46,454 nt of DNA from Arthrobacter sp. HY1533 (GTDB taxonomy: Bacteria; Actinomycetota; Actinomycetes; Actinomycetales; Micrococcaceae), in the NCBI RefSeq assembly GCF_027568515.1, contig NZ_JANKZF010000010.1, positions 1 through 46,454 of the forward strand, given 5' to 3'. Made by a program: the position numbers and the translations under genes. This document shows, one piece after another, positions 1 to 46,454 of the stretch (the stretch's first letter is position 1; every line of letters begins with the position of its first letter). The notes below the pieces were generated by a model. It saw only the letters and a list, made by a program, of their open reading frames with translations. It did no database searches and had not been told where the DNA came from.

Positions 1-2267
1 ACGGACACGCCGGAGGCCAGCAGCTGGGTGCGGGGCCCGTCGTGTTCGCTCTTCTTGAGCAGGTAGATGCCCTTGTTGATGCCCTCGACGTCGATGTTCT
101 CCGGTGCCTTGGGCTGGCTGATCGGCTCGTTGTACACGGTGATGTAGTACATGACGTTGGGATCGGTGGAATCCGGTCCGTACATGCGCTCGATGCCGGC
201 GCGCACGATCGCCCCGATTTCGTAGCCGTAGGCGGGGTCGTAGGTGATCACGGCCGGGTTGGTGGAGGCCAGGATCGGGGAGTGGCCGTCGGCGTGCTGC
301 AGGCCTTCACCGGTGAGGGTGGTGCGTCCTGCGGTGGCGCCGATGATGAAGCCGCGGGTCATCTGGTCCCCGGCGGCCCAGAAGGAATCGCCGGTGCGCT
401 GGAAGCCGAACATGGAGTAGAAGACGTAGAACGGGATCAACGGTTCGCCATGGGTGGCGTAGGCGGTGCCGGCGGCGGTGAACGCTGCCACGGAACCGGC
501 CTCGTTGATGCCGGCATGCACGATCTGCCCCGAGATGGACTCCTTGTACGCCAGGACCAGGTCGCGGTCCACGGAGAGGTAGTTCTGCCCGTTGGGGTTG
601 TAGATCTTCGCGGTCGGGAAGAACGCGTCCATGCCGAAGGTGCGGGCCTCATCGGGGATGATCGGCACAATGCGCTTGCCGAACTCCTTGTCCCGCATCA
701 AGTCCTTGAGCAGCCGCACGAACGACATGGTCGTGGCGGCCTGCTGCTTGCCCGAGCCGCGGTTGGCGACCTCATAGGTCTTGTCCCCGGGCATTTCCAG
801 CTCGGTGTGCTTGCTGCGGCGTTCGGGCAGGAACCCGCCCAAGGCGGCGCGGCGTTCCATGAGGTACTGGATTTCCGGGGTGTCGGCTCCGGGGCGGTAG
901 TACGGGGGACGGTACGGGTCCGCTTCCAGGGTCTCGTCCGTGATGGGCAGGCGCAGGTGGGTGCGGAAGTCCTTGAGGTCCTGCAGGGTCAGCTTCTTCA
1001 TCTGGTGCGTGGCGTTGCGCGCCTCGAAGTGCGTGCCCAGGCCGTAACCCTTGACCGTGTGGGCCAGGATCACCGTGGGCTTGCCCTTGAACTCGGTGGC
1101 AGCCTTGTAGGCGGCGTAGACCTTGTGGTAGTCGTGCCCGCCGCGCTTGAGGTTCCAGACCTCGTCATCGGAGAGGTGCGCGACGAGTTCCTTGGTCTGC
1201 GGGGTCTTCCCGAAGAAGTGCTCCTTGACGAAGCCGCCGGACTCGGCCTTGTACGTCTGGTAGTCACCATCGAGGGTGGTGTTCATGACATCGACCAGGG
1301 AACCATCGGTGTCCCGGGCCAGCAGGTCATCCCATTCGCGGCCCCAGAGGACCTTGATGACGTTCCAGCCGGCGCCGCGGAAGAATGCTTCCAGTTCCTG
1401 GACGATCTTGCCGTTGCCGCGCACCGGGCCATCGAGGCGCTGGAGGTTGCAGTTGACCACGAAGTTCAGGTTGTCGAGCTTGTCGTTCGCGGCGAGCTGG
1501 AGCAGGCCGCGTGATTCGGGCTCGTCCATTTCACCATCACCGAGGAACGCCCAGACCTGCTGGTCGGAGGTGTCCTTGATGCCGCGGTTGTGCAGGTAGC
1601 GGTTGGACTGGGCCTGGTAGATCGCGTTCATCGGGCCAATGCCCATGGACACGGTGGGGAATTCCCAGAACTCGGGCATCAGGCGCGGGTGCGGGTAGGA
1701 GGAGAGGGCGTGGCCTTCCTTGGAGCGTTCCTGGCGGAAGCCGTCCATGTCTTCTTCGGAGAGGCGGCCTTCCAGGAAGGCGCGGGCGTACATGCCGGGG
1801 GAGGCGTGGCCCTGGAAGAAGATCTGGTCCCCGCCGCCGGGGTGGTTCTTGCCGCGGAAGAAGTGGTTGAAGCCCACCTCGTACAAGGTCGCAGCACCGG
1901 CATAGGTGGAGATGTGCCCACCAACACCGATCTCCGGGGTCTGTGCGCGGTGCACCATGACGGCGGCGTTCCAGCGCAGCCAGGCGCGGTACTTGCGCTC
2001 GATCTCCTCGTTGCCCGGGAAAACAGGTTCCTGGTCAGCCGGGATCGTGTTCACATAGTCGGTGGTGGTGACCATGGGCACGCCAACACTCTGTGCGCCG
2101 GCCCGCTGCAGCAGGCTACGCATAATGAACTGGGCACGCTCAGTGCTGCGTTCGGAGATCAACGAGTCGAAGGACTCAAGCCATTCGGCTGTCTCTTCCG
2201 GATCGCGATCAGGCAGCTGGTTGGTCAACCCGCTGAGGATATGGGAATTGTCTTCTCGCAAGAACAT
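1..2267 (-). CDS. aceE: pyruvate dehydrogenase E1 component, homodimeric (3' end missing)
   Basis: This is the thiamine-diphosphate E1 subunit of the pyruvate dehydrogenase complex, which decarboxylates pyruvate and passes the acetyl group to the E2 lipoyl domain. About 755 of the usual roughly 910 residues are present and the reading frame runs off the left edge of the window. The thiamine-diphosphate motif is visible as [10 protein letters not shown] near residue 240, followed by [11 protein letters not shown]. The sequence resembles the large homodimeric AceE of actinobacteria and Gammaproteobacteria, not the alpha/beta form. I chose the ATG at 2267-2265, which reads MFLREDNSH and has an AAAGAGGA ribosome binding site 4 bases upstream. 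No E2 or E3 gene is adjacent, as is usual in this group. The 227 bases before the NCS1 promoter hold its leader; a TACAAT at about 2422-2427 on this strand could be a -10 box, but I see no good -35. Confidence 0.95.
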
Positions 2268-2493
2268 CGGTCCTCTTTCAGTGGTGCATTCGCGGCCTCC
2301 CTGGTGGTGAGGCGGCGCCTACCCGCTGGCTGCGCGTTCGCCGTCGAACGTGGCGCGGGCGTTGGGCCATCCAAACGAAAGCCGCTGTCACGGTTTTCGT
2401 CAGATGGAAAGAAAATATTGTATGCCGAGATTACTGCCGATGGCCCCAGGATGCAAAATTCTCGGTTTGTGACAGATTTTCAGGCTTCAGCCA

Positions 2494-2522
2494 TTGACTT
2501 GATGTGAGCTGACTCATACGAT
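2494..2522 (+). promoter_or_regulatory. sigma70-type promoter of the NCS1 permease unit
   Basis: TTGACT (2494-2499) and TACGAT (2517-2522) are separated by exactly 17 bases, which is a near-consensus vegetative promoter. The -10 box lies inside a CATACGA element (2515-2521). CATAC recurs at 2529 and 2553, so a repressor bound there would cover the -10 box and the start of the transcript. Confidence 0.6.
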
Positions 2523-2546
2523 TGTTTTCATACCTCAAAAGTTTTC

Positions 2547-2563
2547 TTCCACCATACGAAAAT
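2547..2563 (+). promoter_or_regulatory. candidate operator shared with the urate oxidase operon
   Basis: The sequence TTCCACCATACGAAAAT matches TTCCACGATGCGAAATT upstream of uraD (9348-9364, minus strand) at 14 of 17 positions. The core is an imperfect palindrome, TTYCRC-N3-GYGRAA-like. It lies about 20-35 bases after the predicted transcription start, a position suited to repression. No regulator gene is next to it, and the protein that would bind is unknown. Confidence 0.45.
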
Positions 2564-2683
2564 CCTATTTGTTGCGGAGCTATCATGGACGCTACTTCCA
2601 CAAAAAATACCCACCCCGTTGAGGCAGGTGCCGCCCCTCAAGGGAGACGGGCAGCGCTGTCTGATCCAAGAAGAGGAACCACC

Positions 2684-4189
2684 TTGTCTGAACACAGCAG
2701 TTCCACCACGGTGTCAGAGCCACCCTTTGCAACCCCCGAGGGTTACACGCTCAGTGCCAGCCTGTTCAACCAGGACCTTGCGCCGACCAAGATGAAGGGC
2801 CGGCGCTGGTCCAGCTACAGCATCTTCACGCTGTGGGCCAACGATGTGCACAGCCTGGGCAACTACGCCTTCGCCATTGGATTGTTCGCCATCGGCCTGG
2901 GCGGCTGGCAGATCTTGCTGGCCCTGGGCATCGGAGCCGTACTCCTCTTTGGCCTGTTGAACTTCTCGGGATTCATGGGATTCAAGACAGGCGTTCCGTT
3001 CCCGGTCATGAGCCGCATCAGCTTCGGCATCAAGGGCGCACACATCGCATCCCTGCTCCGTGGCGGCGTCGCAATCGTCTGGTTCGGCGTGCAGACCTTC
3101 CTGGCCTCGGTGGTCCTGCGGGTCATGCTCACGGCACTGTTCCCCGCATTGCATGATTGGGACACCAACTCCATCCTGGGCCTTTCCACCCTCGGCTGGC
3201 TGACCTTCCTGGCGCTTTGGGTTGTCCAGGTTGTCATCGTCAGCTTCGGCATGGACATGATCCGCAAGTACGAGGCCTTCGCCGGTCCCATCATCCTTGT
3301 CACCATGGCAACCATCGCCATCTGGATGTTCATCCAGGCCGGTGGATCCATCGCCTGGCAGACCAACCAGGGCCTGCAGGGCGCTGAAATGTGGCGCACC
3401 ATCTTTGCCGGCGGCGCCCTGTGGGTTGCCATCTACGGCACGTTCGTCCTGAACTTCTGCGACTTCACCCGCTCCGCCAAGTCCGCCAAGTCAATTGTCC
3501 GCGGCAACTTCTGGGGCATCCCGATCAACATGCTCCTCTTCGGCGCAATTGTGGTTGTCATCTCCGGTGCCCAGTTCAAGATCGACGGCACCATCATTGA
3601 AAGCCCCTCCGACATTGTCCAGACAATCCCCAACACCTTCCTGCTGGTTGTCGCCTGCCTGGCACTGCTCATCCTCACCATCGCCGTGAACCTGATGGCC
3701 AACTTCGTGGCCCCCGTCTACGCACTGACCAACCTGTTCCCGCGCCACCTGAACTTCCGCAAGGCAGCCCTGGTCAGCGCAATCATCGGCCTGGTCATCC
3801 TGCCCTGGAACCTCTACAACAACCCCGTGGTCATCGTGTACTTCCTGGGCGGCCTCGGTGCCCTCCTGGGCCCGCTGTTCGGCGTCATCATGGCCGACTA
3901 CTGGATCATCCGCCGCGGCCAGGTCAACGTCCCGCACCTCTACACCAAGGCAGACGGCGCGGACTACCACTACAAGCGGGGCGTCAACCCCCGTGCCGTC
4001 ATCGCCCTGATCCCGGCATCCGTGGTGGCCATCCTGATCGCCTTTATCCCGCAGCTGCACGAACTGTCCTCCTTCTCTTGGTTCTTCGGGGCCGGGCTGG
4101 CCGCCATCACCTACTACTTTGTGGCCGACCGCAAGGGGCCGTTCCACAACGTCTCCGGTGAGCCCATCGCAGTCGACAGCGTCCACTAG
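2684..4189 (+). CDS. NCS1 family nucleobase/hydantoin:cation symporter
   Basis: This is a 12-helix secondary transporter of the NCS1 family (Mhp1, PucI, allantoin, cytosine and uracil permeases), which imports nucleobases or hydantoin-type compounds with Na+ or H+. Family signs are the N-terminal GYTLSASLFNQDLAPT, then SIFTLWANDVHSLGNYAFA in helix 1 and SRISFGIKG in the loop before helix 3. The length is about 501 residues, typical of the family. I chose TTG at 2684, preceded by AAGAGGA with 6-base spacing. The in-frame ATG at 2585 also has a GGAG site, but the 33 codons between them use rare codons such as AGA and look like leader. The downstream racemase-like gene follows after 27 bases, so the two form an operon. 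That neighbour suggests a hydantoin or allantoin substrate, but this is inference. Confidence 0.85.
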   Translation: MSEHSSSTTVSEPPFATPEGYTLSASLFNQDLAPTKMKGRRWSSYSIFTLWANDVHSLGNYAFAIGLFAIGLGGWQILLALGIGAVLLFGLLNFSGFMGFKTGVPFPVMSRISFGIKGAHIASLLRGGVAIVWFGVQTFLASVVLRVMLTALFPALHDWDTNSILGLSTLGWLTFLALWVVQVVIVSFGMDMIRKYEAFAGPIILVTMATIAIWMFIQAGGSIAWQTNQGLQGAEMWRTIFAGGALWVAIYGTFVLNFCDFTRSAKSAKSIVRGNFWGIPINMLLFGAIVVVISGAQFKIDGTIIESPSDIVQTIPNTFLLVVACLALLILTIAVNLMANFVAPVYALTNLFPRHLNFRKAALVSAIIGLVILPWNLYNNPVVIVYFLGGLGALLGPLFGVIMADYWIIRRGQVNVPHLYTKADGADYHYKRGVNPRAVIALIPASVVAILIAFIPQLHELSSFSWFFGAGLAAITYYFVADRKGPFHNVSGEPIAVDSVH

Positions 4190-4216
4190 CCGCGATCCCC
4201 CCTGGAAAGGCAGACC

Positions 4217-4963
4217 ATGCGCATTCTTGTAGTCAACGTCAATACCACGGCATCCATGACGGAATCCATCGCTGAGCAGGCCCGCTCAGTGGCCGCCCCC
4301 GGCACGGAGATCATCGCCCTCACCCCGCGCTTCGGTGCGGAATCCTGTGAAGGGAACTTCGAAAGCTACCTGGCCGCCGTTGCCGTCATGGACGCAGTGC
4401 AGTCCTACCCGGAACCCTTCGACGCGGTCATCCAGGCGGGCTACGGGGAACACGGGCGGGAAGGCTTGCAGGAACTGCTGGACGTCCCGGTTGTCGACAT
4501 CACCGAAGCCGCCGCCAGCACCGCCATGTTCCTGGGCCACAAGTACTCTGTGGTCACCACCCTTGACCGGGCCGTTCCGCTCATCGAGGACCGGCTCAAG
4601 CTGGCCGGGCTGACCGACCGCTGCGCATCTGTCCGGGCCAGCGGCATGGCCGTCCTGGAACTTGAGGAACAGCCGGAGCGTGCCGTTGAGGCAATTGTCC
4701 GCGAGGCCGAGCTGGCCGTCACCGTGGACAAGGCGGAGGTCATCGTCCTTGGCTGCGGCGGCATGGCCGGGCTCAACGAGCAGGTCCGGGAGCGCACGGG
4801 TGTTCCCGTGGTCGACGGCGTCGCTGCCGCGGTCACGATCGCCGAGTCGCTGGTCCGGTTGGGCCTGTCCACCTCCAAGGTGCGCACCTACGCGCCACCC
4901 CGGCCCAAGGCCTTCACCGGCTGGCCGGTTCCGGCCGGCGCGGCCGAATTGATCGGGCGCTAG
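4217..4963 (+). CDS. hydantoin/allantoin racemase-like protein (Asp/Glu racemase superfamily) lacking the first catalytic Cys
   Basis: At 248 residues this protein belongs to the Asp/Glu/hydantoin racemase superfamily, in which two facing cysteines exchange the substrate proton. The second cysteine is present in LGCGGM (Cys180). The first site, normally ACFGDPG in hydantoin racemase, reads AGYGEHG, so Gly75 replaces the cysteine. That Gly/Cys pairing is the arrangement known for arylmalonate decarboxylase (Gly74/Cys188), which decarboxylates and does not racemise. Other family features such as DVPVVDITEAA and PVVDGVAAAV are intact. The start at 4217 has an AAAGG site (4205-4209, spacing 7). 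It is cotranscribed with the NCS1 permease and ends before a strong terminator. Likely roles are a one-cysteine decarboxylase or isomerase, or a divergent racemase. The substrate cannot be read from the sequence. Confidence 0.75.
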   Translation: MRILVVNVNTTASMTESIAEQARSVAAPGTEIIALTPRFGAESCEGNFESYLAAVAVMDAVQSYPEPFDAVIQAGYGEHGREGLQELLDVPVVDITEAAASTAMFLGHKYSVVTTLDRAVPLIEDRLKLAGLTDRCASVRASGMAVLELEEQPERAVEAIVREAELAVTVDKAEVIVLGCGGMAGLNEQVRERTGVPVVDGVAAAVTIAESLVRLGLSTSKVRTYAPPRPKAFTGWPVPAGAAELIGR

Positions 4964-4975
4964 AAAAACCCAGGG

Positions 4976-5014
4976 ACGGGACCGGCGGAACACTTCCGCC
5001 GGTCCCGTCTTTTT
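4976..5014 (+). terminator. rho-independent terminator of the permease/racemase unit
   Basis: A perfect 15-base-pair stem (4976-4990 with 4994-5008) has a 3-base loop CAC and is followed by CTTTTTTG-like T-rich sequence. It separates the permease/racemase unit from the downstream SDR gene. Confidence 0.85.
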
Positions 5015-5069
5015 GTGCCTTCACGGCAAATGCACGCAACAATGGAGCCACCTTCAATAAGGAGCAGAT

Positions 5070-5831
5070 GTGAACAAGGAAAACACTCCAGCACGGGTCA
5101 TGGTTGTGACGGGCGCCGGCTCCGGCATTGGCCGCGCCGTGGCGCAGGCCGCACTGGCGGAAGGGTATGCCGTGGTCCTGGCCGGCCGCCGGGAAGCTGA
5201 ACTTTCCGACGTGGCCGGCGGCCACCCGCTGGCCCTGGCAGTCCCGACGGACGTCACCGAGCATGCGCAGGTGGAGAATTTGTTCAGCCAGGCCGTGGAA
5301 CGCTTTGGCCGGGTGGATGTCCTGTTCAACAATGCCGGAACCTTTGGCCCCGCCAAGTCCGTGGATGAGGTTTCCCTGGCCGACTGGAATGCCACCGTGG
5401 CCGTCAACCTCACCGGCTCCATGCTGTGCGCGGCCGCCGCCATCCGGGCCATGAAAAACCAGCAACCCCAAGGTGGGCGGATCATCAACAACGGCTCCAT
5501 CTCCGCCCACTCCCCGCGGCCCAAGTCGGCCGCCTACACAGTCACCAAGCACGCCATCAGCGGCCTGACCAAGTCAATTGAACTGGACGGGCGGGCCTAC
5601 GGCATCAGCTGCGGCCAGATCGACATCGGCAACACCGCAACCTCCATCATGTCCACCCTGGATGTTGCCACCGGTGCCCTGCAGGCCAATGGGGACCTGC
5701 TGGTGGAGCCCACCTTCCCCGTGGCCGAGGCCGCCCGGACCGTCATGTTCATGGCCGGCCTCCCGGCGTCGGCAACCATTGGCCAGCTGGTCATCACGGC
5801 CGCCGGCATGCCCTTCATTGGGCGGGGCTGA
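5070..5831 (+). CDS. short-chain dehydrogenase/reductase (classical SDR)
   Basis: This 253-residue NAD(P)-dependent oxidoreductase has the classical SDR layout: TGAGSGIG cofactor loop (residues 14-21), NNAG (87-90), catalytic Ser143, and Tyr156-x3-Lys160 in YTVTK. The GTG start at 5070 has AAGGAG with 5-base spacing. The ATG two bases earlier is followed at once by TGA and cannot be used. A terminator separates it from the racemase-like gene, so it probably has its own promoter, although none is clear in the short gap. It lies between two purine-related transporters, so a role in the same catabolic setting is possible. SDR substrates cannot be predicted from sequence alone. Confidence 0.85.
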   Translation: MNKENTPARVMVVTGAGSGIGRAVAQAALAEGYAVVLAGRREAELSDVAGGHPLALAVPTDVTEHAQVENLFSQAVERFGRVDVLFNNAGTFGPAKSVDEVSLADWNATVAVNLTGSMLCAAAAIRAMKNQQPQGGRIINNGSISAHSPRPKSAAYTVTKHAISGLTKSIELDGRAYGISCGQIDIGNTATSIMSTLDVATGALQANGDLLVEPTFPVAEAARTVMFMAGLPASATIGQLVITAAGMPFIGRG

Positions 5832-5860
5832 CTCTCCAGGCTCCCCACCAAGAAGCGTTC

Positions 5861-5901
5861 GACGGCGGTGGGCCTCCCTCACGGGGCGGCCCACCGCCGT
5901 C
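5861..5901. terminator. bidirectional hairpin between convergent SDR and NCS2 genes
   Basis: A perfect 14-base-pair stem (5861-5874 with 5888-5901) has a 13-base loop. It sits in the 80-base gap between two convergent genes. There is no strong T-run on either side, so its role as terminator comes from position. Confidence 0.55.
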
Positions 5902-5911
5902 GTACTTGGGT

Positions 5912-7411
5912 TTAGTGGTGGCTTGAACCGTCGGGTGCCAGCGGGATCTCTCCCGTCACGGGCACCTCCCGGCCGTCGACGTCGATCAACTTGCCGTCCT
6001 CACACCGGTCGCCGTCCTGCAGGTGCTCCAGCAGCTCGGCCGTGATCATCCGGTCGGTGCCGGCGGCAAACACGGACGGGTTCTCCGGGTTCCCGCGCTT
6101 GAGATGGTTGAACAGCAGGTTCAACAGGATTGCCATGATGGCCGCCGAGGAAATTCCGGAGTGGAAGATGGTGCCCACCCACTCCGGGAACTGGTCGTAG
6201 AAGGTGGGGGCGGCAATGGGCAGCATGCCAAAGCCCACAGAGGTGGAGACAATGACCAGGTTCATGTTGTTGCGGTAGTCCACCTGGGCCAGTGTGCGGA
6301 TGCCGCTGGCAGCCACCGTGCCGAACAGGACGATTCCTGCCCCGCCCAGCACCGACAGGGGAACGGCGGCAACCACCCGCCCCAGGATGGGCAGCAGCCC
6401 CAACACCACCAGGATCACCCCGCCCGCCGCAACCACGAAGCGGCTCTTGACCCCCGTGACGGCAACCAAGCCTACATTCTGGGCAAAGGCGCTCTGGGTG
6501 AAGGAGCCGAACACGGGTGAGACAAGGCTTGAGGCCATGTCGGCGCGCAGCCCTGCGGCAATGCGCTTGGAATCCACCTTGGTGTCCACAATCTGCCCCA
6601 CCGCCAGGATGTCCGCCGTGGTTTCCGTCAGGATCACCAGGACAACAATGAGCATGGAGATGATGGCGGCAACATTGAAGGTGGGCAGCCCCAAATGGAA
6701 CGGCATGGGCAGTTCAAAAATGGCGCCATGGCCCACCCCGGAAAAGTCCGCCTTGCCCATGAAGATGGCAGCCACGGTGCCAATGACCATGGCGAGCAGG
6801 ATGGAGAGCCGGGAGATGGTGGAACTGCCCAGCTTGCTCAGCAGGAGCACCACGGCCAGGGTGAACGCGGCGAGCATGATGTTTGAGACGCTGCCGTAGT
6901 CGGCGGCTTTCTTGTTGCCTCCCATGGACCAGTTTGCCGCCACGGGCATCAGGGTCAGCCCAATGGTGGTGATGACGCTGCCGGTAACCACGGGCGGAAA
7001 GAATTTCACAATCTTGGAAAACAATGGCGCAATGAGAAGCCCGAACGCTGCCGAGACAATGACAGCACCAAAGACCGCCTGGATGCCGCCGCCGCCAACA
7101 ATGGCCACCATGGTGGCCACGCTGGCGAACGAGACGCCCTGGACCAGCGGCAGTTGTGAACCGAAGAACGGCAGCCCAATGGTTTGCAGGAGGGTTGCCA
7201 GCCCGCCCATGAAGAGGGCCGCGGCGATCAGCACGCCGATGTCGGCCGATGACAGGCCGGCGGCCTGCCCAATGATGAGCGGGACGGCGATGATGCCGCC
7301 GTACATGGTCAATACATGTTGGAATCCATAGGCGAAACTTGCGCCAATTCCGAGCTTTTCATCCTCGGGCCGGGTGGGAACTGCGGCCGTGGAACGTGAA
7401 ATTTTGGTCAT
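5912..7411 (-). CDS. NCS2 family urate/xanthine permease
   Basis: This is a 499-residue membrane transporter of the NCS2 (NAT) family with about 14 hydrophobic segments, which brings oxidised purines into the cell. The NAT signature is present as QNVGLVAVTG, a form typical of the urate/xanthine branch (UacT, PucJ/PucK, UapA). The start at 7411 has a perfect AAGGAGGT site with 5-base spacing. It lies downstream of the urate oxidase gene on the same strand but behind a hairpin at 7475-7504, so it is probably a separate or partly read-through transcript. Together with uraD, uraH and uricase it forms a route from external urate to allantoin. Urate is the best guess for the substrate; xanthine is the alternative. 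Confidence 0.88.
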   Translation of the reverse strand: MTKISRSTAAVPTRPEDEKLGIGASFAYGFQHVLTMYGGIIAVPLIIGQAAGLSSADIGVLIAAALFMGGLATLLQTIGLPFFGSQLPLVQGVSFASVATMVAIVGGGGIQAVFGAVIVSAAFGLLIAPLFSKIVKFFPPVVTGSVITTIGLTLMPVAANWSMGGNKKAADYGSVSNIMLAAFTLAVVLLLSKLGSSTISRLSILLAMVIGTVAAIFMGKADFSGVGHGAIFELPMPFHLGLPTFNVAAIISMLIVVLVILTETTADILAVGQIVDTKVDSKRIAAGLRADMASSLVSPVFGSFTQSAFAQNVGLVAVTGVKSRFVVAAGGVILVVLGLLPILGRVVAAVPLSVLGGAGIVLFGTVAASGIRTLAQVDYRNNMNLVIVSTSVGFGMLPIAAPTFYDQFPEWVGTIFHSGISSAAIMAILLNLLFNHLKRGNPENPSVFAAGTDRMITAELLEHLQDGDRCEDGKLIDVDGREVPVTGEIPLAPDGSSHH

Positions 7412-7474
7412 AGCGGACCTCCTTGTCTGCTTACCCTTATTAAGCGAGAACCCGCTTTGGGAGTTGTCGCTGCG

Positions 7475-7504
7475 GGCAGGCGGGGGTTGCAGCCCCCGCC
7501 TGCC
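7475..7504 (-). terminator. terminator-like hairpin after the urate oxidase operon
   Basis: A perfect 12-base-pair GC-rich stem (7475-7486 with 7493-7504) has a 6-base loop and lies 30 bases after the uricase stop. It lacks a T-tract, so termination may be partial and allow some transcription of the permease. Confidence 0.5.
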
Positions 7505-7534
7505 TCTGTGCAGGGCCGTTATGGCCCGGCCGTG

Positions 7535-8446
7535 TTAGCAAAAGCCGGCGATGCCGTCCCAGGCGTTTCCGGCATCCGAGGCGTCCTCGCGCAGGACCGT
7601 GGCCTCGATCAGCCCGTAGGGCCGGTCTGCCGCGAAGAAGACCTCATTGGGGTTGTCCAGGCCAAACGGGGACAGGTCCACCACAAAGTGGTGCTTGTTG
7701 GGCATGGAAAACTTGATCTCGTCAATTTCCGGATGGGCCACAAGCACCTTTTTGCCCATGTCGAAGAGCGTCTGCTGCAGGGCTGTGGAGTAGTTCTCCG
7801 TGAAGCCTTCCAGCAACAGGGACTTGACGTCGTCGTAGGACTTGTTGAAGTCAACCTCCGCCACGGCGGCCGGGTTGAACCGCCAGCGCGCGGCCACATC
7901 GGTGGCCAGGATGCGGTCGTTGGTGGGTGCAAGCGTGGTGTACTTGTCCACCGGGTAGCCCTCGAAGCCCGATTGGGTGGACTTCAGGACGGTGAGGTCG
8001 GCCAGGCCGGAAATCACCTGGGTGTTGGGGCCGTCCTTGACCACCACGGCGGTGCGCACTTCCTGCCCGTTGCGCACGAATGCATGGTTGTGGGCCTGGC
8101 CGTGCGCCTCGATGCGGTCCCACTTGTACTGTTCGGCGGCCCAGCGCCCGCCGCTCACCCAGGCAAACTCCGAGGTGAAGTGCTCGCCCAGGCGCAACAG
8201 AAACGCCTCGGGGGAGCCCACTCCGGCACGGGCGAAGGCGTAGACAGTGTTTTTCTGGGTGTCCGTGGCCACGACGTGGGCGTTGTCGCCTTCGAGGTGG
8301 GCGGCCAGGAAGTCGCCGCGCAGCTGCGAGGTTACGTTGAGGTCCTCGATCTCGTGGCGCTCCGTGTCCCTGGTGATTTTCACTAGCCGGACCTCGGCCT
8401 TGCCGTACTGGTTGGCCCCCAGGACAATGTTGTTGTTCTCGTTCAT
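7535..8446 (-). CDS. urate oxidase (uricase)
   Basis: This is a cofactor-free urate oxidase that converts urate and O2 to 5-hydroxyisourate and H2O2. The 303-residue protein has the N-terminal QYGKAEVRLVK segment with the catalytic Lys, ATDTQKNTVYAF with the partner Thr, WRFNPAAVAEVDF, and NKHHFVVDL near the C-terminus, and ends in IAGFC. It closely resembles my recollection of A. globiformis uricase. The ATG at 8446 has an AGAGGAAG site. The stop of the HIU hydrolase gene ends 2 bases upstream, so the genes are translationally linked. Longer upstream reading in this frame crosses the HIU hydrolase gene and is not real. It is the last gene of a uraD-uraH-uricase operon, which supplies the two enzymes that process its unstable product. 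Confidence 0.97.
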   Translation of the reverse strand: MNENNNIVLGANQYGKAEVRLVKITRDTERHEIEDLNVTSQLRGDFLAAHLEGDNAHVVATDTQKNTVYAFARAGVGSPEAFLLRLGEHFTSEFAWVSGGRWAAEQYKWDRIEAHGQAHNHAFVRNGQEVRTAVVVKDGPNTQVISGLADLTVLKSTQSGFEGYPVDKYTTLAPTNDRILATDVAARWRFNPAAVAEVDFNKSYDDVKSLLLEGFTENYSTALQQTLFDMGKKVLVAHPEIDEIKFSMPNKHHFVVDLSPFGLDNPNEVFFAADRPYGLIEATVLREDASDAGNAWDGIAGFC

Positions 8447-8448
8447 GG

Positions 8449-8790
8449 CTAGCTTCCTCTGTACGTTGAAAAGGCGAATGGGCTCAGCAGCAGCGGCACG
8501 TGGTAGTGCTCTTGCGCCGCGTCGAGCGTGAAGGTCAGTGACACTTCCGGGAAGAAGGTTTCCGCGCCGATGCCGGCGAAATAGGTGCCTGTGTTGAAGC
8601 GGAGGCGGTAGGTCCCGCTGGGCAGCCGCTCCGGGCCCAGGTCCTTGGCCCGTCCCTGGGCGTCGGTGGTTGCCGAAGCGAGCTGTTGCCACCGCCCGTC
8701 GGTCAACGCGTCAAGCTCCACTTCGACGCCGGTTGCCGGCAATCCCCGCGTGGTGTCCAAAACGTGGGTGGTGATGTGCGAAACGCTCAT
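8449..8790 (-). CDS. uraH: 5-hydroxyisourate hydrolase (transthyretin-like)
   Basis: This 113-residue protein hydrolyses 5-hydroxyisourate, the uricase product, to OHCU. It has the full set of transthyretin-related hydrolase signs: an N-terminal HVLD with the catalytic His, an internal Arg-containing strand, HYHVPLLLSPF, and the C-terminal tetrapeptide YRGS that marks the enzymes as opposed to vertebrate transthyretin. Its start codon overlaps the uraD stop by 4 bases (ATGA), and its stop lies 2 bases before the uricase ATG. This is tight coupling within the operon. Confidence 0.96.
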   Translation of the reverse strand: MSVSHITTHVLDTTRGLPATGVEVELDALTDGRWQQLASATTDAQGRAKDLGPERLPSGTYRLRFNTGTYFAGIGAETFFPEVSLTFTLDAAQEHYHVPLLLSPFAFSTYRGS

Positions 8791-9308
8791 GGGGCAATGA
8801 CCTCCTTGAGCCGCAGCAGCGCGATTTCCCGCAGCTGCCCGGCAACGATGGACTCTTCGGCCTCGGGTGGGTTTGTCAGGCGCTCGCGCAGGGCGGAGAG
8901 GATGTCAGCCGGAGAGCGGCCAAGGGCCCGGATGAGGAACACCCGGCCGAATTTTTCCTCGTAGGCGCGGTTTCCGTCCAGGAGCTGGGCTGTGACCGCG
9001 GCGTCGGCGGGGTCTATCCCCGCCTGTTCCGCGGCGGAGAGCGCCGCCTCCCGTCCGCTTCCGGGCAGCCGCTCCCCAATCCGGGGATGGTGTGCCAATG
9101 CGGAGGCGACCTCCCCGGCGGTGAACGGCGAGGCGGCAAGCTGGGCCTCGGCGAAGACGTGCTCCGCCGAGGCATAGGGCCGGCTGGCAATGATCTGGTT
9201 GATCCACCGGTCCACGTCGAGGCAGGGGCGCAGCGCCTCGGCCAGGACAATTGCGGGGGATTCGTTGAATTCGTTCAACAGCATGGCAAGTTGATCCTTG
9301 CTTTTCAT
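8787..9308 (-). CDS. uraD: OHCU decarboxylase
   Basis: This protein decarboxylates 2-oxo-4-hydroxy-4-carboxy-5-ureidoimidazoline to S-allantoin, the final step of the three-enzyme urate route. It shows the HHPRIGERLPGS segment with the catalytic His and the family block NRAYEEKFGRVFLIRALGRS. At 173 residues its length is normal. The ATG at 9308 has a poor ribosome binding site. A second ATG at 9284, reading MLLNEFNESP, has AAGGA 10 bases upstream and gives a start closer to that of relatives, so the true start may be there. It is the first gene of the operon and lies just downstream of the candidate operator. Confidence 0.94.
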   Translation of the reverse strand: MKSKDQLAMLLNEFNESPAIVLAEALRPCLDVDRWINQIIASRPYASAEHVFAEAQLAASPFTAGEVASALAHHPRIGERLPGSGREAALSAAEQAGIDPADAAVTAQLLDGNRAYEEKFGRVFLIRALGRSPADILSALRERLTNPPEAEESIVAGQLREIALLRLKEVIAP

Positions 9309-9332
9309 CTGCTGGCATCCACGGCGTAGGCT

Positions 9333-9364
9333 ATGCGAATCTCAATAAATTTCGCATCGTGGAA
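9333..9364 (-). promoter_or_regulatory. candidate operator of the uraD-uraH-uricase operon
   Basis: Two overlapping elements are visible. The first is an inverted repeat ATGCGAA-N11-TTCGCAT (9333-9357). The second is the minus-strand sequence TTCCACGATGCGAAATT (9348-9364), which matches the element at the NCS1 promoter at 14 of 17 positions. Both lie between the probable promoter and uraD, as expected for a repressor released by urate or an intermediate. Confidence 0.5.
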
Positions 9365-9380
9365 CTGTTATTTCAGCGTA

Positions 9381-9414
9381 TGAATAGTGAACCGCATCAC
9401 ATTTGAAATGTCAA
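9381..9414 (-). promoter_or_regulatory. possible promoter of the uraD operon
   Basis: A consensus -35 TTGACA lies at 9414-9409 on the minus strand. The best -10 candidates are TTCACT at 17-base spacing and TATTCA (9386-9381) at 22 bases, so the pairing is imperfect and activator help is possible. A CATACG element (9382-9377) like those at the NCS1 promoter adjoins it. Confidence 0.35.
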
Positions 9415-9454
9415 CCGTGGGGTCCGTGTATTGCGGAGGATTGCCCGCAGGGCG

Positions 9455-9922
9455 CTACAGTCCCAGCTGCGTGCGCAGATGGGCCACATGGCCGTCTGCA
9501 CTGACGCCGTACTCGGCTGTTCGCACGGTCCCGTCGGCATTGACTACCACTGTGGAGCGCAGCGTGCCCATGACTGTCTGGTTGTTGACCTGCTTCTCGC
9601 CCCACGCGCCCCAGGCTTCGGCAACCCGGTGGTCCTCGTCGGAGAGGAGCGGGAAGTTCAGGCCAAAGTCATCGGAAAACGCGGCCAGCGCCTCGGGCGC
9701 GTCGGTGGAAACTCCCAGCACGTCCACGCCTGCCGCCTGCAGGGCGGCCAGGCTGTCGCGAAAATCGCAGGCCTCAGTGGTGCAGCCGGGCGTGGCCGCC
9801 TTGGGGTAAAAGTAGATGATCGCCTGCCGTCCGGCGTAGTCGGACAACGAAACTGAGCGGCCGGCTGCGTCGGGAAGGGTGAATTCGGGTGCAGCCTGGC
9901 CGGGGGTGAGTGCGGTTGACAT
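9455..9922 (-). CDS. bcp: peroxiredoxin of the BCP/PrxQ type
   Basis: This 155-residue thioredoxin-fold peroxidase reduces H2O2 and organic hydroperoxides using thiols. The peroxidatic and resolving cysteines are five residues apart in TPGCTTEACDFRD, the PrxQ arrangement. The ATG at 9922 has TTGAGGAG 4 bases upstream. It has its own promoter, whose -35 lies in the end of the upstream gene. It stands directly before the uricase operon, whose product is H2O2, so protection during urate oxidation is a plausible shared purpose, although BCP proteins are general. Confidence 0.93.
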   Translation of the reverse strand: MSTALTPGQAAPEFTLPDAAGRSVSLSDYAGRQAIIYFYPKAATPGCTTEACDFRDSLAALQAAGVDVLGVSTDAPEALAAFSDDFGLNFPLLSDEDHRVAEAWGAWGEKQVNNQTVMGTLRSTVVVNADGTVRTAEYGVSADGHVAHLRTQLGL

Positions 9923-9973
9923 GGGGCTCCTCAAGTTTCACAAGATGGAATCAAATTGTTGTTGGGTGAAATA

Positions 9974-10002
9974 AGAGTAGGACCGTCACCGGGTTCGGTC
10001 AA
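9974..10002 (-). promoter_or_regulatory. promoter of the peroxiredoxin gene
   Basis: On the minus strand TTGACC (10002-9997) and TACTCT (9979-9974) are separated by 17 bases. The -35 box overlaps the stop codon of the upstream gene (10001-9999), so the promoter is embedded in the end of that coding region. Confidence 0.55.
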
Positions 10003-10922
10003 AGGGCGTCCACGGCAGCGCGCAACCGCTCGCGCAGCACTGCCGCGTCGGCACTGAAGCCGCGCTGGGCCGCCACGTAGTCGGCCTTGCCTGCCGCCGT
10101 CTCAATGCGGATCGGCGGATATCCCCACTCCGCGAGGTCGTAGGGGGAAGCCTGCATGTCCATGGCACGAATGTGCCATGAAAGCTCAAAGCAGTCCATG
10201 ACCAGCTCGCTGGGCAGTGCGGGTGAGAGCTTGTAAGCCCACTTGTACAGGTCCATGTTGGCGTGCAGGCAGCCGGGCTGCTCCATGTCGCGCTGATTTT
10301 CCCGGGTGGGTGTCAGCTCGTTGAGGCCTGTGGCCTGCGGGGTGTAAAAGCGGTAGGCGTCAAAGTGCGTGCAGCGGATCCTGTTGTCCTCCACCACCTG
10401 GTCCGTGCCGCCGGAGCCGAGGCGCAGTTCCAGGTATTCGTGCCGCACCGCATTGGCTTCCTGCTTGTAGACCATGGCCCATTCGTGCAGCCCAAAGCAG
10501 CCAAATTGCGCCGGGCGTGCGGCCGTGCGGCCCAAGATGATCCGGGCGAAGTCCACTGCCTCCCGGCGCTGTTCCAGGAACTTTTCCGTGTCAAGGATTG
10601 CGGCGGGGCCCGCGGCGGGCGCCCCTGCCGCCTGGAGCTCCGCCTCGTTGGCCGCGCGGTAGAACTTCCAGTCCAGGCGCTCGGCAGCGGCCGCCCCGGT
10701 GAGCACAACCCCGGCGCCCGGGTGCCAGCGCGAGAGCTGGCCCGGCTTCTGGGTGTAGTACGTGAAAAGAAAGTCCTCCACCGGGTGCTTTTTCCCGGCC
10801 GAACGGCGCGCAAGATACGGCTCCGCGTAGCGGTTCACGCGTGCCTTGTGGGCTGCGGCCCTGGCCTGCCAGTCGAGTTCGGCCAGCGTCATGGAGGCCG
10901 GGGACGGCAGTGCGGGGTTCAT
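9999..10922 (-). CDS. conserved actinobacterial protein, often labelled 3-methyladenine DNA glycosylase
   Basis: The 307-residue protein matches a conserved actinobacterial family that I recall being labelled 3-methyladenine DNA glycosylase. Recognisable blocks are KHPVEDFLFTYY near residue 45, FGCFGLHEWAMVYK, HFDAYRFYTPQA, EQPGCLHANMDLYKW and MDMQASPYDL near the C-terminus. I see no helix-hairpin-helix or other standard glycosylase motif, so that name should be treated as unproven. The many conserved His, Asp, Cys and Trp residues suggest an enzyme, perhaps metal-dependent. It begins 3 bases after the stop of the OhrR-type regulator and is cotranscribed with it, linking it to a thiol-oxidation signal. 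Confidence 0.7.
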   Translation of the reverse strand: MNPALPSPASMTLAELDWQARAAAHKARVNRYAEPYLARRSAGKKHPVEDFLFTYYTQKPGQLSRWHPGAGVVLTGAAAAERLDWKFYRAANEAELQAAGAPAAGPAAILDTEKFLEQRREAVDFARIILGRTAARPAQFGCFGLHEWAMVYKQEANAVRHEYLELRLGSGGTDQVVEDNRIRCTHFDAYRFYTPQATGLNELTPTRENQRDMEQPGCLHANMDLYKWAYKLSPALPSELVMDCFELSWHIRAMDMQASPYDLAEWGYPPIRIETAAGKADYVAAQRGFSADAAVLRERLRAAVDAL

Positions 10923-10925
10923 GCC

Positions 10926-11420
10926 TTAATTATCCGCCATCGTGGCGGCGGCAGCGTCGGCCGGTGACTGCCCGGCGTCGTCCGCGTGGGTGGCGGCCGC
11001 GATGAGGGACATCATGCTGCGGTGCAGCGCCATGGCCCCCTCCCGGTCCAGGCCGAGCCGGGCCATCATGGTTCCGGGCACCGCCAGGGCCTTGTTGCGC
11101 AGTGCGGCGCCGGCGGGTGTGAGGTTGATGGCCAGGGCGCGCTCGTCGACGCCGTCCCGGGTCCGCGTGACGTACCCCAGCGACTCGAGCCGCTTGAGCA
11201 GGGGGGAGAGGGTGGCCGATTCCAGCAGGAGGGCGCCGCCCAGGTCCTTGACGCGGCGTGGCGACTGCTCCCACAGTGCAAGCATGACCAAATACTGCGG
11301 GTGTGTCAGCGAAAGCTCGGCAAGCACCGGCTTGTAGGCGGCAATGACGCTGCGGGAGGCCACGCTCAAGCCAAAGCACAGCTGGCGCTCCAGCAGCAGG
11401 TCGTTCTCCGTGGTGTCCAT
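10926..11420 (-). CDS. OhrR-type MarR family redox regulator
   Basis: This 164-residue winged-helix repressor has the hallmark of OhrR: the reactive cysteine in RQLCFGL falls at residue 15, as in Bacillus subtilis OhrR. The core LTHPQYLVMLALWEQ, LESATLSPLLKRLESLGYV and DERALAINLT blocks follow the OhrR pattern. OhrR normally senses organic hydroperoxides and represses ohr, but no ohr gene is next to it. The ATG at 11420 has AAGGAG with 7-base spacing. A perfect 22-base palindrome lies 16 bases upstream and is the likely autoregulatory operator. It is cotranscribed with the following conserved gene and divergent from a small ORF. Confidence 0.88.
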   Translation of the reverse strand: MDTTENDLLLERQLCFGLSVASRSVIAAYKPVLAELSLTHPQYLVMLALWEQSPRRVKDLGGALLLESATLSPLLKRLESLGYVTRTRDGVDERALAINLTPAGAALRNKALAVPGTMMARLGLDREGAMALHRSMMSLIAAATHADDAGQSPADAAAATMADN

Positions 11421-11435
11421 TGACACGCTCCTTGA

Positions 11436-11457
11436 GATAGTTAGTGCACTAACTATC
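11436..11457. promoter_or_regulatory. perfect 22-base palindromic operator for the OhrR-type regulator
   Basis: The sequence is a perfect inverted repeat centred on GTGCAC, with half-site GATAGTTAGTG. Palindromes of this kind are bound by MarR-family dimers. It is between the regulator and the divergent small ORF, and could control both directions. Confidence 0.75.
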
Positions 11458-11535
11458 AGGGTACTATGGATAACGCAGCCACCAATAATCGGGCCAGAAG
11501 CAACGCTTCGGACCCCCGACCCCAAGGAATGCCAC

Positions 11536-11760
11536 ATGCCCAAGATGCCCCTGGTCCACAGATTCATGCGGTTCACCGGCCACCTGCGCTACATCCTGGG
11601 ACCCGCCAGCAGCAGCCCGCTGGATCATGAGATGACCCCGGAGAACAAGGCACTGCTGGTCTCCCAGCAGGCCGCGGCGGAGGCGTTCGTGACGGTGACG
11701 CGCGCCGACGGCAGCACCTACCTGGTCCCGAAGGACCCCAACGACAAGTCGCTGCGCTAG
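11536..11760 (+). CDS. small hypothetical protein divergent from the OhrR-type regulator
   Basis: The 74-residue protein beginning MPKMPLVHRF has a basic N-terminal region, a short hydrophobic stretch RYILGPASSSP and a hydrophilic C-terminus. I recognise no family. The ATG at 11536 has AAGGA with 7-base spacing, and codon use is like its neighbours, so it is probably real. It is transcribed away from the OhrR-type gene past the shared palindrome, which may regulate it. Confidence 0.6.
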   Translation: MPKMPLVHRFMRFTGHLRYILGPASSSPLDHEMTPENKALLVSQQAAAEAFVTVTRADGSTYLVPKDPNDKSLR

Positions 11761-11880
11761 CCCGCTCCCGCTCCCGCTCGGGCAGCCCCGTCCCGCGACC
11801 CGGGGCCTTTATGGGCCGCCGGGCGTAGAATTAAGCGACGTGGATCACACGTTTTGCTTCCCTGCGGAGAGGGGGTGTTG

Positions 11881-12102
11881 ATGATGACGAGCGGCGAGAA
11901 TTTCGTGGGCAAGTTCATGCACGCCACGGAGAAGTTCCAAAAAGTGTTCGGCCCGGCCGACCAGGGCGACTCGGATTCGCCCGTGGTGCACCGCCACGAC
12001 GAATTTGAGGAAAACAGCCAGGAGCAGCTGTCCCACTTTGAGGAGCGGACGGATTCTTCGGGCCACCATTACGCAGTCCGCAAGGAAGAAGCGGCAGAGT
12101 AG
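11881..12102 (+). CDS. small acidic hypothetical protein
   Basis: The 73-residue product starting MMTSGENFVGKFMHATEK is rich in Glu, Asp and His, with no membrane segment. A GAGAGGGGG site lies about 5 bases before ATG 11881; ATG 11884 is an alternative. It contains VVHRHDEFEE and ends RKEEAAE. I do not recognise its function. The coding pattern and ribosome site support it as real, and it is followed by a long palindrome. Confidence 0.6.
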   Translation: MMTSGENFVGKFMHATEKFQKVFGPADQGDSDSPVVHRHDEFEENSQEQLSHFEERTDSSGHHYAVRKEEAAE

Positions 12103-12115
12103 CCCCACCAAATAA

Positions 12116-12181
12116 CTGACCCGCAGTAGTGGTCGAAAAAACGCGATTTCTCGGCGTTTTTCGACCACTACTGCGGGTCAG
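12116..12181. repeat. 66-base near-perfect palindrome in an intergenic gap
   Basis: The outer arms (12116-12140 and 12157-12181) are 25 bases each and perfectly complementary, and begin and end with the same CTGACCCGCAGTAGTGG motif. One bulged A and three further pairs continue inward to a short loop containing CGATTTCTCG. It lies between the convergent small ORF and lysC. It could act as a bidirectional terminator, or be a copy of a palindromic repeat family; a single copy in this window does not decide. Confidence 0.75.
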
Positions 12182-12210
12182 ATTTGTTATGGGCCCACGC
12201 GCCCGAGGGG

Positions 12211-12244
12211 CCCAGGTGAAGACGCGCCAGCGGCTTCACCTGGG
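12211..12244 (-). terminator. terminator-like hairpin after lysC
   Basis: An 11-base-pair perfect stem (12211-12221 with 12234-12244) has a 12-base loop, directly after the lysC stop. No T-tract follows on the minus strand, but the 66-base palindrome lies beyond it. Confidence 0.5.
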
Positions 12245-12257
12245 GAGGGCGTGGGGA

Positions 12258-12776
12258 CTAGCGGCCCGTGCCGCCGTACACAGTTGCTTCCTCGTCGCTG
12301 TCCAGGCCGAATGCCTGGTGGACGGCGCGCACCGCAACATCGAGCAGGTCCGCACGGGTCACCACGGAGATGCGGATCTCGGAGGTGGAGATCAAGTCGA
12401 TGTTCACGCCGGCGTCGGACAGGGCCTGGAAGAAGCGGTAGGAGACGCCCGGGTTGGAGCGCATGCCGGCACCGATCAGGGACAGCTTGCCGATCTGGTC
12501 GTCGTAGATCAGGTCCTCGAAGCCAACCTCGTCCTGCTTGGCGCGCAGGGCCTGCAGTGCGTCCTCGCCTTCCACCATGGGAAGGGTGAAGGAGATGTCC
12601 GTCTTGCCGGTGCCCTTCGTGGAGATGTTCTGCACGATCATGTCGATGTTGCTGTGCGCCCCGGCAATGATGCCGAAGATCATGGCGGCCTTGCCGGGGA
12701 TGTCCGGCACGCCTACAACGGTGACTTTGCCTTCTGACCGGTCGTGCGCCACGCCGGAGATGATTGGCTGCTCCAA
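12258..12776 (-). other. lysC: internal in-frame start giving the aspartokinase beta subunit
   Basis: Within lysC a TTG codon (12776-12774) is preceded by AGAGGGAG at 5-base spacing. Translation from it gives a 172-residue protein starting [18 protein letters not shown]. That aligns with the start of C. glutamicum LysC-beta, which begins MEEAVLTGVATDKSEAKV and is about the same length. The product would be the two ACT domains alone, the regulatory partner of the full-length subunit. Confidence 0.65.
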
Positions 12777-13544
12777 GGCAACTCCCTCTGAGATTTTGAT
12801 TTTGTCGTCGGGGCTGGGCAGCACCCAGGTTCCCTCATTGTCGCTGAACGAGGACCGCACATGGATGGGCAGCCCGAAGCGCCGGGCGTATTCAACGCAG
12901 CGCAGGTGGAGGATCTTGGCCCCGGATGCGGCCATTTCCAGCATTTCCTCGCTGGAGATCTTGTTGATCTTCTGCGCGCTGGGGACAACGCGCGGATCGG
13001 CCGTGTACACGCCGTCCACGTCGGTGTAGATCTCGCACACATCGGCATCCAGGGCCGCCGCGAGGGCAACCGCCGTGGTGTCGGAACCGCCGCGGCCCAT
13101 CGTGGTGATCTCGTTGGTTGTGCGGCTCATGCCCTGGAAGCCGGCCACAATGGCCACCTTGCCCTTGTCCAGGGCGGTGCGGACGCGGTGCGGGTCAACA
13201 TCGATGATGCGGGCCTTGCCGTGGATGCCGTCGGTGATCATGCCGGCCTGGCTGCCCGTGAAGGACTGCGCCACGCCGCCCTGGCCGCTGATGGCCATGG
13301 CCAGCAGTGCCATGGAAATCCGCTCGCCGGCGGTCATGAGCATGTCCAGCTCGCGGGCCGGGGGGTGCTCGGAAACCTGTGCGGCGAGGTCAAGGAGCTC
13401 GTCGGTGGTGTCGCCCATGGCCGAGACAACCACAACAACTTCGTGGCCTGCGGCCTGGGTGCTGACGACGCGGCGGGCGACGCGGAGAATGCCCTCGGCG
13501 TCCGACACGGAGGATCCGCCATACTTTTGAACAATCAGGCTCAT
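12258..13544 (-). CDS. lysC: aspartate kinase (alpha subunit, with internal beta start)
   Basis: The enzyme phosphorylates aspartate in the first step of lysine, threonine, methionine and diaminopimelate synthesis. The 428-residue protein has the N-terminal kinase motif [28 protein letters not shown] and [15 protein letters not shown], followed by two ACT regulatory domains from about residue 258. It corresponds to the Corynebacterium glutamicum alpha2beta2 type, inhibited by lysine plus threonine. The ATG at 13544 has only a weak ribosome site, and a promoter lies 20-50 bases upstream. No asd gene is downstream in this window; a hairpin follows the stop. ACT-domain residues look intact. Confidence 0.96.
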
Positions 13545-13564
13545 GGGTGCACGCTCATTGACTT

Positions 13565-13593
13565 ACCTAACGCAAAACTAGGAGAGAAGTAAA
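13565..13593 (-). promoter_or_regulatory. probable lysC promoter
   Basis: On the minus strand TTTACT (13593-13588) and TTAGGT (13570-13565) are 17 bases apart, about 20 bases before the lysC ATG. This would give a leader of roughly 14 bases. Confidence 0.45.
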
Positions 13594-13836
13594 TTGCCGC
13601 CACCCACGCCGGGCCGCGCCAGCGCGCGGGGCCAGTGCGGCATCATCAGCGCGGAAGGCAGTTGAGGCAAGTTTAGCCCCGGGGCGCGCCAACGCGGAAT
13701 TAATGTGTCCACATGTTGGTCAGTTACGTCCACGCCTGACCGGGGCAGCCCGGGGCAAAAATGTCCGACGACGGGATGATGCCAAGGTGCCCCGGCCCGA
13801 CTTAGGATGATCCCAAGTCCGCCAACGCGGACCCCA
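13594..13836. other. divergent intergenic region between lysC and the ABC transporter
   Basis: This part of a 303-base gene-free gap is GC-rich with several GCGC runs. It must hold the promoter of the plus-strand ABC operon; TAGGAT at 13803-13808 could be its -10 box, with no convincing -35. I see no riboswitch or repeat here. Confidence 0.4.
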
Positions 13837-13847
13837 GGGAGGTTTTG

Positions 13848-14822
13848 ATGACCGAGTTCCAGCCCCCGCCGCCAGATGCGGCCCCCACGCCCCAACTTGC
13901 CCCGGCCCTTGGCCTGTCGGCAACCGGACTGTCCCGCAGCTTTGGTGAGGTGCACGCCGTCGTCGGCATGGACCTGCACGTCCCAGCGGGGCAGGTCACG
14001 GCCCTCATCGGGCCCAACGGGGCGGGAAAAACCACCCTGCTGCTCATGCTGGCCTCCCTGCTGGCGCCTGACACCGGCACCATCTCGGTCATGGGCATTG
14101 ACCCTGTCAAGGACCCGGTCGCCGCGAGGGCCAGGATCGGCTGGATGCCGGACACGCTGGGCGTCTGGGAAACGCTCACAGCCCGGGAAATCCTTGCCAC
14201 GATGGCCCGTTTCTACCACCTGCCCAAGGGGCAAATTCCCGGACGGGTGGCAGAACTGCTGGAGCTGGTCAACCTGACGGCGCTGGCGGACAGGAAGGCG
14301 CGGGTGCTCTCCCGCGGGCAGCAGCAGCGGCTGAGCCTGGCCCGCGCGCTGGTCCATGATCCGGACGTCCTGCTGCTCGATGAACCGGCCTCCGGGCTCG
14401 ACCCGGGATCCCGCGTTGCCCTGCGCAGCATCCTGCGCACGCTGGCCGGGCAGGGGAAGGCTGTACTGGTGTCCTCGCACGTGCTGGCCGAACTGGATGA
14501 AATTGCCGACGGCGCGGTGTTCGTCAACCAGGGCCGCTCGGTCCTGGCCCAGTCAGTGGCGCAGGCTGCCGGCCAGGGCCGCAGCTACTCCATCGCGGCA
14601 CTTGACCCGGATTCGCTCGCGGCCGCGCTGGCCTCGCTGGGGCTGGCCTTCGAGCAGGGCACCGGCAGGCGCGACTCCGTGCGGGTGGCCGTGGGCTCGG
14701 AAGAACACGCCGCGAAGCTGCTGCGTGACCTGGTGGCGGCGGGCGTGGACGTGTGTTCCTTTGCCCCGGCCGCCGGCGCACTGGAAGAGACCTACATGAG
14801 CATGAAGGTGGAACAGCAATGA
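13848..14822 (+). CDS. ABC transporter ATP-binding protein (ABC-2 type exporter)
   Basis: This 324-residue ATPase energises export together with the next gene. Visible motifs are Walker A GPNGAGKTT, the signature LSRGQQQRLSLARAL, Walker B VLLLDEPASGLDP and the switch His in LVSSHVLAEL. A C-terminal domain of about 100 residues follows, as in NatA or drug-export ATPases. ATG 13848 has GGGAGG at 5-base spacing. Its stop overlaps the permease start as ATGA, so the two are coupled. The exported substrate is unknown. Confidence 0.92.
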   Translation: MTEFQPPPPDAAPTPQLAPALGLSATGLSRSFGEVHAVVGMDLHVPAGQVTALIGPNGAGKTTLLLMLASLLAPDTGTISVMGIDPVKDPVAARARIGWMPDTLGVWETLTAREILATMARFYHLPKGQIPGRVAELLELVNLTALADRKARVLSRGQQQRLSLARALVHDPDVLLLDEPASGLDPGSRVALRSILRTLAGQGKAVLVSSHVLAELDEIADGAVFVNQGRSVLAQSVAQAAGQGRSYSIAALDPDSLAAALASLGLAFEQGTGRRDSVRVAVGSEEHAAKLLRDLVAAGVDVCSFAPAAGALEETYMSMKVEQQ

Positions 14823-16000
14823 CCATGACCCAGGAAGGCAGCACCCCGCAGCCGGCGCTTGAGCCGGGCACCGGGGGTTTCGGCGGCTACGTTGACGGCG
14901 TGCTTGGGGTTGTGGGCATGGAGATGCGCCAGCGGCTGCGCTCGCGCGGCTGGTATATCCTGCTGGGCCTGTGGTTTGTGATCATTGGCATTGTCACGGG
15001 ACTGACCTGGTGGAGCTGGCTGGTCCAGGAACGCAACAACCAAATGTGGGACATGGCCGGGGACCGCAGCGGGCCCGGGCCACTGATCTTTGAGCTGGTG
15101 CTGGCCTTCGTGCTGCTTTTCGGGCTGCTCGTGGCGCCGGCCCTGTCCGCCAATGCCGTCAACGGGGACCGCGCCGCCGGCACCCTGGCCATCCTGCAGG
15201 TGACCCTGCTGCGCCCGGGCCAAATCCTGTGGGGGAAGTTCCTGGCCTCCTGGATCGCCGGGCTCGGTTTTCTTGTGGCCAGCGTGCCATTCCTGCTGTT
15301 CGCGATCGTCCAGGGCGGGCTGGGATTCACCCAGATCCTGGTGGCCCTGGTGATGCTCGGCATTGAGATTGGCGTGGTGTGCGCCCTGGGCGTTGGCATC
15401 TCGGCTCTGGCCAACCGGCCGCTGTTCTCAATCGTTGTCACCTACCTAGTGGTGGCCGTGTTCGTCTTTGGCACACTGATTGCCTTTGGCCTGGGATCCA
15501 TGGTCAGCGAGGGCCCCGTGCGGGCCAACCAAATGGGCTTCCAGGATGTTTACTACGAGAACTATTCGGACGCCAAGGCGGGGGACCCGATGCCGATTCC
15601 TCCCGGGGTGACCGACCAGGAGGGCGACAGGTACTGTTACGGCCCGCTTCAGGAGCAGACCACCGTGCGGACCGACCGGGTGGCCTGGATGCTGGCCATG
15701 AACCCGTTCGTGGTGGTGGCCGATTCCATCCCCTACGGCAGGGCTTCGGCGGACAGGCAGCGTCCCGAGGGCATCTTTGAGATCATCAGCCAGGGCGCCC
15801 GCTACGCCCAGGCCGGCCCCGACGCCACCTACCCCTGCGCCAACGGCAAGCTGGACACCGGCTACCTGGACCAGCAGACGCCGCTCTGGCCGCTGGGGCT
15901 GGGCCTGCAACTGCTGGTGGCCGCCGGCATAGTTGCCCTGGGCTGGCGTGCCGTGCGCACCCCTGCGGGCAAGCTGCCACGGGGCACGCGCGTGGCGTAG
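14819..16000 (+). CDS. ABC-2 type permease
   Basis: The 393-residue integral membrane protein partners the ATPase whose stop codon it overlaps. It begins with a cytoplasmic segment of about 50 residues, has one helix near WYILLGLWFVIIGIVTGL, and a cluster of four to five helices in the middle. A large extracytoplasmic loop (YYENYSDAKAGDPMPIPPGV region, including two Cys) and a final helix complete it. The layout follows the ABC-2 family used for drug, antibiotic or lipid export. I cannot assign a substrate. Confidence 0.88.
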   Translation: MTMTQEGSTPQPALEPGTGGFGGYVDGVLGVVGMEMRQRLRSRGWYILLGLWFVIIGIVTGLTWWSWLVQERNNQMWDMAGDRSGPGPLIFELVLAFVLLFGLLVAPALSANAVNGDRAAGTLAILQVTLLRPGQILWGKFLASWIAGLGFLVASVPFLLFAIVQGGLGFTQILVALVMLGIEIGVVCALGVGISALANRPLFSIVVTYLVVAVFVFGTLIAFGLGSMVSEGPVRANQMGFQDVYYENYSDAKAGDPMPIPPGVTDQEGDRYCYGPLQEQTTVRTDRVAWMLAMNPFVVVADSIPYGRASADRQRPEGIFEIISQGARYAQAGPDATYPCANGKLDTGYLDQQTPLWPLGLGLQLLVAAGIVALGWRAVRTPAGKLPRGTRVA

Positions 16001-16009
16001 GGCTGGCTT

Positions 16010-16061
16010 AAAGTCCGACGGCGTCCAACCCACCTAGGTGGGCCGGACGCCGTCGGACTTT
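16010..16061. terminator. bidirectional terminator with nested palindrome
   Basis: A perfect 17-base-pair stem (16010-16026 with 16045-16061), flanked by AAA and TTT, encloses a second perfect palindrome CCCACCTAGGTGGG (16029-16042). It separates the convergent ABC permease and ilvD genes and is symmetrical in both directions. Confidence 0.8.
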
Positions 16062-16073
16062 GTGCGTTGGGAG

Positions 16074-17966
16074 CTACTGGCCAGCCGGGGCCAGGTTGGC
16101 GCGGGTCAGCACCGTGCTCTCGGGGATCTGGCGCACGGCGCCCTTGTCGGCGCTCGTGGCCATGGAGGCGTAGGCGCGCAGGGCGGCCGAGACCTCACGC
16201 TCACGGTTGACCGGCTGGTAGCCGATCGTGGATTCGAGCAGTTCGCGGCGTGCGTCCAGCTCGGCGTTGTCCACCACGAGCTCCAGGGAGCGGTTGGGGA
16301 TGTCGATGCGGACAATGTCGCCGTCCTGCACCAGGGCGATGGTGCCGCCGGCCGCAGCCTCGGGGGAGACGTGGCCAATGGAAAGGCCTGAGGTGCCGCC
16401 GGAGAAGCGGCCGTCCGTGATGAGCGCGCAGACCTTGCCCAGGCCCAGGCCCTTCAGGAAGGAGGTGGGGTAGAGCATTTCCTGCATGCCGGGTCCGCCG
16501 CGGGGGCCTTCGTAGCGGATGACCACCACGTCGCCGGCCTTGACCACCTTGGACAGGATCTTTTCCACGGCTTCGTCCTGGGATTCGCAGACCACGGCCG
16601 GGCCCTCGAACGTCCAGATGGACTCGTCCACGCCGGCGGTCTTGACCACGGCGCCGTCGAGCGCGATGTTGCCGCGCAGCACGGCCAGGCCGCCGTCCTT
16701 GGAGAAAGCGTGCTCAACGTCGCGCAGGCAGCCATCGGCGGCGTCGGTGTCCAGGGACGTCCACTCAGCTGACTGTGAGAAAGCGGTGGAGGAGCGCTGG
16801 CCGCCGGGGGCCGCTGTCCACAGGGCCTTGGCTTCATCGGTGGCCTTGCCGCCGCGCAGGTCCCAGTCGTCCAGCCAGTCGGTGAGGCCTTCGGAGTGGA
16901 CCGAGTTGACGTTCGTGTGCAGCAGCCCGCCGCGGTTCAGCTCGCCCAGCAGCGCCGGGATGCCGCCGGCGCGGTGCACATCCTCCATGTAGTAGGTCTT
17001 CTTGCCTGCAACGTTCGGGGCAACCTTGGCCAGGCACGGCACCTTGCGGGACTTCGCGTCGATGTCCTCGAGGTCGTACTTCAGTCCGGCCTCCTGCGCT
17101 GCGGCGAGCAGGTGCAGGATCGTGTTGGTGGAACCGCCCATGGCGATGTCCAGGGCCATGGCGTTATCGAAGGCCTCGAAGCTGGCGATCGAGCGCGGCA
17201 GCACGGAGGCGTCGTCGTCCTCGTAGTAGCGCTTGGCCAGGGCGACGGCGGTGGCACCGGCACGCTGGTAGAGCTCCTTGCGCGCGGTGTGGGTGGCCAG
17301 CAGCGAGCCGTTGCCCGGCAGGGACAGGCCAATGGCCTCGGTCAGGCAGTTCATGGAGTTGGCCGTGAACATGCCCGAGCAGGAGCCGCAGGTGGGGCAG
17401 GCGTTGTCTTCGATGAGCTCAATGTCGGCGTCGGAAACCGTGGCGTCCACGGCGTCGGAGATGGCGTTGACCAGGTCCAGGGAGCGGATGGAACCGTCGG
17501 TCAGGGTGACCCGGCCGGCTTCCATGGGGCCGCCGGAGACAAAGACGGTGGGGATGTTCAGGCGCAGGGCGGCCATGAGCATGCCGGGGGTGATCTTGTC
17601 GCAGTTGGAAATGCAGACCAGCACGTCGGCACAGTGGGCGTTGACCATGTATTCGACGGAGTCGGCAATCAGGTCGCGGGAAGGCAGCGAGTAGAGCATG
17701 CCGCCGTGGCCCATGGCGATGCCGTCATCCACGGCGATCGTGTTGAACTCCCGGGCGATGGCGCCGGCCTCGTGGATGGCGTCGGAGACAATGCGGCCCA
17801 CGGGGGCAAGGTGGGTGTGGCCCGGCACGAACTCGGTGAAGGAGTTCGCGACGGCGACGATCGGCTTGCCGATGTCGGACTTGGCAACACCGGAGGCCAT
17901 CATGAGGGCGCGGGCGCCGGCCATGTTGCGGCCGTGGGTGACTGTACGTGAACGTAATGGAGGCAT
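16074..17966 (-). CDS. ilvD: dihydroxy-acid dehydratase
   Basis: This Fe-S enzyme dehydrates 2,3-dihydroxy acids in valine, leucine and isoleucine synthesis. The 630-residue protein shows [24 protein letters not shown], the cluster cysteines in [12 protein letters not shown] and [19 protein letters not shown], and the C-terminal [15 protein letters not shown]. It is of the E. coli type, with a 4Fe-4S cluster expected. I chose ATG 17966, which starts [23 protein letters not shown], matching the family start. No ribosome binding site is visible, but TTAACT lies 6 bases before the ATG, so the mRNA may be leaderless. It stands alone, divergent from an MmyB-type regulator. Confidence 0.96.
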
Positions 17967-18014
17967 GAGAGTAGTTAACCAGCAATAAGGGCGGAGCGTG
18001 AAGACGGCGTCAAT

Positions 18015-18037
18015 ACTAGTAGTGGCAGTGCTAGTTT
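18015..18037 (+). promoter_or_regulatory. leaderless -10 box and possible operator of the MmyB-type regulator
   Basis: TAGTTT (18032-18037) is 6 bases before the ATG at 18044, fitting a leaderless promoter, although GGAG in the spacer could also serve translation. ACTAGT (18015-18020) and GCTAGT (18030-18035) are similar half-sites 15 bases apart and may bind the regulator itself. Confidence 0.4.
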
Positions 18038-18043
18038 GGAGCG

Positions 18044-18868
18044 ATGAATGAAGAACGACGCCGTGAGCTGGGCCAGTTTCTCCGCGACCGCCGCACGGGG
18101 CTGGTTCGTGCGGAACACGGGCTGCCTCCCATAGGCCGCAGCCGGACACTGGGCCTGCGCCGCGAGGAGATTGCCGCCTTCGCCGCCGTCAGCGTCACCT
18201 GGTACACCTGGCTGGAACAGGGCCGGGACATCAACGCCTCCCGCCAGGTGCTCGAATCCATTGGCCGGGTGCTGCGGCTCAGCCCGGCCGAGCAGTCCTA
18301 CGTGCTGGCGCTCGGTGGCCATGCCGCGGTGCCGGCGGGCGGAACTGCGGTGATTGAATCTGTCCCCGCGCACCTGCAGGCCCTGCTGGACGCCATGGAC
18401 TTTCCCGCATTCGCGGTGGCCCCCGACTGGGGGATCGCCGGCTGGAATGCGGCCTACCAGGGCCTGTATTCACGCATTGCCGAGGTGGACCCGGCCGAGC
18501 GGAACCTGCTGTGGCTGGTGTTCACGGATCCGCAATTGCGCCAAATGCTGCCCGACTGGGACATCACGTCGCGAAACTTTGTGGCGGAGTTCCGGGCCGA
18601 GGCCGGGCCGCGCCTTGGCTCCGCCGCGCACACCTCGCTGGTGGGCAATCTGCAGCAGGAAAGTGTTGAATTTGCCAGCATCTGGGCCGAGCACGTTGTG
18701 CTGAACTTTTCCTCACGGCGGCGTGTGTTCATTCACCCCGCGGTGGGGAAGCTGGTGTTTGAACAGCACAGGCTGGTGCCCTCCGACGTCCCTGACCTGC
18801 ACTTTGTCATGTACGTGCCCACTGAAGGGACACCCACCGGCGAACGGCTGGCCCGGCTGGGGGCCTGA
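18044..18868 (+). CDS. XRE/MmyB-type transcriptional regulator
   Basis: The 274-residue protein has an N-terminal helix-turn-helix with the mark of the MmyB group, [33 protein letters not shown] ligand-binding PAS-like domain of about 170 residues follows, with [16 protein letters not shown] and a C-terminal [15 protein letters not shown]. Members usually regulate a divergent metabolic gene; here the divergent gene is ilvD, which is an unusual partner, so the true target may be elsewhere. Its stop is one base from the convergent recR stop, with both inside a small hairpin (18864-18879). Confidence 0.9.
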
Positions 18869-18869
18869 C

Positions 18870-19469
18870 TTAGGTCAGGGCGTTGCGGCGGCCCTCAAAG
18901 GCGCGGCCCAGGGTGACCTCGTCGGCGTACTCCAAGTCGCCGCCCACGGGCAGGCCCGAGGCTAGGCGGGTGACGGTGATGCCGAGGGTCTTGAGCATGC
19001 GCGACAGGTACGTGGCCGTGGCCTCGCCCTCAAGGTTGGGGTCGGTGGCAATGATGATTTCCTGGATCTGCGCGTCATTGAGGCGCGTGAGCAGTTCCCG
19101 GATGCGCAGCTGGTCCGGGCCGATGCCGGCGATCGGGTTGATGGAGCCGCCCAGCACGTGGTACCTGCCGCGGAAGGCGCGCGTGCGCTCCACGGCGAGG
19201 ACGTCCTTGGATTCCTCGACGACGCAGATGACTGTGGGGTCGCGGCGGTCGTCGCGGCAGATGTTGCACAGCTCGGATTCCGTGACGTTGCCGCAGACGG
19301 TGCAGAACTTCACGCGTTCCTTGACCGTGACAATGGCCTTGACCAGGCGCTGCATGTCCTCGCTGTCAGCCTCCAGGATGTGGAAGGCGAGCCGCTGGGC
19401 CGACTTTGGCCCGATTCCGGGCAGTCGCCCCAACTCGTCAATGAGCTCCTGAACTGCTCCCTCGTACAC
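18870..19469 (-). CDS. recR: recombination protein RecR
   Basis: RecR acts with RecF and RecO to load RecA at gaps. The 199-residue protein has the helix-hairpin-helix [17 protein letters not shown], a four-cysteine zinc finger ([17 protein letters not shown]), and the Toprim domain with [12 protein letters not shown] and [15 protein letters not shown]. The GTG start at 19469 has AAGAGGC 3 bases upstream. It follows dnaX by 44 bases in the standard dnaX-recR operon. The YbaB gene often found between the two is absent, as is common in actinobacteria. Confidence 0.97.
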
Positions 19470-19513
19470 AATGCCTCTTCATCTGTTGGTTCAAAAATGG
19501 TGGTGCGGGTGGC

Positions 19514-22500
19514 CTAGCTGGACTGGTTCAAGGGGCGTTCCTCGATCAGCACTCCGCCCAGAATACGCTCAACGGCGGCCTGGCCCACCACTCCGGATTC
19601 CTCTATGGTGACGTCGTCCGGGCTGGGCACGTCCTCCACATAGGTGGTGGCCGCTGCAACGGCGGGTGCCTGTGCCCGGCCGGCCTGCGCTTCGGAGCTG
19701 TTGGCCAGGCGTTGGTACCGGCTCATGGGTTCTGGCGCGGCTGTGCCATTTACATCGGCAGGGGCCTCAACGGCCCGTGCTTCGGCGGGATCGGCAACCG
19801 GGGGAGCGGCCACGGCTGCCGCTTCAGGTGCCGCAGGCGCGGCCGGTGCCGCGTCCTGTGTGGCGGCAGCCGGCTGCGCCCAGTCCGGGGCGTCGGCCGA
19901 GGCGCCCCAGCCGGGGTCGGCCACGTCCGAGCGCTTGGTCTGGCCCAGGGAAACGCCCCAGTCCTGTGCGGCATTTCCGCCCGGCTGCTGCCCCGCCTGC
20001 TCGGCCATCTTGCGTGCCAGAAGTTCACTGCGGCGCGGCGCTTCCTGCCCTGCCGGGGCCACGGCCTCGGCAGGCGTTTCCACGGGAGTGTCCCAGCCGG
20101 TGGTCCAGGCCGAAATGGGTGAGACCTTGGGTGGGGTGTAGGCGGCCGGTGCGGCGGGCTGGGGATCCCCGGCGGATTCGGCCTGGGCCTGTGCCGGCTG
20201 AGGGGAGGAATCCTGCGGCTGGGAGTAGCCGCCCTGGTAGGGGTCGGCTCCTGCGTACGGGTCGGAATCCGGGTGGGGCTCGTCCCAAGGGTCGCTGGGT
20301 TCGGTCGGTCCGTCCCAGGGGGCCTGTTCCATGGGGGCGGGCGCAGCCTGGGAGGCGGCAGGGGCCGCTGCGTGCGGCTGCTCGGCCGTTGCAGGAGCCT
20401 TGGCGGCGGGTGCCTGGACCTGGACCTGTGGCGGTTCCGGTGCGCCGGCGGCCGGACGTGCCTCTGGCTGGGGAGCGGGGGGAGCCGCGTGTTGTGCGGT
20501 GGGCAGCCCCCAGGAGTCAACCGCCGGTGCGCTGGATTCTGTCTGGGCAGGCTGGGCAGGCTGGGCAGGCTGGGCAGGCTGGGCAGGCTGCGCCGGCTGT
20601 GCAGCTTGCGCAGGCGGTGCCGCTTGGGTGGCCAGGGATGCGGGGTTGGCGCCGGCCTGCGGCTGGGCAGTGGGCTGCAGGGAATCCACAGGGCCGCCTG
20701 CGGCGGGCTGGGCACTGCTTACAGGCCCTCCGCCCCGGGGCGACGGGCTAGCGGCCTGGACTTTTGGGTTTGGCTCAGCGCTCGCCTTCGGGGCTTCGCC
20801 GTCGGCAGGCAGGATTTGGACGGACATGCCCAAGACCTCTTTGATGGCCTGCTGCAGGTTTTCCAGGTGCCCGCTGTTGCGGAACGTGGCAATGAGCCCG
20901 GAGGAGGGAAGGCCAACGCGCAATTCCTGGCCGTCGAATGTCTGGGGCACAACGTTTTGGTTGACGATGACCCAGGAGGCCATGCGGATGTTCCGCAGTG
21001 CGCCGAGGATCTCCGGCCAGGCCCTGCGGATGACTTCGATGCCCGTTGACCCGGATGCTGCCGGTGCAGCTTGTTCCGGTGTTGCCTCAGGGCGGGCCGG
21101 GGCTGCCGGTTCGGCGGCTTGCGGTTGGGCCGGCTCCGGGTGCTGCTGTTCCTGCTGGCTGGCAAATGCGGGGCTGCCTGCGGGGGTGGGCAGATCGTCC
21201 CAGCTGCGTGCCGCCTGTTCCACCTTGGCGGGTGTGGCCGGCTGGGGCTGGGGGACCTGCACAGGCTGAAGCTGCACGGGTGCGGGCTGCTCGGGTGCGG
21301 GCTGCTCGGGTGCGGGCTGTTCCGCTGCGGGCTGCGGCGAAACCGCGGGGGCCTCGGCCACAGGTGCGGCCGTGGGTGCATGGCGCGCGGCCACTTCGGC
21401 GCCGGCGGCCTCCTTGGCCTTCGCCAGCTGGGCACGCACGGCAGCCAGGCCGCCGCTTGTGCCGCCGGTGTCGGCAGGTGCCGCCGCGGTGGCGGCGAAC
21501 TGCGCCGCGGAAGGCGGTGCCGATTCGGCAGGGGCATGAGAAGCCTGTGCCGCCGGAGCGCCGCCGTAGTTGAGGCGTCGCTCCATCTGGTCCAGGCGGG
21601 TGGCCATGCCACGTGCGGAGGCATCGGCCCCCGGCAGCAGCAGGCGGGCACCCAGGAGTTCAAGGTGCAGGCGCGGCGAGGTGGCGCCCGTCATTTCATT
21701 GAAGGCGGCGTTCGTGACGTCGGCCGCTCGGGAGAGCTCCGCGGCACCCAGCTGGGCGGCCTGGGTCTGCATGCGGGCAATGAGCTCGTCGGGTGTGCCG
21801 CGCAGGATTGCGTGGGCACTTTCGGGCATGGCCTGCACAATGATGAGGTCGCGGAAGCGTTCCAGCAGGTCCTCGACAAAGCGGCGGGGATCGTGCCCGG
21901 TCTGGATGACCCGGTCCACGGACTTGAACACCGTGGCGGAATCCCCGGCGGCCAGGGCCTCGACGACGTCGTCCAGCAGAGAGGAGTGGGTGTAGCCCAG
22001 CAGGTCAACGGCGAGGTCGTAGTCCAGCCCGGTTGCCGCGGCACCAGCCATGAGCTGGTCCAGGACGGAGAGCGAATCACGCACGGAGCCGCCGCCGGCA
22101 CGAACCACGAGAGAGAGCACGCCGGGCGCCACGGGGACGTTCTCGGATTCGCACAACTGTGCCAAATAGGCCATGAGGGGTTCCGGCGGCACCAGGCGGA
22201 AGGGGTAGTGGTGCGTGCGCGAGCGGATGGTGCCAATGACCTTGTCCGGCTCGGTGGTGGCGAAGATGAACTTGATGTGCTCCGGCGGTTCTTCGACAAT
22301 CTTCAGCAGCGCGTTGAAGCCTGCCGAGGTGACCATGTGGGCCTCATCAATGATGAAAATCTTGTAGCGGTCCCGGATGGGGGCAAAGGTGGCGCGTTCG
22401 CGCAGGTCGCGGGCATCGTCCACACCGCCGTGGCTGGCCGCGTCAATTTCAATGACATCCAGGGAGCCGGAGCCGCCGCGGGCCAGCTCGATGCAGCTTT

Positions 22501-22732
22501 CGCATTCGCCGCAGGGGTGTGCCGTGGGGCCCTTGGCGCAGTTCAGGCAGCGGGCCAGGATTCGTGCCGAGGTGGTTTTTCCGCAGCCGCGGGGGCCGGA
22601 GAAGAGGTAGGCGTGGTTGACGCGGTTCTTGTCCAGGGCAGTCATCAGCGGTGCCGTGACATGTTCCTGGCCAATGACCTGGGCAAAGGAATCCGGACGG
22701 TACCGGCGGTACAGGGCTGTTGGTGCGCTCAC
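19514..22732 (-). CDS. dnaX: DNA polymerase III subunits gamma and tau
   Basis: DnaX is the clamp-loader ATPase of the replisome. The N-terminal 370 residues have Walker A GPRGCGKTTSARILARCLNC, the zinc cysteines in CAKGPTAHPCGECESC, IDEAHMVTSAGFNALLK and the GGSVRDSLS sensor. A low-complexity Ala/Pro/Gln region of several hundred residues follows, interrupted by a folded tau-like domain (EVIRRAWPEILGALRNIRMASWVIVNQN) near residue 560. At 1,072 residues it is long, mainly through disordered sequence. I chose GTG 22732, giving MSAPTALYRRYRPDSF; the ribosome site is weak. It lies directly after the SRP RNA gene and before recR. I found no clear frameshift site for gamma. Confidence 0.96.
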   Translation of the reverse strand: MSAPTALYRRYRPDSFAQVIGQEHVTAPLMTALDKNRVNHAYLFSGPRGCGKTTSARILARCLNCAKGPTAHPCGECESCIELARGGSGSLDVIEIDAASHGGVDDARDLRERATFAPIRDRYKIFIIDEAHMVTSAGFNALLKIVEEPPEHIKFIFATTEPDKVIGTIRSRTHHYPFRLVPPEPLMAYLAQLCESENVPVAPGVLSLVVRAGGGSVRDSLSVLDQLMAGAAATGLDYDLAVDLLGYTHSSLLDDVVEALAAGDSATVFKSVDRVIQTGHDPRRFVEDLLERFRDLIIVQAMPESAHAILRGTPDELIARMQTQAAQLGAAELSRAADVTNAAFNEMTGATSPRLHLELLGARLLLPGADASARGMATRLDQMERRLNYGGAPAAQASHAPAESAPPSAAQFAATAAAPADTGGTSGGLAAVRAQLAKAKEAAGAEVAARHAPTAAPVAEAPAVSPQPAAEQPAPEQPAPEQPAPVQLQPVQVPQPQPATPAKVEQAARSWDDLPTPAGSPAFASQQEQQHPEPAQPQAAEPAAPARPEATPEQAAPAASGSTGIEVIRRAWPEILGALRNIRMASWVIVNQNVVPQTFDGQELRVGLPSSGLIATFRNSGHLENLQQAIKEVLGMSVQILPADGEAPKASAEPNPKVQAASPSPRGGGPVSSAQPAAGGPVDSLQPTAQPQAGANPASLATQAAPPAQAAQPAQPAQPAQPAQPAQPAQTESSAPAVDSWGLPTAQHAAPPAPQPEARPAAGAPEPPQVQVQAPAAKAPATAEQPHAAAPAASQAAPAPMEQAPWDGPTEPSDPWDEPHPDSDPYAGADPYQGGYSQPQDSSPQPAQAQAESAGDPQPAAPAAYTPPKVSPISAWTTGWDTPVETPAEAVAPAGQEAPRRSELLARKMAEQAGQQPGGNAAQDWGVSLGQTKRSDVADPGWGASADAPDWAQPAAATQDAAPAAPAAPEAAAVAAPPVADPAEARAVEAPADVNGTAAPEPMSRYQRLANSSEAQAGRAQAPAVAAATTYVEDVPSPDDVTIEESGVVGQAAVERILGGVLIEERPLNQSS
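20545..20589 (-). repeat. five perfect 9-base tandem repeats in dnaX
   Basis: GGGCAGGCT is repeated five times without change and encodes a run of Gln-Pro-Ala in the disordered linker of DnaX. A second repeated block of 15-base units (GCGGGCTGCTCGGGT) lies near 21280-21322. Such tracts vary in copy number by slippage, so linker length may differ between strains. Confidence 0.9.
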
Positions 22733-22809
22733 AGTTGAAACCCTATCTAATCCGCCTGACAAAATGCCGCGTCAATGCTGCAAATCCGGCATATCTGGGG
22801 ATAAATAAA

Positions 22810-22896
22810 GACCCCCCATGCACCCGCCAGAGCCCGCTTACCCTTGCTACCTTCCGGTCCTGGGGGAGTTCACAGGGTGACGCCACATGAGGGGCC
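22810..22896 (-). ncRNA. ffs: signal recognition particle RNA, small bacterial type (4.5S)
   Basis: On the minus strand the conserved Ffh-binding core is complete: CCAGGACCGGAAGGTAGCAA followed by GGGTAAGCGGGCTCTGGCGGG. The 5' end GGCCCCTCATG pairs with the 3' end GCATGGGGGGTC, which is followed by TTTATTTAT, a terminator-like tail. It is upstream of dnaX, a common actinobacterial location. The exact ends are inferred from the pairing. Confidence 0.92.
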
Positions 22897-23073
22897 GGGA
22901 ATCAGCTTACCCGACAGCGGCGGCGCGGGCGAATCCACATGCGGGCCTGTGGGGCATATCAATTTTGGGGCCGCGGTGGTACGTTCGCCACACAGGGGGC
23001 ACATGACATTGCCAAGCCGGTCCCGCGACGATTTCGCCCCTGCGTTGCCGGTGACCACCAAGGAGCGGTAGCC

Positions 23074-23286
23074 ATGTTGAGCTACGGATTGTTTGAATGG
23101 GTCTTTTGGGTGCTGGCCATTGGAACAGGCCTGACGGCCCTCATGCGCAGCGAGGTGTTCTCCACCAACACTTCCCAGCGCACCCACCACCACTCGGGCC
23201 AGCAGTTCCTGCTGTGGATCCTGGCCGCCGCCTTTGCGCTTTCGGGATTCGTCACGGCCGCGCTGGCCATGCGCGCCGGCCACTGA
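23074..23286 (+). CDS. small two-helix membrane protein
   Basis: The 70-residue protein MLSYGLFEWVFWVLAIGTG has two hydrophobic segments (residues about 4-22 and 43-63) joined by a polar loop with SQRTHHHSGQQ. ATG 23074 has AAGGAG at 8-base spacing. I recognise it as the sort of small hypothetical membrane protein common in Arthrobacter, with no known role. It is followed by a 400-base gene-free interval with hairpins. Confidence 0.65.
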   Translation: MLSYGLFEWVFWVLAIGTGLTALMRSEVFSTNTSQRTHHHSGQQFLLWILAAAFALSGFVTAALAMRAGH

Positions 23287-23697
23287 AGGGTCATGTGACG
23301 CGGCCAAAACGTGATGAATGTCATGCCGTGTGACAATGTTGTAAAGTTGGCATTGTGCTGCAGGGGGCGGCGGGAGCACCGCCGATTGCAGCGCGAGGGC
23401 ACATTGCGTGCCCCCTCCTTTATGCGTCGTCTGCCTTCCGCGATGACCACGGGGGAAATGAGGGCAGTAGGGCTTGAACGGGGCCGTACTGCCCTTATTT
23501 CCTGCCCAAACACGCCCGCCCGCCGCTGCGGGCACACTCCTCCACCCCTTTTCGGGCACCTTCGCGCCGCTTTCGACGGGGCATTTCATGCCCGCAGCCC
23601 CTGAATCCCGGGGTTCTTCGCGTGCCCCTGGCCCCGATTCGTGCGTTCGGCACTTTGTCAGGTACTCTTGAACCTGCCGTGTTTTGCACAGCAAGCT
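23287..23697 (+). other. gene-free, hairpin-rich interval
   Basis: This 411-base interval before the tRNA has no convincing coding region. It holds a hairpin GAGGGCAC-loop-GTGCCCCCTC (23395-23417) followed by CTTTAT. It also holds a 16-base-pair stem with one G-T pair (23454-23469 with 23487-23502, 17-base loop). The first may end the membrane-protein transcript or a short RNA starting near 23340; the second is unexplained. The tRNA promoter must also lie here. Confidence 0.5.
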
Positions 23698-23785
23698 GGA
23701 GGATTCGCCTAGCGGCCTATGGCGCACGCCTGGAACGCGTGTTGGGTTAACGCCCTCGGGGGTTCAAATCCCCCATCCTCCGCCA
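23698..23785 (+). tRNA. tRNA-Ser (anticodon GGA)
   Basis: The 88-base gene folds as a class II tRNA: acceptor GGAGGAT with ATCCTCC, discriminator G, encoded CCA, a long variable arm (TGTTGGGTTAACGCCCTCG region) and the T-loop GTTCAAATC. The anticodon loop CTGGAAC gives GGA, which reads UCC and UCU. The long variable arm and discriminator G are serine features. Confidence 0.96.
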
Positions 23786-23787
23786 AT

Positions 23788-23821
23788 GAAGGGCCCGGAA
23801 TCGAAAGATTCCGGGCCCTTC
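23788..23821 (+). terminator. hairpin after tRNA-Ser
   Basis: A perfect 15-base-pair stem (23788-23802 with 23807-23821) is closed by a GAAA tetraloop and starts 3 bases after the tRNA CCA. There is little T-tract, but position and stability point to transcription termination. Confidence 0.7.
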
Positions 23822-23877
23822 GTCGTTGGCGCCTGCAGCAGCGCCTGCCCCGGGCCACAATTCCCAGAGTGCGGGTC

Positions 23878-23883
23878 TAGACT
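23878..23883 (+). promoter_or_regulatory. leaderless -10 box of the glutathione peroxidase gene
   Basis: TAGACT ends 6 bases before the GTG at 23890, so transcription should begin at or beside the start codon. No ribosome binding site is visible. Confidence 0.5.
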
Positions 23884-23889
23884 CTGGCT

Positions 23890-24369
23890 GTGATTACCAA
23901 TACCTTGAACAACATTCCGCTGACCCTCAGTGACGGCACCACCGCCACGCTCTCCGCACTTGCAGCCAAGGCGGTGCTGCTGGTCAACGTGGCCTCCGAA
24001 TGCGGCTTCACCAAGCAGTACGACGCCCTCGAGGCCCTCCATGACAAGTACCAGGACCAGGGCCTGACAGTTGTGGGCGTCCCCTGCAACCAGTTCGGCG
24101 GGCAGGAACCGGGCACGGAGGAGGAAATTGTTGAGTTCTGCCGCAGGAACTTCGGCGTGACATTCCCGCTCGCGGCCAAGGCAGAGGTGAACGGCGAGGA
24201 CGCCCACCCCATCTTCGCCGCGCTGACCAATGACGGCGCCGAGCCCGTGCAGTGGAACTTCGAGAAGTTCCTCATCACGCACGACGGCGAGCTGCTGGCC
24301 CGCTTCGATTCTCCCGTCACGCCGGACGCACCTGAACTGGTCGCCGCCGTCGAGGGCGCACTCGCCTAG
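23890..24369 (+). CDS. glutathione peroxidase family protein (thioredoxin-dependent type)
   Basis: The 159-residue thioredoxin-fold peroxidase reduces hydroperoxides. The catalytic tetrad is visible: Cys38 in ASECGFTKQY, Gln71 in CNQFGGQEPG, and Trp-Asn in VQWNFEKFL. Cysteine stands where animal enzymes have selenocysteine, and a resolving Cys83 (EFCRRNFGVTFP) is present, as in thioredoxin-dependent bacterial GPx. Actinobacteria lack glutathione, so mycoredoxin or thioredoxin is the likely reductant. The start is GTG 23890 with no ribosome site. It is monocistronic and ends before a strong hairpin shared with the convergent HAD gene. Confidence 0.94.
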   Translation: MITNTLNNIPLTLSDGTTATLSALAAKAVLLVNVASECGFTKQYDALEALHDKYQDQGLTVVGVPCNQFGGQEPGTEEEIVEFCRRNFGVTFPLAAKAEVNGEDAHPIFAALTNDGAEPVQWNFEKFLITHDGELLARFDSPVTPDAPELVAAVEGALA

Positions 24370-24379
24370 AGCAGCCTGA

Positions 24380-24410
24380 TTCCGGGGCGCCGGCTGCCGG
24401 CGCCCCGGAA
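24380..24410. terminator. bidirectional terminator between GPx and HAD genes
   Basis: A perfect 14-base-pair GC-rich stem (24380-24393 with 24397-24410) with a CTG loop occupies the 43-base gap between two convergent genes. Confidence 0.7.
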
Positions 24411-24412
24411 GC

Positions 24413-25300
24413 TTACTTGGCCAGGCCGTCCAGCCAGAACTGCAGGAACGCCGCGCCGGCGAAGTCGTTCACCACGTCGTCGCCGAGCTGCAGGTCAGCG
24501 GCCGTCTTGACGGGGTACGGCTTCGCCGGGACCCCCTCGGCCGGGCGGACATCAACGTGCTTGACCACGTGGTCCTGGTGGTGCAGCCAGTCGGCCATGG
24601 CGTAGTCCGTGCGGGAGTCGCCCACGGTGCGCCAGGCCTGCGGCACGATGCCCTGGGCAGCCAGCAGCTCCACGGCCCGGCTCGCACCGAGATCCTTGCC
24701 CAGCCGCACCGATTCAATGTCGGTGGAAATGATGGACGGGTCAACGCGGTAGTCCACCGTGCCCGCGGAACCCGGTGCGCGGTGTTCAAGGCGCACTGCG
24801 CCGAGGTCGTGCGCGGCAAGCAGTGCCAGCGCATCGGCGTCGAACTTGGCCTGCTCGGCCAGGTAGCTGGCGCTGTCCACCTCAACATGCTGCTCCACGG
24901 AGACCATGGCGCGCTTGGTTTCATCAAAGAACATGTGCCCCGCGTAGGAACTCGCCACGAGCGTGCGGACGTCGTCGCCGTAGGCCGCCGGCATGGCCAG
25001 CTCGCGGTCCACATGGATAGTCCCGGGGCCATCCTGCGTGAAGCTGAACCAGACCGCGCCCTTCTCACAGATCGCGTGGACCACGGCGCCGTCGGGCAGC
25101 CCGGCCTCAAGCATGGGCGCCATGAGCTGCTCGGCAATGAATGCGTCGGAGCGGCCCGTGTTGAACACAACGGGGATGCCCCGACGGACAAGCTCGATCA
25201 GGTTGGCGATGATGTCCGGGGAGACGCGGCGGGTCACGGGGCTGGCCAGCGGGCCGTCCACATCCAGGAGCAGGGCAAGGGGCGGTTGCAAGAGGGTCAT
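24413..25300 (-). CDS. HAD superfamily phosphatase
   Basis: The 295-residue protein carries HAD motif I as LLLDVDGPLASP (nucleophile Asp within the first 20 residues), motif II as VVFNTGRSD, and motif IV as TVGDSRTDYAMADWL. A Cof-type cap domain occupies the middle. Such enzymes dephosphorylate sugar phosphates or nucleotides; the substrate is unknown. I chose ATG 25300, reading MTLLQPPLALLLD, because the segment before it has no ribosome site and is not conserved in appearance. It is monocistronic and divergent from the next gene. Confidence 0.85.
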   Translation of the reverse strand: MTLLQPPLALLLDVDGPLASPVTRRVSPDIIANLIELVRRGIPVVFNTGRSDAFIAEQLMAPMLEAGLPDGAVVHAICEKGAVWFSFTQDGPGTIHVDRELAMPAAYGDDVRTLVASSYAGHMFFDETKRAMVSVEQHVEVDSASYLAEQAKFDADALALLAAHDLGAVRLEHRAPGSAGTVDYRVDPSIISTDIESVRLGKDLGASRAVELLAAQGIVPQAWRTVGDSRTDYAMADWLHHQDHVVKHVDVRPAEGVPAKPYPVKTAADLQLGDDVVNDFAGAAFLQFWLDGLAK

Positions 25301-25406
25301 GGCACCATGTTCGCAGCCCGCGGCGGTGCGCGGCCACTTTCGGTAACCTTTTGGCAACTTAGCGCCGCTGTGGAGCGTGTCAGTTCCCATAGCCGTGCGA
25401 AGTACC

Positions 25407-25412
25407 TAGTCT
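25407..25412 (+). promoter_or_regulatory. leaderless -10 box of the ParB-like gene
   Basis: TAGTCT is 6 bases before GTG 25419. GAAGGG between them directly abuts the GTG and is too close to be a ribosome site. Confidence 0.5.
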
Positions 25413-25418
25413 GAAGGG

Positions 25419-25718
25419 GTGATCTTCAAAGCTGTTGGCGACAAACGCCCCTACCCGGACCATGGCCATGTGACGCCCAGGGACTGGGCGGGAGTGGCCC
25501 CGCGCCAGGTGCGCCTTGCGGATCTTGTCACCACCAAGGCCCAGCTGGACCTTGAGGCGCTGCTGGCGGAAGACTCAACGTTCTTCGGGGACCTCTTCCC
25601 GCATGTTGTCCAGTGGCGCGACACCCTCTACCTCGAAGACGGCCTGCACAGGGCAGTGCGCACCGCCCTGCACCAGCGCAGCATCCTGCACGCGCGGGTC
25701 CTGGTGATTGATGACTAG
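25419..25718 (+). CDS. conserved hypothetical protein with a ParB-box-like motif
   Basis: The 99-residue cytosolic protein is of a type I remember as conserved in Arthrobacter relatives. The central VVQWRDTLYLEDGLHRAVRTAL resembles the ParB/sulfiredoxin nucleotide-binding box (DGxHRxxA), and RQVRLADLVTTKAQLDLEALL could be the preceding strand and helix. This is a motif-level similarity only. It overlaps the next gene by 8 bases (ATGACTAG), so both are translated together, which suggests a joint function with the LytR_C-domain membrane protein. Confidence 0.7.
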   Translation: MIFKAVGDKRPYPDHGHVTPRDWAGVAPRQVRLADLVTTKAQLDLEALLAEDSTFFGDLFPHVVQWRDTLYLEDGLHRAVRTALHQRSILHARVLVIDD

Positions 25719-26598
25719 GCTGCCTGCGGGGAAGCCCCAGGGCGCCCCCGCCGACAAGCCCGCCGTGCCGCCGCCGCCCAGCCGGCCGCCCGGCAGCCCC
25801 GCGCCGGATGCAATTGCGGACGAAGACGTCCTGCTCACCGCCGCGCAGCGGCGCAAGGCCGCGAGGGTGGAACGCCGCCAGGCGAAGGACGCCGCCTATG
25901 ACCTTCGGCAGCAGCGCAAGCGCGCCAAGGACGGCACGTCGTGGCGCGGCCACCACATTGTCGACAGCCGCGGCCTGGCCGATGCGTTCCCTGAACCTGA
26001 ATCCCCGGAGCTCAGCCCTTCCACCGTCCGCCGCCGCATTTTCCACGGCGTGATCCTGGTGGTGCTGCTGGCCATGGTTGTGGCCAGCGTGGTGCTGGCC
26101 GGGATGGTCCAGCGTGGGGAACTGAAGCTGACGCTGGGGTCCTCAAAGCCAACTCCGGCGCCCATCACCTGCCCGGCGGAAACCCTTGACTATGCGGCCA
26201 ACAAGACCGTGACGGTCAGCATCTTCAACGGCGGATCTGTGGAGGGTGAGGCCGGAAAGGTGGCTGCGGAGCTCAAGAAGCGCGGATTCGCGGTCAAGGC
26301 GGTGGCCAATGGCAGGACTGAAATTGCCGCCCCCGCCGTGGTGGTGTCCGGTCCTGGCGGCCACGCTGCGGCCCTGAGCATCCAGCGCAATTTCCCCGGC
26401 AGCGACTATGTTCAGGACGAGCGGGCGGATGCCACGGTGGATGTCATCCTCACCAGCAAGTTCACTGCCCTGGCCGCAGTGCCCAAGGTTGACCAGAAGC
26501 CGGGCGTGCTTTCATGCCCGCACCTGAGCCCGCCGCCCAGCGAACCGGCGCCAAGCCAAGGGGCCAGCCCGGCAGCAAAGCAGCCCGAGAAGCCCTGA
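25711..26598 (+). CDS. membrane-anchored LytR C-terminal domain protein
   Basis: The 295-residue protein starts with a Pro-rich and then Arg/Lys-rich cytosolic region, has one transmembrane helix near residues 110-133 (FHGVILVVLLAMVVASVVLAG), and an extracytoplasmic LytR_C domain (VTVSIFNGGSVEGEAGKVAAELKKRGF) followed by a Pro-rich tail. LytR_C domains accompany LCP cell-wall ligases, but the catalytic LCP domain is absent here, so a binding or scaffolding role at the wall is more likely. ATG 25711 lies inside the end of the previous gene. Confidence 0.85.
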   Translation: MTRLPAGKPQGAPADKPAVPPPPSRPPGSPAPDAIADEDVLLTAAQRRKAARVERRQAKDAAYDLRQQRKRAKDGTSWRGHHIVDSRGLADAFPEPESPELSPSTVRRRIFHGVILVVLLAMVVASVVLAGMVQRGELKLTLGSSKPTPAPITCPAETLDYAANKTVTVSIFNGGSVEGEAGKVAAELKKRGFAVKAVANGRTEIAAPAVVVSGPGGHAAALSIQRNFPGSDYVQDERADATVDVILTSKFTALAAVPKVDQKPGVLSCPHLSPPPSEPAPSQGASPAAKQPEKP

Positions 26599-26613
26599 GT
26601 GCCCCCCGCCTGG

Positions 26614-27240
26614 TCAGTCCAGCGTGAGCGGGCGGCCGTCGGCGTCGAACGTGGCGCCCACGCCGGCCTGGATGAAGCGCACGGCCGCGCCGATGTGCTC
26701 CTCGTCGGGGGTGTCGGTGTTGCGCCGTGAGGCACTGGCGGTCAGCGAGCCGTGGATGAGCTGCACCAGGCCCTCAATGTCCGCCTCGGGAATGTAGCGC
26801 TGCTCCATGCCCTCGCGCAGGATGTCCATGAGGATCTTGTTCAGCTCGCCCACATGGACGCCAAGCTTGGCGAACGATTCGCTGGAGAGCACCGAGCGCA
26901 TGGCCGGGCCGGGCGGCAGGTGGCGCCGGGTGAGGTCCTCCAGCTGCGCCCGCACATACACGGCAAGGCGGTCCACCGGGTTTTCCATGCCCTGCAGCCG
27001 GGACTTGAGCTCGATGACGAACTTGCCGGTTTCATCCAGCGCGTACGCCACCAGGAGCTGTTCCAGGTCGGCAAAGTAGTTGTAGACGGCGGTTCTGCCC
27101 ACGCCGGCGGTCCGGGCGACGTCGGTCATGGTCAGGCCGGGCAGTCCGTGGGTGAACAGAAGTTCGCCAAAGGCGTTGAGGATCTTGCGCTGCGTCTGCT
27201 CGCGCTGCGCCGCGTTCGTGGGGGCGGCTATTCGTGGCAT
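26614..27240 (-). CDS. TetR/AcrR family transcriptional regulator
   Basis: The 208-residue repressor has the TetR helix-turn-helix near residues 15-62 (RKILNAFGELLFTHGLPGLTMTDVARTAGVGRTAVYNYF) and an all-helical C-terminal ligand domain. No target gene is adjacent on the same unit; hipBA lies upstream on the same strand and the convergent neighbour ends 15 bases away. TAAAAT lies 6 bases before the ATG with no ribosome site, so the transcript is probably leaderless. Confidence 0.9.
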   Translation of the reverse strand: MPRIAAPTNAAQREQTQRKILNAFGELLFTHGLPGLTMTDVARTAGVGRTAVYNYFADLEQLLVAYALDETGKFVIELKSRLQGMENPVDRLAVYVRAQLEDLTRRHLPPGPAMRSVLSSESFAKLGVHVGELNKILMDILREGMEQRYIPEADIEGLVQLIHGSLTASASRRNTDTPDEEHIGAAVRFIQAGVGATFDADGRPLTLD

Positions 27241-27246
27241 AGAGAC

Positions 27247-27252
27247 ATTTTA
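27247..27252 (-). promoter_or_regulatory. leaderless -10 box of the TetR gene
   Basis: On the minus strand TAAAAT is followed by GTCTCT and then the ATG (27240-27238). This is the same geometry seen at several other genes here. Confidence 0.5.
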
Positions 27253-27299
27253 GCGGCAATTCGTCAGTAAAAGTATTTGGCCTGCCACCGGGCATGTTG

Positions 27300-28562
27300 T
27301 CAGCGCGAGATGGCCGCGCGCCGAATCCCCAGGACGCGCACGACGGCGGCGCTCACGTCCCGCTCGAACGGCAGTTCCACCGTGGTCAGGGCGGAGGCGG
27401 CGAGGGCCTTGTCGATGCACTTGGCCACGAGCCGTTCGGGGATGTGCAGGGTCCGGCCAAAGCGCAGCCAGTCGTTGCGGTTCAGGCCGGTCCGGCTGCC
27501 GGCGTTGCCGCCCACTGGCAGGGCCATGCCGGGGTCGCGGGAGGGGTCGCCGTCGGTCAGGTCTGTCAGGATGCCGCCGGGGACGCCGGCCGCGAAGCCC
27601 TGCTCGATTTCCGCGGCCAGGGTGCACTGGAGGTCGTAGGCGGGGGCCACGAGCCATTCGCCGTTGGGCTGCTGGACCACCGAGATGTTCTTGGCATGGA
27701 GGTTGCCGTTGCCCGTGAGCCAGGCAAAAAGGAACTGCAGGAAAATGTTCCGGGCAGCCAATGCCTGGGAGGCGCACATGGCCACCGCGGCGGCCGCGAC
27801 GGCCTCGCTCGGCACGGAGAACTTGCGTGCCGGCACCAGGCCCAGCAACTGGGCGCAGTCCTCAACGGCCAGTGGGCCGCCGGGGGACCGGTCAAAACGG
27901 GAGACGAGCAGCGCAGCCTGCCCGTCGCCGTCGTGCACCAGGCGGGCATCGGCGACGGGGATGCCCAGACCGCGGGCCTTGGCCAGCAGGAGGTGCTCGG
28001 TCTCCACCTGGCGGGCGTGGCTTCCGTCGTTGAACTTCAGGATGTAGGCGCGCGTGGGGTCCTTGTCGTGGCGGTACGAGGCGGTGACCTTGTCCTGCAG
28101 CCCGGGCAGGGCCGACCTGTCCACGGGGCCCGGGACCGCGGCAAAATCGGCGAAGCGGATGTTCTCCATGGTCTTGGTGACGGTCAGCAGGGCCGGGACC
28201 TGCTGCGGCTTCTCGCCGGAGGGGACAATCTGGACGTCGCCCACGGGGTTTTCTCCGGCGGCCAGCAGCAGGGAGAACTCATCGGAAATGGTGGTCTTGA
28301 CCGCCCAGCGCAGCTTGGCCAGGCGTTCACCCTCCGGCAGCAGCCCGGCAAAGAAGGCAGGCACGCTGCCGTGGCCAAACGTCACGGGAACGTCAAGGGC
28401 GGGCAGGGTGGAGGAGATGGCGGGGGCACGGTCGCTGAGATAGCCCGGCAGGTAGGAAAAGACCACGCCAATGCTGGGGTGGCGGGTCAGGGTCGCCGCG
28501 GCACGGCCCTTCTTGTAGACCACGGCCTGGGTGACGTTTTTGGCGAAGTCCAGGTCCTTCAC
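27300..28562 (-). CDS. hipA: HipA-family kinase/toxin with Asn at the catalytic Asp position
   Basis: HipA proteins are Ser/Thr kinases; the E. coli one phosphorylates glutamyl-tRNA synthetase and causes persistence. The 420-residue protein shows the N-terminal couple domain (FGHGSVPAFFAGLLPEGERL), the phosphate-binding segment LPGLQDKVTASY, AYILKFND, LLVSRFDR, and APAYDL for metal binding. The catalytic segment reads GNGNLHAKNIS, whereas E. coli HipA has ATDGHAKN with Asp309; an AAC codon here gives Asn. It may be inactive or altered. The GTG start overlaps the hipB stop as GTGA, so the pair is coupled. Confidence 0.9.
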   Translation of the reverse strand: MKDLDFAKNVTQAVVYKKGRAAATLTRHPSIGVVFSYLPGYLSDRAPAISSTLPALDVPVTFGHGSVPAFFAGLLPEGERLAKLRWAVKTTISDEFSLLLAAGENPVGDVQIVPSGEKPQQVPALLTVTKTMENIRFADFAAVPGPVDRSALPGLQDKVTASYRHDKDPTRAYILKFNDGSHARQVETEHLLLAKARGLGIPVADARLVHDGDGQAALLVSRFDRSPGGPLAVEDCAQLLGLVPARKFSVPSEAVAAAAVAMCASQALAARNIFLQFLFAWLTGNGNLHAKNISVVQQPNGEWLVAPAYDLQCTLAAEIEQGFAAGVPGGILTDLTDGDPSRDPGMALPVGGNAGSRTGLNRNDWLRFGRTLHIPERLVAKCIDKALAASALTTVELPFERDVSAAVVRVLGIRRAAISR

Positions 28563-28765
28563 TGGCCGGTCACCTTCAGCGACAGGCTCATGCCCAGTGC
28601 GGATGCCACGGCGGAGAGGATGTCCAGGCGCACGGTTTCGCGCCCGTTCTCCAGGTCGCTCAGGACGCGGGTGGAGATGTCGGCCAGGTCGGCGGTTTCG
28701 CTCTGGGTCAGGTGCAGCTCCCGGCGCCGGGCCCGCAGTGCGGCGCCCAGATCGGCTACGTCCAT
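28559..28765 (-). CDS. hipB: HipB-type antitoxin, XRE helix-turn-helix
   Basis: The 68-residue protein is almost entirely one helix-turn-helix: LRARRRELHLTQSETADLADISTRVLSDLENGRETVRLDIL. HipB binds and neutralises HipA and represses the operon. ATG 28765 has AAGGGAAA about 7 bases upstream. Its stop overlaps the hipA GTG by 4 bases. The 154 bases upstream, before kynU, should hold the promoter; I see no clear palindromic operator. Confidence 0.9.
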   Translation of the reverse strand: MDVADLGAALRARRRELHLTQSETADLADISTRVLSDLENGRETVRLDILSAVASALGMSLSLKVTGQ

Positions 28766-28919
28766 GGCGGTGTTTCCCTTCGACGCGCAGAGGCAGGCCA
28801 GGTGCCGCGCGGTCCGGAGGGGTGCGCGCCCAGTGCCCCAATCCTAGTGCCGGCCGCCACTTTTGTGCACGATCTTGCTGAATTGTTGCGGCCGGGCCGC
28901 CGTCCGGCGGGCGGTTGGC

Positions 28920-30200
28920 CTACGTCACCTGCAGGCGGGTGCGGAATTCCTCCGTGTCCCACAGCCGGTTGTCGAGGATGTCGAACAGGGCCTCCACGGC
29001 GTTGAAGACGTCCAGGCGCCCCACGTAGAGCGGGGTGACGCCGAAGCGCAGCACGCCGGGTTCGCGGTAGTCGCCAATCACGCCGCGGGCAATGAGGGCC
29101 TGCATGACCGAATAGCCCTCCGGGTGGACGTAACTGACGTGGCTGCCGCGCCGGGCGTGGTCCCGCGGGGTGATGAGCTCCAGCGGATGGCTGCCCTGCC
29201 GGGCTTCCACGAGGGTGATGAACAGGTCCGTCAGCACCAGGGACTTTTCCCGCACCAGCTCGCTGGATGCGGCGAGGGCGATGTCCAGGCCGCACTCCGC
29301 CACGGCAAGCGAGAGGATGGGCTGGGTTCCACACAGGAACTTCCCGATGCCCTCCGCCGGTGCAAAGGAGTCCTCCATGGCGAAGGGCTTGGCGTGCCCC
29401 CACCAGCCGGACAGGGGCTGGCGGGCGGCGGCATGGTGGCGGGGATTGGCCCACAGGAACGCGGGGGACCCCGGCCCGCCGTTGAGGTACTTATAGGTGC
29501 AGCCCACGGCGAAGTCGGCGTCCGAGCCGGCCAGGTCCACGGGGACGGCCCCGGCGGAATGGGCCAGGTCCCACACGGCCAGGGCCCCGGCGTCGTGGAT
29601 GGCTGCGGTGGTGGCCGCCATGTCCCACATGGCGCCGGTGCGGTAGTTCACGTGGGACAGTGCCACGACGGCAACGTCGCCGCCCAATGCGGCCTCGAGG
29701 GGCAGGCTGTCATCGATGAGGCGCACCGAGTAGCCCTGGCCGAGGAATCCGGCAATGCCCTCGGCAATGTAAATGTCGGTGGGAAAGTTGTCGCGCTCGG
29801 TGAGAATGATCGTGCGGGCCGGATCTGCTGACCGCTGCAGCTCCACCGCGGCGGCCAGCGCCTTGAAGAGGTTCAGCGAGGTGGTGTCGGTGACCACCAC
29901 CTGGCCCGGGCCGGCCCCGAGCAGTCCTGCCAGCTTGTCGCCCAGGCGCCCGGGCAGCTCAAACCAGCCGGCCGAGTTCCAACTGCGGATCAGGCCCTCG
30001 CCCCACTCCTGCTCCAGGACCCGGGCGGCGACGCCGGCAGCCGAGGCGGGCCGGGCGCCGAGGGAATTGCCGTCCAGGTAAATGACGCCCTCCGGCAAGA
30101 TGAATTCGTCCCGGAATCGGGCCAGGGGGTCGGCCCCGTCGGCGGCAGCGCAGGCTTCCGCCGTCAGGGGTGCGGATGTGCCGGTCAGGGAAAGTTCCAT
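28920..30200 (-). CDS. kynU: kynureninase
   Basis: This PLP enzyme cleaves kynurenine to anthranilate and alanine in tryptophan degradation. The 426-residue protein has the family N-terminus ([26 protein letters not shown]), [36 protein letters not shown], and the PLP lysine in [19 protein letters not shown] chose ATG 30200 (MELSLTG) because upstream sequence is not family-like; no ribosome site is seen. The other pathway genes, tryptophan dioxygenase and kynurenine formamidase, are absent from the window. It is divergent from a transporter gene, with 112 bases between them, but a metabolic link is only possible. Confidence 0.95.
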
Positions 30201-30300
30201 GGGCGTCCTAGCGTGGGGGAGGGTGCAGTCCAAACCCCAAGCTATGGCCACAATTCCGCCCGGTCAAGGGCATCGGGGACATGGGACGTCCTGGAGTGGC

Positions 30301-30306
30301 TAATCT
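30301..30306 (+). promoter_or_regulatory. leaderless -10 box of the MFS gene
   Basis: TAATCT lies 6 bases before GTG 30313, with no ribosome site between. Confidence 0.5.
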
Positions 30307-30312
30307 TGAGCA

Positions 30313-31626
30313 GTGACGAATTTTCTTGAAAAGCGGCCGTGGGCCGGACGCATCGGTGCCCTGCTGGGCATCCTGGTCATGGCCCTGAGCCTGCGGACGG
30401 CCGTTTCCGTGGTGCCGCCGCTGCTGGGTGAACTGACCGGCGAGCTTGGCTTCGACGCCGGCACCACAGGCCTGCTGGCCATGCTGCCGCCGCTCCTGTT
30501 CGCTGTCTTTGGCCTGCTGACGCCCGTGCTGATCCGCCGCTTCGGCCTGGAAAAGGCGCTGGTTGCCGCCGTCGTGCTGGCCGTGGCGGGACAACTGGCG
30601 CGAGCCGCGTCGGGGGAGGTGTGGGCGTTCCTGGGGCTCACCGCAGTGATCATGGCCGGCTACGGCATTGGCAACGTGGTGCTGCCGCCGCTTGTGAAGA
30701 AGTGCTTCCCGGACCGGGTGGGGGTGGTGACCGCCGGCTACGTGACCCTGCTGTCCGTGGGCACCGCCATCAGCCCGCAGCTTGCCGTTCCGGTTGCCGG
30801 GGCCACCAGCTGGCGGGTGTCGATCGGCATGTGGGCCTCGGTGAGCGTGCTGGTGCTGCTTCCGTGGATCCTCCAGTTTGTGCGGGACCGCCGGGCCAGA
30901 AACGACTTGGCACTTGCAGACCAGGCGGCCGCCGCCAGGGCCACAGCGGCCGGTGGGGCCTCGGCGGCAAAGGCTGCTTCCATTCCCGAGGCCCGGCTGC
31001 GGCCATGGCGCTCGCCGGTGGCGTGGGGGCTGGCCATCTTCCTGGCGGGCAACTCCGCCCAGACCTACGTCTACTTCACCTGGCTGCCGCCGTACCTGTC
31101 CGGTCAAGGTGTTGACGCCGCGACTGCGGGGTCCGCGCTGGCCTACTTCGCCATCCTGGGCCTGCCCGTGAGCCTGCTGGTGCCGCTGTGGGTGCCGCGG
31201 ATGAAGAACCCCATGGTGGCAATCTGCCTGTTCGCGGCATGCTGGGCCACGGGCCACCTGGGCCTGTACCTCTCGCCCCTGGACGGGACGTGGCTGTGGG
31301 TCACGTTCGCAGGGCTGGGCCAGGGCACCTTCGCCACGGCCCTGCTGATGGTGAACCTGCGGTCGCGGACCACGCACGGCTCATCCGTGCTGTCCGGCTT
31401 CAGCCAGGGCCTTGGCTACGCCGGGGCCGGCATTGCCCCGCTGTTCTTCGGCACCATCCACGACGCCACCGGCACGTGGACGGCGTCGTTCGCCATGCTG
31501 GGCGTGTGCCTGGCCGTCATGCTGACCGGCGGCGTCATGATCAACGCCAAGCGCTACATCGAGGACTCCGCAGTGGCTCCCTTGCCCCTGCCGCCGGCGG
31601 AGCACGCCGTCGACCTCAAAAACTAG
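30313..31626 (+). CDS. MFS transporter, CynX/NimT type
   Basis: The 437-residue protein has 12 predicted helices and the CynX/NimT opening, LGILVMALSLRTAVSVVPPLLGEL. A cytosolic Ala-rich loop of about 45 residues lies between helices 6 and 7 (RDRRARNDLALADQAAAARAT). CynX was named with cyanate use and NimT with nitroimidazole tolerance; the real substrates are mostly unknown. The GTG start at 30313 is leaderless-like. It is divergent from kynureninase, so it could export or import a tryptophan catabolite, but this is speculation. Confidence 0.88.
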   Translation: MTNFLEKRPWAGRIGALLGILVMALSLRTAVSVVPPLLGELTGELGFDAGTTGLLAMLPPLLFAVFGLLTPVLIRRFGLEKALVAAVVLAVAGQLARAASGEVWAFLGLTAVIMAGYGIGNVVLPPLVKKCFPDRVGVVTAGYVTLLSVGTAISPQLAVPVAGATSWRVSIGMWASVSVLVLLPWILQFVRDRRARNDLALADQAAAARATAAGGASAAKAASIPEARLRPWRSPVAWGLAIFLAGNSAQTYVYFTWLPPYLSGQGVDAATAGSALAYFAILGLPVSLLVPLWVPRMKNPMVAICLFAACWATGHLGLYLSPLDGTWLWVTFAGLGQGTFATALLMVNLRSRTTHGSSVLSGFSQGLGYAGAGIAPLFFGTIHDATGTWTASFAMLGVCLAVMLTGGVMINAKRYIEDSAVAPLPLPPAEHAVDLKN

Positions 31627-31652
31627 CCGCTTTCTGGTGGGTTCCGGCAGCC

Positions 31653-33110
31653 CTAGAAGTGGGAGGAACTGCCCGAGCCGGAGAAGCTGCCGCCGCTGGA
31701 GCCGTAGCCGGTGCGGCTGCCGCCGGAGCTGGAATTTGCGCTGCTGCGGGCGGACTCCACCGAGGACCGGCCGGCCGAGTAGCCCAGGCTGAAGGAGCGC
31801 ACGGGGTAGAAGGTGTACCAGTCGAAGACCGAGCCCAGAATGGTGGGGCTGGAGCGGCGCAGCTCGGTCCGCCGGCTGCCGTCCATGGCCTTCTCCATGG
31901 CGCGCTCCTCGGAGGTGGACTTGGCGTATTTGCCGATCATGGCCTCGGAGTGGCGCTGCAGCAGATTGGTCAGTTCCAGGCGCATGTTGCGCAGCTCGTC
32001 AAGGGCGGCGTCCGGGGTGATGACGCCGGTCTGGACGTTGGCGGAGAGCTGGGCGATGCCTTGGATCCGCTCGGCGTGGAAGGATCCCAGGGCTGCCGTG
32101 GTGGGCAGGCCCTGCGCCTCGGCCTGTGAGAGCAGTTCCGGCAGCTGCTCGAGGTCGTCCACGAGGGGGCGAACCTGGCGGTCCCAGGCACTGCCCCAGC
32201 CGGAATACTTGTTCAGCAAGGTGTTGGTGTCGGCAATGACATCGTCCAGGGTGTCCAGTTCCTGGGCAAGGTCCGCGTACTCCTCCGTGACGCTCACATT
32301 GGCGCCCTTGGACAAGTCCTTGGCCGTGAACGCGTGCGACTGCTGGTTCAGCTCGACGGCCTCGTGGTAGCGGGTGCTGAAGTTGCGGTACTTCTCCAGC
32401 ACCAGCGCGCCATAGGTGGACTCCGCCGGGATGGTCTTGGCGTTGAGCTCGGTGACGGGCAGCTCCAGGCTCACACTGGAGAACCCGGCGTCGCCACGTT
32501 CCAGGTGCCCCGCCGCCTTGCTGCGGTTCCTGGCGCGCACCCCCGCCCGGATGCCCAGGCCCATCAGCGCCAGGCCACCGGTGACACTTGAGGTGACGAT
32601 GAACCCGGTGGACTGGTACCAGGGCTGGTTGATGAGCTTTGCGGCCTTCTTGACTCCGGCAATGGTGCCATCGGTCCACTGGGCTTCGCGGAACAGGTCC
32701 TTGGTCGATTCCTGGATGGCTTCCTGCTTCTCCAGGGACACCTTGCGGTCCTCGCCCATGTACGTGCCAACCTGCCGGCCCGCCGGGTCCAGGGCAAAGA
32801 TGAACAGCCCGTCCGCCCACTTCTGGCCGTCGGCGCTGATCCACTCGGGGTGGTTGGCGCGGGCATAGCGGAGAGTCTCCTCGTTGAGGTTGTCCTCCCA
32901 CAGGCCGTTGCGGGTGTAGATGACCACCTTGGTGGGGTCGTGGAAATTGACCTTTTCCAGTTCGGCACGCAGCTGCGGCAGGTACAGGACGCCGGCGGTG
33001 TCCTCCACCACGATCTCCGTGGGCGTTTCCGCCAGTGCGGCCGGGGCGGAGCCCAACAGCCCCATCAACACCAGTGCCAGTGCGGCCAAAAACTTCTTCA
33101 TGTTCCCCAT
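31653..33110 (-). CDS. DUF5129-type membrane-anchored exported protein
   Basis: The 485-residue protein has a signal peptide (MKKFLAALALVLMGLLGSAPAALA) and a TPM-like extracytoplasmic domain (ETPTEIVVEDTAGVLYLPQL to GTYMGEDRKVSLEKQEAIQE). One transmembrane helix lies near residues 165-190 and is followed by a long helical region. The C-terminal Ser/Gly-rich tail ends GSGSSSHF. I recognise the family as DUF5129 of Micrococcaceae. TPM domains occur in proteins tied to photosystem repair or phosphatase activity, but no function is established here. The start is MGNMKKF at 33110 or the Met three codons later. It is divergent from phoX. Confidence 0.8.
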   Translation of the reverse strand: MGNMKKFLAALALVLMGLLGSAPAALAETPTEIVVEDTAGVLYLPQLRAELEKVNFHDPTKVVIYTRNGLWEDNLNEETLRYARANHPEWISADGQKWADGLFIFALDPAGRQVGTYMGEDRKVSLEKQEAIQESTKDLFREAQWTDGTIAGVKKAAKLINQPWYQSTGFIVTSSVTGGLALMGLGIRAGVRARNRSKAAGHLERGDAGFSSVSLELPVTELNAKTIPAESTYGALVLEKYRNFSTRYHEAVELNQQSHAFTAKDLSKGANVSVTEEYADLAQELDTLDDVIADTNTLLNKYSGWGSAWDRQVRPLVDDLEQLPELLSQAEAQGLPTTAALGSFHAERIQGIAQLSANVQTGVITPDAALDELRNMRLELTNLLQRHSEAMIGKYAKSTSEERAMEKAMDGSRRTELRRSSPTILGSVFDWYTFYPVRSFSLGYSAGRSSVESARSSANSSSGGSRTGYGSSGGSFSGSGSSSHF

Positions 33111-33175
33111 TTCCGTGAGCCGGCCATGCTTCCGGCGCTGTCACGAGCGTACCGAACGTTGCGGTGGGCCGAACA

Positions 33176-33208
33176 GTTCGCTTCCCATTAACCCGCCGTT
33201 CAACCGAT
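33176..33208 (+). promoter_or_regulatory. candidate PHO box (PhoP direct repeats) before phoX
   Basis: Three adjacent 11-base units are GTTCGCTTCCC, ATTAACCCGCC and GTTCAACCGAT. They resemble the GTTCAYCC-type direct-repeat units bound by PhoP in actinobacteria. The site is 66 bases upstream of the phoX start, suited to activation under phosphate limitation. Confidence 0.5.
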
Positions 33209-33274
33209 CCCGTTCTTCGCGTCGCCCGGCCTTGTCACAGTGGCTGCAACGCATCAACACTAGAAGGGTTCACC

Positions 33275-35332
33275 ATGAACGATCTGAAGAAGCTTTTGCC
33301 CATGCTCGGCCACACCAGCGGAAAGCGCAGCGCCGTCACCTGCATGCTCAAATGCGACAACGCCTGTTCCAAGGCCGTCTGCAACACCTCCGCCAACAAC
33401 TACTTCCGCGACATAGTCTCCACGGAGTTCTCGCGCCGCTCGGCCATGGGGATCGGCCTGGCCGGCGTGCTCAGCGCGGCTGTCTTGGCTGGCGGCAACA
33501 ACGGCAACGGAAACGGTGGCCAGTACGACGGCGGAAGCAACGGCCGGGGCGGCAAGCTCACCTTCGCGCCGATCAAGCCGGTCGACGCAGCCGTGGATGC
33601 CTTCAATGTGCCCAAGGGATACGGCTGGCAGCCCATCATCCGCTGGGGTGATCCGCTGTTCAAGAACTCACCCGACTTTGACTTTTCGAACCAGACGCCG
33701 GCAGCACAGGCCGGCCAGTTCGGCTACAACAACGACTACCTGGAAATCCTGCGCCAGCCCAATGGCAAGAAGGGCCTGCTGGTCTGCAACCACGAGTACG
33801 TCAACCCGGAGATCATGTTCCCGGCGGCCCCCGCCAATGACGCTGAGAAGGCCAAGCGCCGCAACATCTTCCGCAACGCCGTGGGCATGAGTGTTGTGGA
33901 ACTGGAGCGGTCCAAGAAAGGCCAGCCCTGGAACTACATCCGCGGCGGCAAGCTGAACCGCCGCATCACCATGGACACCAAGTTTGAACTGACAGGTCCG
34001 CTGGCCGGCAACGCGCTGGTCAAGACCGCGGCCGACCACGAGGGCCGCTTTGTGTTCGGCACACTGGGAAACTGCTCCGGCGGCACCACCCCGTGGGGCA
34101 CCATCCTCTCCGGCGAGGAAAACTTCAACGGCTTCTTCCGCACCAACGGAAGCAGCGCGGAGGACCGCCGCTACGGCCTGGGCAACGCCGCCACCGGCAT
34201 GGGCTGGGAACAGGAAGACCCCCGTTTCGACGCCCGCGGCGAGGACTTCCGCAACGAGCCCAACCGCTTTGGCTACATTGTGGAGATCGACCCGGAGAAC
34301 CCGAACTCAGTCCCGAAGAAGCACACCAGCCTGGGCCGCTTCAAGCACGAGGGTGCCAACGTCATCATCGCCGACAACGGCAAGGTGGTTGCCTACTCGG
34401 GCGACGACGAGCGCTTCGACTACCTGTACAAGTTTGTCTCCAAGAACAAGTACAAGCCGAACAACAAGGCCCACAACATGACGCTGTTGACCGAGGGCGA
34501 CCTCTACGTGGCCCAGTTTGCCGGCAACTCGGCGGGCGAGATCGACGGCACCGGCAAGGTTCCCGCCGACGGCTCCTTTGACGGTTCCGGCAAGTGGCTG
34601 CCCCTGGTTGTCGACGGCAAGAGCGCCATTGCTGGCATGGGCGTGGCCGAAGTCCTGGTCTACACCCGGCTGGCCGCTGACAAGGCCGGTGCCACCAAGA
34701 TGGACCGCTGCGAGGACGTTCAGCCGAACCTCAAAACCGGCAAGGTGTACGTGGCCTGCACCAACAACACCAAGCGCGGGCTGCCCGGACAGGCTGCCGC
34801 CGACGAGACAAACCCCCGCACGGAGAACCGTGACGGCCACGTTGTGGAGATCGCCGAACGCCGCAACGACGCCACGGCAACCACGTTCAGCTGGAACCTG
34901 CTGATGCTCTGTGGCGACCCCGCCAAGAACACGGAAACCTATTTCAGCGGCTTCCCGGCCTCGCAGGTCAGCCCCATCTCCTGCCCCGACAACCTCGCCT
35001 TCGACACCCAGGGCAACCTGTGGATCTCAACGGACGGTGCGCCGTCGACCATTGGCTACAACGACGGCCTGTTCAAGGTGGGCCTGGAGGGCAGCAACCG
35101 CGGCAAGGTGGAGCAATTCGCCTCCATGCCGCGCAACGCCGAGACCTGCGGCCCCATCATCCACGACGACGAATCCATGGTCTACGTAGCTGTGCAGCAC
35201 CCGGGCGAGGAGGGTTCGTACACCGTGCAGAACTCGCTCTTCCCCGATTACGTGCCTGCCGGGGCAACGCCGAAGCGCGGCCAGGTGCGCGCGCCCCGCC
35301 CGTCGGTGGTGCAGGTGTTCCAGAAGGGCTAG
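33275..35332 (+). CDS. phoX: PhoX-family alkaline phosphatase, Tat-exported
   Basis: PhoX is a secreted Ca/Fe-dependent phosphatase that releases phosphate from organic esters. The 685-residue protein has a twin-arginine signal (EFSRRSAMGIGLAGVLSAAV, Arg54-Arg55), preceded by an unusual cysteine cluster C23, C27, C31 and C36. The mature part shows CNHEYVNPEIM, CSGGTTPWGTILSGEENFNG, GRFKHEGANVI and the C-terminal APRPSVVQVFQK. Family length is normal. ATG 33275 has AGAAGGG with 6-base spacing. It is monocistronic, preceded by a candidate PHO box and followed by a 20-base-pair terminator. Confidence 0.93.
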   Translation: MNDLKKLLPMLGHTSGKRSAVTCMLKCDNACSKAVCNTSANNYFRDIVSTEFSRRSAMGIGLAGVLSAAVLAGGNNGNGNGGQYDGGSNGRGGKLTFAPIKPVDAAVDAFNVPKGYGWQPIIRWGDPLFKNSPDFDFSNQTPAAQAGQFGYNNDYLEILRQPNGKKGLLVCNHEYVNPEIMFPAAPANDAEKAKRRNIFRNAVGMSVVELERSKKGQPWNYIRGGKLNRRITMDTKFELTGPLAGNALVKTAADHEGRFVFGTLGNCSGGTTPWGTILSGEENFNGFFRTNGSSAEDRRYGLGNAATGMGWEQEDPRFDARGEDFRNEPNRFGYIVEIDPENPNSVPKKHTSLGRFKHEGANVIIADNGKVVAYSGDDERFDYLYKFVSKNKYKPNNKAHNMTLLTEGDLYVAQFAGNSAGEIDGTGKVPADGSFDGSGKWLPLVVDGKSAIAGMGVAEVLVYTRLAADKAGATKMDRCEDVQPNLKTGKVYVACTNNTKRGLPGQAAADETNPRTENRDGHVVEIAERRNDATATTFSWNLLMLCGDPAKNTETYFSGFPASQVSPISCPDNLAFDTQGNLWISTDGAPSTIGYNDGLFKVGLEGSNRGKVEQFASMPRNAETCGPIIHDDESMVYVAVQHPGEEGSYTVQNSLFPDYVPAGATPKRGQVRAPRPSVVQVFQKG

Positions 35333-35351
35333 GACGGCCCAAGCGAGAAAC

Positions 35352-35398
35352 AAAGCGGCCGTGCCGGGAACGCATGGTGTTCCCGGCACGGCCGCTTT
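35352..35398. terminator. strong bidirectional terminator between phoX and the fucosidase
   Basis: A perfect 20-base-pair stem (35352-35371 with 35379-35398) with a 7-base loop is flanked by A-rich and TTTT sequence. It ends both convergent genes. Confidence 0.88.
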
Positions 35399-35418
35399 TC
35401 TGCTTTCCCTCGGGCTGC

Positions 35419-38400
35419 TTAGGCCCGCTTGCCGCGGCGGCGGACTGCCACGAAGACGAAGCCGCCCAGCAGCATCAGCATCGCGGCCATCAGCAGGCCG
35501 GTGGTGGCGCCGGCACCCGTGTTGGCCAGGTCGCCATCGCCAGTTGCGGCTGCCGGTGCCGTGGTGGCTGTAGTTGCCGCGCCCGTGCCGCTGGCGGTCG
35601 GAGCGCCAGTCGGAGCACCAGTTGGGTCAGTCGTTGGGTCAGTCGTTGGGTCAACGGTGGGCTTGGTGGTCGGTGCCACCGTGGGCCCGGTCGTCGGTTC
35701 AACGGTAGGTTCGACCGTCGGCTCCACGGTAGGTTCGACTGTCGGTTCCGTGGTGGGTTCAACCGCCGTGACCGTCAGCTGGGACGTGGCCGAGAGGGCG
35801 CCCTGGACCACCGCCAGGGTGAAGGTGCCCGAAGCCGTGTCCGCAGGAATGGTGACGGTGATGGTTCCGGCGCCCTGGGCATCGGTGGTGACCTTGCCCA
35901 GTTCCACCGCGCCGGCGCGCAGCGTTGCCGCAGCGGGACGAAGCTCAACGGTGGCCTCCGTGGCCGGAGCGAATCCGGCCAGCGTCAGCTTGGTGCTCCC
36001 GCCTGCCGTGACGGCGGAATTGTCCATGGTGACTGCCGGAGTTGCAGGCTCAACGGGGGCATCGACAACCCAGCCCTGGGCGGCACGCTTGGCGAAGGTG
36101 TCCGCCAGAGGCTTCCCTTCGATGAGGGCGGCTGCCCCGTCTCCGTAGCTGGTGACGGTGATGGGCTTGTCCGCGGTCCCGTATCCCCAGAAGGGGGTGG
36201 TGGAGGCTGCGCAGTCGGTGCCGGCCTTGAAATGGATCGTGGCACCCGTGGCGATTTCCAGCTGGCGGAACTGCTCCATCGAGTTGAACGGGCGGGCCTG
36301 TGTGCCGATGCCGGCAACGGGTGCCGTGCAGTCGACGTAGAGGTCCATGAGGGGGGCGGGTGCCGCTGCCAGGGTCTCGAACAGGGAGACGTTGGACAGG
36401 TGCGCCGGTGCGCGGGTTTCCTTGATGGTCACTCGGAATTCCTGTGCCGTCACGGGCGCCGCGAACTTCAGGATGCGCATGACGCCGATCGTGCCGCCTC
36501 CGGTTCCCCCGCCGTTGGCGCCGTCGTTGTTGACGGCCGTCCAGGTGCCGTTGATCTTGGCTTCAACCGTGAACTTCTCCACCGTTTGGCCGTGTTCCAG
36601 GACGTGCTCGCTCAGGGAGATGTTGCTGACCGACTTGGGTGCACCCAGGTCGATGCCAACCGTGGAATCCGCAGCCAGGGCCTGGCTGGCCCCTGTGCGG
36701 GCGTTGTCGTCCGTCAGGAGCGTGGTGCTTTCCCCGTTGACCGTCACGGGCAGGCCCAGCGCCAGGTCATTGCCGAAGGACTTGTCCCGGGCGGCCTTGA
36801 AGCCCTCCAGGGCAGTCACGGAGGCCGGGGCGAACTTGCCCGTGGTTGTGGGCGGAACGTTGAGCAGCAACACGGAATTGCGGCCAACGGACTGGTAGTA
36901 CTTGTTCATCATTTCGGCCGGCTGCTTGGGCGAATCGCTGGGGTGCGCGAACCAGCCCTGGGTCAGGCGCATGTCAGCCTCGCCGGGCCACCAGTGCAGG
37001 CTGTTGGCCTGGCCGTTCTTGACCGAGTTGATGACGCTGGAGCGCGAGCCGAGGCCATTTGATTCCTCGCCGCCGACGGCGGAGATCTTGCCGCCGTCGG
37101 TGGGGCGGGCAATGGGCAGCACGGCCCACTCGTTGGCACGTGCCACGCCTTGTTCGTTGCCGATCCAGCGAACGTCGTTGCCGCCCACGGCGACCACCGA
37201 CTGGGGCTGGAGCTTGGCGATCATGTCATAGAACGCCGGGTAGTCGTAGAACTCCCGCTTGCCCGTGTTGCCCTGGGCGCCGTCAAACCAGACTTCATCA
37301 ACCTGGCCGTACTGGGTCAGGATCTCGTACAGGGTGTTCAGGAAGAACGCGCCGTAGTCGGTGGCCTGGTACTTGAAAGTGGGGATGGTCTTGCCCGCGC
37401 GGTCATCTCCTGCAACAAGGGTGGGGATGGTGCGTTCGCTCTTGGGGCTGCCGTTGCCGAACACGCCGTCGACTTCCTGGTTGGAGTCGGCCGGGGACAT
37501 GTACAGGCCAACCTTCATGCCGTACTTGTGGGCCGCGTCGGTGAATTCCTTCACCACGTCCCCCTTGCCGTTCTTCCACGGCGAGGATGCCACCGTGTAG
37601 TCGGTGTAGCGGGAGGGGTAGGACATGAAGCCGTCGTGGTGCTTGACCGTCAACACGGCGTAGCGGTAGCCGTTGTCGCGCAGGGTCTTGACCCAGCTGT
37701 CCGCATCAAAGTCAGTGGGGTTGAAGCGGGCGGGGTCCTCGGTGCCGTGGCCCCACTCCTGGTCGTAGAAGGTGTTGATGCCGAAGTGCAGGAAGGCCGT
37801 CTGGCGGGACTCCTGCCATTCCAGCTGTGCCTTGGTGGGGCGGACAAGTGCTGACTTGGCCAGGATGTTGGCCTCGCAGTCGCCCGTGCTGACGGAGATG
37901 TAGTTGGCCGGGTCAACCAGCAGCGGCTCGCATACTTCGGGCTCTCCCGGTGCCAGATCCTGGTACTTCACGGCGGAGGCCTCGTAGCCGGCGGTCAGTG
38001 CGGCAAAGCGCGTCTTGTCCAGGGATCCCTTGAACGCGCGGTTGTTCGCGGCTTCCTTCACCTCGGCACCAAAGGTGGCGGTGGTGATGGATGCGGCGTT
38101 CCTGATGGCCTGGACGCCCGTGACGGGGGCCAGCAGCTTGCCGTCCATGCCCGCAACGAGCTCGGCGGTGCCGTCGCCCTTGGGTACGTAGACCATGGAG
38201 AAGGTGTGCGGCTTGTTTACTTCGGGCACGGGAATGGACTCGGAGAACGTCTGCCAGGAGCCGCTCGCGTTGGAGCTGAAGCCGTACTCAAAGGACGTCC
38301 CGGCCGAGTTGTAGCGGGCGAAGAGGTTGCCGCCGACGGCGATCACAGGCGCCTGGGCAACCTGGGGTCCGGACGGTGTGAAGCTTGCCTCCGCAACAAA

Positions 38401-39429
38401 GCCCTTGTCCAGCTTGGTGGTGCCGAGCGGGAAGGCCGTTGCCGTGAAGTCCAGGCCCTCGCCGGTTGCCGTCAAGGTGGCCTTGCCCCCGGAAACAGTC
38501 TCGGTGCCGGCGCGGCGGTTCAGCGCGCCCAGCAGCACGTCGCTGCCGGCGGCCGTGTAGGCGTTGCCCGCGAGTGCGCCGTCGTAGGAGACGTCAAGCA
38601 GATCCGTGGAGGCCGGCTTGGGCTGGTACTCAAAGAGCGACGGCGTGAAGGGCGCGGCAGTCTTGGCCAGGCGGACATCGTGGAGCATGCCGCTGAATCC
38701 GCGGTTGGCCCCGCCCGGGTTGACCTCGTAGCCGAAGCCGAAGATGGCCCCCATGTTGGTGGCGTTCCGCGCCGGAGCCGTGCTGCTCACGGGGGGCAAC
38801 GTCACGCCGTCGAGCATCACGGAAAGTGTGGCGCCGCCGGACGTGGGCAGGTAGTGGAAGGAAACGGCATGTTCCTTGTTCAGTGAGGGGTACTCAACCG
38901 TGGCCTTGTTTGAGGTCCAGGTTGAGCCGGTGAGGGAGTCAAACCCGTACCGCAGCTCGCCGCCCTGGGCGCGAATGTAGAAGTTGCCGCCGGCGGAGAA
39001 AATGGTGGACATGTCCGCCGAGCCGGCGGGCGTGAACGTCGCCTCGCCCAGGAAGCCCTGGTCCGCGGTGTCGGTGCCGGTGGTCATGTCGGTGGGTGCA
39101 TAGCGGATGCCCTGGGCGCCGCCTGTGAGCCGCACGCCGCTGAGTGCCACCTGCTCCTCGTTGCCGGTGACTCGGTTCAGGACGCCGTGCATGATTTCCG
39201 AGCCCGTGGTGGTGTAGGCCGTGTTGCCCACCAGGGAACCGTTGAACCCGATGTTGAGGGAGTCGCCCGTGGCGGCCTGTGCGCCCAGGGCCGGGACCAG
39301 CAGGGTGCCGATGAGTCCCAGTGCAGCAATCCCGGCAAGGGCTGCGGGCCGTTTCGATTTGCGGGATTCTCCCGCAGCGTGTGGCCCGGGTTTCTCCCCG
39401 GGCGTGGCGGTGTTGCTGTTCAAGACCAT
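35419..39429 (-). CDS. cell-wall-anchored multidomain alpha-L-fucosidase (GH29)
   Basis: This 1,336-residue surface enzyme should remove fucose from glycans. In order it has a long signal peptide (to about residue 53) and two concanavalin-like LamG repeats (about 55-270 and 275-490). The GH29 domain (about 530-890) has FLHFGINTFYDQEWG, VLTVKHHDGF and nucleophile Asp in VWFDG near residue 714. An F5/8 discoidin-like domain (about 900-1045), a 90-residue beta-helix-start-like fragment (LYVDCTAPVAGIGTQARPFNS), an Ig-like domain, a Pro-Thr-Glu repeat linker, LANTG near residue 1303, one helix and RRRGKRA complete it. ATG 39429 has GAGGAAG at 8-base spacing. LAXTG implies class E sortase anchoring. 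No fucose-uptake genes are adjacent. Confidence 0.92.
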   Translation of the reverse strand: MVLNSNTATPGEKPGPHAAGESRKSKRPAALAGIAALGLIGTLLVPALGAQAATGDSLNIGFNGSLVGNTAYTTTGSEIMHGVLNRVTGNEEQVALSGVRLTGGAQGIRYAPTDMTTGTDTADQGFLGEATFTPAGSADMSTIFSAGGNFYIRAQGGELRYGFDSLTGSTWTSNKATVEYPSLNKEHAVSFHYLPTSGGATLSVMLDGVTLPPVSSTAPARNATNMGAIFGFGYEVNPGGANRGFSGMLHDVRLAKTAAPFTPSLFEYQPKPASTDLLDVSYDGALAGNAYTAAGSDVLLGALNRRAGTETVSGGKATLTATGEGLDFTATAFPLGTTKLDKGFVAEASFTPSGPQVAQAPVIAVGGNLFARYNSAGTSFEYGFSSNASGSWQTFSESIPVPEVNKPHTFSMVYVPKGDGTAELVAGMDGKLLAPVTGVQAIRNAASITTATFGAEVKEAANNRAFKGSLDKTRFAALTAGYEASAVKYQDLAPGEPEVCEPLLVDPANYISVSTGDCEANILAKSALVRPTKAQLEWQESRQTAFLHFGINTFYDQEWGHGTEDPARFNPTDFDADSWVKTLRDNGYRYAVLTVKHHDGFMSYPSRYTDYTVASSPWKNGKGDVVKEFTDAAHKYGMKVGLYMSPADSNQEVDGVFGNGSPKSERTIPTLVAGDDRAGKTIPTFKYQATDYGAFFLNTLYEILTQYGQVDEVWFDGAQGNTGKREFYDYPAFYDMIAKLQPQSVVAVGGNDVRWIGNEQGVARANEWAVLPIARPTDGGKISAVGGEESNGLGSRSSVINSVKNGQANSLHWWPGEADMRLTQGWFAHPSDSPKQPAEMMNKYYQSVGRNSVLLLNVPPTTTGKFAPASVTALEGFKAARDKSFGNDLALGLPVTVNGESTTLLTDDNARTGASQALAADSTVGIDLGAPKSVSNISLSEHVLEHGQTVEKFTVEAKINGTWTAVNNDGANGGGTGGGTIGVMRILKFAAPVTAQEFRVTIKETRAPAHLSNVSLFETLAAAPAPLMDLYVDCTAPVAGIGTQARPFNSMEQFRQLEIATGATIHFKAGTDCAASTTPFWGYGTADKPITVTSYGDGAAALIEGKPLADTFAKRAAQGWVVDAPVEPATPAVTMDNSAVTAGGSTKLTLAGFAPATEATVELRPAAATLRAGAVELGKVTTDAQGAGTITVTIPADTASGTFTLAVVQGALSATSQLTVTAVEPTTEPTVEPTVEPTVEPTVEPTTGPTVAPTTKPTVDPTTDPTTDPTGAPTGAPTASGTGAATTATTAPAAATGDGDLANTGAGATTGLLMAAMLMLLGGFVFVAVRRRGKRA

Positions 39430-39514
39430 GAATTCAACTTCCTCGTTGGTGGCTCAACCCAGGCGGCACGTGGCTGAACTCAATTGCTTGGTGCCGGGAT
39501 CCCCCACAGATTAA

Positions 39515-39525
39515 ACATCTGATGT
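39515..39525. promoter_or_regulatory. candidate operator of the fucosidase gene
   Basis: ACATCTGATGT is a perfect 5+1+5 palindrome 86 bases upstream of the fucosidase start. Odd-length half-sites of this kind are typical of GntR-family sugar regulators. The identity of the regulator is unknown. Confidence 0.4.
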
Positions 39526-39672
39526 ATCCCGGTAAAGCTACCAGCGGGCGTAGTTGATCGGAAGGAAAAATTGAAAAGTTACGGATAACAGTGCCCGCAA
39601 CGCGGGGTGCCCTGATCTGCCCGGCGCATATTCATCGGACTATTGGCGTGTGAGGCGCGGGGTGGAGGCGAC

Positions 39673-39700
39673 AAAAAAACCCGCCGGCGAGCCGGCGGGT
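39673..39700 (-). terminator. rho-independent terminator of the PLDc_N gene
   Basis: On the minus strand ACCCGCCGG, loop CTCG, CCGGCGGGT is followed by seven Ts. This is a classical intrinsic terminator starting 3 bases after the stop codon. Confidence 0.9.
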
Positions 39701-39702
39701 GG

Positions 39703-40107
39703 CTACTTCTTTGTTTCGTCGTTTGGGTGCTGCTCGCGCAGCTTGGCTTCACGCTCATCCAGCTCGGCCTTGAGCTTGCGGAGCCGCTCATCTTCCAGCT
39801 TCTGGGCCCGCTTGACGGCCAGGGCGCGCAGGAACTCGGGATCGTCGTCGGGGGCGCCGGAATGCCCGGCGGGGAAGGAGCTGCGGCCGGCCGGCCCGGC
39901 TGTGCGCGCGGCACCCACCGAGGCCGCATAGCGGGGGCGGCCGAACAGGAACCACAGGGCCACGCCAACCACGTTCAGCAGCACAATCACCAGCACCCAG
40001 GCAGTCTTCGAAATGCCCCGCACGTCGTTGCGGTCGCTGCGGAGGCAGTCGATGAGTCCGTAGACGAACAGGACAACGACCACGATGGCGGGAATGATGT
40101 AACGCAT
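39703..40107 (-). CDS. small membrane protein with PLDc_N domain
   Basis: The 134-residue protein has two N-terminal helices (YIIPAIVVVVLFVYGLIDCL and WVLVIVLLNVVGVALWFLFG) separated by the charged RSDRNDVRGISKTA. This is the PLDc_N (phospholipase D N-terminal) module found alone in many actinobacteria. A linker and a charged coiled-coil-like tail (RAQKLEDERLRKLKAELDER) follow. There is no catalytic HKD motif. TAGAAT lies 5 bases before ATG 40107, and no ribosome site is visible, so the mRNA is probably leaderless. It is divergent from the DUF4229 gene. Confidence 0.85.
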   Translation of the reverse strand: MRYIIPAIVVVVLFVYGLIDCLRSDRNDVRGISKTAWVLVIVLLNVVGVALWFLFGRPRYAASVGAARTAGPAGRSSFPAGHSGAPDDDPEFLRALAVKRAQKLEDERLRKLKAELDEREAKLREQHPNDETKK

Positions 40108-40177
40108 ACTTCATTCTAGCGTTGGTGGACAAATTGGGACCCGGCACCGCATAGGGCGGGCGTCCAGCTTCAACGGC

Positions 40178-40183
40178 TAAACT
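40178..40183 (+). promoter_or_regulatory. leaderless -10 box of the DUF4229 gene
   Basis: TAAACT lies 6 bases before GTG 40190, with TGGCCC between and no ribosome site. Confidence 0.5.
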
Positions 40184-40189
40184 TGGCCC

Positions 40190-40516
40190 GTGGCTTTCTT
40201 CAAATACTCCCTGATCCGCGGCGTGCTGTTCCTGGCATTCTTCCTCATCGCCTACCTGGCACTGCACTTCACGCCCCTCACGGCAGCGCTCATCGCCGCC
40301 CTGTGCGCCTTTGTGGTCAGCTTCCTGTTCTTCCGCAAGCAGCGCGAAGGTGCAACCGAGGTGGTTGCCAAGACTTTCGCCCCGAACGCCACCACCACGC
40401 AGTCAACCGGCGCGATTGCCGACGCCGATGCCGAGGACGCCCTCATCGACAGCAACCCCGATGTCTGGGTTGACGCCGACCGGAAGCCCGGCGCCGACCA
40501 GGCCTCAGCAAACTAG
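40190..40516 (+). CDS. DUF4229-type small membrane protein
   Basis: The 108-residue protein has two helices (residues about 8-26 and 29-48) and a hydrophilic acidic C-terminus (DADAEDALIDSNPDVWVDAD). FFKYSLIRGVLFLAFFLIAYL followed by FFRKQREG matches the DUF4229 family of actinobacteria, which often lies near men genes. Its function is unknown. The GTG start is leaderless-like. Confidence 0.82.
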   Translation: MAFFKYSLIRGVLFLAFFLIAYLALHFTPLTAALIAALCAFVVSFLFFRKQREGATEVVAKTFAPNATTTQSTGAIADADAEDALIDSNPDVWVDADRKPGADQASAN

Positions 40517-40530
40517 TTCGCCCGCGGCCA

Positions 40531-40563
40531 GGCCCGCCTGCTGCCAACAGCGCAGGGCGGGCC
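40531..40563. terminator. hairpin between DUF4229 and the lipoprotein gene
   Basis: GGCCCGCCTGC (40531-40541) pairs with GCAGGGCGGGCC (40552-40563) apart from one bulged G. It occupies the gap between convergent genes. Confidence 0.5.
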
Positions 40564-40585
40564 GCCGCAGTCGGGGCGGGTGCTG

Positions 40586-41344
40586 CTAGAGCCCCGGGAT
40601 GGAAATTGTTTCATCCTTGGCCGGTGCGGTCTGTGGGGCCACGGCGTTCCAGTCGCTGAAAGTCATGACTCCCAGGCCCTGCTCCTCGGGGTCCTTGGGC
40701 TGCATCTGAAGCAGGTAGGGGGCGCCCTCTGCAGCGATCCACACGGTTGCCTCCTGTGCCGTGTACTTGAAGGCCTTGGTGCCATTCAAGTCCACGATTG
40801 ACGAGTCGGAAATCGTCCCAAAATCGGATTCTGCCAGGCCTTGGGAACCAAAGGAATCCAGCAGCGAGGCAATGCTGAATTTGCCGAACATGGCCGGGTC
40901 GGTCACCGCTATCCATTTGCCGCCAACCATCGATTCAATGGCATCTGCGGCTTCCTGCCCCGCATTTTGGGCGAAGAATTCCTTGTCTGCCTTCAAGTAG
41001 GTGACCCCGTCGGCGGTGAGCAGCGTGCTCGTGGCGCCCTTCATGGTTATCTCGGCCAGTGCGTTGGATCCGTCGCGGGTGCCGGAAATCTTCAACTTGA
41101 TGTTTTCGGCGCCACGGCTCATGTCGCCGGCGATGGCGACGGATTTGGCACTCTTGACTGTTTCGGTGACCTTGGGGAAGATCTCCTTGGCATCGGGGGC
41201 CGTGGCCGGGGCGGCCTGCGTGGTTGCTGATTCCGCAACTGGTGTGGGCTGTGGCGTCTGCGCAGCTCCGCCGCAGCCGGCGAGTGCCAGCGCGAGCCCG
41301 ACGGTCATGGGCAGGAGAATGGCCTTGTTCCTGAAGGCGTTCAT
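40586..41344 (-). CDS. lipoprotein, LppX/LprG-like fold
   Basis: The 252-residue protein has a lipobox LALAGC with the lipidated Cys24, then a Thr/Pro/Ala-rich linker. The body has alternating strands (MSRGAENIKLKISGTRDGSNALAEITMKG, LLTADGVTYLKADKEFF, KYTAQEATVWIAAEGAPYLLQM) typical of the LppX_LprAFG group, which bind lipids at the outer face of the membrane. The assignment is by pattern, not by a diagnostic motif. ATG 41344 has AAGGAC with 6-base spacing. It follows menA by 135 bases on the same strand and is probably separate. Confidence 0.72.
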   Translation of the reverse strand: MNAFRNKAILLPMTVGLALALAGCGGAAQTPQPTPVAESATTQAAPATAPDAKEIFPKVTETVKSAKSVAIAGDMSRGAENIKLKISGTRDGSNALAEITMKGATSTLLTADGVTYLKADKEFFAQNAGQEAADAIESMVGGKWIAVTDPAMFGKFSIASLLDSFGSQGLAESDFGTISDSSIVDLNGTKAFKYTAQEATVWIAAEGAPYLLQMQPKDPEEQGLGVMTFSDWNAVAPQTAPAKDETISIPGL

Positions 41345-41479
41345 GAATGTGTCCTTTGTGTGGTGCACCTGGTGCGAATGGGGCACAATCCACCAAGGAA
41401 ATGGCCCTGTGGGGATCAATGCAGCTCGAACTCTACCGTAGTGATTAATTCGATTTCCGCATTGTGCAGGGAGACCCGC

Positions 41480-42367
41480 CTACTGGCCCACCACGGTCGT
41501 CAGCACCATGGCGGCCGCGAACAGCAGGCTGAAGCCCAGGTTGAGCATGCCTGTCTGCTGCAGTACCGGGATCAGGCTCTTGCGCTTCTTGCCCTTGAGC
41601 ATGAGCCAGCTCGGCATCAGCATGAACGGGACCAGCAGCAGCACCAGCAGGATCCACGGCTTCTCCGGGGCCAGGAACATGGGCAGGGCCACCGACAGTG
41701 CCAGCATCACCACATAGCTCAGCCGCGCGTTCCTGTCGCCCAGCCGCACGGCGAGCGTCCGCTTGCCCACCTCCCGGTCCGTGGGGATGTCTCGGACGTT
41801 GTTGGCCATGAGAAGTGCGACGGCGATGAGTCCCGTTGCGATGGAACCCAGGACTGCCGCCGCACTCACCGACCCGGCCTGGGTGAAGGTGGTGCCAAGT
41901 GTCGCCACGGGGCCAAAGAACACAAAAACAAACACGTCCCCCAGGCCCATGTAGCCGTAGGGGTTCTTGCCGCCCGTGTAGCCCCAGGCGGCCAGCACGG
42001 CCCCGGCGCCCACCAGCAGCAGCCACCACGCCTGGGACAGGAGCACCAGGGCCAGGCCGGCCACCATGGCAAGGCCAAGTGCGCCGAATGCGGCCATCTT
42101 GACGTCGCGCGGGCGGGCCGCGCCGCTGCCCACCAGGCGCAGTGGGCCCACGCGGACCTCGTCGGTGCCGCGGATTCCGTCGGAGTAGTCGTTGGCGTAG
42201 TTCACGCCGATCTGCAGCAGCAGCGCCACCACCGCAGCCAGGACGGCCCGGCCCCAGTGCAGGGCACCGAGGTCGTAGGCCGCGGCGGTGCCGATGATGA
42301 CGGGGGCCACTGCCATGGGGAGGGTTCTCAGCCGTGCTCCGGCGATCCATTGACCCACAGTGGCCAC
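41480..42367 (-). CDS. menA: 1,4-dihydroxy-2-naphthoate polyprenyltransferase
   Basis: MenA attaches the polyprenyl chain to dihydroxynaphthoate in menaquinone synthesis in the membrane. The 295-residue protein has about nine helices and both prenyl-diphosphate motifs, NYANDYSDGIRGTDE and DIPTDREVGKRTLAVRLG. GTG 42367 (MATVGQWIAGARLRTLP) has AAGGAG 7 bases upstream. It follows menE by 79 bases, so it belongs to the menB-menE-menA group, possibly with its own promoter. Confidence 0.94.
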   Translation of the reverse strand: MATVGQWIAGARLRTLPMAVAPVIIGTAAAYDLGALHWGRAVLAAVVALLLQIGVNYANDYSDGIRGTDEVRVGPLRLVGSGAARPRDVKMAAFGALGLAMVAGLALVLLSQAWWLLLVGAGAVLAAWGYTGGKNPYGYMGLGDVFVFVFFGPVATLGTTFTQAGSVSAAAVLGSIATGLIAVALLMANNVRDIPTDREVGKRTLAVRLGDRNARLSYVVMLALSVALPMFLAPEKPWILLVLLLVPFMLMPSWLMLKGKKRKSLIPVLQQTGMLNLGFSLLFAAAMVLTTVVGQ

Positions 42368-42446
42368 AGCATTACTCCTTGTTGATAGGTAAAAATCTTT
42401 CGGGTCCAATAACAGGCCCAAGGGCTAATTCTGCCCCTTGTCGCCG

Positions 42447-43589
42447 CTAGGCGTTAGTGGAGGCCTGGGTCAGGGCCGCCAAAATCGACGTCCTGTCGGG
42501 CTTTCCCGTGGCCAGCAGCGGCAGCTCGGAGACAAACACCACAATCTTGGGCAGCAGGTGCGGCTCCAGAAGTGCGGCGGCCCCGGACCTGAGCTCGTCC
42601 TCGGAGCAGCTGGCAACCACCATCGCGGCGACCTGCTGGCCCCACTCTTCGGAGGGCACGGGAAGCACCACGGCCTCGCGCACGCCCTGCACGCGGTGCA
42701 GCCCGTCGGCCACGGCCGCGGCGGAAACTTTCAGGCCACCGGTGATGATGACGTCGTCCACACGGCCCAGCACGCGCAGCCGTCCCTCACTGTCCAGCTC
42801 GCCGAGGTCGCCGGTTTCATACCAACGCACCATCTCGCCGTCGTGCTCTTCCTCGAAGAAGGATGCCCCCGTGAGCTCGGCGTCGCCCAGGTACCCTTCG
42901 GCAACTACGGGCCCGCCCAGCCAGACCCGGCCGTCGCGGATGGAGAGCTCCACGCCGTCGAGCGGGACGCCGTCGTACACGGCACCGCCACATGTCTCGC
43001 TCATGCCGTAGGTGGTCACGACGTTCAGCCCGGCACCGCGCGCGGCCTCGAGCAGCACGGGGTTGACCGGGCCGCCGCCCAGCAAGATGGCGTTGAAGCG
43101 GCGCAGCACTGTGAGTGTTTCGGCGCTCGGGTTGGTGAGCAGGCGGCTGAGCTGCGTGGGCACCAGCGAGGTGAAGCGCGTGTTGTCGGTCAGCTCCAGC
43201 GCGGCCTCGGTGAACGCCTCGGGGGTGAAGCCGCCGCTCAAATCCATGGCCCACGGGCGCGTGCCGGCAAACAGGCTGCGCACCAGGACCTGCAGGCCCG
43301 CCACATAGTTTGTGGGCAGGGCCAGCAGCCACTGGCCCTCGCCGCGCAGTGCCAGTGCGGTGCCAACGGACGACGCCGCCAGCGCGTCAACGCTCAGCAG
43401 TGTGCGCTTGGGTGTGCCGGTGCTTCCGGAGGTAAGCACGACGGCGGCAATCTCGGTGTCGCTGTTGGCCGGCAGCCCCAGCTTGGCCTGCGGGATGAGT
43501 TCAAAACTGCCGTCGGGTGCGATTTGGACCGCGGGGCCCTCGCCGGAGAGTGCCTCGGAAAGTGCCTTGAGCAGGGGTTCAATGTTCAT
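42447..43589 (-). CDS. menE: o-succinylbenzoate-CoA ligase
   Basis: MenE activates o-succinylbenzoate with ATP and CoA in menaquinone synthesis. The 380-residue protein has the adenylation signature LTSGSTGTPKR, the YGMSETCGG motif, YETGDLG, GRVDDVIITGG and the C-terminal catalytic Lys in LLATGKPDR. It is shorter than general acyl-CoA ligases, as actinobacterial MenE usually is. Its start lies 13 bases after the menB stop; its ribosome site is weak, so translational coupling is likely. Confidence 0.94.
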   Translation of the reverse strand: MNIEPLLKALSEALSGEGPAVQIAPDGSFELIPQAKLGLPANSDTEIAAVVLTSGSTGTPKRTLLSVDALAASSVGTALALRGEGQWLLALPTNYVAGLQVLVRSLFAGTRPWAMDLSGGFTPEAFTEAALELTDNTRFTSLVPTQLSRLLTNPSAETLTVLRRFNAILLGGGPVNPVLLEAARGAGLNVVTTYGMSETCGGAVYDGVPLDGVELSIRDGRVWLGGPVVAEGYLGDAELTGASFFEEEHDGEMVRWYETGDLGELDSEGRLRVLGRVDDVIITGGLKVSAAAVADGLHRVQGVREAVVLPVPSEEWGQQVAAMVVASCSEDELRSGAAALLEPHLLPKIVVFVSELPLLATGKPDRTSILAALTQASTNA

Positions 43590-43602
43590 GGGTGCCTATG
43601 TA

Positions 43603-44556
43603 TTAGAAGTAGTACGGGAAGGAGGACCAGTCGGGGTCGCGTTTTTCAAGGAACGCTTCCTTGCCCTCCACGGCCTCGTCCGTCATGTAGGCCAGGCGGG
43701 TGGCCTCGCCGGCGAAGACCTGCTGTCCGGCCAGGCCGTCGTCGGCCAGGTTGAAGGCGAACTTCAGCATGCGGATGGCCTGCGGGGACTGGCGGGCAAT
43801 ATCGGCCGCGTATTCCAGCGCCGTTTTCTCCAGGTCTTCGTGGGCCACGGCCTCGTTGACGGCGCCCATGCGGACCATGTCGTCGGCGGAGTATTCGCGG
43901 GCCAGGAAGAAGATTTCGCGGGCGTTCTTCTGGCCGATCTGGCGGGCCAGCAGGGCCGATCCGTAGCCGGCGTCGAAGGATCCCACCGTTGCGTCGGTCT
44001 GCTTGAACTTGCCATGCTCGCGGGAGGCGATGGTGAGGTCCGAGACGACGTGGAGTGAGTGCCCGCCGCCGGCTGCCCAGCCGTTGACCACGGCAATGAC
44101 CACCTTGGGCATGGTGCGCATGAGGCGCTGGACTTCCAGGATGTGGAGGCGCCCGGCGCGGGCTGGGTCAATGGTTTCCTTCGTCTCGCCGTCGGCGTAC
44201 TTGTAGCCGTCGCGGCCGCGGATGCGCTGGTCGCCGCCGGAGCAGAAGGAGTGGCCGCCGTCCTTGGGGGAGGGGCCGTTGCCGGTCAGCAGGACCGTTG
44301 CCACATCCGGGGTCATGCGGGCGTGGTCCATGGCGCGGTACAGCTCATCGACGGTGCCCGGGCGGAAGGCGTTGCGGACCTCGGGGCGGTTGAAAGCGAT
44401 GCGCACTGTGGGCAGGTCCCGCACGATGGTGCCGTCTTCGTTCCGTTCCACCTGGCGGTGGTACGTCATGTCGGTGAAGTCAAAGCCCTCCACCACGCGC
44501 CAGCGGGTGGGGTCGAAGATGTCGGATACCTGGGCAGGAAGATTCGTAGCGCTCAC
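43603..44556 (-). CDS. menB: 1,4-dihydroxy-2-naphthoyl-CoA synthase
   Basis: MenB, a crotonase-fold enzyme, closes the naphthoate ring from o-succinylbenzoyl-CoA. The 317-residue protein has CSGGDQRIRGRDGY, VNGWAAGGGHSLHVVSDLT, VGSFDAGYGSALLARQIG and the C-terminal PYYF. A central insert of moderate length is typical of actinobacteria. I chose GTG 44556 (MSATNLPAQVSDIF); TAGAAT ends 7 bases upstream and no ribosome site is present, so the operon transcript is probably leaderless. Longer in-frame reading to 45393 crosses the next gene antisense and is not real. Confidence 0.95.
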   Translation of the reverse strand: MSATNLPAQVSDIFDPTRWRVVEGFDFTDMTYHRQVERNEDGTIVRDLPTVRIAFNRPEVRNAFRPGTVDELYRAMDHARMTPDVATVLLTGNGPSPKDGGHSFCSGGDQRIRGRDGYKYADGETKETIDPARAGRLHILEVQRLMRTMPKVVIAVVNGWAAGGGHSLHVVSDLTIASREHGKFKQTDATVGSFDAGYGSALLARQIGQKNAREIFFLAREYSADDMVRMGAVNEAVAHEDLEKTALEYAADIARQSPQAIRMLKFAFNLADDGLAGQQVFAGEATRLAYMTDEAVEGKEAFLEKRDPDWSSFPYYF

Positions 44557-44563
44557 GCTTGTG

Positions 44564-44569
44564 ATTCTA
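44564..44569 (-). promoter_or_regulatory. leaderless -10 box of the menB-menE unit
   Basis: On the minus strand TAGAAT is followed by 7 bases and GTG (44556-44554), with no ribosome site. Confidence 0.5.
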
Positions 44570-44896
44570 GCTGGCGGGCGGCTTCTGGCGGCCCACCGGG
44601 GAGCCCAGCAATTGTGACGAAAAATTACTTGCCGTTTTTTCATGGGCCGTGTCAAGGGGGTTGTGGTGTCCGTCTCGCCCGTTTGGGCAAAGTGATTGCC
44701 TGGGGCGACTTGGGGCACCGGATAGAGCGGAAAGGCGCATGGGAGCGGCTGATTGCTGAATGTCGAATGACGCTGTTTCAGGGCTTCCTTGCTGCCCTTT
44801 TGGCCAATGTGCCTTTCGCTGGACTGGCCGATAGTTTGAATGCTGCTACTCGCCAGTAATGAATGGCCCCGGTTCCTCGAACAAAGGTAGGAAGAA
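44570..44896. other. divergent intergenic region between menB and the anchored surface protein
   Basis: This 327-base interval is lower in GC than its surroundings (for example ATTGTGACGAAAAATTACTTG). I see no coding region, RNA or clear repeat. It must hold the promoter of the surface-protein gene; no strong -35/-10 pair is evident. Confidence 0.4.
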
Positions 44897-46342
44897 TTGA
44901 ACACCCCCATGGCACGACCCTCCAGGCGCGCGTCGGTCGCCGCAGCCTCGGCACTTACTGCGGCCCTGACCCTGGGCGGCTTCCTTTCCATGGTGCCCAC
45001 AGCCAATGCCGATGGCGGATTCTCCTGCCCTGAAGTCATGCCCGGGCTGGGCAACGGCCCCGTGGCCGGGTACGACAACAACACCAACGTGTTTGTGGGC
45101 GGAAACTTCACTGTGTCCGAGTCTGCGGCCGAGGCCGAGGGGCTGATAGTGGTCATGGGCAATGCCAGCTTCAACAAGCAGGGGCAGACCCGGTACAACG
45201 TCGGGGTGGTGGGCGTGGGCTCCCAGATTGTTCCCGTGCCCGGGGCCGAAATGCTCCTGGTGGGCGGGGACATCTCCAGCAACGGCACCACGGTTGATGT
45301 TGGAACCGGCAATGCCGCCGGAGGTGACGCCCGCATCAAGGGGCTCAACAATGTTCCGGCAGGCAAGCTGGAAATGAACGGCGGGCAGTTCACTTACCTG
45401 GACGCCGGAGCGGTCTCCGGACACGCGCAGGCTGTGGCCGGACTGGCGGCGGCCTCGGATGAGTTCTCAGGCCTCGCCGACACCGGCACCGTCATCACTG
45501 ACAAGTTGTCCGTGGTTCTGCAGGGCAACGGCACGGCCTCGCCCCAGGTGTTCACGGTCGACGGCGGCACCCTCGGTTCGGCCGCAGCCAACGTATCCCT
45601 TCAGCTCAAGGGGATTCCCGCAGGTGCGCGGGTGGTGGTCAACGTGACCGGGGCGCCGTCTGCCGGACTGCACTTCAATGCGCTGCTGGATGCGGCGGGG
45701 GTGCCGATCAACATTAATGCCAACCCGCCGGCAGAATCGGCGTTTGGTGCCATTGCGGCCAACTTAGTCTGGAACTTTGAAACAGCCTCCAATGTGACCG
45801 TGGGCGGCCAGGCGCAGGTCCCCGGCATGATCCTGGTTCCTACCCCCGGGGGCACCACGGACATTTACGCTCCCGGAACCAACGGCCGCATCCTGGTCGC
45901 GGGCGACCTCAGCCACCGGGGAGTCGGCAGTGAAATGCACGCCTACCCGCTTTTGGGCCATGAGGACTTCGGCTGCAAGGTGCCCGGCGGTGAAATTGAG
46001 GCAACCACGCCTGCCGCGACCACTCCGGCTGCGACCACTCCGGCAGCGACTTTGTCTCCGGCCACCACGCCCGCGACGACTGCGGTCACGACTCCGGCTG
46101 CGACGTTGACGCCCGCGACAACGCCTGCCACCACCGCGGTCACAACTCCGGCCGCGACCTTGACGCCCGCGACAACGCCTGCCACGACGACCGCAGGGAC
46201 TCCCGTGCCATCCGCGTCCGCCGTGGCTGACGGCTTGGCCAGCACGGGCCTCAACGCAAACAGCACCCTGCTGTTTGGTGGCGCTGCATTGATGCTGCTT
46301 GCCCTGGGTGCCCTGGCGGTTGGCCCGCTCCGCCGCCACTAG
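44897..46342 (+). CDS. choice-of-anchor A surface protein with LAXTG sorting signal
   Basis: The 481-residue protein has a signal peptide ending near NADG, then a choice-of-anchor A domain of about 330 residues (NNTNVFVGGNFTVSESAAEAEGLIVVMGNASFNK to GRILVAGDLSHRGVGSEMHAYPL). This is a beta-rich adhesin-type domain. A Thr/Pro/Ala repeat stalk follows, then LASTG, a helix (LLFGGAALMLLALGALAV) and a short positive tail. It is anchored to the wall, probably by a class E sortase. TTG 44897 has AAAGG 9 bases upstream; ATG 44909 (MARPSRRASV) is an alternative. Its function is unknown; adhesion or coat structure is likely. Confidence 0.87.
   Translation: MNTPMARPSRRASVAAASALTAALTLGGFLSMVPTANADGGFSCPEVMPGLGNGPVAGYDNNTNVFVGGNFTVSESAAEAEGLIVVMGNASFNKQGQTRYNVGVVGVGSQIVPVPGAEMLLVGGDISSNGTTVDVGTGNAAGGDARIKGLNNVPAGKLEMNGGQFTYLDAGAVSGHAQAVAGLAAASDEFSGLADTGTVITDKLSVVLQGNGTASPQVFTVDGGTLGSAAANVSLQLKGIPAGARVVVNVTGAPSAGLHFNALLDAAGVPININANPPAESAFGAIAANLVWNFETASNVTVGGQAQVPGMILVPTPGGTTDIYAPGTNGRILVAGDLSHRGVGSEMHAYPLLGHEDFGCKVPGGEIEATTPAATTPAATTPAATLSPATTPATTAVTTPAATLTPATTPATTAVTTPAATLTPATTPATTTAGTPVPSASAVADGLASTGLNANSTLLFGGAALMLLALGALAVGPLRRH
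46046..46189 (+). repeat. 54-base tandem repeats in the stalk of the surface protein
   Basis: Unit starts at 46046, 46100 and 46154 are exactly 54 bases apart, each encoding an 18-residue ATLTPATTPATTAVTTPA-like unit. Units 2 and 3 are nearly identical at the DNA level, which indicates recent duplication. The stalk length may vary between strains. Confidence 0.85.
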
Positions 46343-46361
46343 GCGGCACGGCACGCAAAAA

Positions 46362-46402
46362 CGGCCGGCGGGGCAGTGAAAATTTCACTGCCCCGCCGGC
46401 CG
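46362..46402 (+). terminator. strong terminator of the surface-protein gene
   Basis: A perfect 19-base-pair stem (46362-46380 with 46384-46402) has a 3-base loop AAT and is followed by GTGTTGTTTTG. It begins 20 bases after the stop codon. Confidence 0.85.
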
Positions 46403-46454
46403 GTGTTGTTTTGTACATCCCGGCGCAGTTTCGGAAATCGGTGCAGTCAGGGGG

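Follow-up and report, generated by a model that had tools for sequence, protein, structure and literature searches.

The question raised by this locus of Arthrobacter sp. HY1533 is why two gene units, about 7 kb apart and on opposite strands, carry nearly the same 17-mer. The window (the whole stretch analysed, 46,454 nucleotides of contig NZ_JANKZF010000010.1) had previously been interpreted from its letters only. That sequence-only reading took the two 17-mers as copies of one operator-like element, placing a hydantoin/allantoin-type uptake unit and the urate oxidase operon in one regulon.

Genes and promoters of the 2.5-9.4 kb block

The 17-mers at 2547-2563 (plus) and 9348-9364 (minus) are where they had been placed, on the strands given, and share 14 of their 17 bases. 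Both lie just downstream of plausible promoters, whose boxes were chosen by eye and their letters verified. The probable promoter of the NCS1 unit (2494..2522, plus), assigned by eye and by comparison with loci L090-L092, has TTGACT (2494-2499) as the -35 and TACGAT (2517-2522) as the -10 box, with TGTGA-N6-TCATA (2503-2518, plus) inside its spacer. The probable uraD promoter (9386..9414, minus), also assigned by eye, has TTGACA at 9414-9409 and TTCACT at 9391-9386, and these boxes are identical in L160, L161 and L151.

The first unit begins with an NCS1 permease (2585..4189, plus; PF02133), for which the best NCBIfam model is the allantoin permease PRK11375 at 296.6 bits, below its cut-off of 620. 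It is followed by a member of the Asp/Glu/hydantoin racemase family (4217..4963, plus; PF01177) without an NCBIfam match. From these profiles and the gene order, the two are probably an allantoin permease and an allantoin racemase. A separate path for a related ring compound had been suggested. Because the same NCS1 and racemase genes precede allantoinase in one operon at the congener locus L206, this compound is probably allantoin itself, and a hydantoin route apart from purine breakdown was rejected on the basis of that operon. A short-chain dehydrogenase (5070..5831, plus; PF00106) comes next; it lies next to pbuX even at loci that yielded no NCS1 or racemase genes.

On the minus strand are an NCS2 transporter of the xanthine permease type, pbuX subfamily (5912..7411; TIGR03173, 501.4 bits, cut-off 414.15), urate oxidase (7535..8446; TIGR03383), hydroxyisourate hydrolase, uraH (8449..8790; TIGR02962), and OHCU decarboxylase, uraD (8787..9308; TIGR03180). 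Judging from homologues, translation of uraD probably begins at the ATG in 9284-9282, behind an AAGGAT Shine-Dalgarno sequence at 9299-9294. Upstream is a thiol peroxidase of the bcp/PrxQ type (9455..9922, minus; NF006960). The bcp gene often adjoins uraD, and its product could plausibly clear the H2O2 formed by uricase. Open reading frames and profile searches confirm that the block from 2.5 to 9.4 kb contains no regulator gene.

Leader RNAs upstream of uraD

What had been overlooked is that the uraD motif makes up one half of an RNA structure with covarying pairs. It forms the 5' strand of a leader RNA with three helices, R1 (9306..9381, minus). The order of elements is P1 (GCUG/CAGC), J1 (AAAUAACAGU and UGCC), P2a (UCCACG/CGUGGA), J2 (AGCC..CRCC), and P2b (AUGCGAA/UUCGCAU), with a loop on P2b that is free to vary in both sequence and length. 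J1, in DNA letters AAATAACAGT and TGCC, is identical in 83 of 83 distinct leaders. An alignment fitted to the model has 18 pairs, with 98.9% of cells paired. Both-side changes occur in nine of these pairs (one, four and four per helix, P1 resting on a single compensatory change) and are absent from the other nine; none of 500 shuffles reached the observed value on any of five measures. RNAalifold on an unfitted MAFFT alignment gave the same three helices, plus two extra pairs adjoining P2a. Four pairs there have both-side changes, and on two of the five covariation measures this alignment does not stand out from shuffles (150/500 and 497/500 reach its values). In L148 and L150, P2a is replaced by UCCGGC/GCCGGA, and in L159 a G-C pair of P1 becomes A-U; L166 keeps the P2a strand and neither J1 nor J2.

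The leader comparison also disposes of the CATACG repeats that had been said to flank both promoters. The copy at 2515-2520 shares bases with the -10 box, the next reads CATACC, and the third falls within the motif. Upstream of uraD, only 3 of 83 distinct R1 leaders (the window, L160 and L161) are spelled ATACG, the same position being ATG, GTG or TTG in 79 and ATA in L159. CATACG was thus rejected as a repeated element.

R1 was found in 56 of 295 Micrococcaceae genomes and in some Microbacteriaceae. It lies upstream of uraD at every locus checked, is found only with uraD, and is present at 65 of 80 uraD loci. Further copies lie at contig ends in G018 and at second uricolytic clusters in G012 and G019. 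A 57th match, in G254 (E 0.0098, 25 bits), is in GC-rich, coding-looking sequence with none of 11 query proteins in the surrounding 8 kb (L158); G254 is not among the uraD-bearing genomes, and this match was rejected as chance. In 78 other genomes of the family, uraD is preceded by a leader RNA of another kind, R2 (for example L086 3607-3677), which never accompanies R1 and occupies the R1 leader position in related genera. Together, R1 and R2 account for 134 of 190 uraD-bearing family genomes, neither being found in the other 56, and occur in none without uraD, the chance match apart. No R2 was found among 346 phylum genomes, a sample without a known positive. One extra R2 match sits at a contig end (G067), and another (G215) precedes what by eye appears to be a uraD relic before xanthine dehydrogenase-like genes. 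Since R1 was found only with uraD, its context points to purine breakdown and not to one ligand.

The region of the uraD start is itself folded. A hairpin round the Shine-Dalgarno sequence (9286..9301, minus; GCAAG-GATCAA-CTTGC) has a mean energy of -7.26 kcal/mol over 58 distinct sequences, compared with -5.11 for shuffled sequences (sd 0.27; 0/100) and -6.32 with swapped upstream parts (sd 0.22; 0/200). No terminator was seen by eye in R1, and leaders compared by eye for competition between the R1 aptamer and the start showed no single start-masking alternative helix common to members. R2 has a conserved core hairpin plus, by sequence, a switch in which GGGUGUUCAGC pairs with GCUGACACCC before the AUG (mean -16.8, compared with -9.0 shuffled; 31 distinct), a pairing that can mask the uraD start codon. 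Both R1 and R2 are metabolic-operon leaders with a conserved, covarying fold, as a riboswitch requires.

Scans with 4227 Rfam families gave no match in the window at 1-12000 (E <= 1) or at 9200-9500 (E <= 5), nor any at or above threshold in the scanned R1 and R2 leaders. A bip IRES match in L086 (E 1.3) was sub-threshold and taken as chance, and membership of R1 or R2 in any Rfam family was rejected on these scans. The guanine-class riboswitch fold is a three-way junction. Its xanthine-sensing variants resemble R1 in being associated with purine-breakdown genes, in their case those for allantoinase and xanthine dehydrogenase (PMC9295807); however, R1 is a rod, and the scanned R1 and R2 leaders have no Rfam match at or above threshold. 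The NMT1, or xanthine, riboswitch is like R1 a P1-J1-P2a-J2-P2b rod with conserved junctions and a link to oxidised purines, and its control, reported as probably translational, would match that proposed for R1 (PMC7373994; PMC8266621). It differs in being described only from Proteobacteria, as an OFF switch (PMC7373994; PMC8266621), and in that the targets described include no oxidised-purine degradation genes (PMC7373994). By eye, the R1 junctions also differ from the NMT1 letters G7-A8-A9-G10-C11 and G12 (J1), A39-U40 and G35 in the crystal numbering of PMC8266621. NMT1 membership was rejected on these letters and, as far as the release includes NMT1, on the Rfam scans. Among the papers listed in a literature search, which included main-text term searches of PMC11109978, PMC8632094 and PMC7266159, there was no urate-operon RNA of Actinobacteria; a 2017 catalogue, reportedly of 224 RNA motifs, might still mention one.

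Operator-like sites and rival explanations

The consensus given for IclR group 1 operators (PMC8222616) is GKTYCRYW3-4RYGRAMC, and TTCCACNATRCGAAA fits its core. With W3 relaxed to N3 and the outer G and C left out, the core KTYCRY-N3-RYGRAM is found on inspection at both window sites and in the 5' arm of 74 of 83 distinct R1 members. A further likeness to the group 1 systems is an IclR gene in the allantoin cluster; the difference is that the putative operator at uraD overlaps an RNA helix and its regulator is a candidate. This gene, on contig 27, most likely encodes the regulator of the NCS1 and uraD sites. It is divergent from a ureidoglycine aminohydrolase gene and from genes that by eye look like those for malate synthase and malic enzyme. 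In E. coli, AllR is likewise an IclR-family protein over allantoin/glyoxylate genes, with the motif KTTGGAAWAWTWTTCCAAC (PMC8222616 Table 1) and glyoxylate as effector (PMC10163214). By eye, its half-sites in that table are ordered TTGGAA...TTCCAA, whereas the order here is TTCC...GGAA.

A five-site matrix, trained on sites from other genes or species, was scanned over 75 kb chosen for gene content. The uraD site (9350..9364, minus; TTCCACGATGCGAAA), which overlaps the R1 5' strand, scored 18.3 and ranked second, and the NCS1 site (2547..2561, plus; TTCCACCATACGAAA) scored 17.4 and ranked third. Rank 1 (19.3) is a palindrome before bcp (9936..9950, no strand assigned; TTTCACAAGATGGAA) that also had the top score, 21.2, with the other matrix among the loci scanned. 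A weaker site between aceE and NCS1 (2395..2409, plus; TTTCGTCAGATGGAA) scored 15.2 with the other matrix and 11.4 (rank 9) with the five-site one; a similar sequence is present in L090-L092. In the congener NCS1 promoters L096, L104 and L105, the element is a cleaner palindrome.

Could the likeness of the NCS1 and uraD sites be due to chance or AT-rich promoter make-up, with no shared regulator? TTCCACNATRCGAAANT with up to three mismatches has five matches in the window (0.75 expected; 0/100 shuffles reach five), and with up to two mismatches eight in the genome of 4,304,416 bases, compared with four for the reversed control. The genome-wide motif search that had been proposed gives exactly two perfect matches in 4.3 Mb, both in the window; as the pattern was built from these two sites, this shows rarity and not independent enrichment. 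Motif copies at unrelated genes had been named as evidence against a regulon: both perfect matches lie at purine operons. With up to one mismatch the operator pattern has 25 matches against 20 for the reversed control, and L215, L217 and L223, which look unrelated by eye and were not accepted as regulon members, score about the same as the NCS1 site. These figures fit chance likeness and leave a wider regulon suggestive only. Against chance stand the two perfect matches and the filling of the first six matrix places by the bcp, uraD, NCS1, IclR intergenic and two hyi-promoter sites (16.3 at sixth place, 14.2 for the next best), so we regard it as unlikely. The two hyi sites belong to hyi-glxR-gcl-glycerate kinase-allB, and a purine/allantoin regulon under a shared operator is plausible from these site positions. 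Of the single-regulon proposal, the operator is thus supported. The idea of two plain copies of one DNA element is not, since the uraD similarity is partly held by RNA pairing.

Other readings would dispense with a metabolite-sensing RNA. If the uraD leader were simply a composite of inverted half-sites for a protein, and no RNA were involved, the 74 fitting 5' arms would be accounted for, as would the presence of the element in R1-less uraD promoters (L078 and L080; also L083, L084, L086 and L088) and its separation from the R2 closing stem in L084, L086, L088, L167 and L168. This is quite improbable: the arms covary in register despite an intervening loop of freely varying length, L148 and L150 lose the operator consensus and retain the RNA pairing, and the invariant J1 lies largely outside the operator. 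Control by a micro-ORF at the 5' end, through leaderless initiation or stalling, is very improbable. Of the 83 distinct R1 leaders, 79 carry the frame AUG-CUG-AAA-UAA (Met-Leu-Lys-stop; start ATG, GTG or TTG), near the expected transcript start by eye, and this spelling offers another explanation for some of the R1 conservation. However, the window, L160, L161 and L159 lack the start codon, and L159 has the compensatory P1 change; AAA and UAA show no synonymous variation among the 83, and conservation extends far past the stop. A leader that binds protein or confers stability, through an autoregulating enzyme or an RNA-binding protein, would also fit the uraD link at the checked loci. It is unlikely in that 44 of the 65 R1 loci have no uricase in the stretch examined, yet keep R1. 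The occurrence at the same gene of R2, with another sequence and a start-masking alternative, also favours metabolite control.

Proposed two-layer control of uricolysis

As the uraD motif is an arm of a folded leader, uraD genes may be controlled by both an RNA sensor and a DNA-binding protein. We lean towards two layers at uraD, an IclR-type operator and a metabolite-sensing leader. The contig-27 IclR protein would most likely bind TTYCRC-N3-RYGRAA just past two promoters, those of the uraD-uraH-uricase-permease unit and of the unit for allantoin permease and racemase; bcp and the glyoxylate/allantoinase operon are further probable targets. An allantoin- or glyoxylate-type metabolite would probably relieve its repression, as the analogy of E. 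coli AllR suggests. The uraD transcript would start with R1, whose invariant junction resembles a ligand pocket. On binding urate or a close product of purine breakdown, R1 would have P1 and P2a locked and would alter access to the hairpin-folded start region, and translation of uraD would go up when substrate is present. The signal that turns the leader on is probably urate or a closely related compound.

More tentatively, at a likelihood we place slightly below even, R1 and R2 may be two undescribed riboswitch classes of Micrococcaceae and some Microbacteriaceae that probably sense urate or its immediate products and turn uricolysis on, with the operator inside the R1 5' strand. Those who described the xanthine riboswitch noted that its targets lacked oxidised-purine degradation genes, and that activating switches for such genes might be expected (PMC7373994); R1 and R2 are candidate switches of this sort, in another phylum. 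Should they bind urate, the gout metabolite would have natural RNA sensors, and with a fold as short as that of R1, binding is simple to test directly. Two features speak to how riboswitches originate: the overlap of operator and aptamer strand, and a single gene at which one leader RNA has taken the place of another. If the proposal is true, a repressor and an RNA sensor would share one stretch of DNA in the R1 genomes.

The 17-mer pair and the R1 leader

The sequence-only reading had joined two 17-mers, at 2547-2563 (plus) before the NCS1 unit and 9348-9364 (minus) before the uraD unit, as one operator of a common regulon. Both are present at these positions, they agree at 14 of 17 bases, and a plausible promoter lies a short distance upstream of each. 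A genome-wide search with their consensus gave two perfect matches in 4,304,416 bases, both inside the window; with up to two mismatches there were eight matches, versus four for the reversed pattern. The CATACG repeats said to flank both promoters are not a conserved feature, as one overlaps a -10 box and the uraD copy, ATACG, occurs in 3 of 83 distinct leaders. The shared operator is real and the NCS1 and uraD units are a probable regulon. What that reading missed is that the uraD operator doubles as one strand of an RNA.

The upstream regions of 80 uraD loci, the best 80 of 272 confirmed relatives, were compared by footprinting. Instead of a short operator, most show two long conserved blocks flanking a loop that is free in sequence and length, TGCTGAAATAACAGTTCCAYGATRCG ... 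CGYATAGCC..CRCCRTGGATGCCAGCA. The blocks of this leader, R1 (window 9306-9381, minus), are mutually complementary in the helices P1 (GCUG/CAGC), P2a (UCCAYG/CRUGGA), and P2b (AURCG/CGYAU), and the junction letters AAATAACAGT and TGCC are identical in all 83 of 83 distinct leaders. At the 5' end of 79 of these 83, there is a start codon followed by CTG-AAA-TAA, as at position 9914 (plus) of the fetched locus L013; it is lost in the window.

The R1 model matches 65 of the 80 loci, each time directly upstream of uraD, with a lowest score of 76.8 bits and a next best match of 16.2. Two of the 65 (L017 and L027) are Microbacterium by name. In the window's family, taken as Micrococcaceae from named relatives, the model finds R1 in 57 of 295 genomes, or 56 after removal of a 25-bit match in G254, a genome without uraD, which was dropped as chance. 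R1 was also found in 6 of 296 genomes of the class sample and in 5 of 349 of the family of G581, which we took in the same way as Microbacteriaceae; one of the five is degenerate (36 bits). The latter leader (L166:1501-1580, minus) keeps the P2a strand without the R1 junctions and seems to have turned into a plain hairpin. In the loci from the genome search, uraD is next wherever downstream sequence is present (L133, L154, and L155 end at contig ends), and it is next on the same strand for the family matches without a fetched locus (coordinates compared by eye). No uricase lies within the fetched stretch in 44 of the 65 loci. Many uraD-uraH pairs of this kind (L014, L031, and similar) are near apparent purF/purM genes, as judged by eye.

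RNAalifold, applied without a supplied structure to a MAFFT alignment of 30 sequences drawn from 63 distinct ones (A1), returned the same three helices and two pairs adjoining P2a. In A1, 98.3% of cells are paired, and the covariation score is 0.168 versus 0.101 for shuffled alignments (0 of 500 as high). Two other measures do not exceed the shuffles in A1: pairs changed on both sides (4 versus 3.1, a value that 150 of 500 shuffles reach) and further pair types (8 versus 8.6, which 497 of 500 reach). The alignment A3, 89 matches (83 distinct) from chosen loci fitted to the R1 model and hence biased toward it, has both-side changes in 9 of 18 pairs, and none of 500 shuffles comes up to it on any of five measures. 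By sequence, only L127 and a chance match, L158, of the 49 matches in A2 are absent from A3; L165 and L166 are likewise not part of A3. The exchanges in P2a of L148 and L150 (UCCGGC/GCCGGA) and in P1 of L159 (UACUG/CAGUA) are telling single cases for RNA pairing.

The relaxed operator consensus is broken in 9 of 83 R1 members, in which P1, P2a, and inner P2b still pair, so that an operator constraint and an RNA constraint both seem to act at R1.

The Rfam 15 scan gave no match in the window or at the leaders of L009 and L024. A SAM-IV riboswitch (RF00634) at L084:7243-7358 (plus), unrelated to either uraD leader, was effectively a positive control of the search. The topology of R1 resembles that of the NMT1 xanthine riboswitch. 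However, because R1 differs in letters, taxa, and reported direction and has no Rfam match, it was not assigned to NMT1. Ligand binding is putative, as are the identity of the ligand and the direction of the response.

A hairpin commonly surrounds the start codon or the Shine-Dalgarno sequence in R1 leaders (CAAGC-AUGNA-GCUUG and arm-changed variants); in the window it is GCAAG-GAUCAA-CUUGC (9301-9286, minus). In 58 distinct leaders it is more stable than when the upstream part is shuffled or swapped, which suggests translational control. However, comparison of the R1 leaders turned up no shared alternative helix joining P1 to the start hairpin.

A second uraD leader, R2

Among the 15 loci that lack R1, six (L066, L082, L083, L084, L086, and L088) have a common, different leader, AAACATCGARTCAAG-hairpin-GGTCAAGGGTGTTCAGCG. 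The R2 model was built from five of them, excluding L082, which is cut at a contig end. It matches 78 of 295 family genomes, which belong to 10 genera and do not overlap with the 56 that carry R1; a phylum sample of 346 genomes, without a known positive, gave 0 matches. R2 members include L086:3607-3677 (plus) and L167-L196. In all 30 loci fetched for R2, the leader directly precedes uraD, uraH, and uricase. Of 50 further matches, 32 are just before uraD among the matches listed (by eye), for 16 the uraD position of the genome falls outside the matches listed, and two are away from a listed uraD, one of which (G067:C19) is at a contig end. The other, in G215:C14 (L241:2769-2839, plus), is a degenerate R2 before an apparent uraD relic, followed by xanthine dehydrogenase-like genes (by eye).

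The inner hairpin of R2 shows strong covariation, with both-side changes in 5 of 5 pairs and a score of 0.642 versus 0.223 shuffled (0 of 500), in 30 distinct of 37 rows, among which are the truncated L082 and a chance row of 12.8 bits. For the closing stem (22 distinct of 35), pairing with the leader's own partner averages -13.8 kcal/mol versus -9.1 for others' partners (0 of 5000 permutations); as the arms are similar, the own partner ranks first in only 4 of 22. RNAalifold on five R2 sequences gave an extra helix, AACAUC:GGUGUU, invariant in all five. The strand GGGUGUUCAGC can also pair with GCUGACACCC and its variants immediately ahead of the start codon, with a mean of -16.8 versus -9.0 shuffled (31 distinct; for each, no more than 4 of 200 shuffles reach its value), and this start-masking helix appears in at least five of the eight minimum-energy folds printed. 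The upstream fold and the start-masking pairing are mutually exclusive, an arrangement typical of switches that turn ON once the upstream fold is stabilised.

Just behind the promoter, both R1 and R2 have the 5' stretch GAAATAA.A.TTCC.C (compared by eye), and they may come from one ancestral leader. uraD is present in 190 of the 295 family genomes (E ≤ 1e-15), among them every one of the 56 genomes with R1 and the 78 with R2, without overlap (listings compared by eye). One or the other leader is therefore found in 134 of the 190, and the models find neither in 56. In the window's genus, R1 is in 17 of 17 genomes with uraD and in 0 of 6 without it.

The operator and the candidate regulon

The 15-mer matches the IclR group-1 consensus given in PMC8222616, GKTYCRYW3-4RYGRAMC, in its core. 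Congener NCS1 promoters have cleaner palindromes (L096, TTCCACATTATGGAA; L104, TTCCGCATTGTGGAA). The element is also in the R1-less uraD promoters L078 and L080, and it is apart from the R2 stem in L084, L086, L088, L167, and L168, so RNA pairing alone does not account for it.

A matrix from ten sites in other genomes, scanned over 209 kb, gave scores of 21.2 for bcp, 20.4 for uraD, 19.2 for NCS1, 18.4 and 14.8 for the hyi promoter, and 16.6 for an IclR intergenic region. One of its sites, from G021, has the same sequence as the NCS1 site of the window, many of the loci scanned had been picked for one-mismatch matches, and three (L215, L217, and L223) with genes that look unrelated score at least 19. 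For these reasons, the scan was rerun with five sites only (L096, L104, L105, L078, and L080) on the window and stretches of contig 27 of the same genome (75 kb). The top ranks are bcp (19.3), uraD (18.3), and NCS1 (17.4), followed by the IclR/malic-enzyme intergenic region (17.2) and two hyi-promoter sites 21 bp apart (16.7 and 16.3); the next score is 14.2. The hyi site heads hyi-glxR-gcl-glycerate kinase-allB, with hyi under its family cut-off. Of the 11 IclR-type genes in the genome, only the one on contig 27 lies on the same contig as the allantoinase that clears its cut-off. Genome-wide, operator matches with at most one mismatch are not clearly enriched (25 versus 20 for the control).

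The best operator-like palindrome of the scanned loci is at window 9936-9950, before bcp, which encodes a peroxidase and is next to the H2O2-producing uricase operon. A TGTGA-N6-TYACA-like element, which we take to be CRP/GlxR-like, lies between -35 and -10 at window 2503-2518 (plus) and in the uraD promoter spacer; by eye, NCS1 promoters have it, as do several R1 promoters and many R2 promoters.

The genes of the two units

The minus strand encodes a xanthine-permease-type transporter, urate oxidase, hydroxyisourate hydrolase, and OHCU decarboxylase, while the plus-strand genes are those for an NCS1 permease, a member of the Asp/Glu/hydantoin racemase family, and a short-chain dehydrogenase (SDR). 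The uricolytic cluster and its R1 leader are duplicated in some congeners (L151/L152 in G012 and L156/L157 in G019). The SDR gene adjoins pbuX even in loci where NCS1 and racemase genes were not found. NCS1 and racemase genes adjoin the uricolytic operon in six further species (L013, L022, L049, L151, L160, and L161). Since NCS1, racemase, and allantoinase genes are consecutive in a congener (G010, locus L206), the plus-strand unit would most simply serve allantoin uptake and racemisation.
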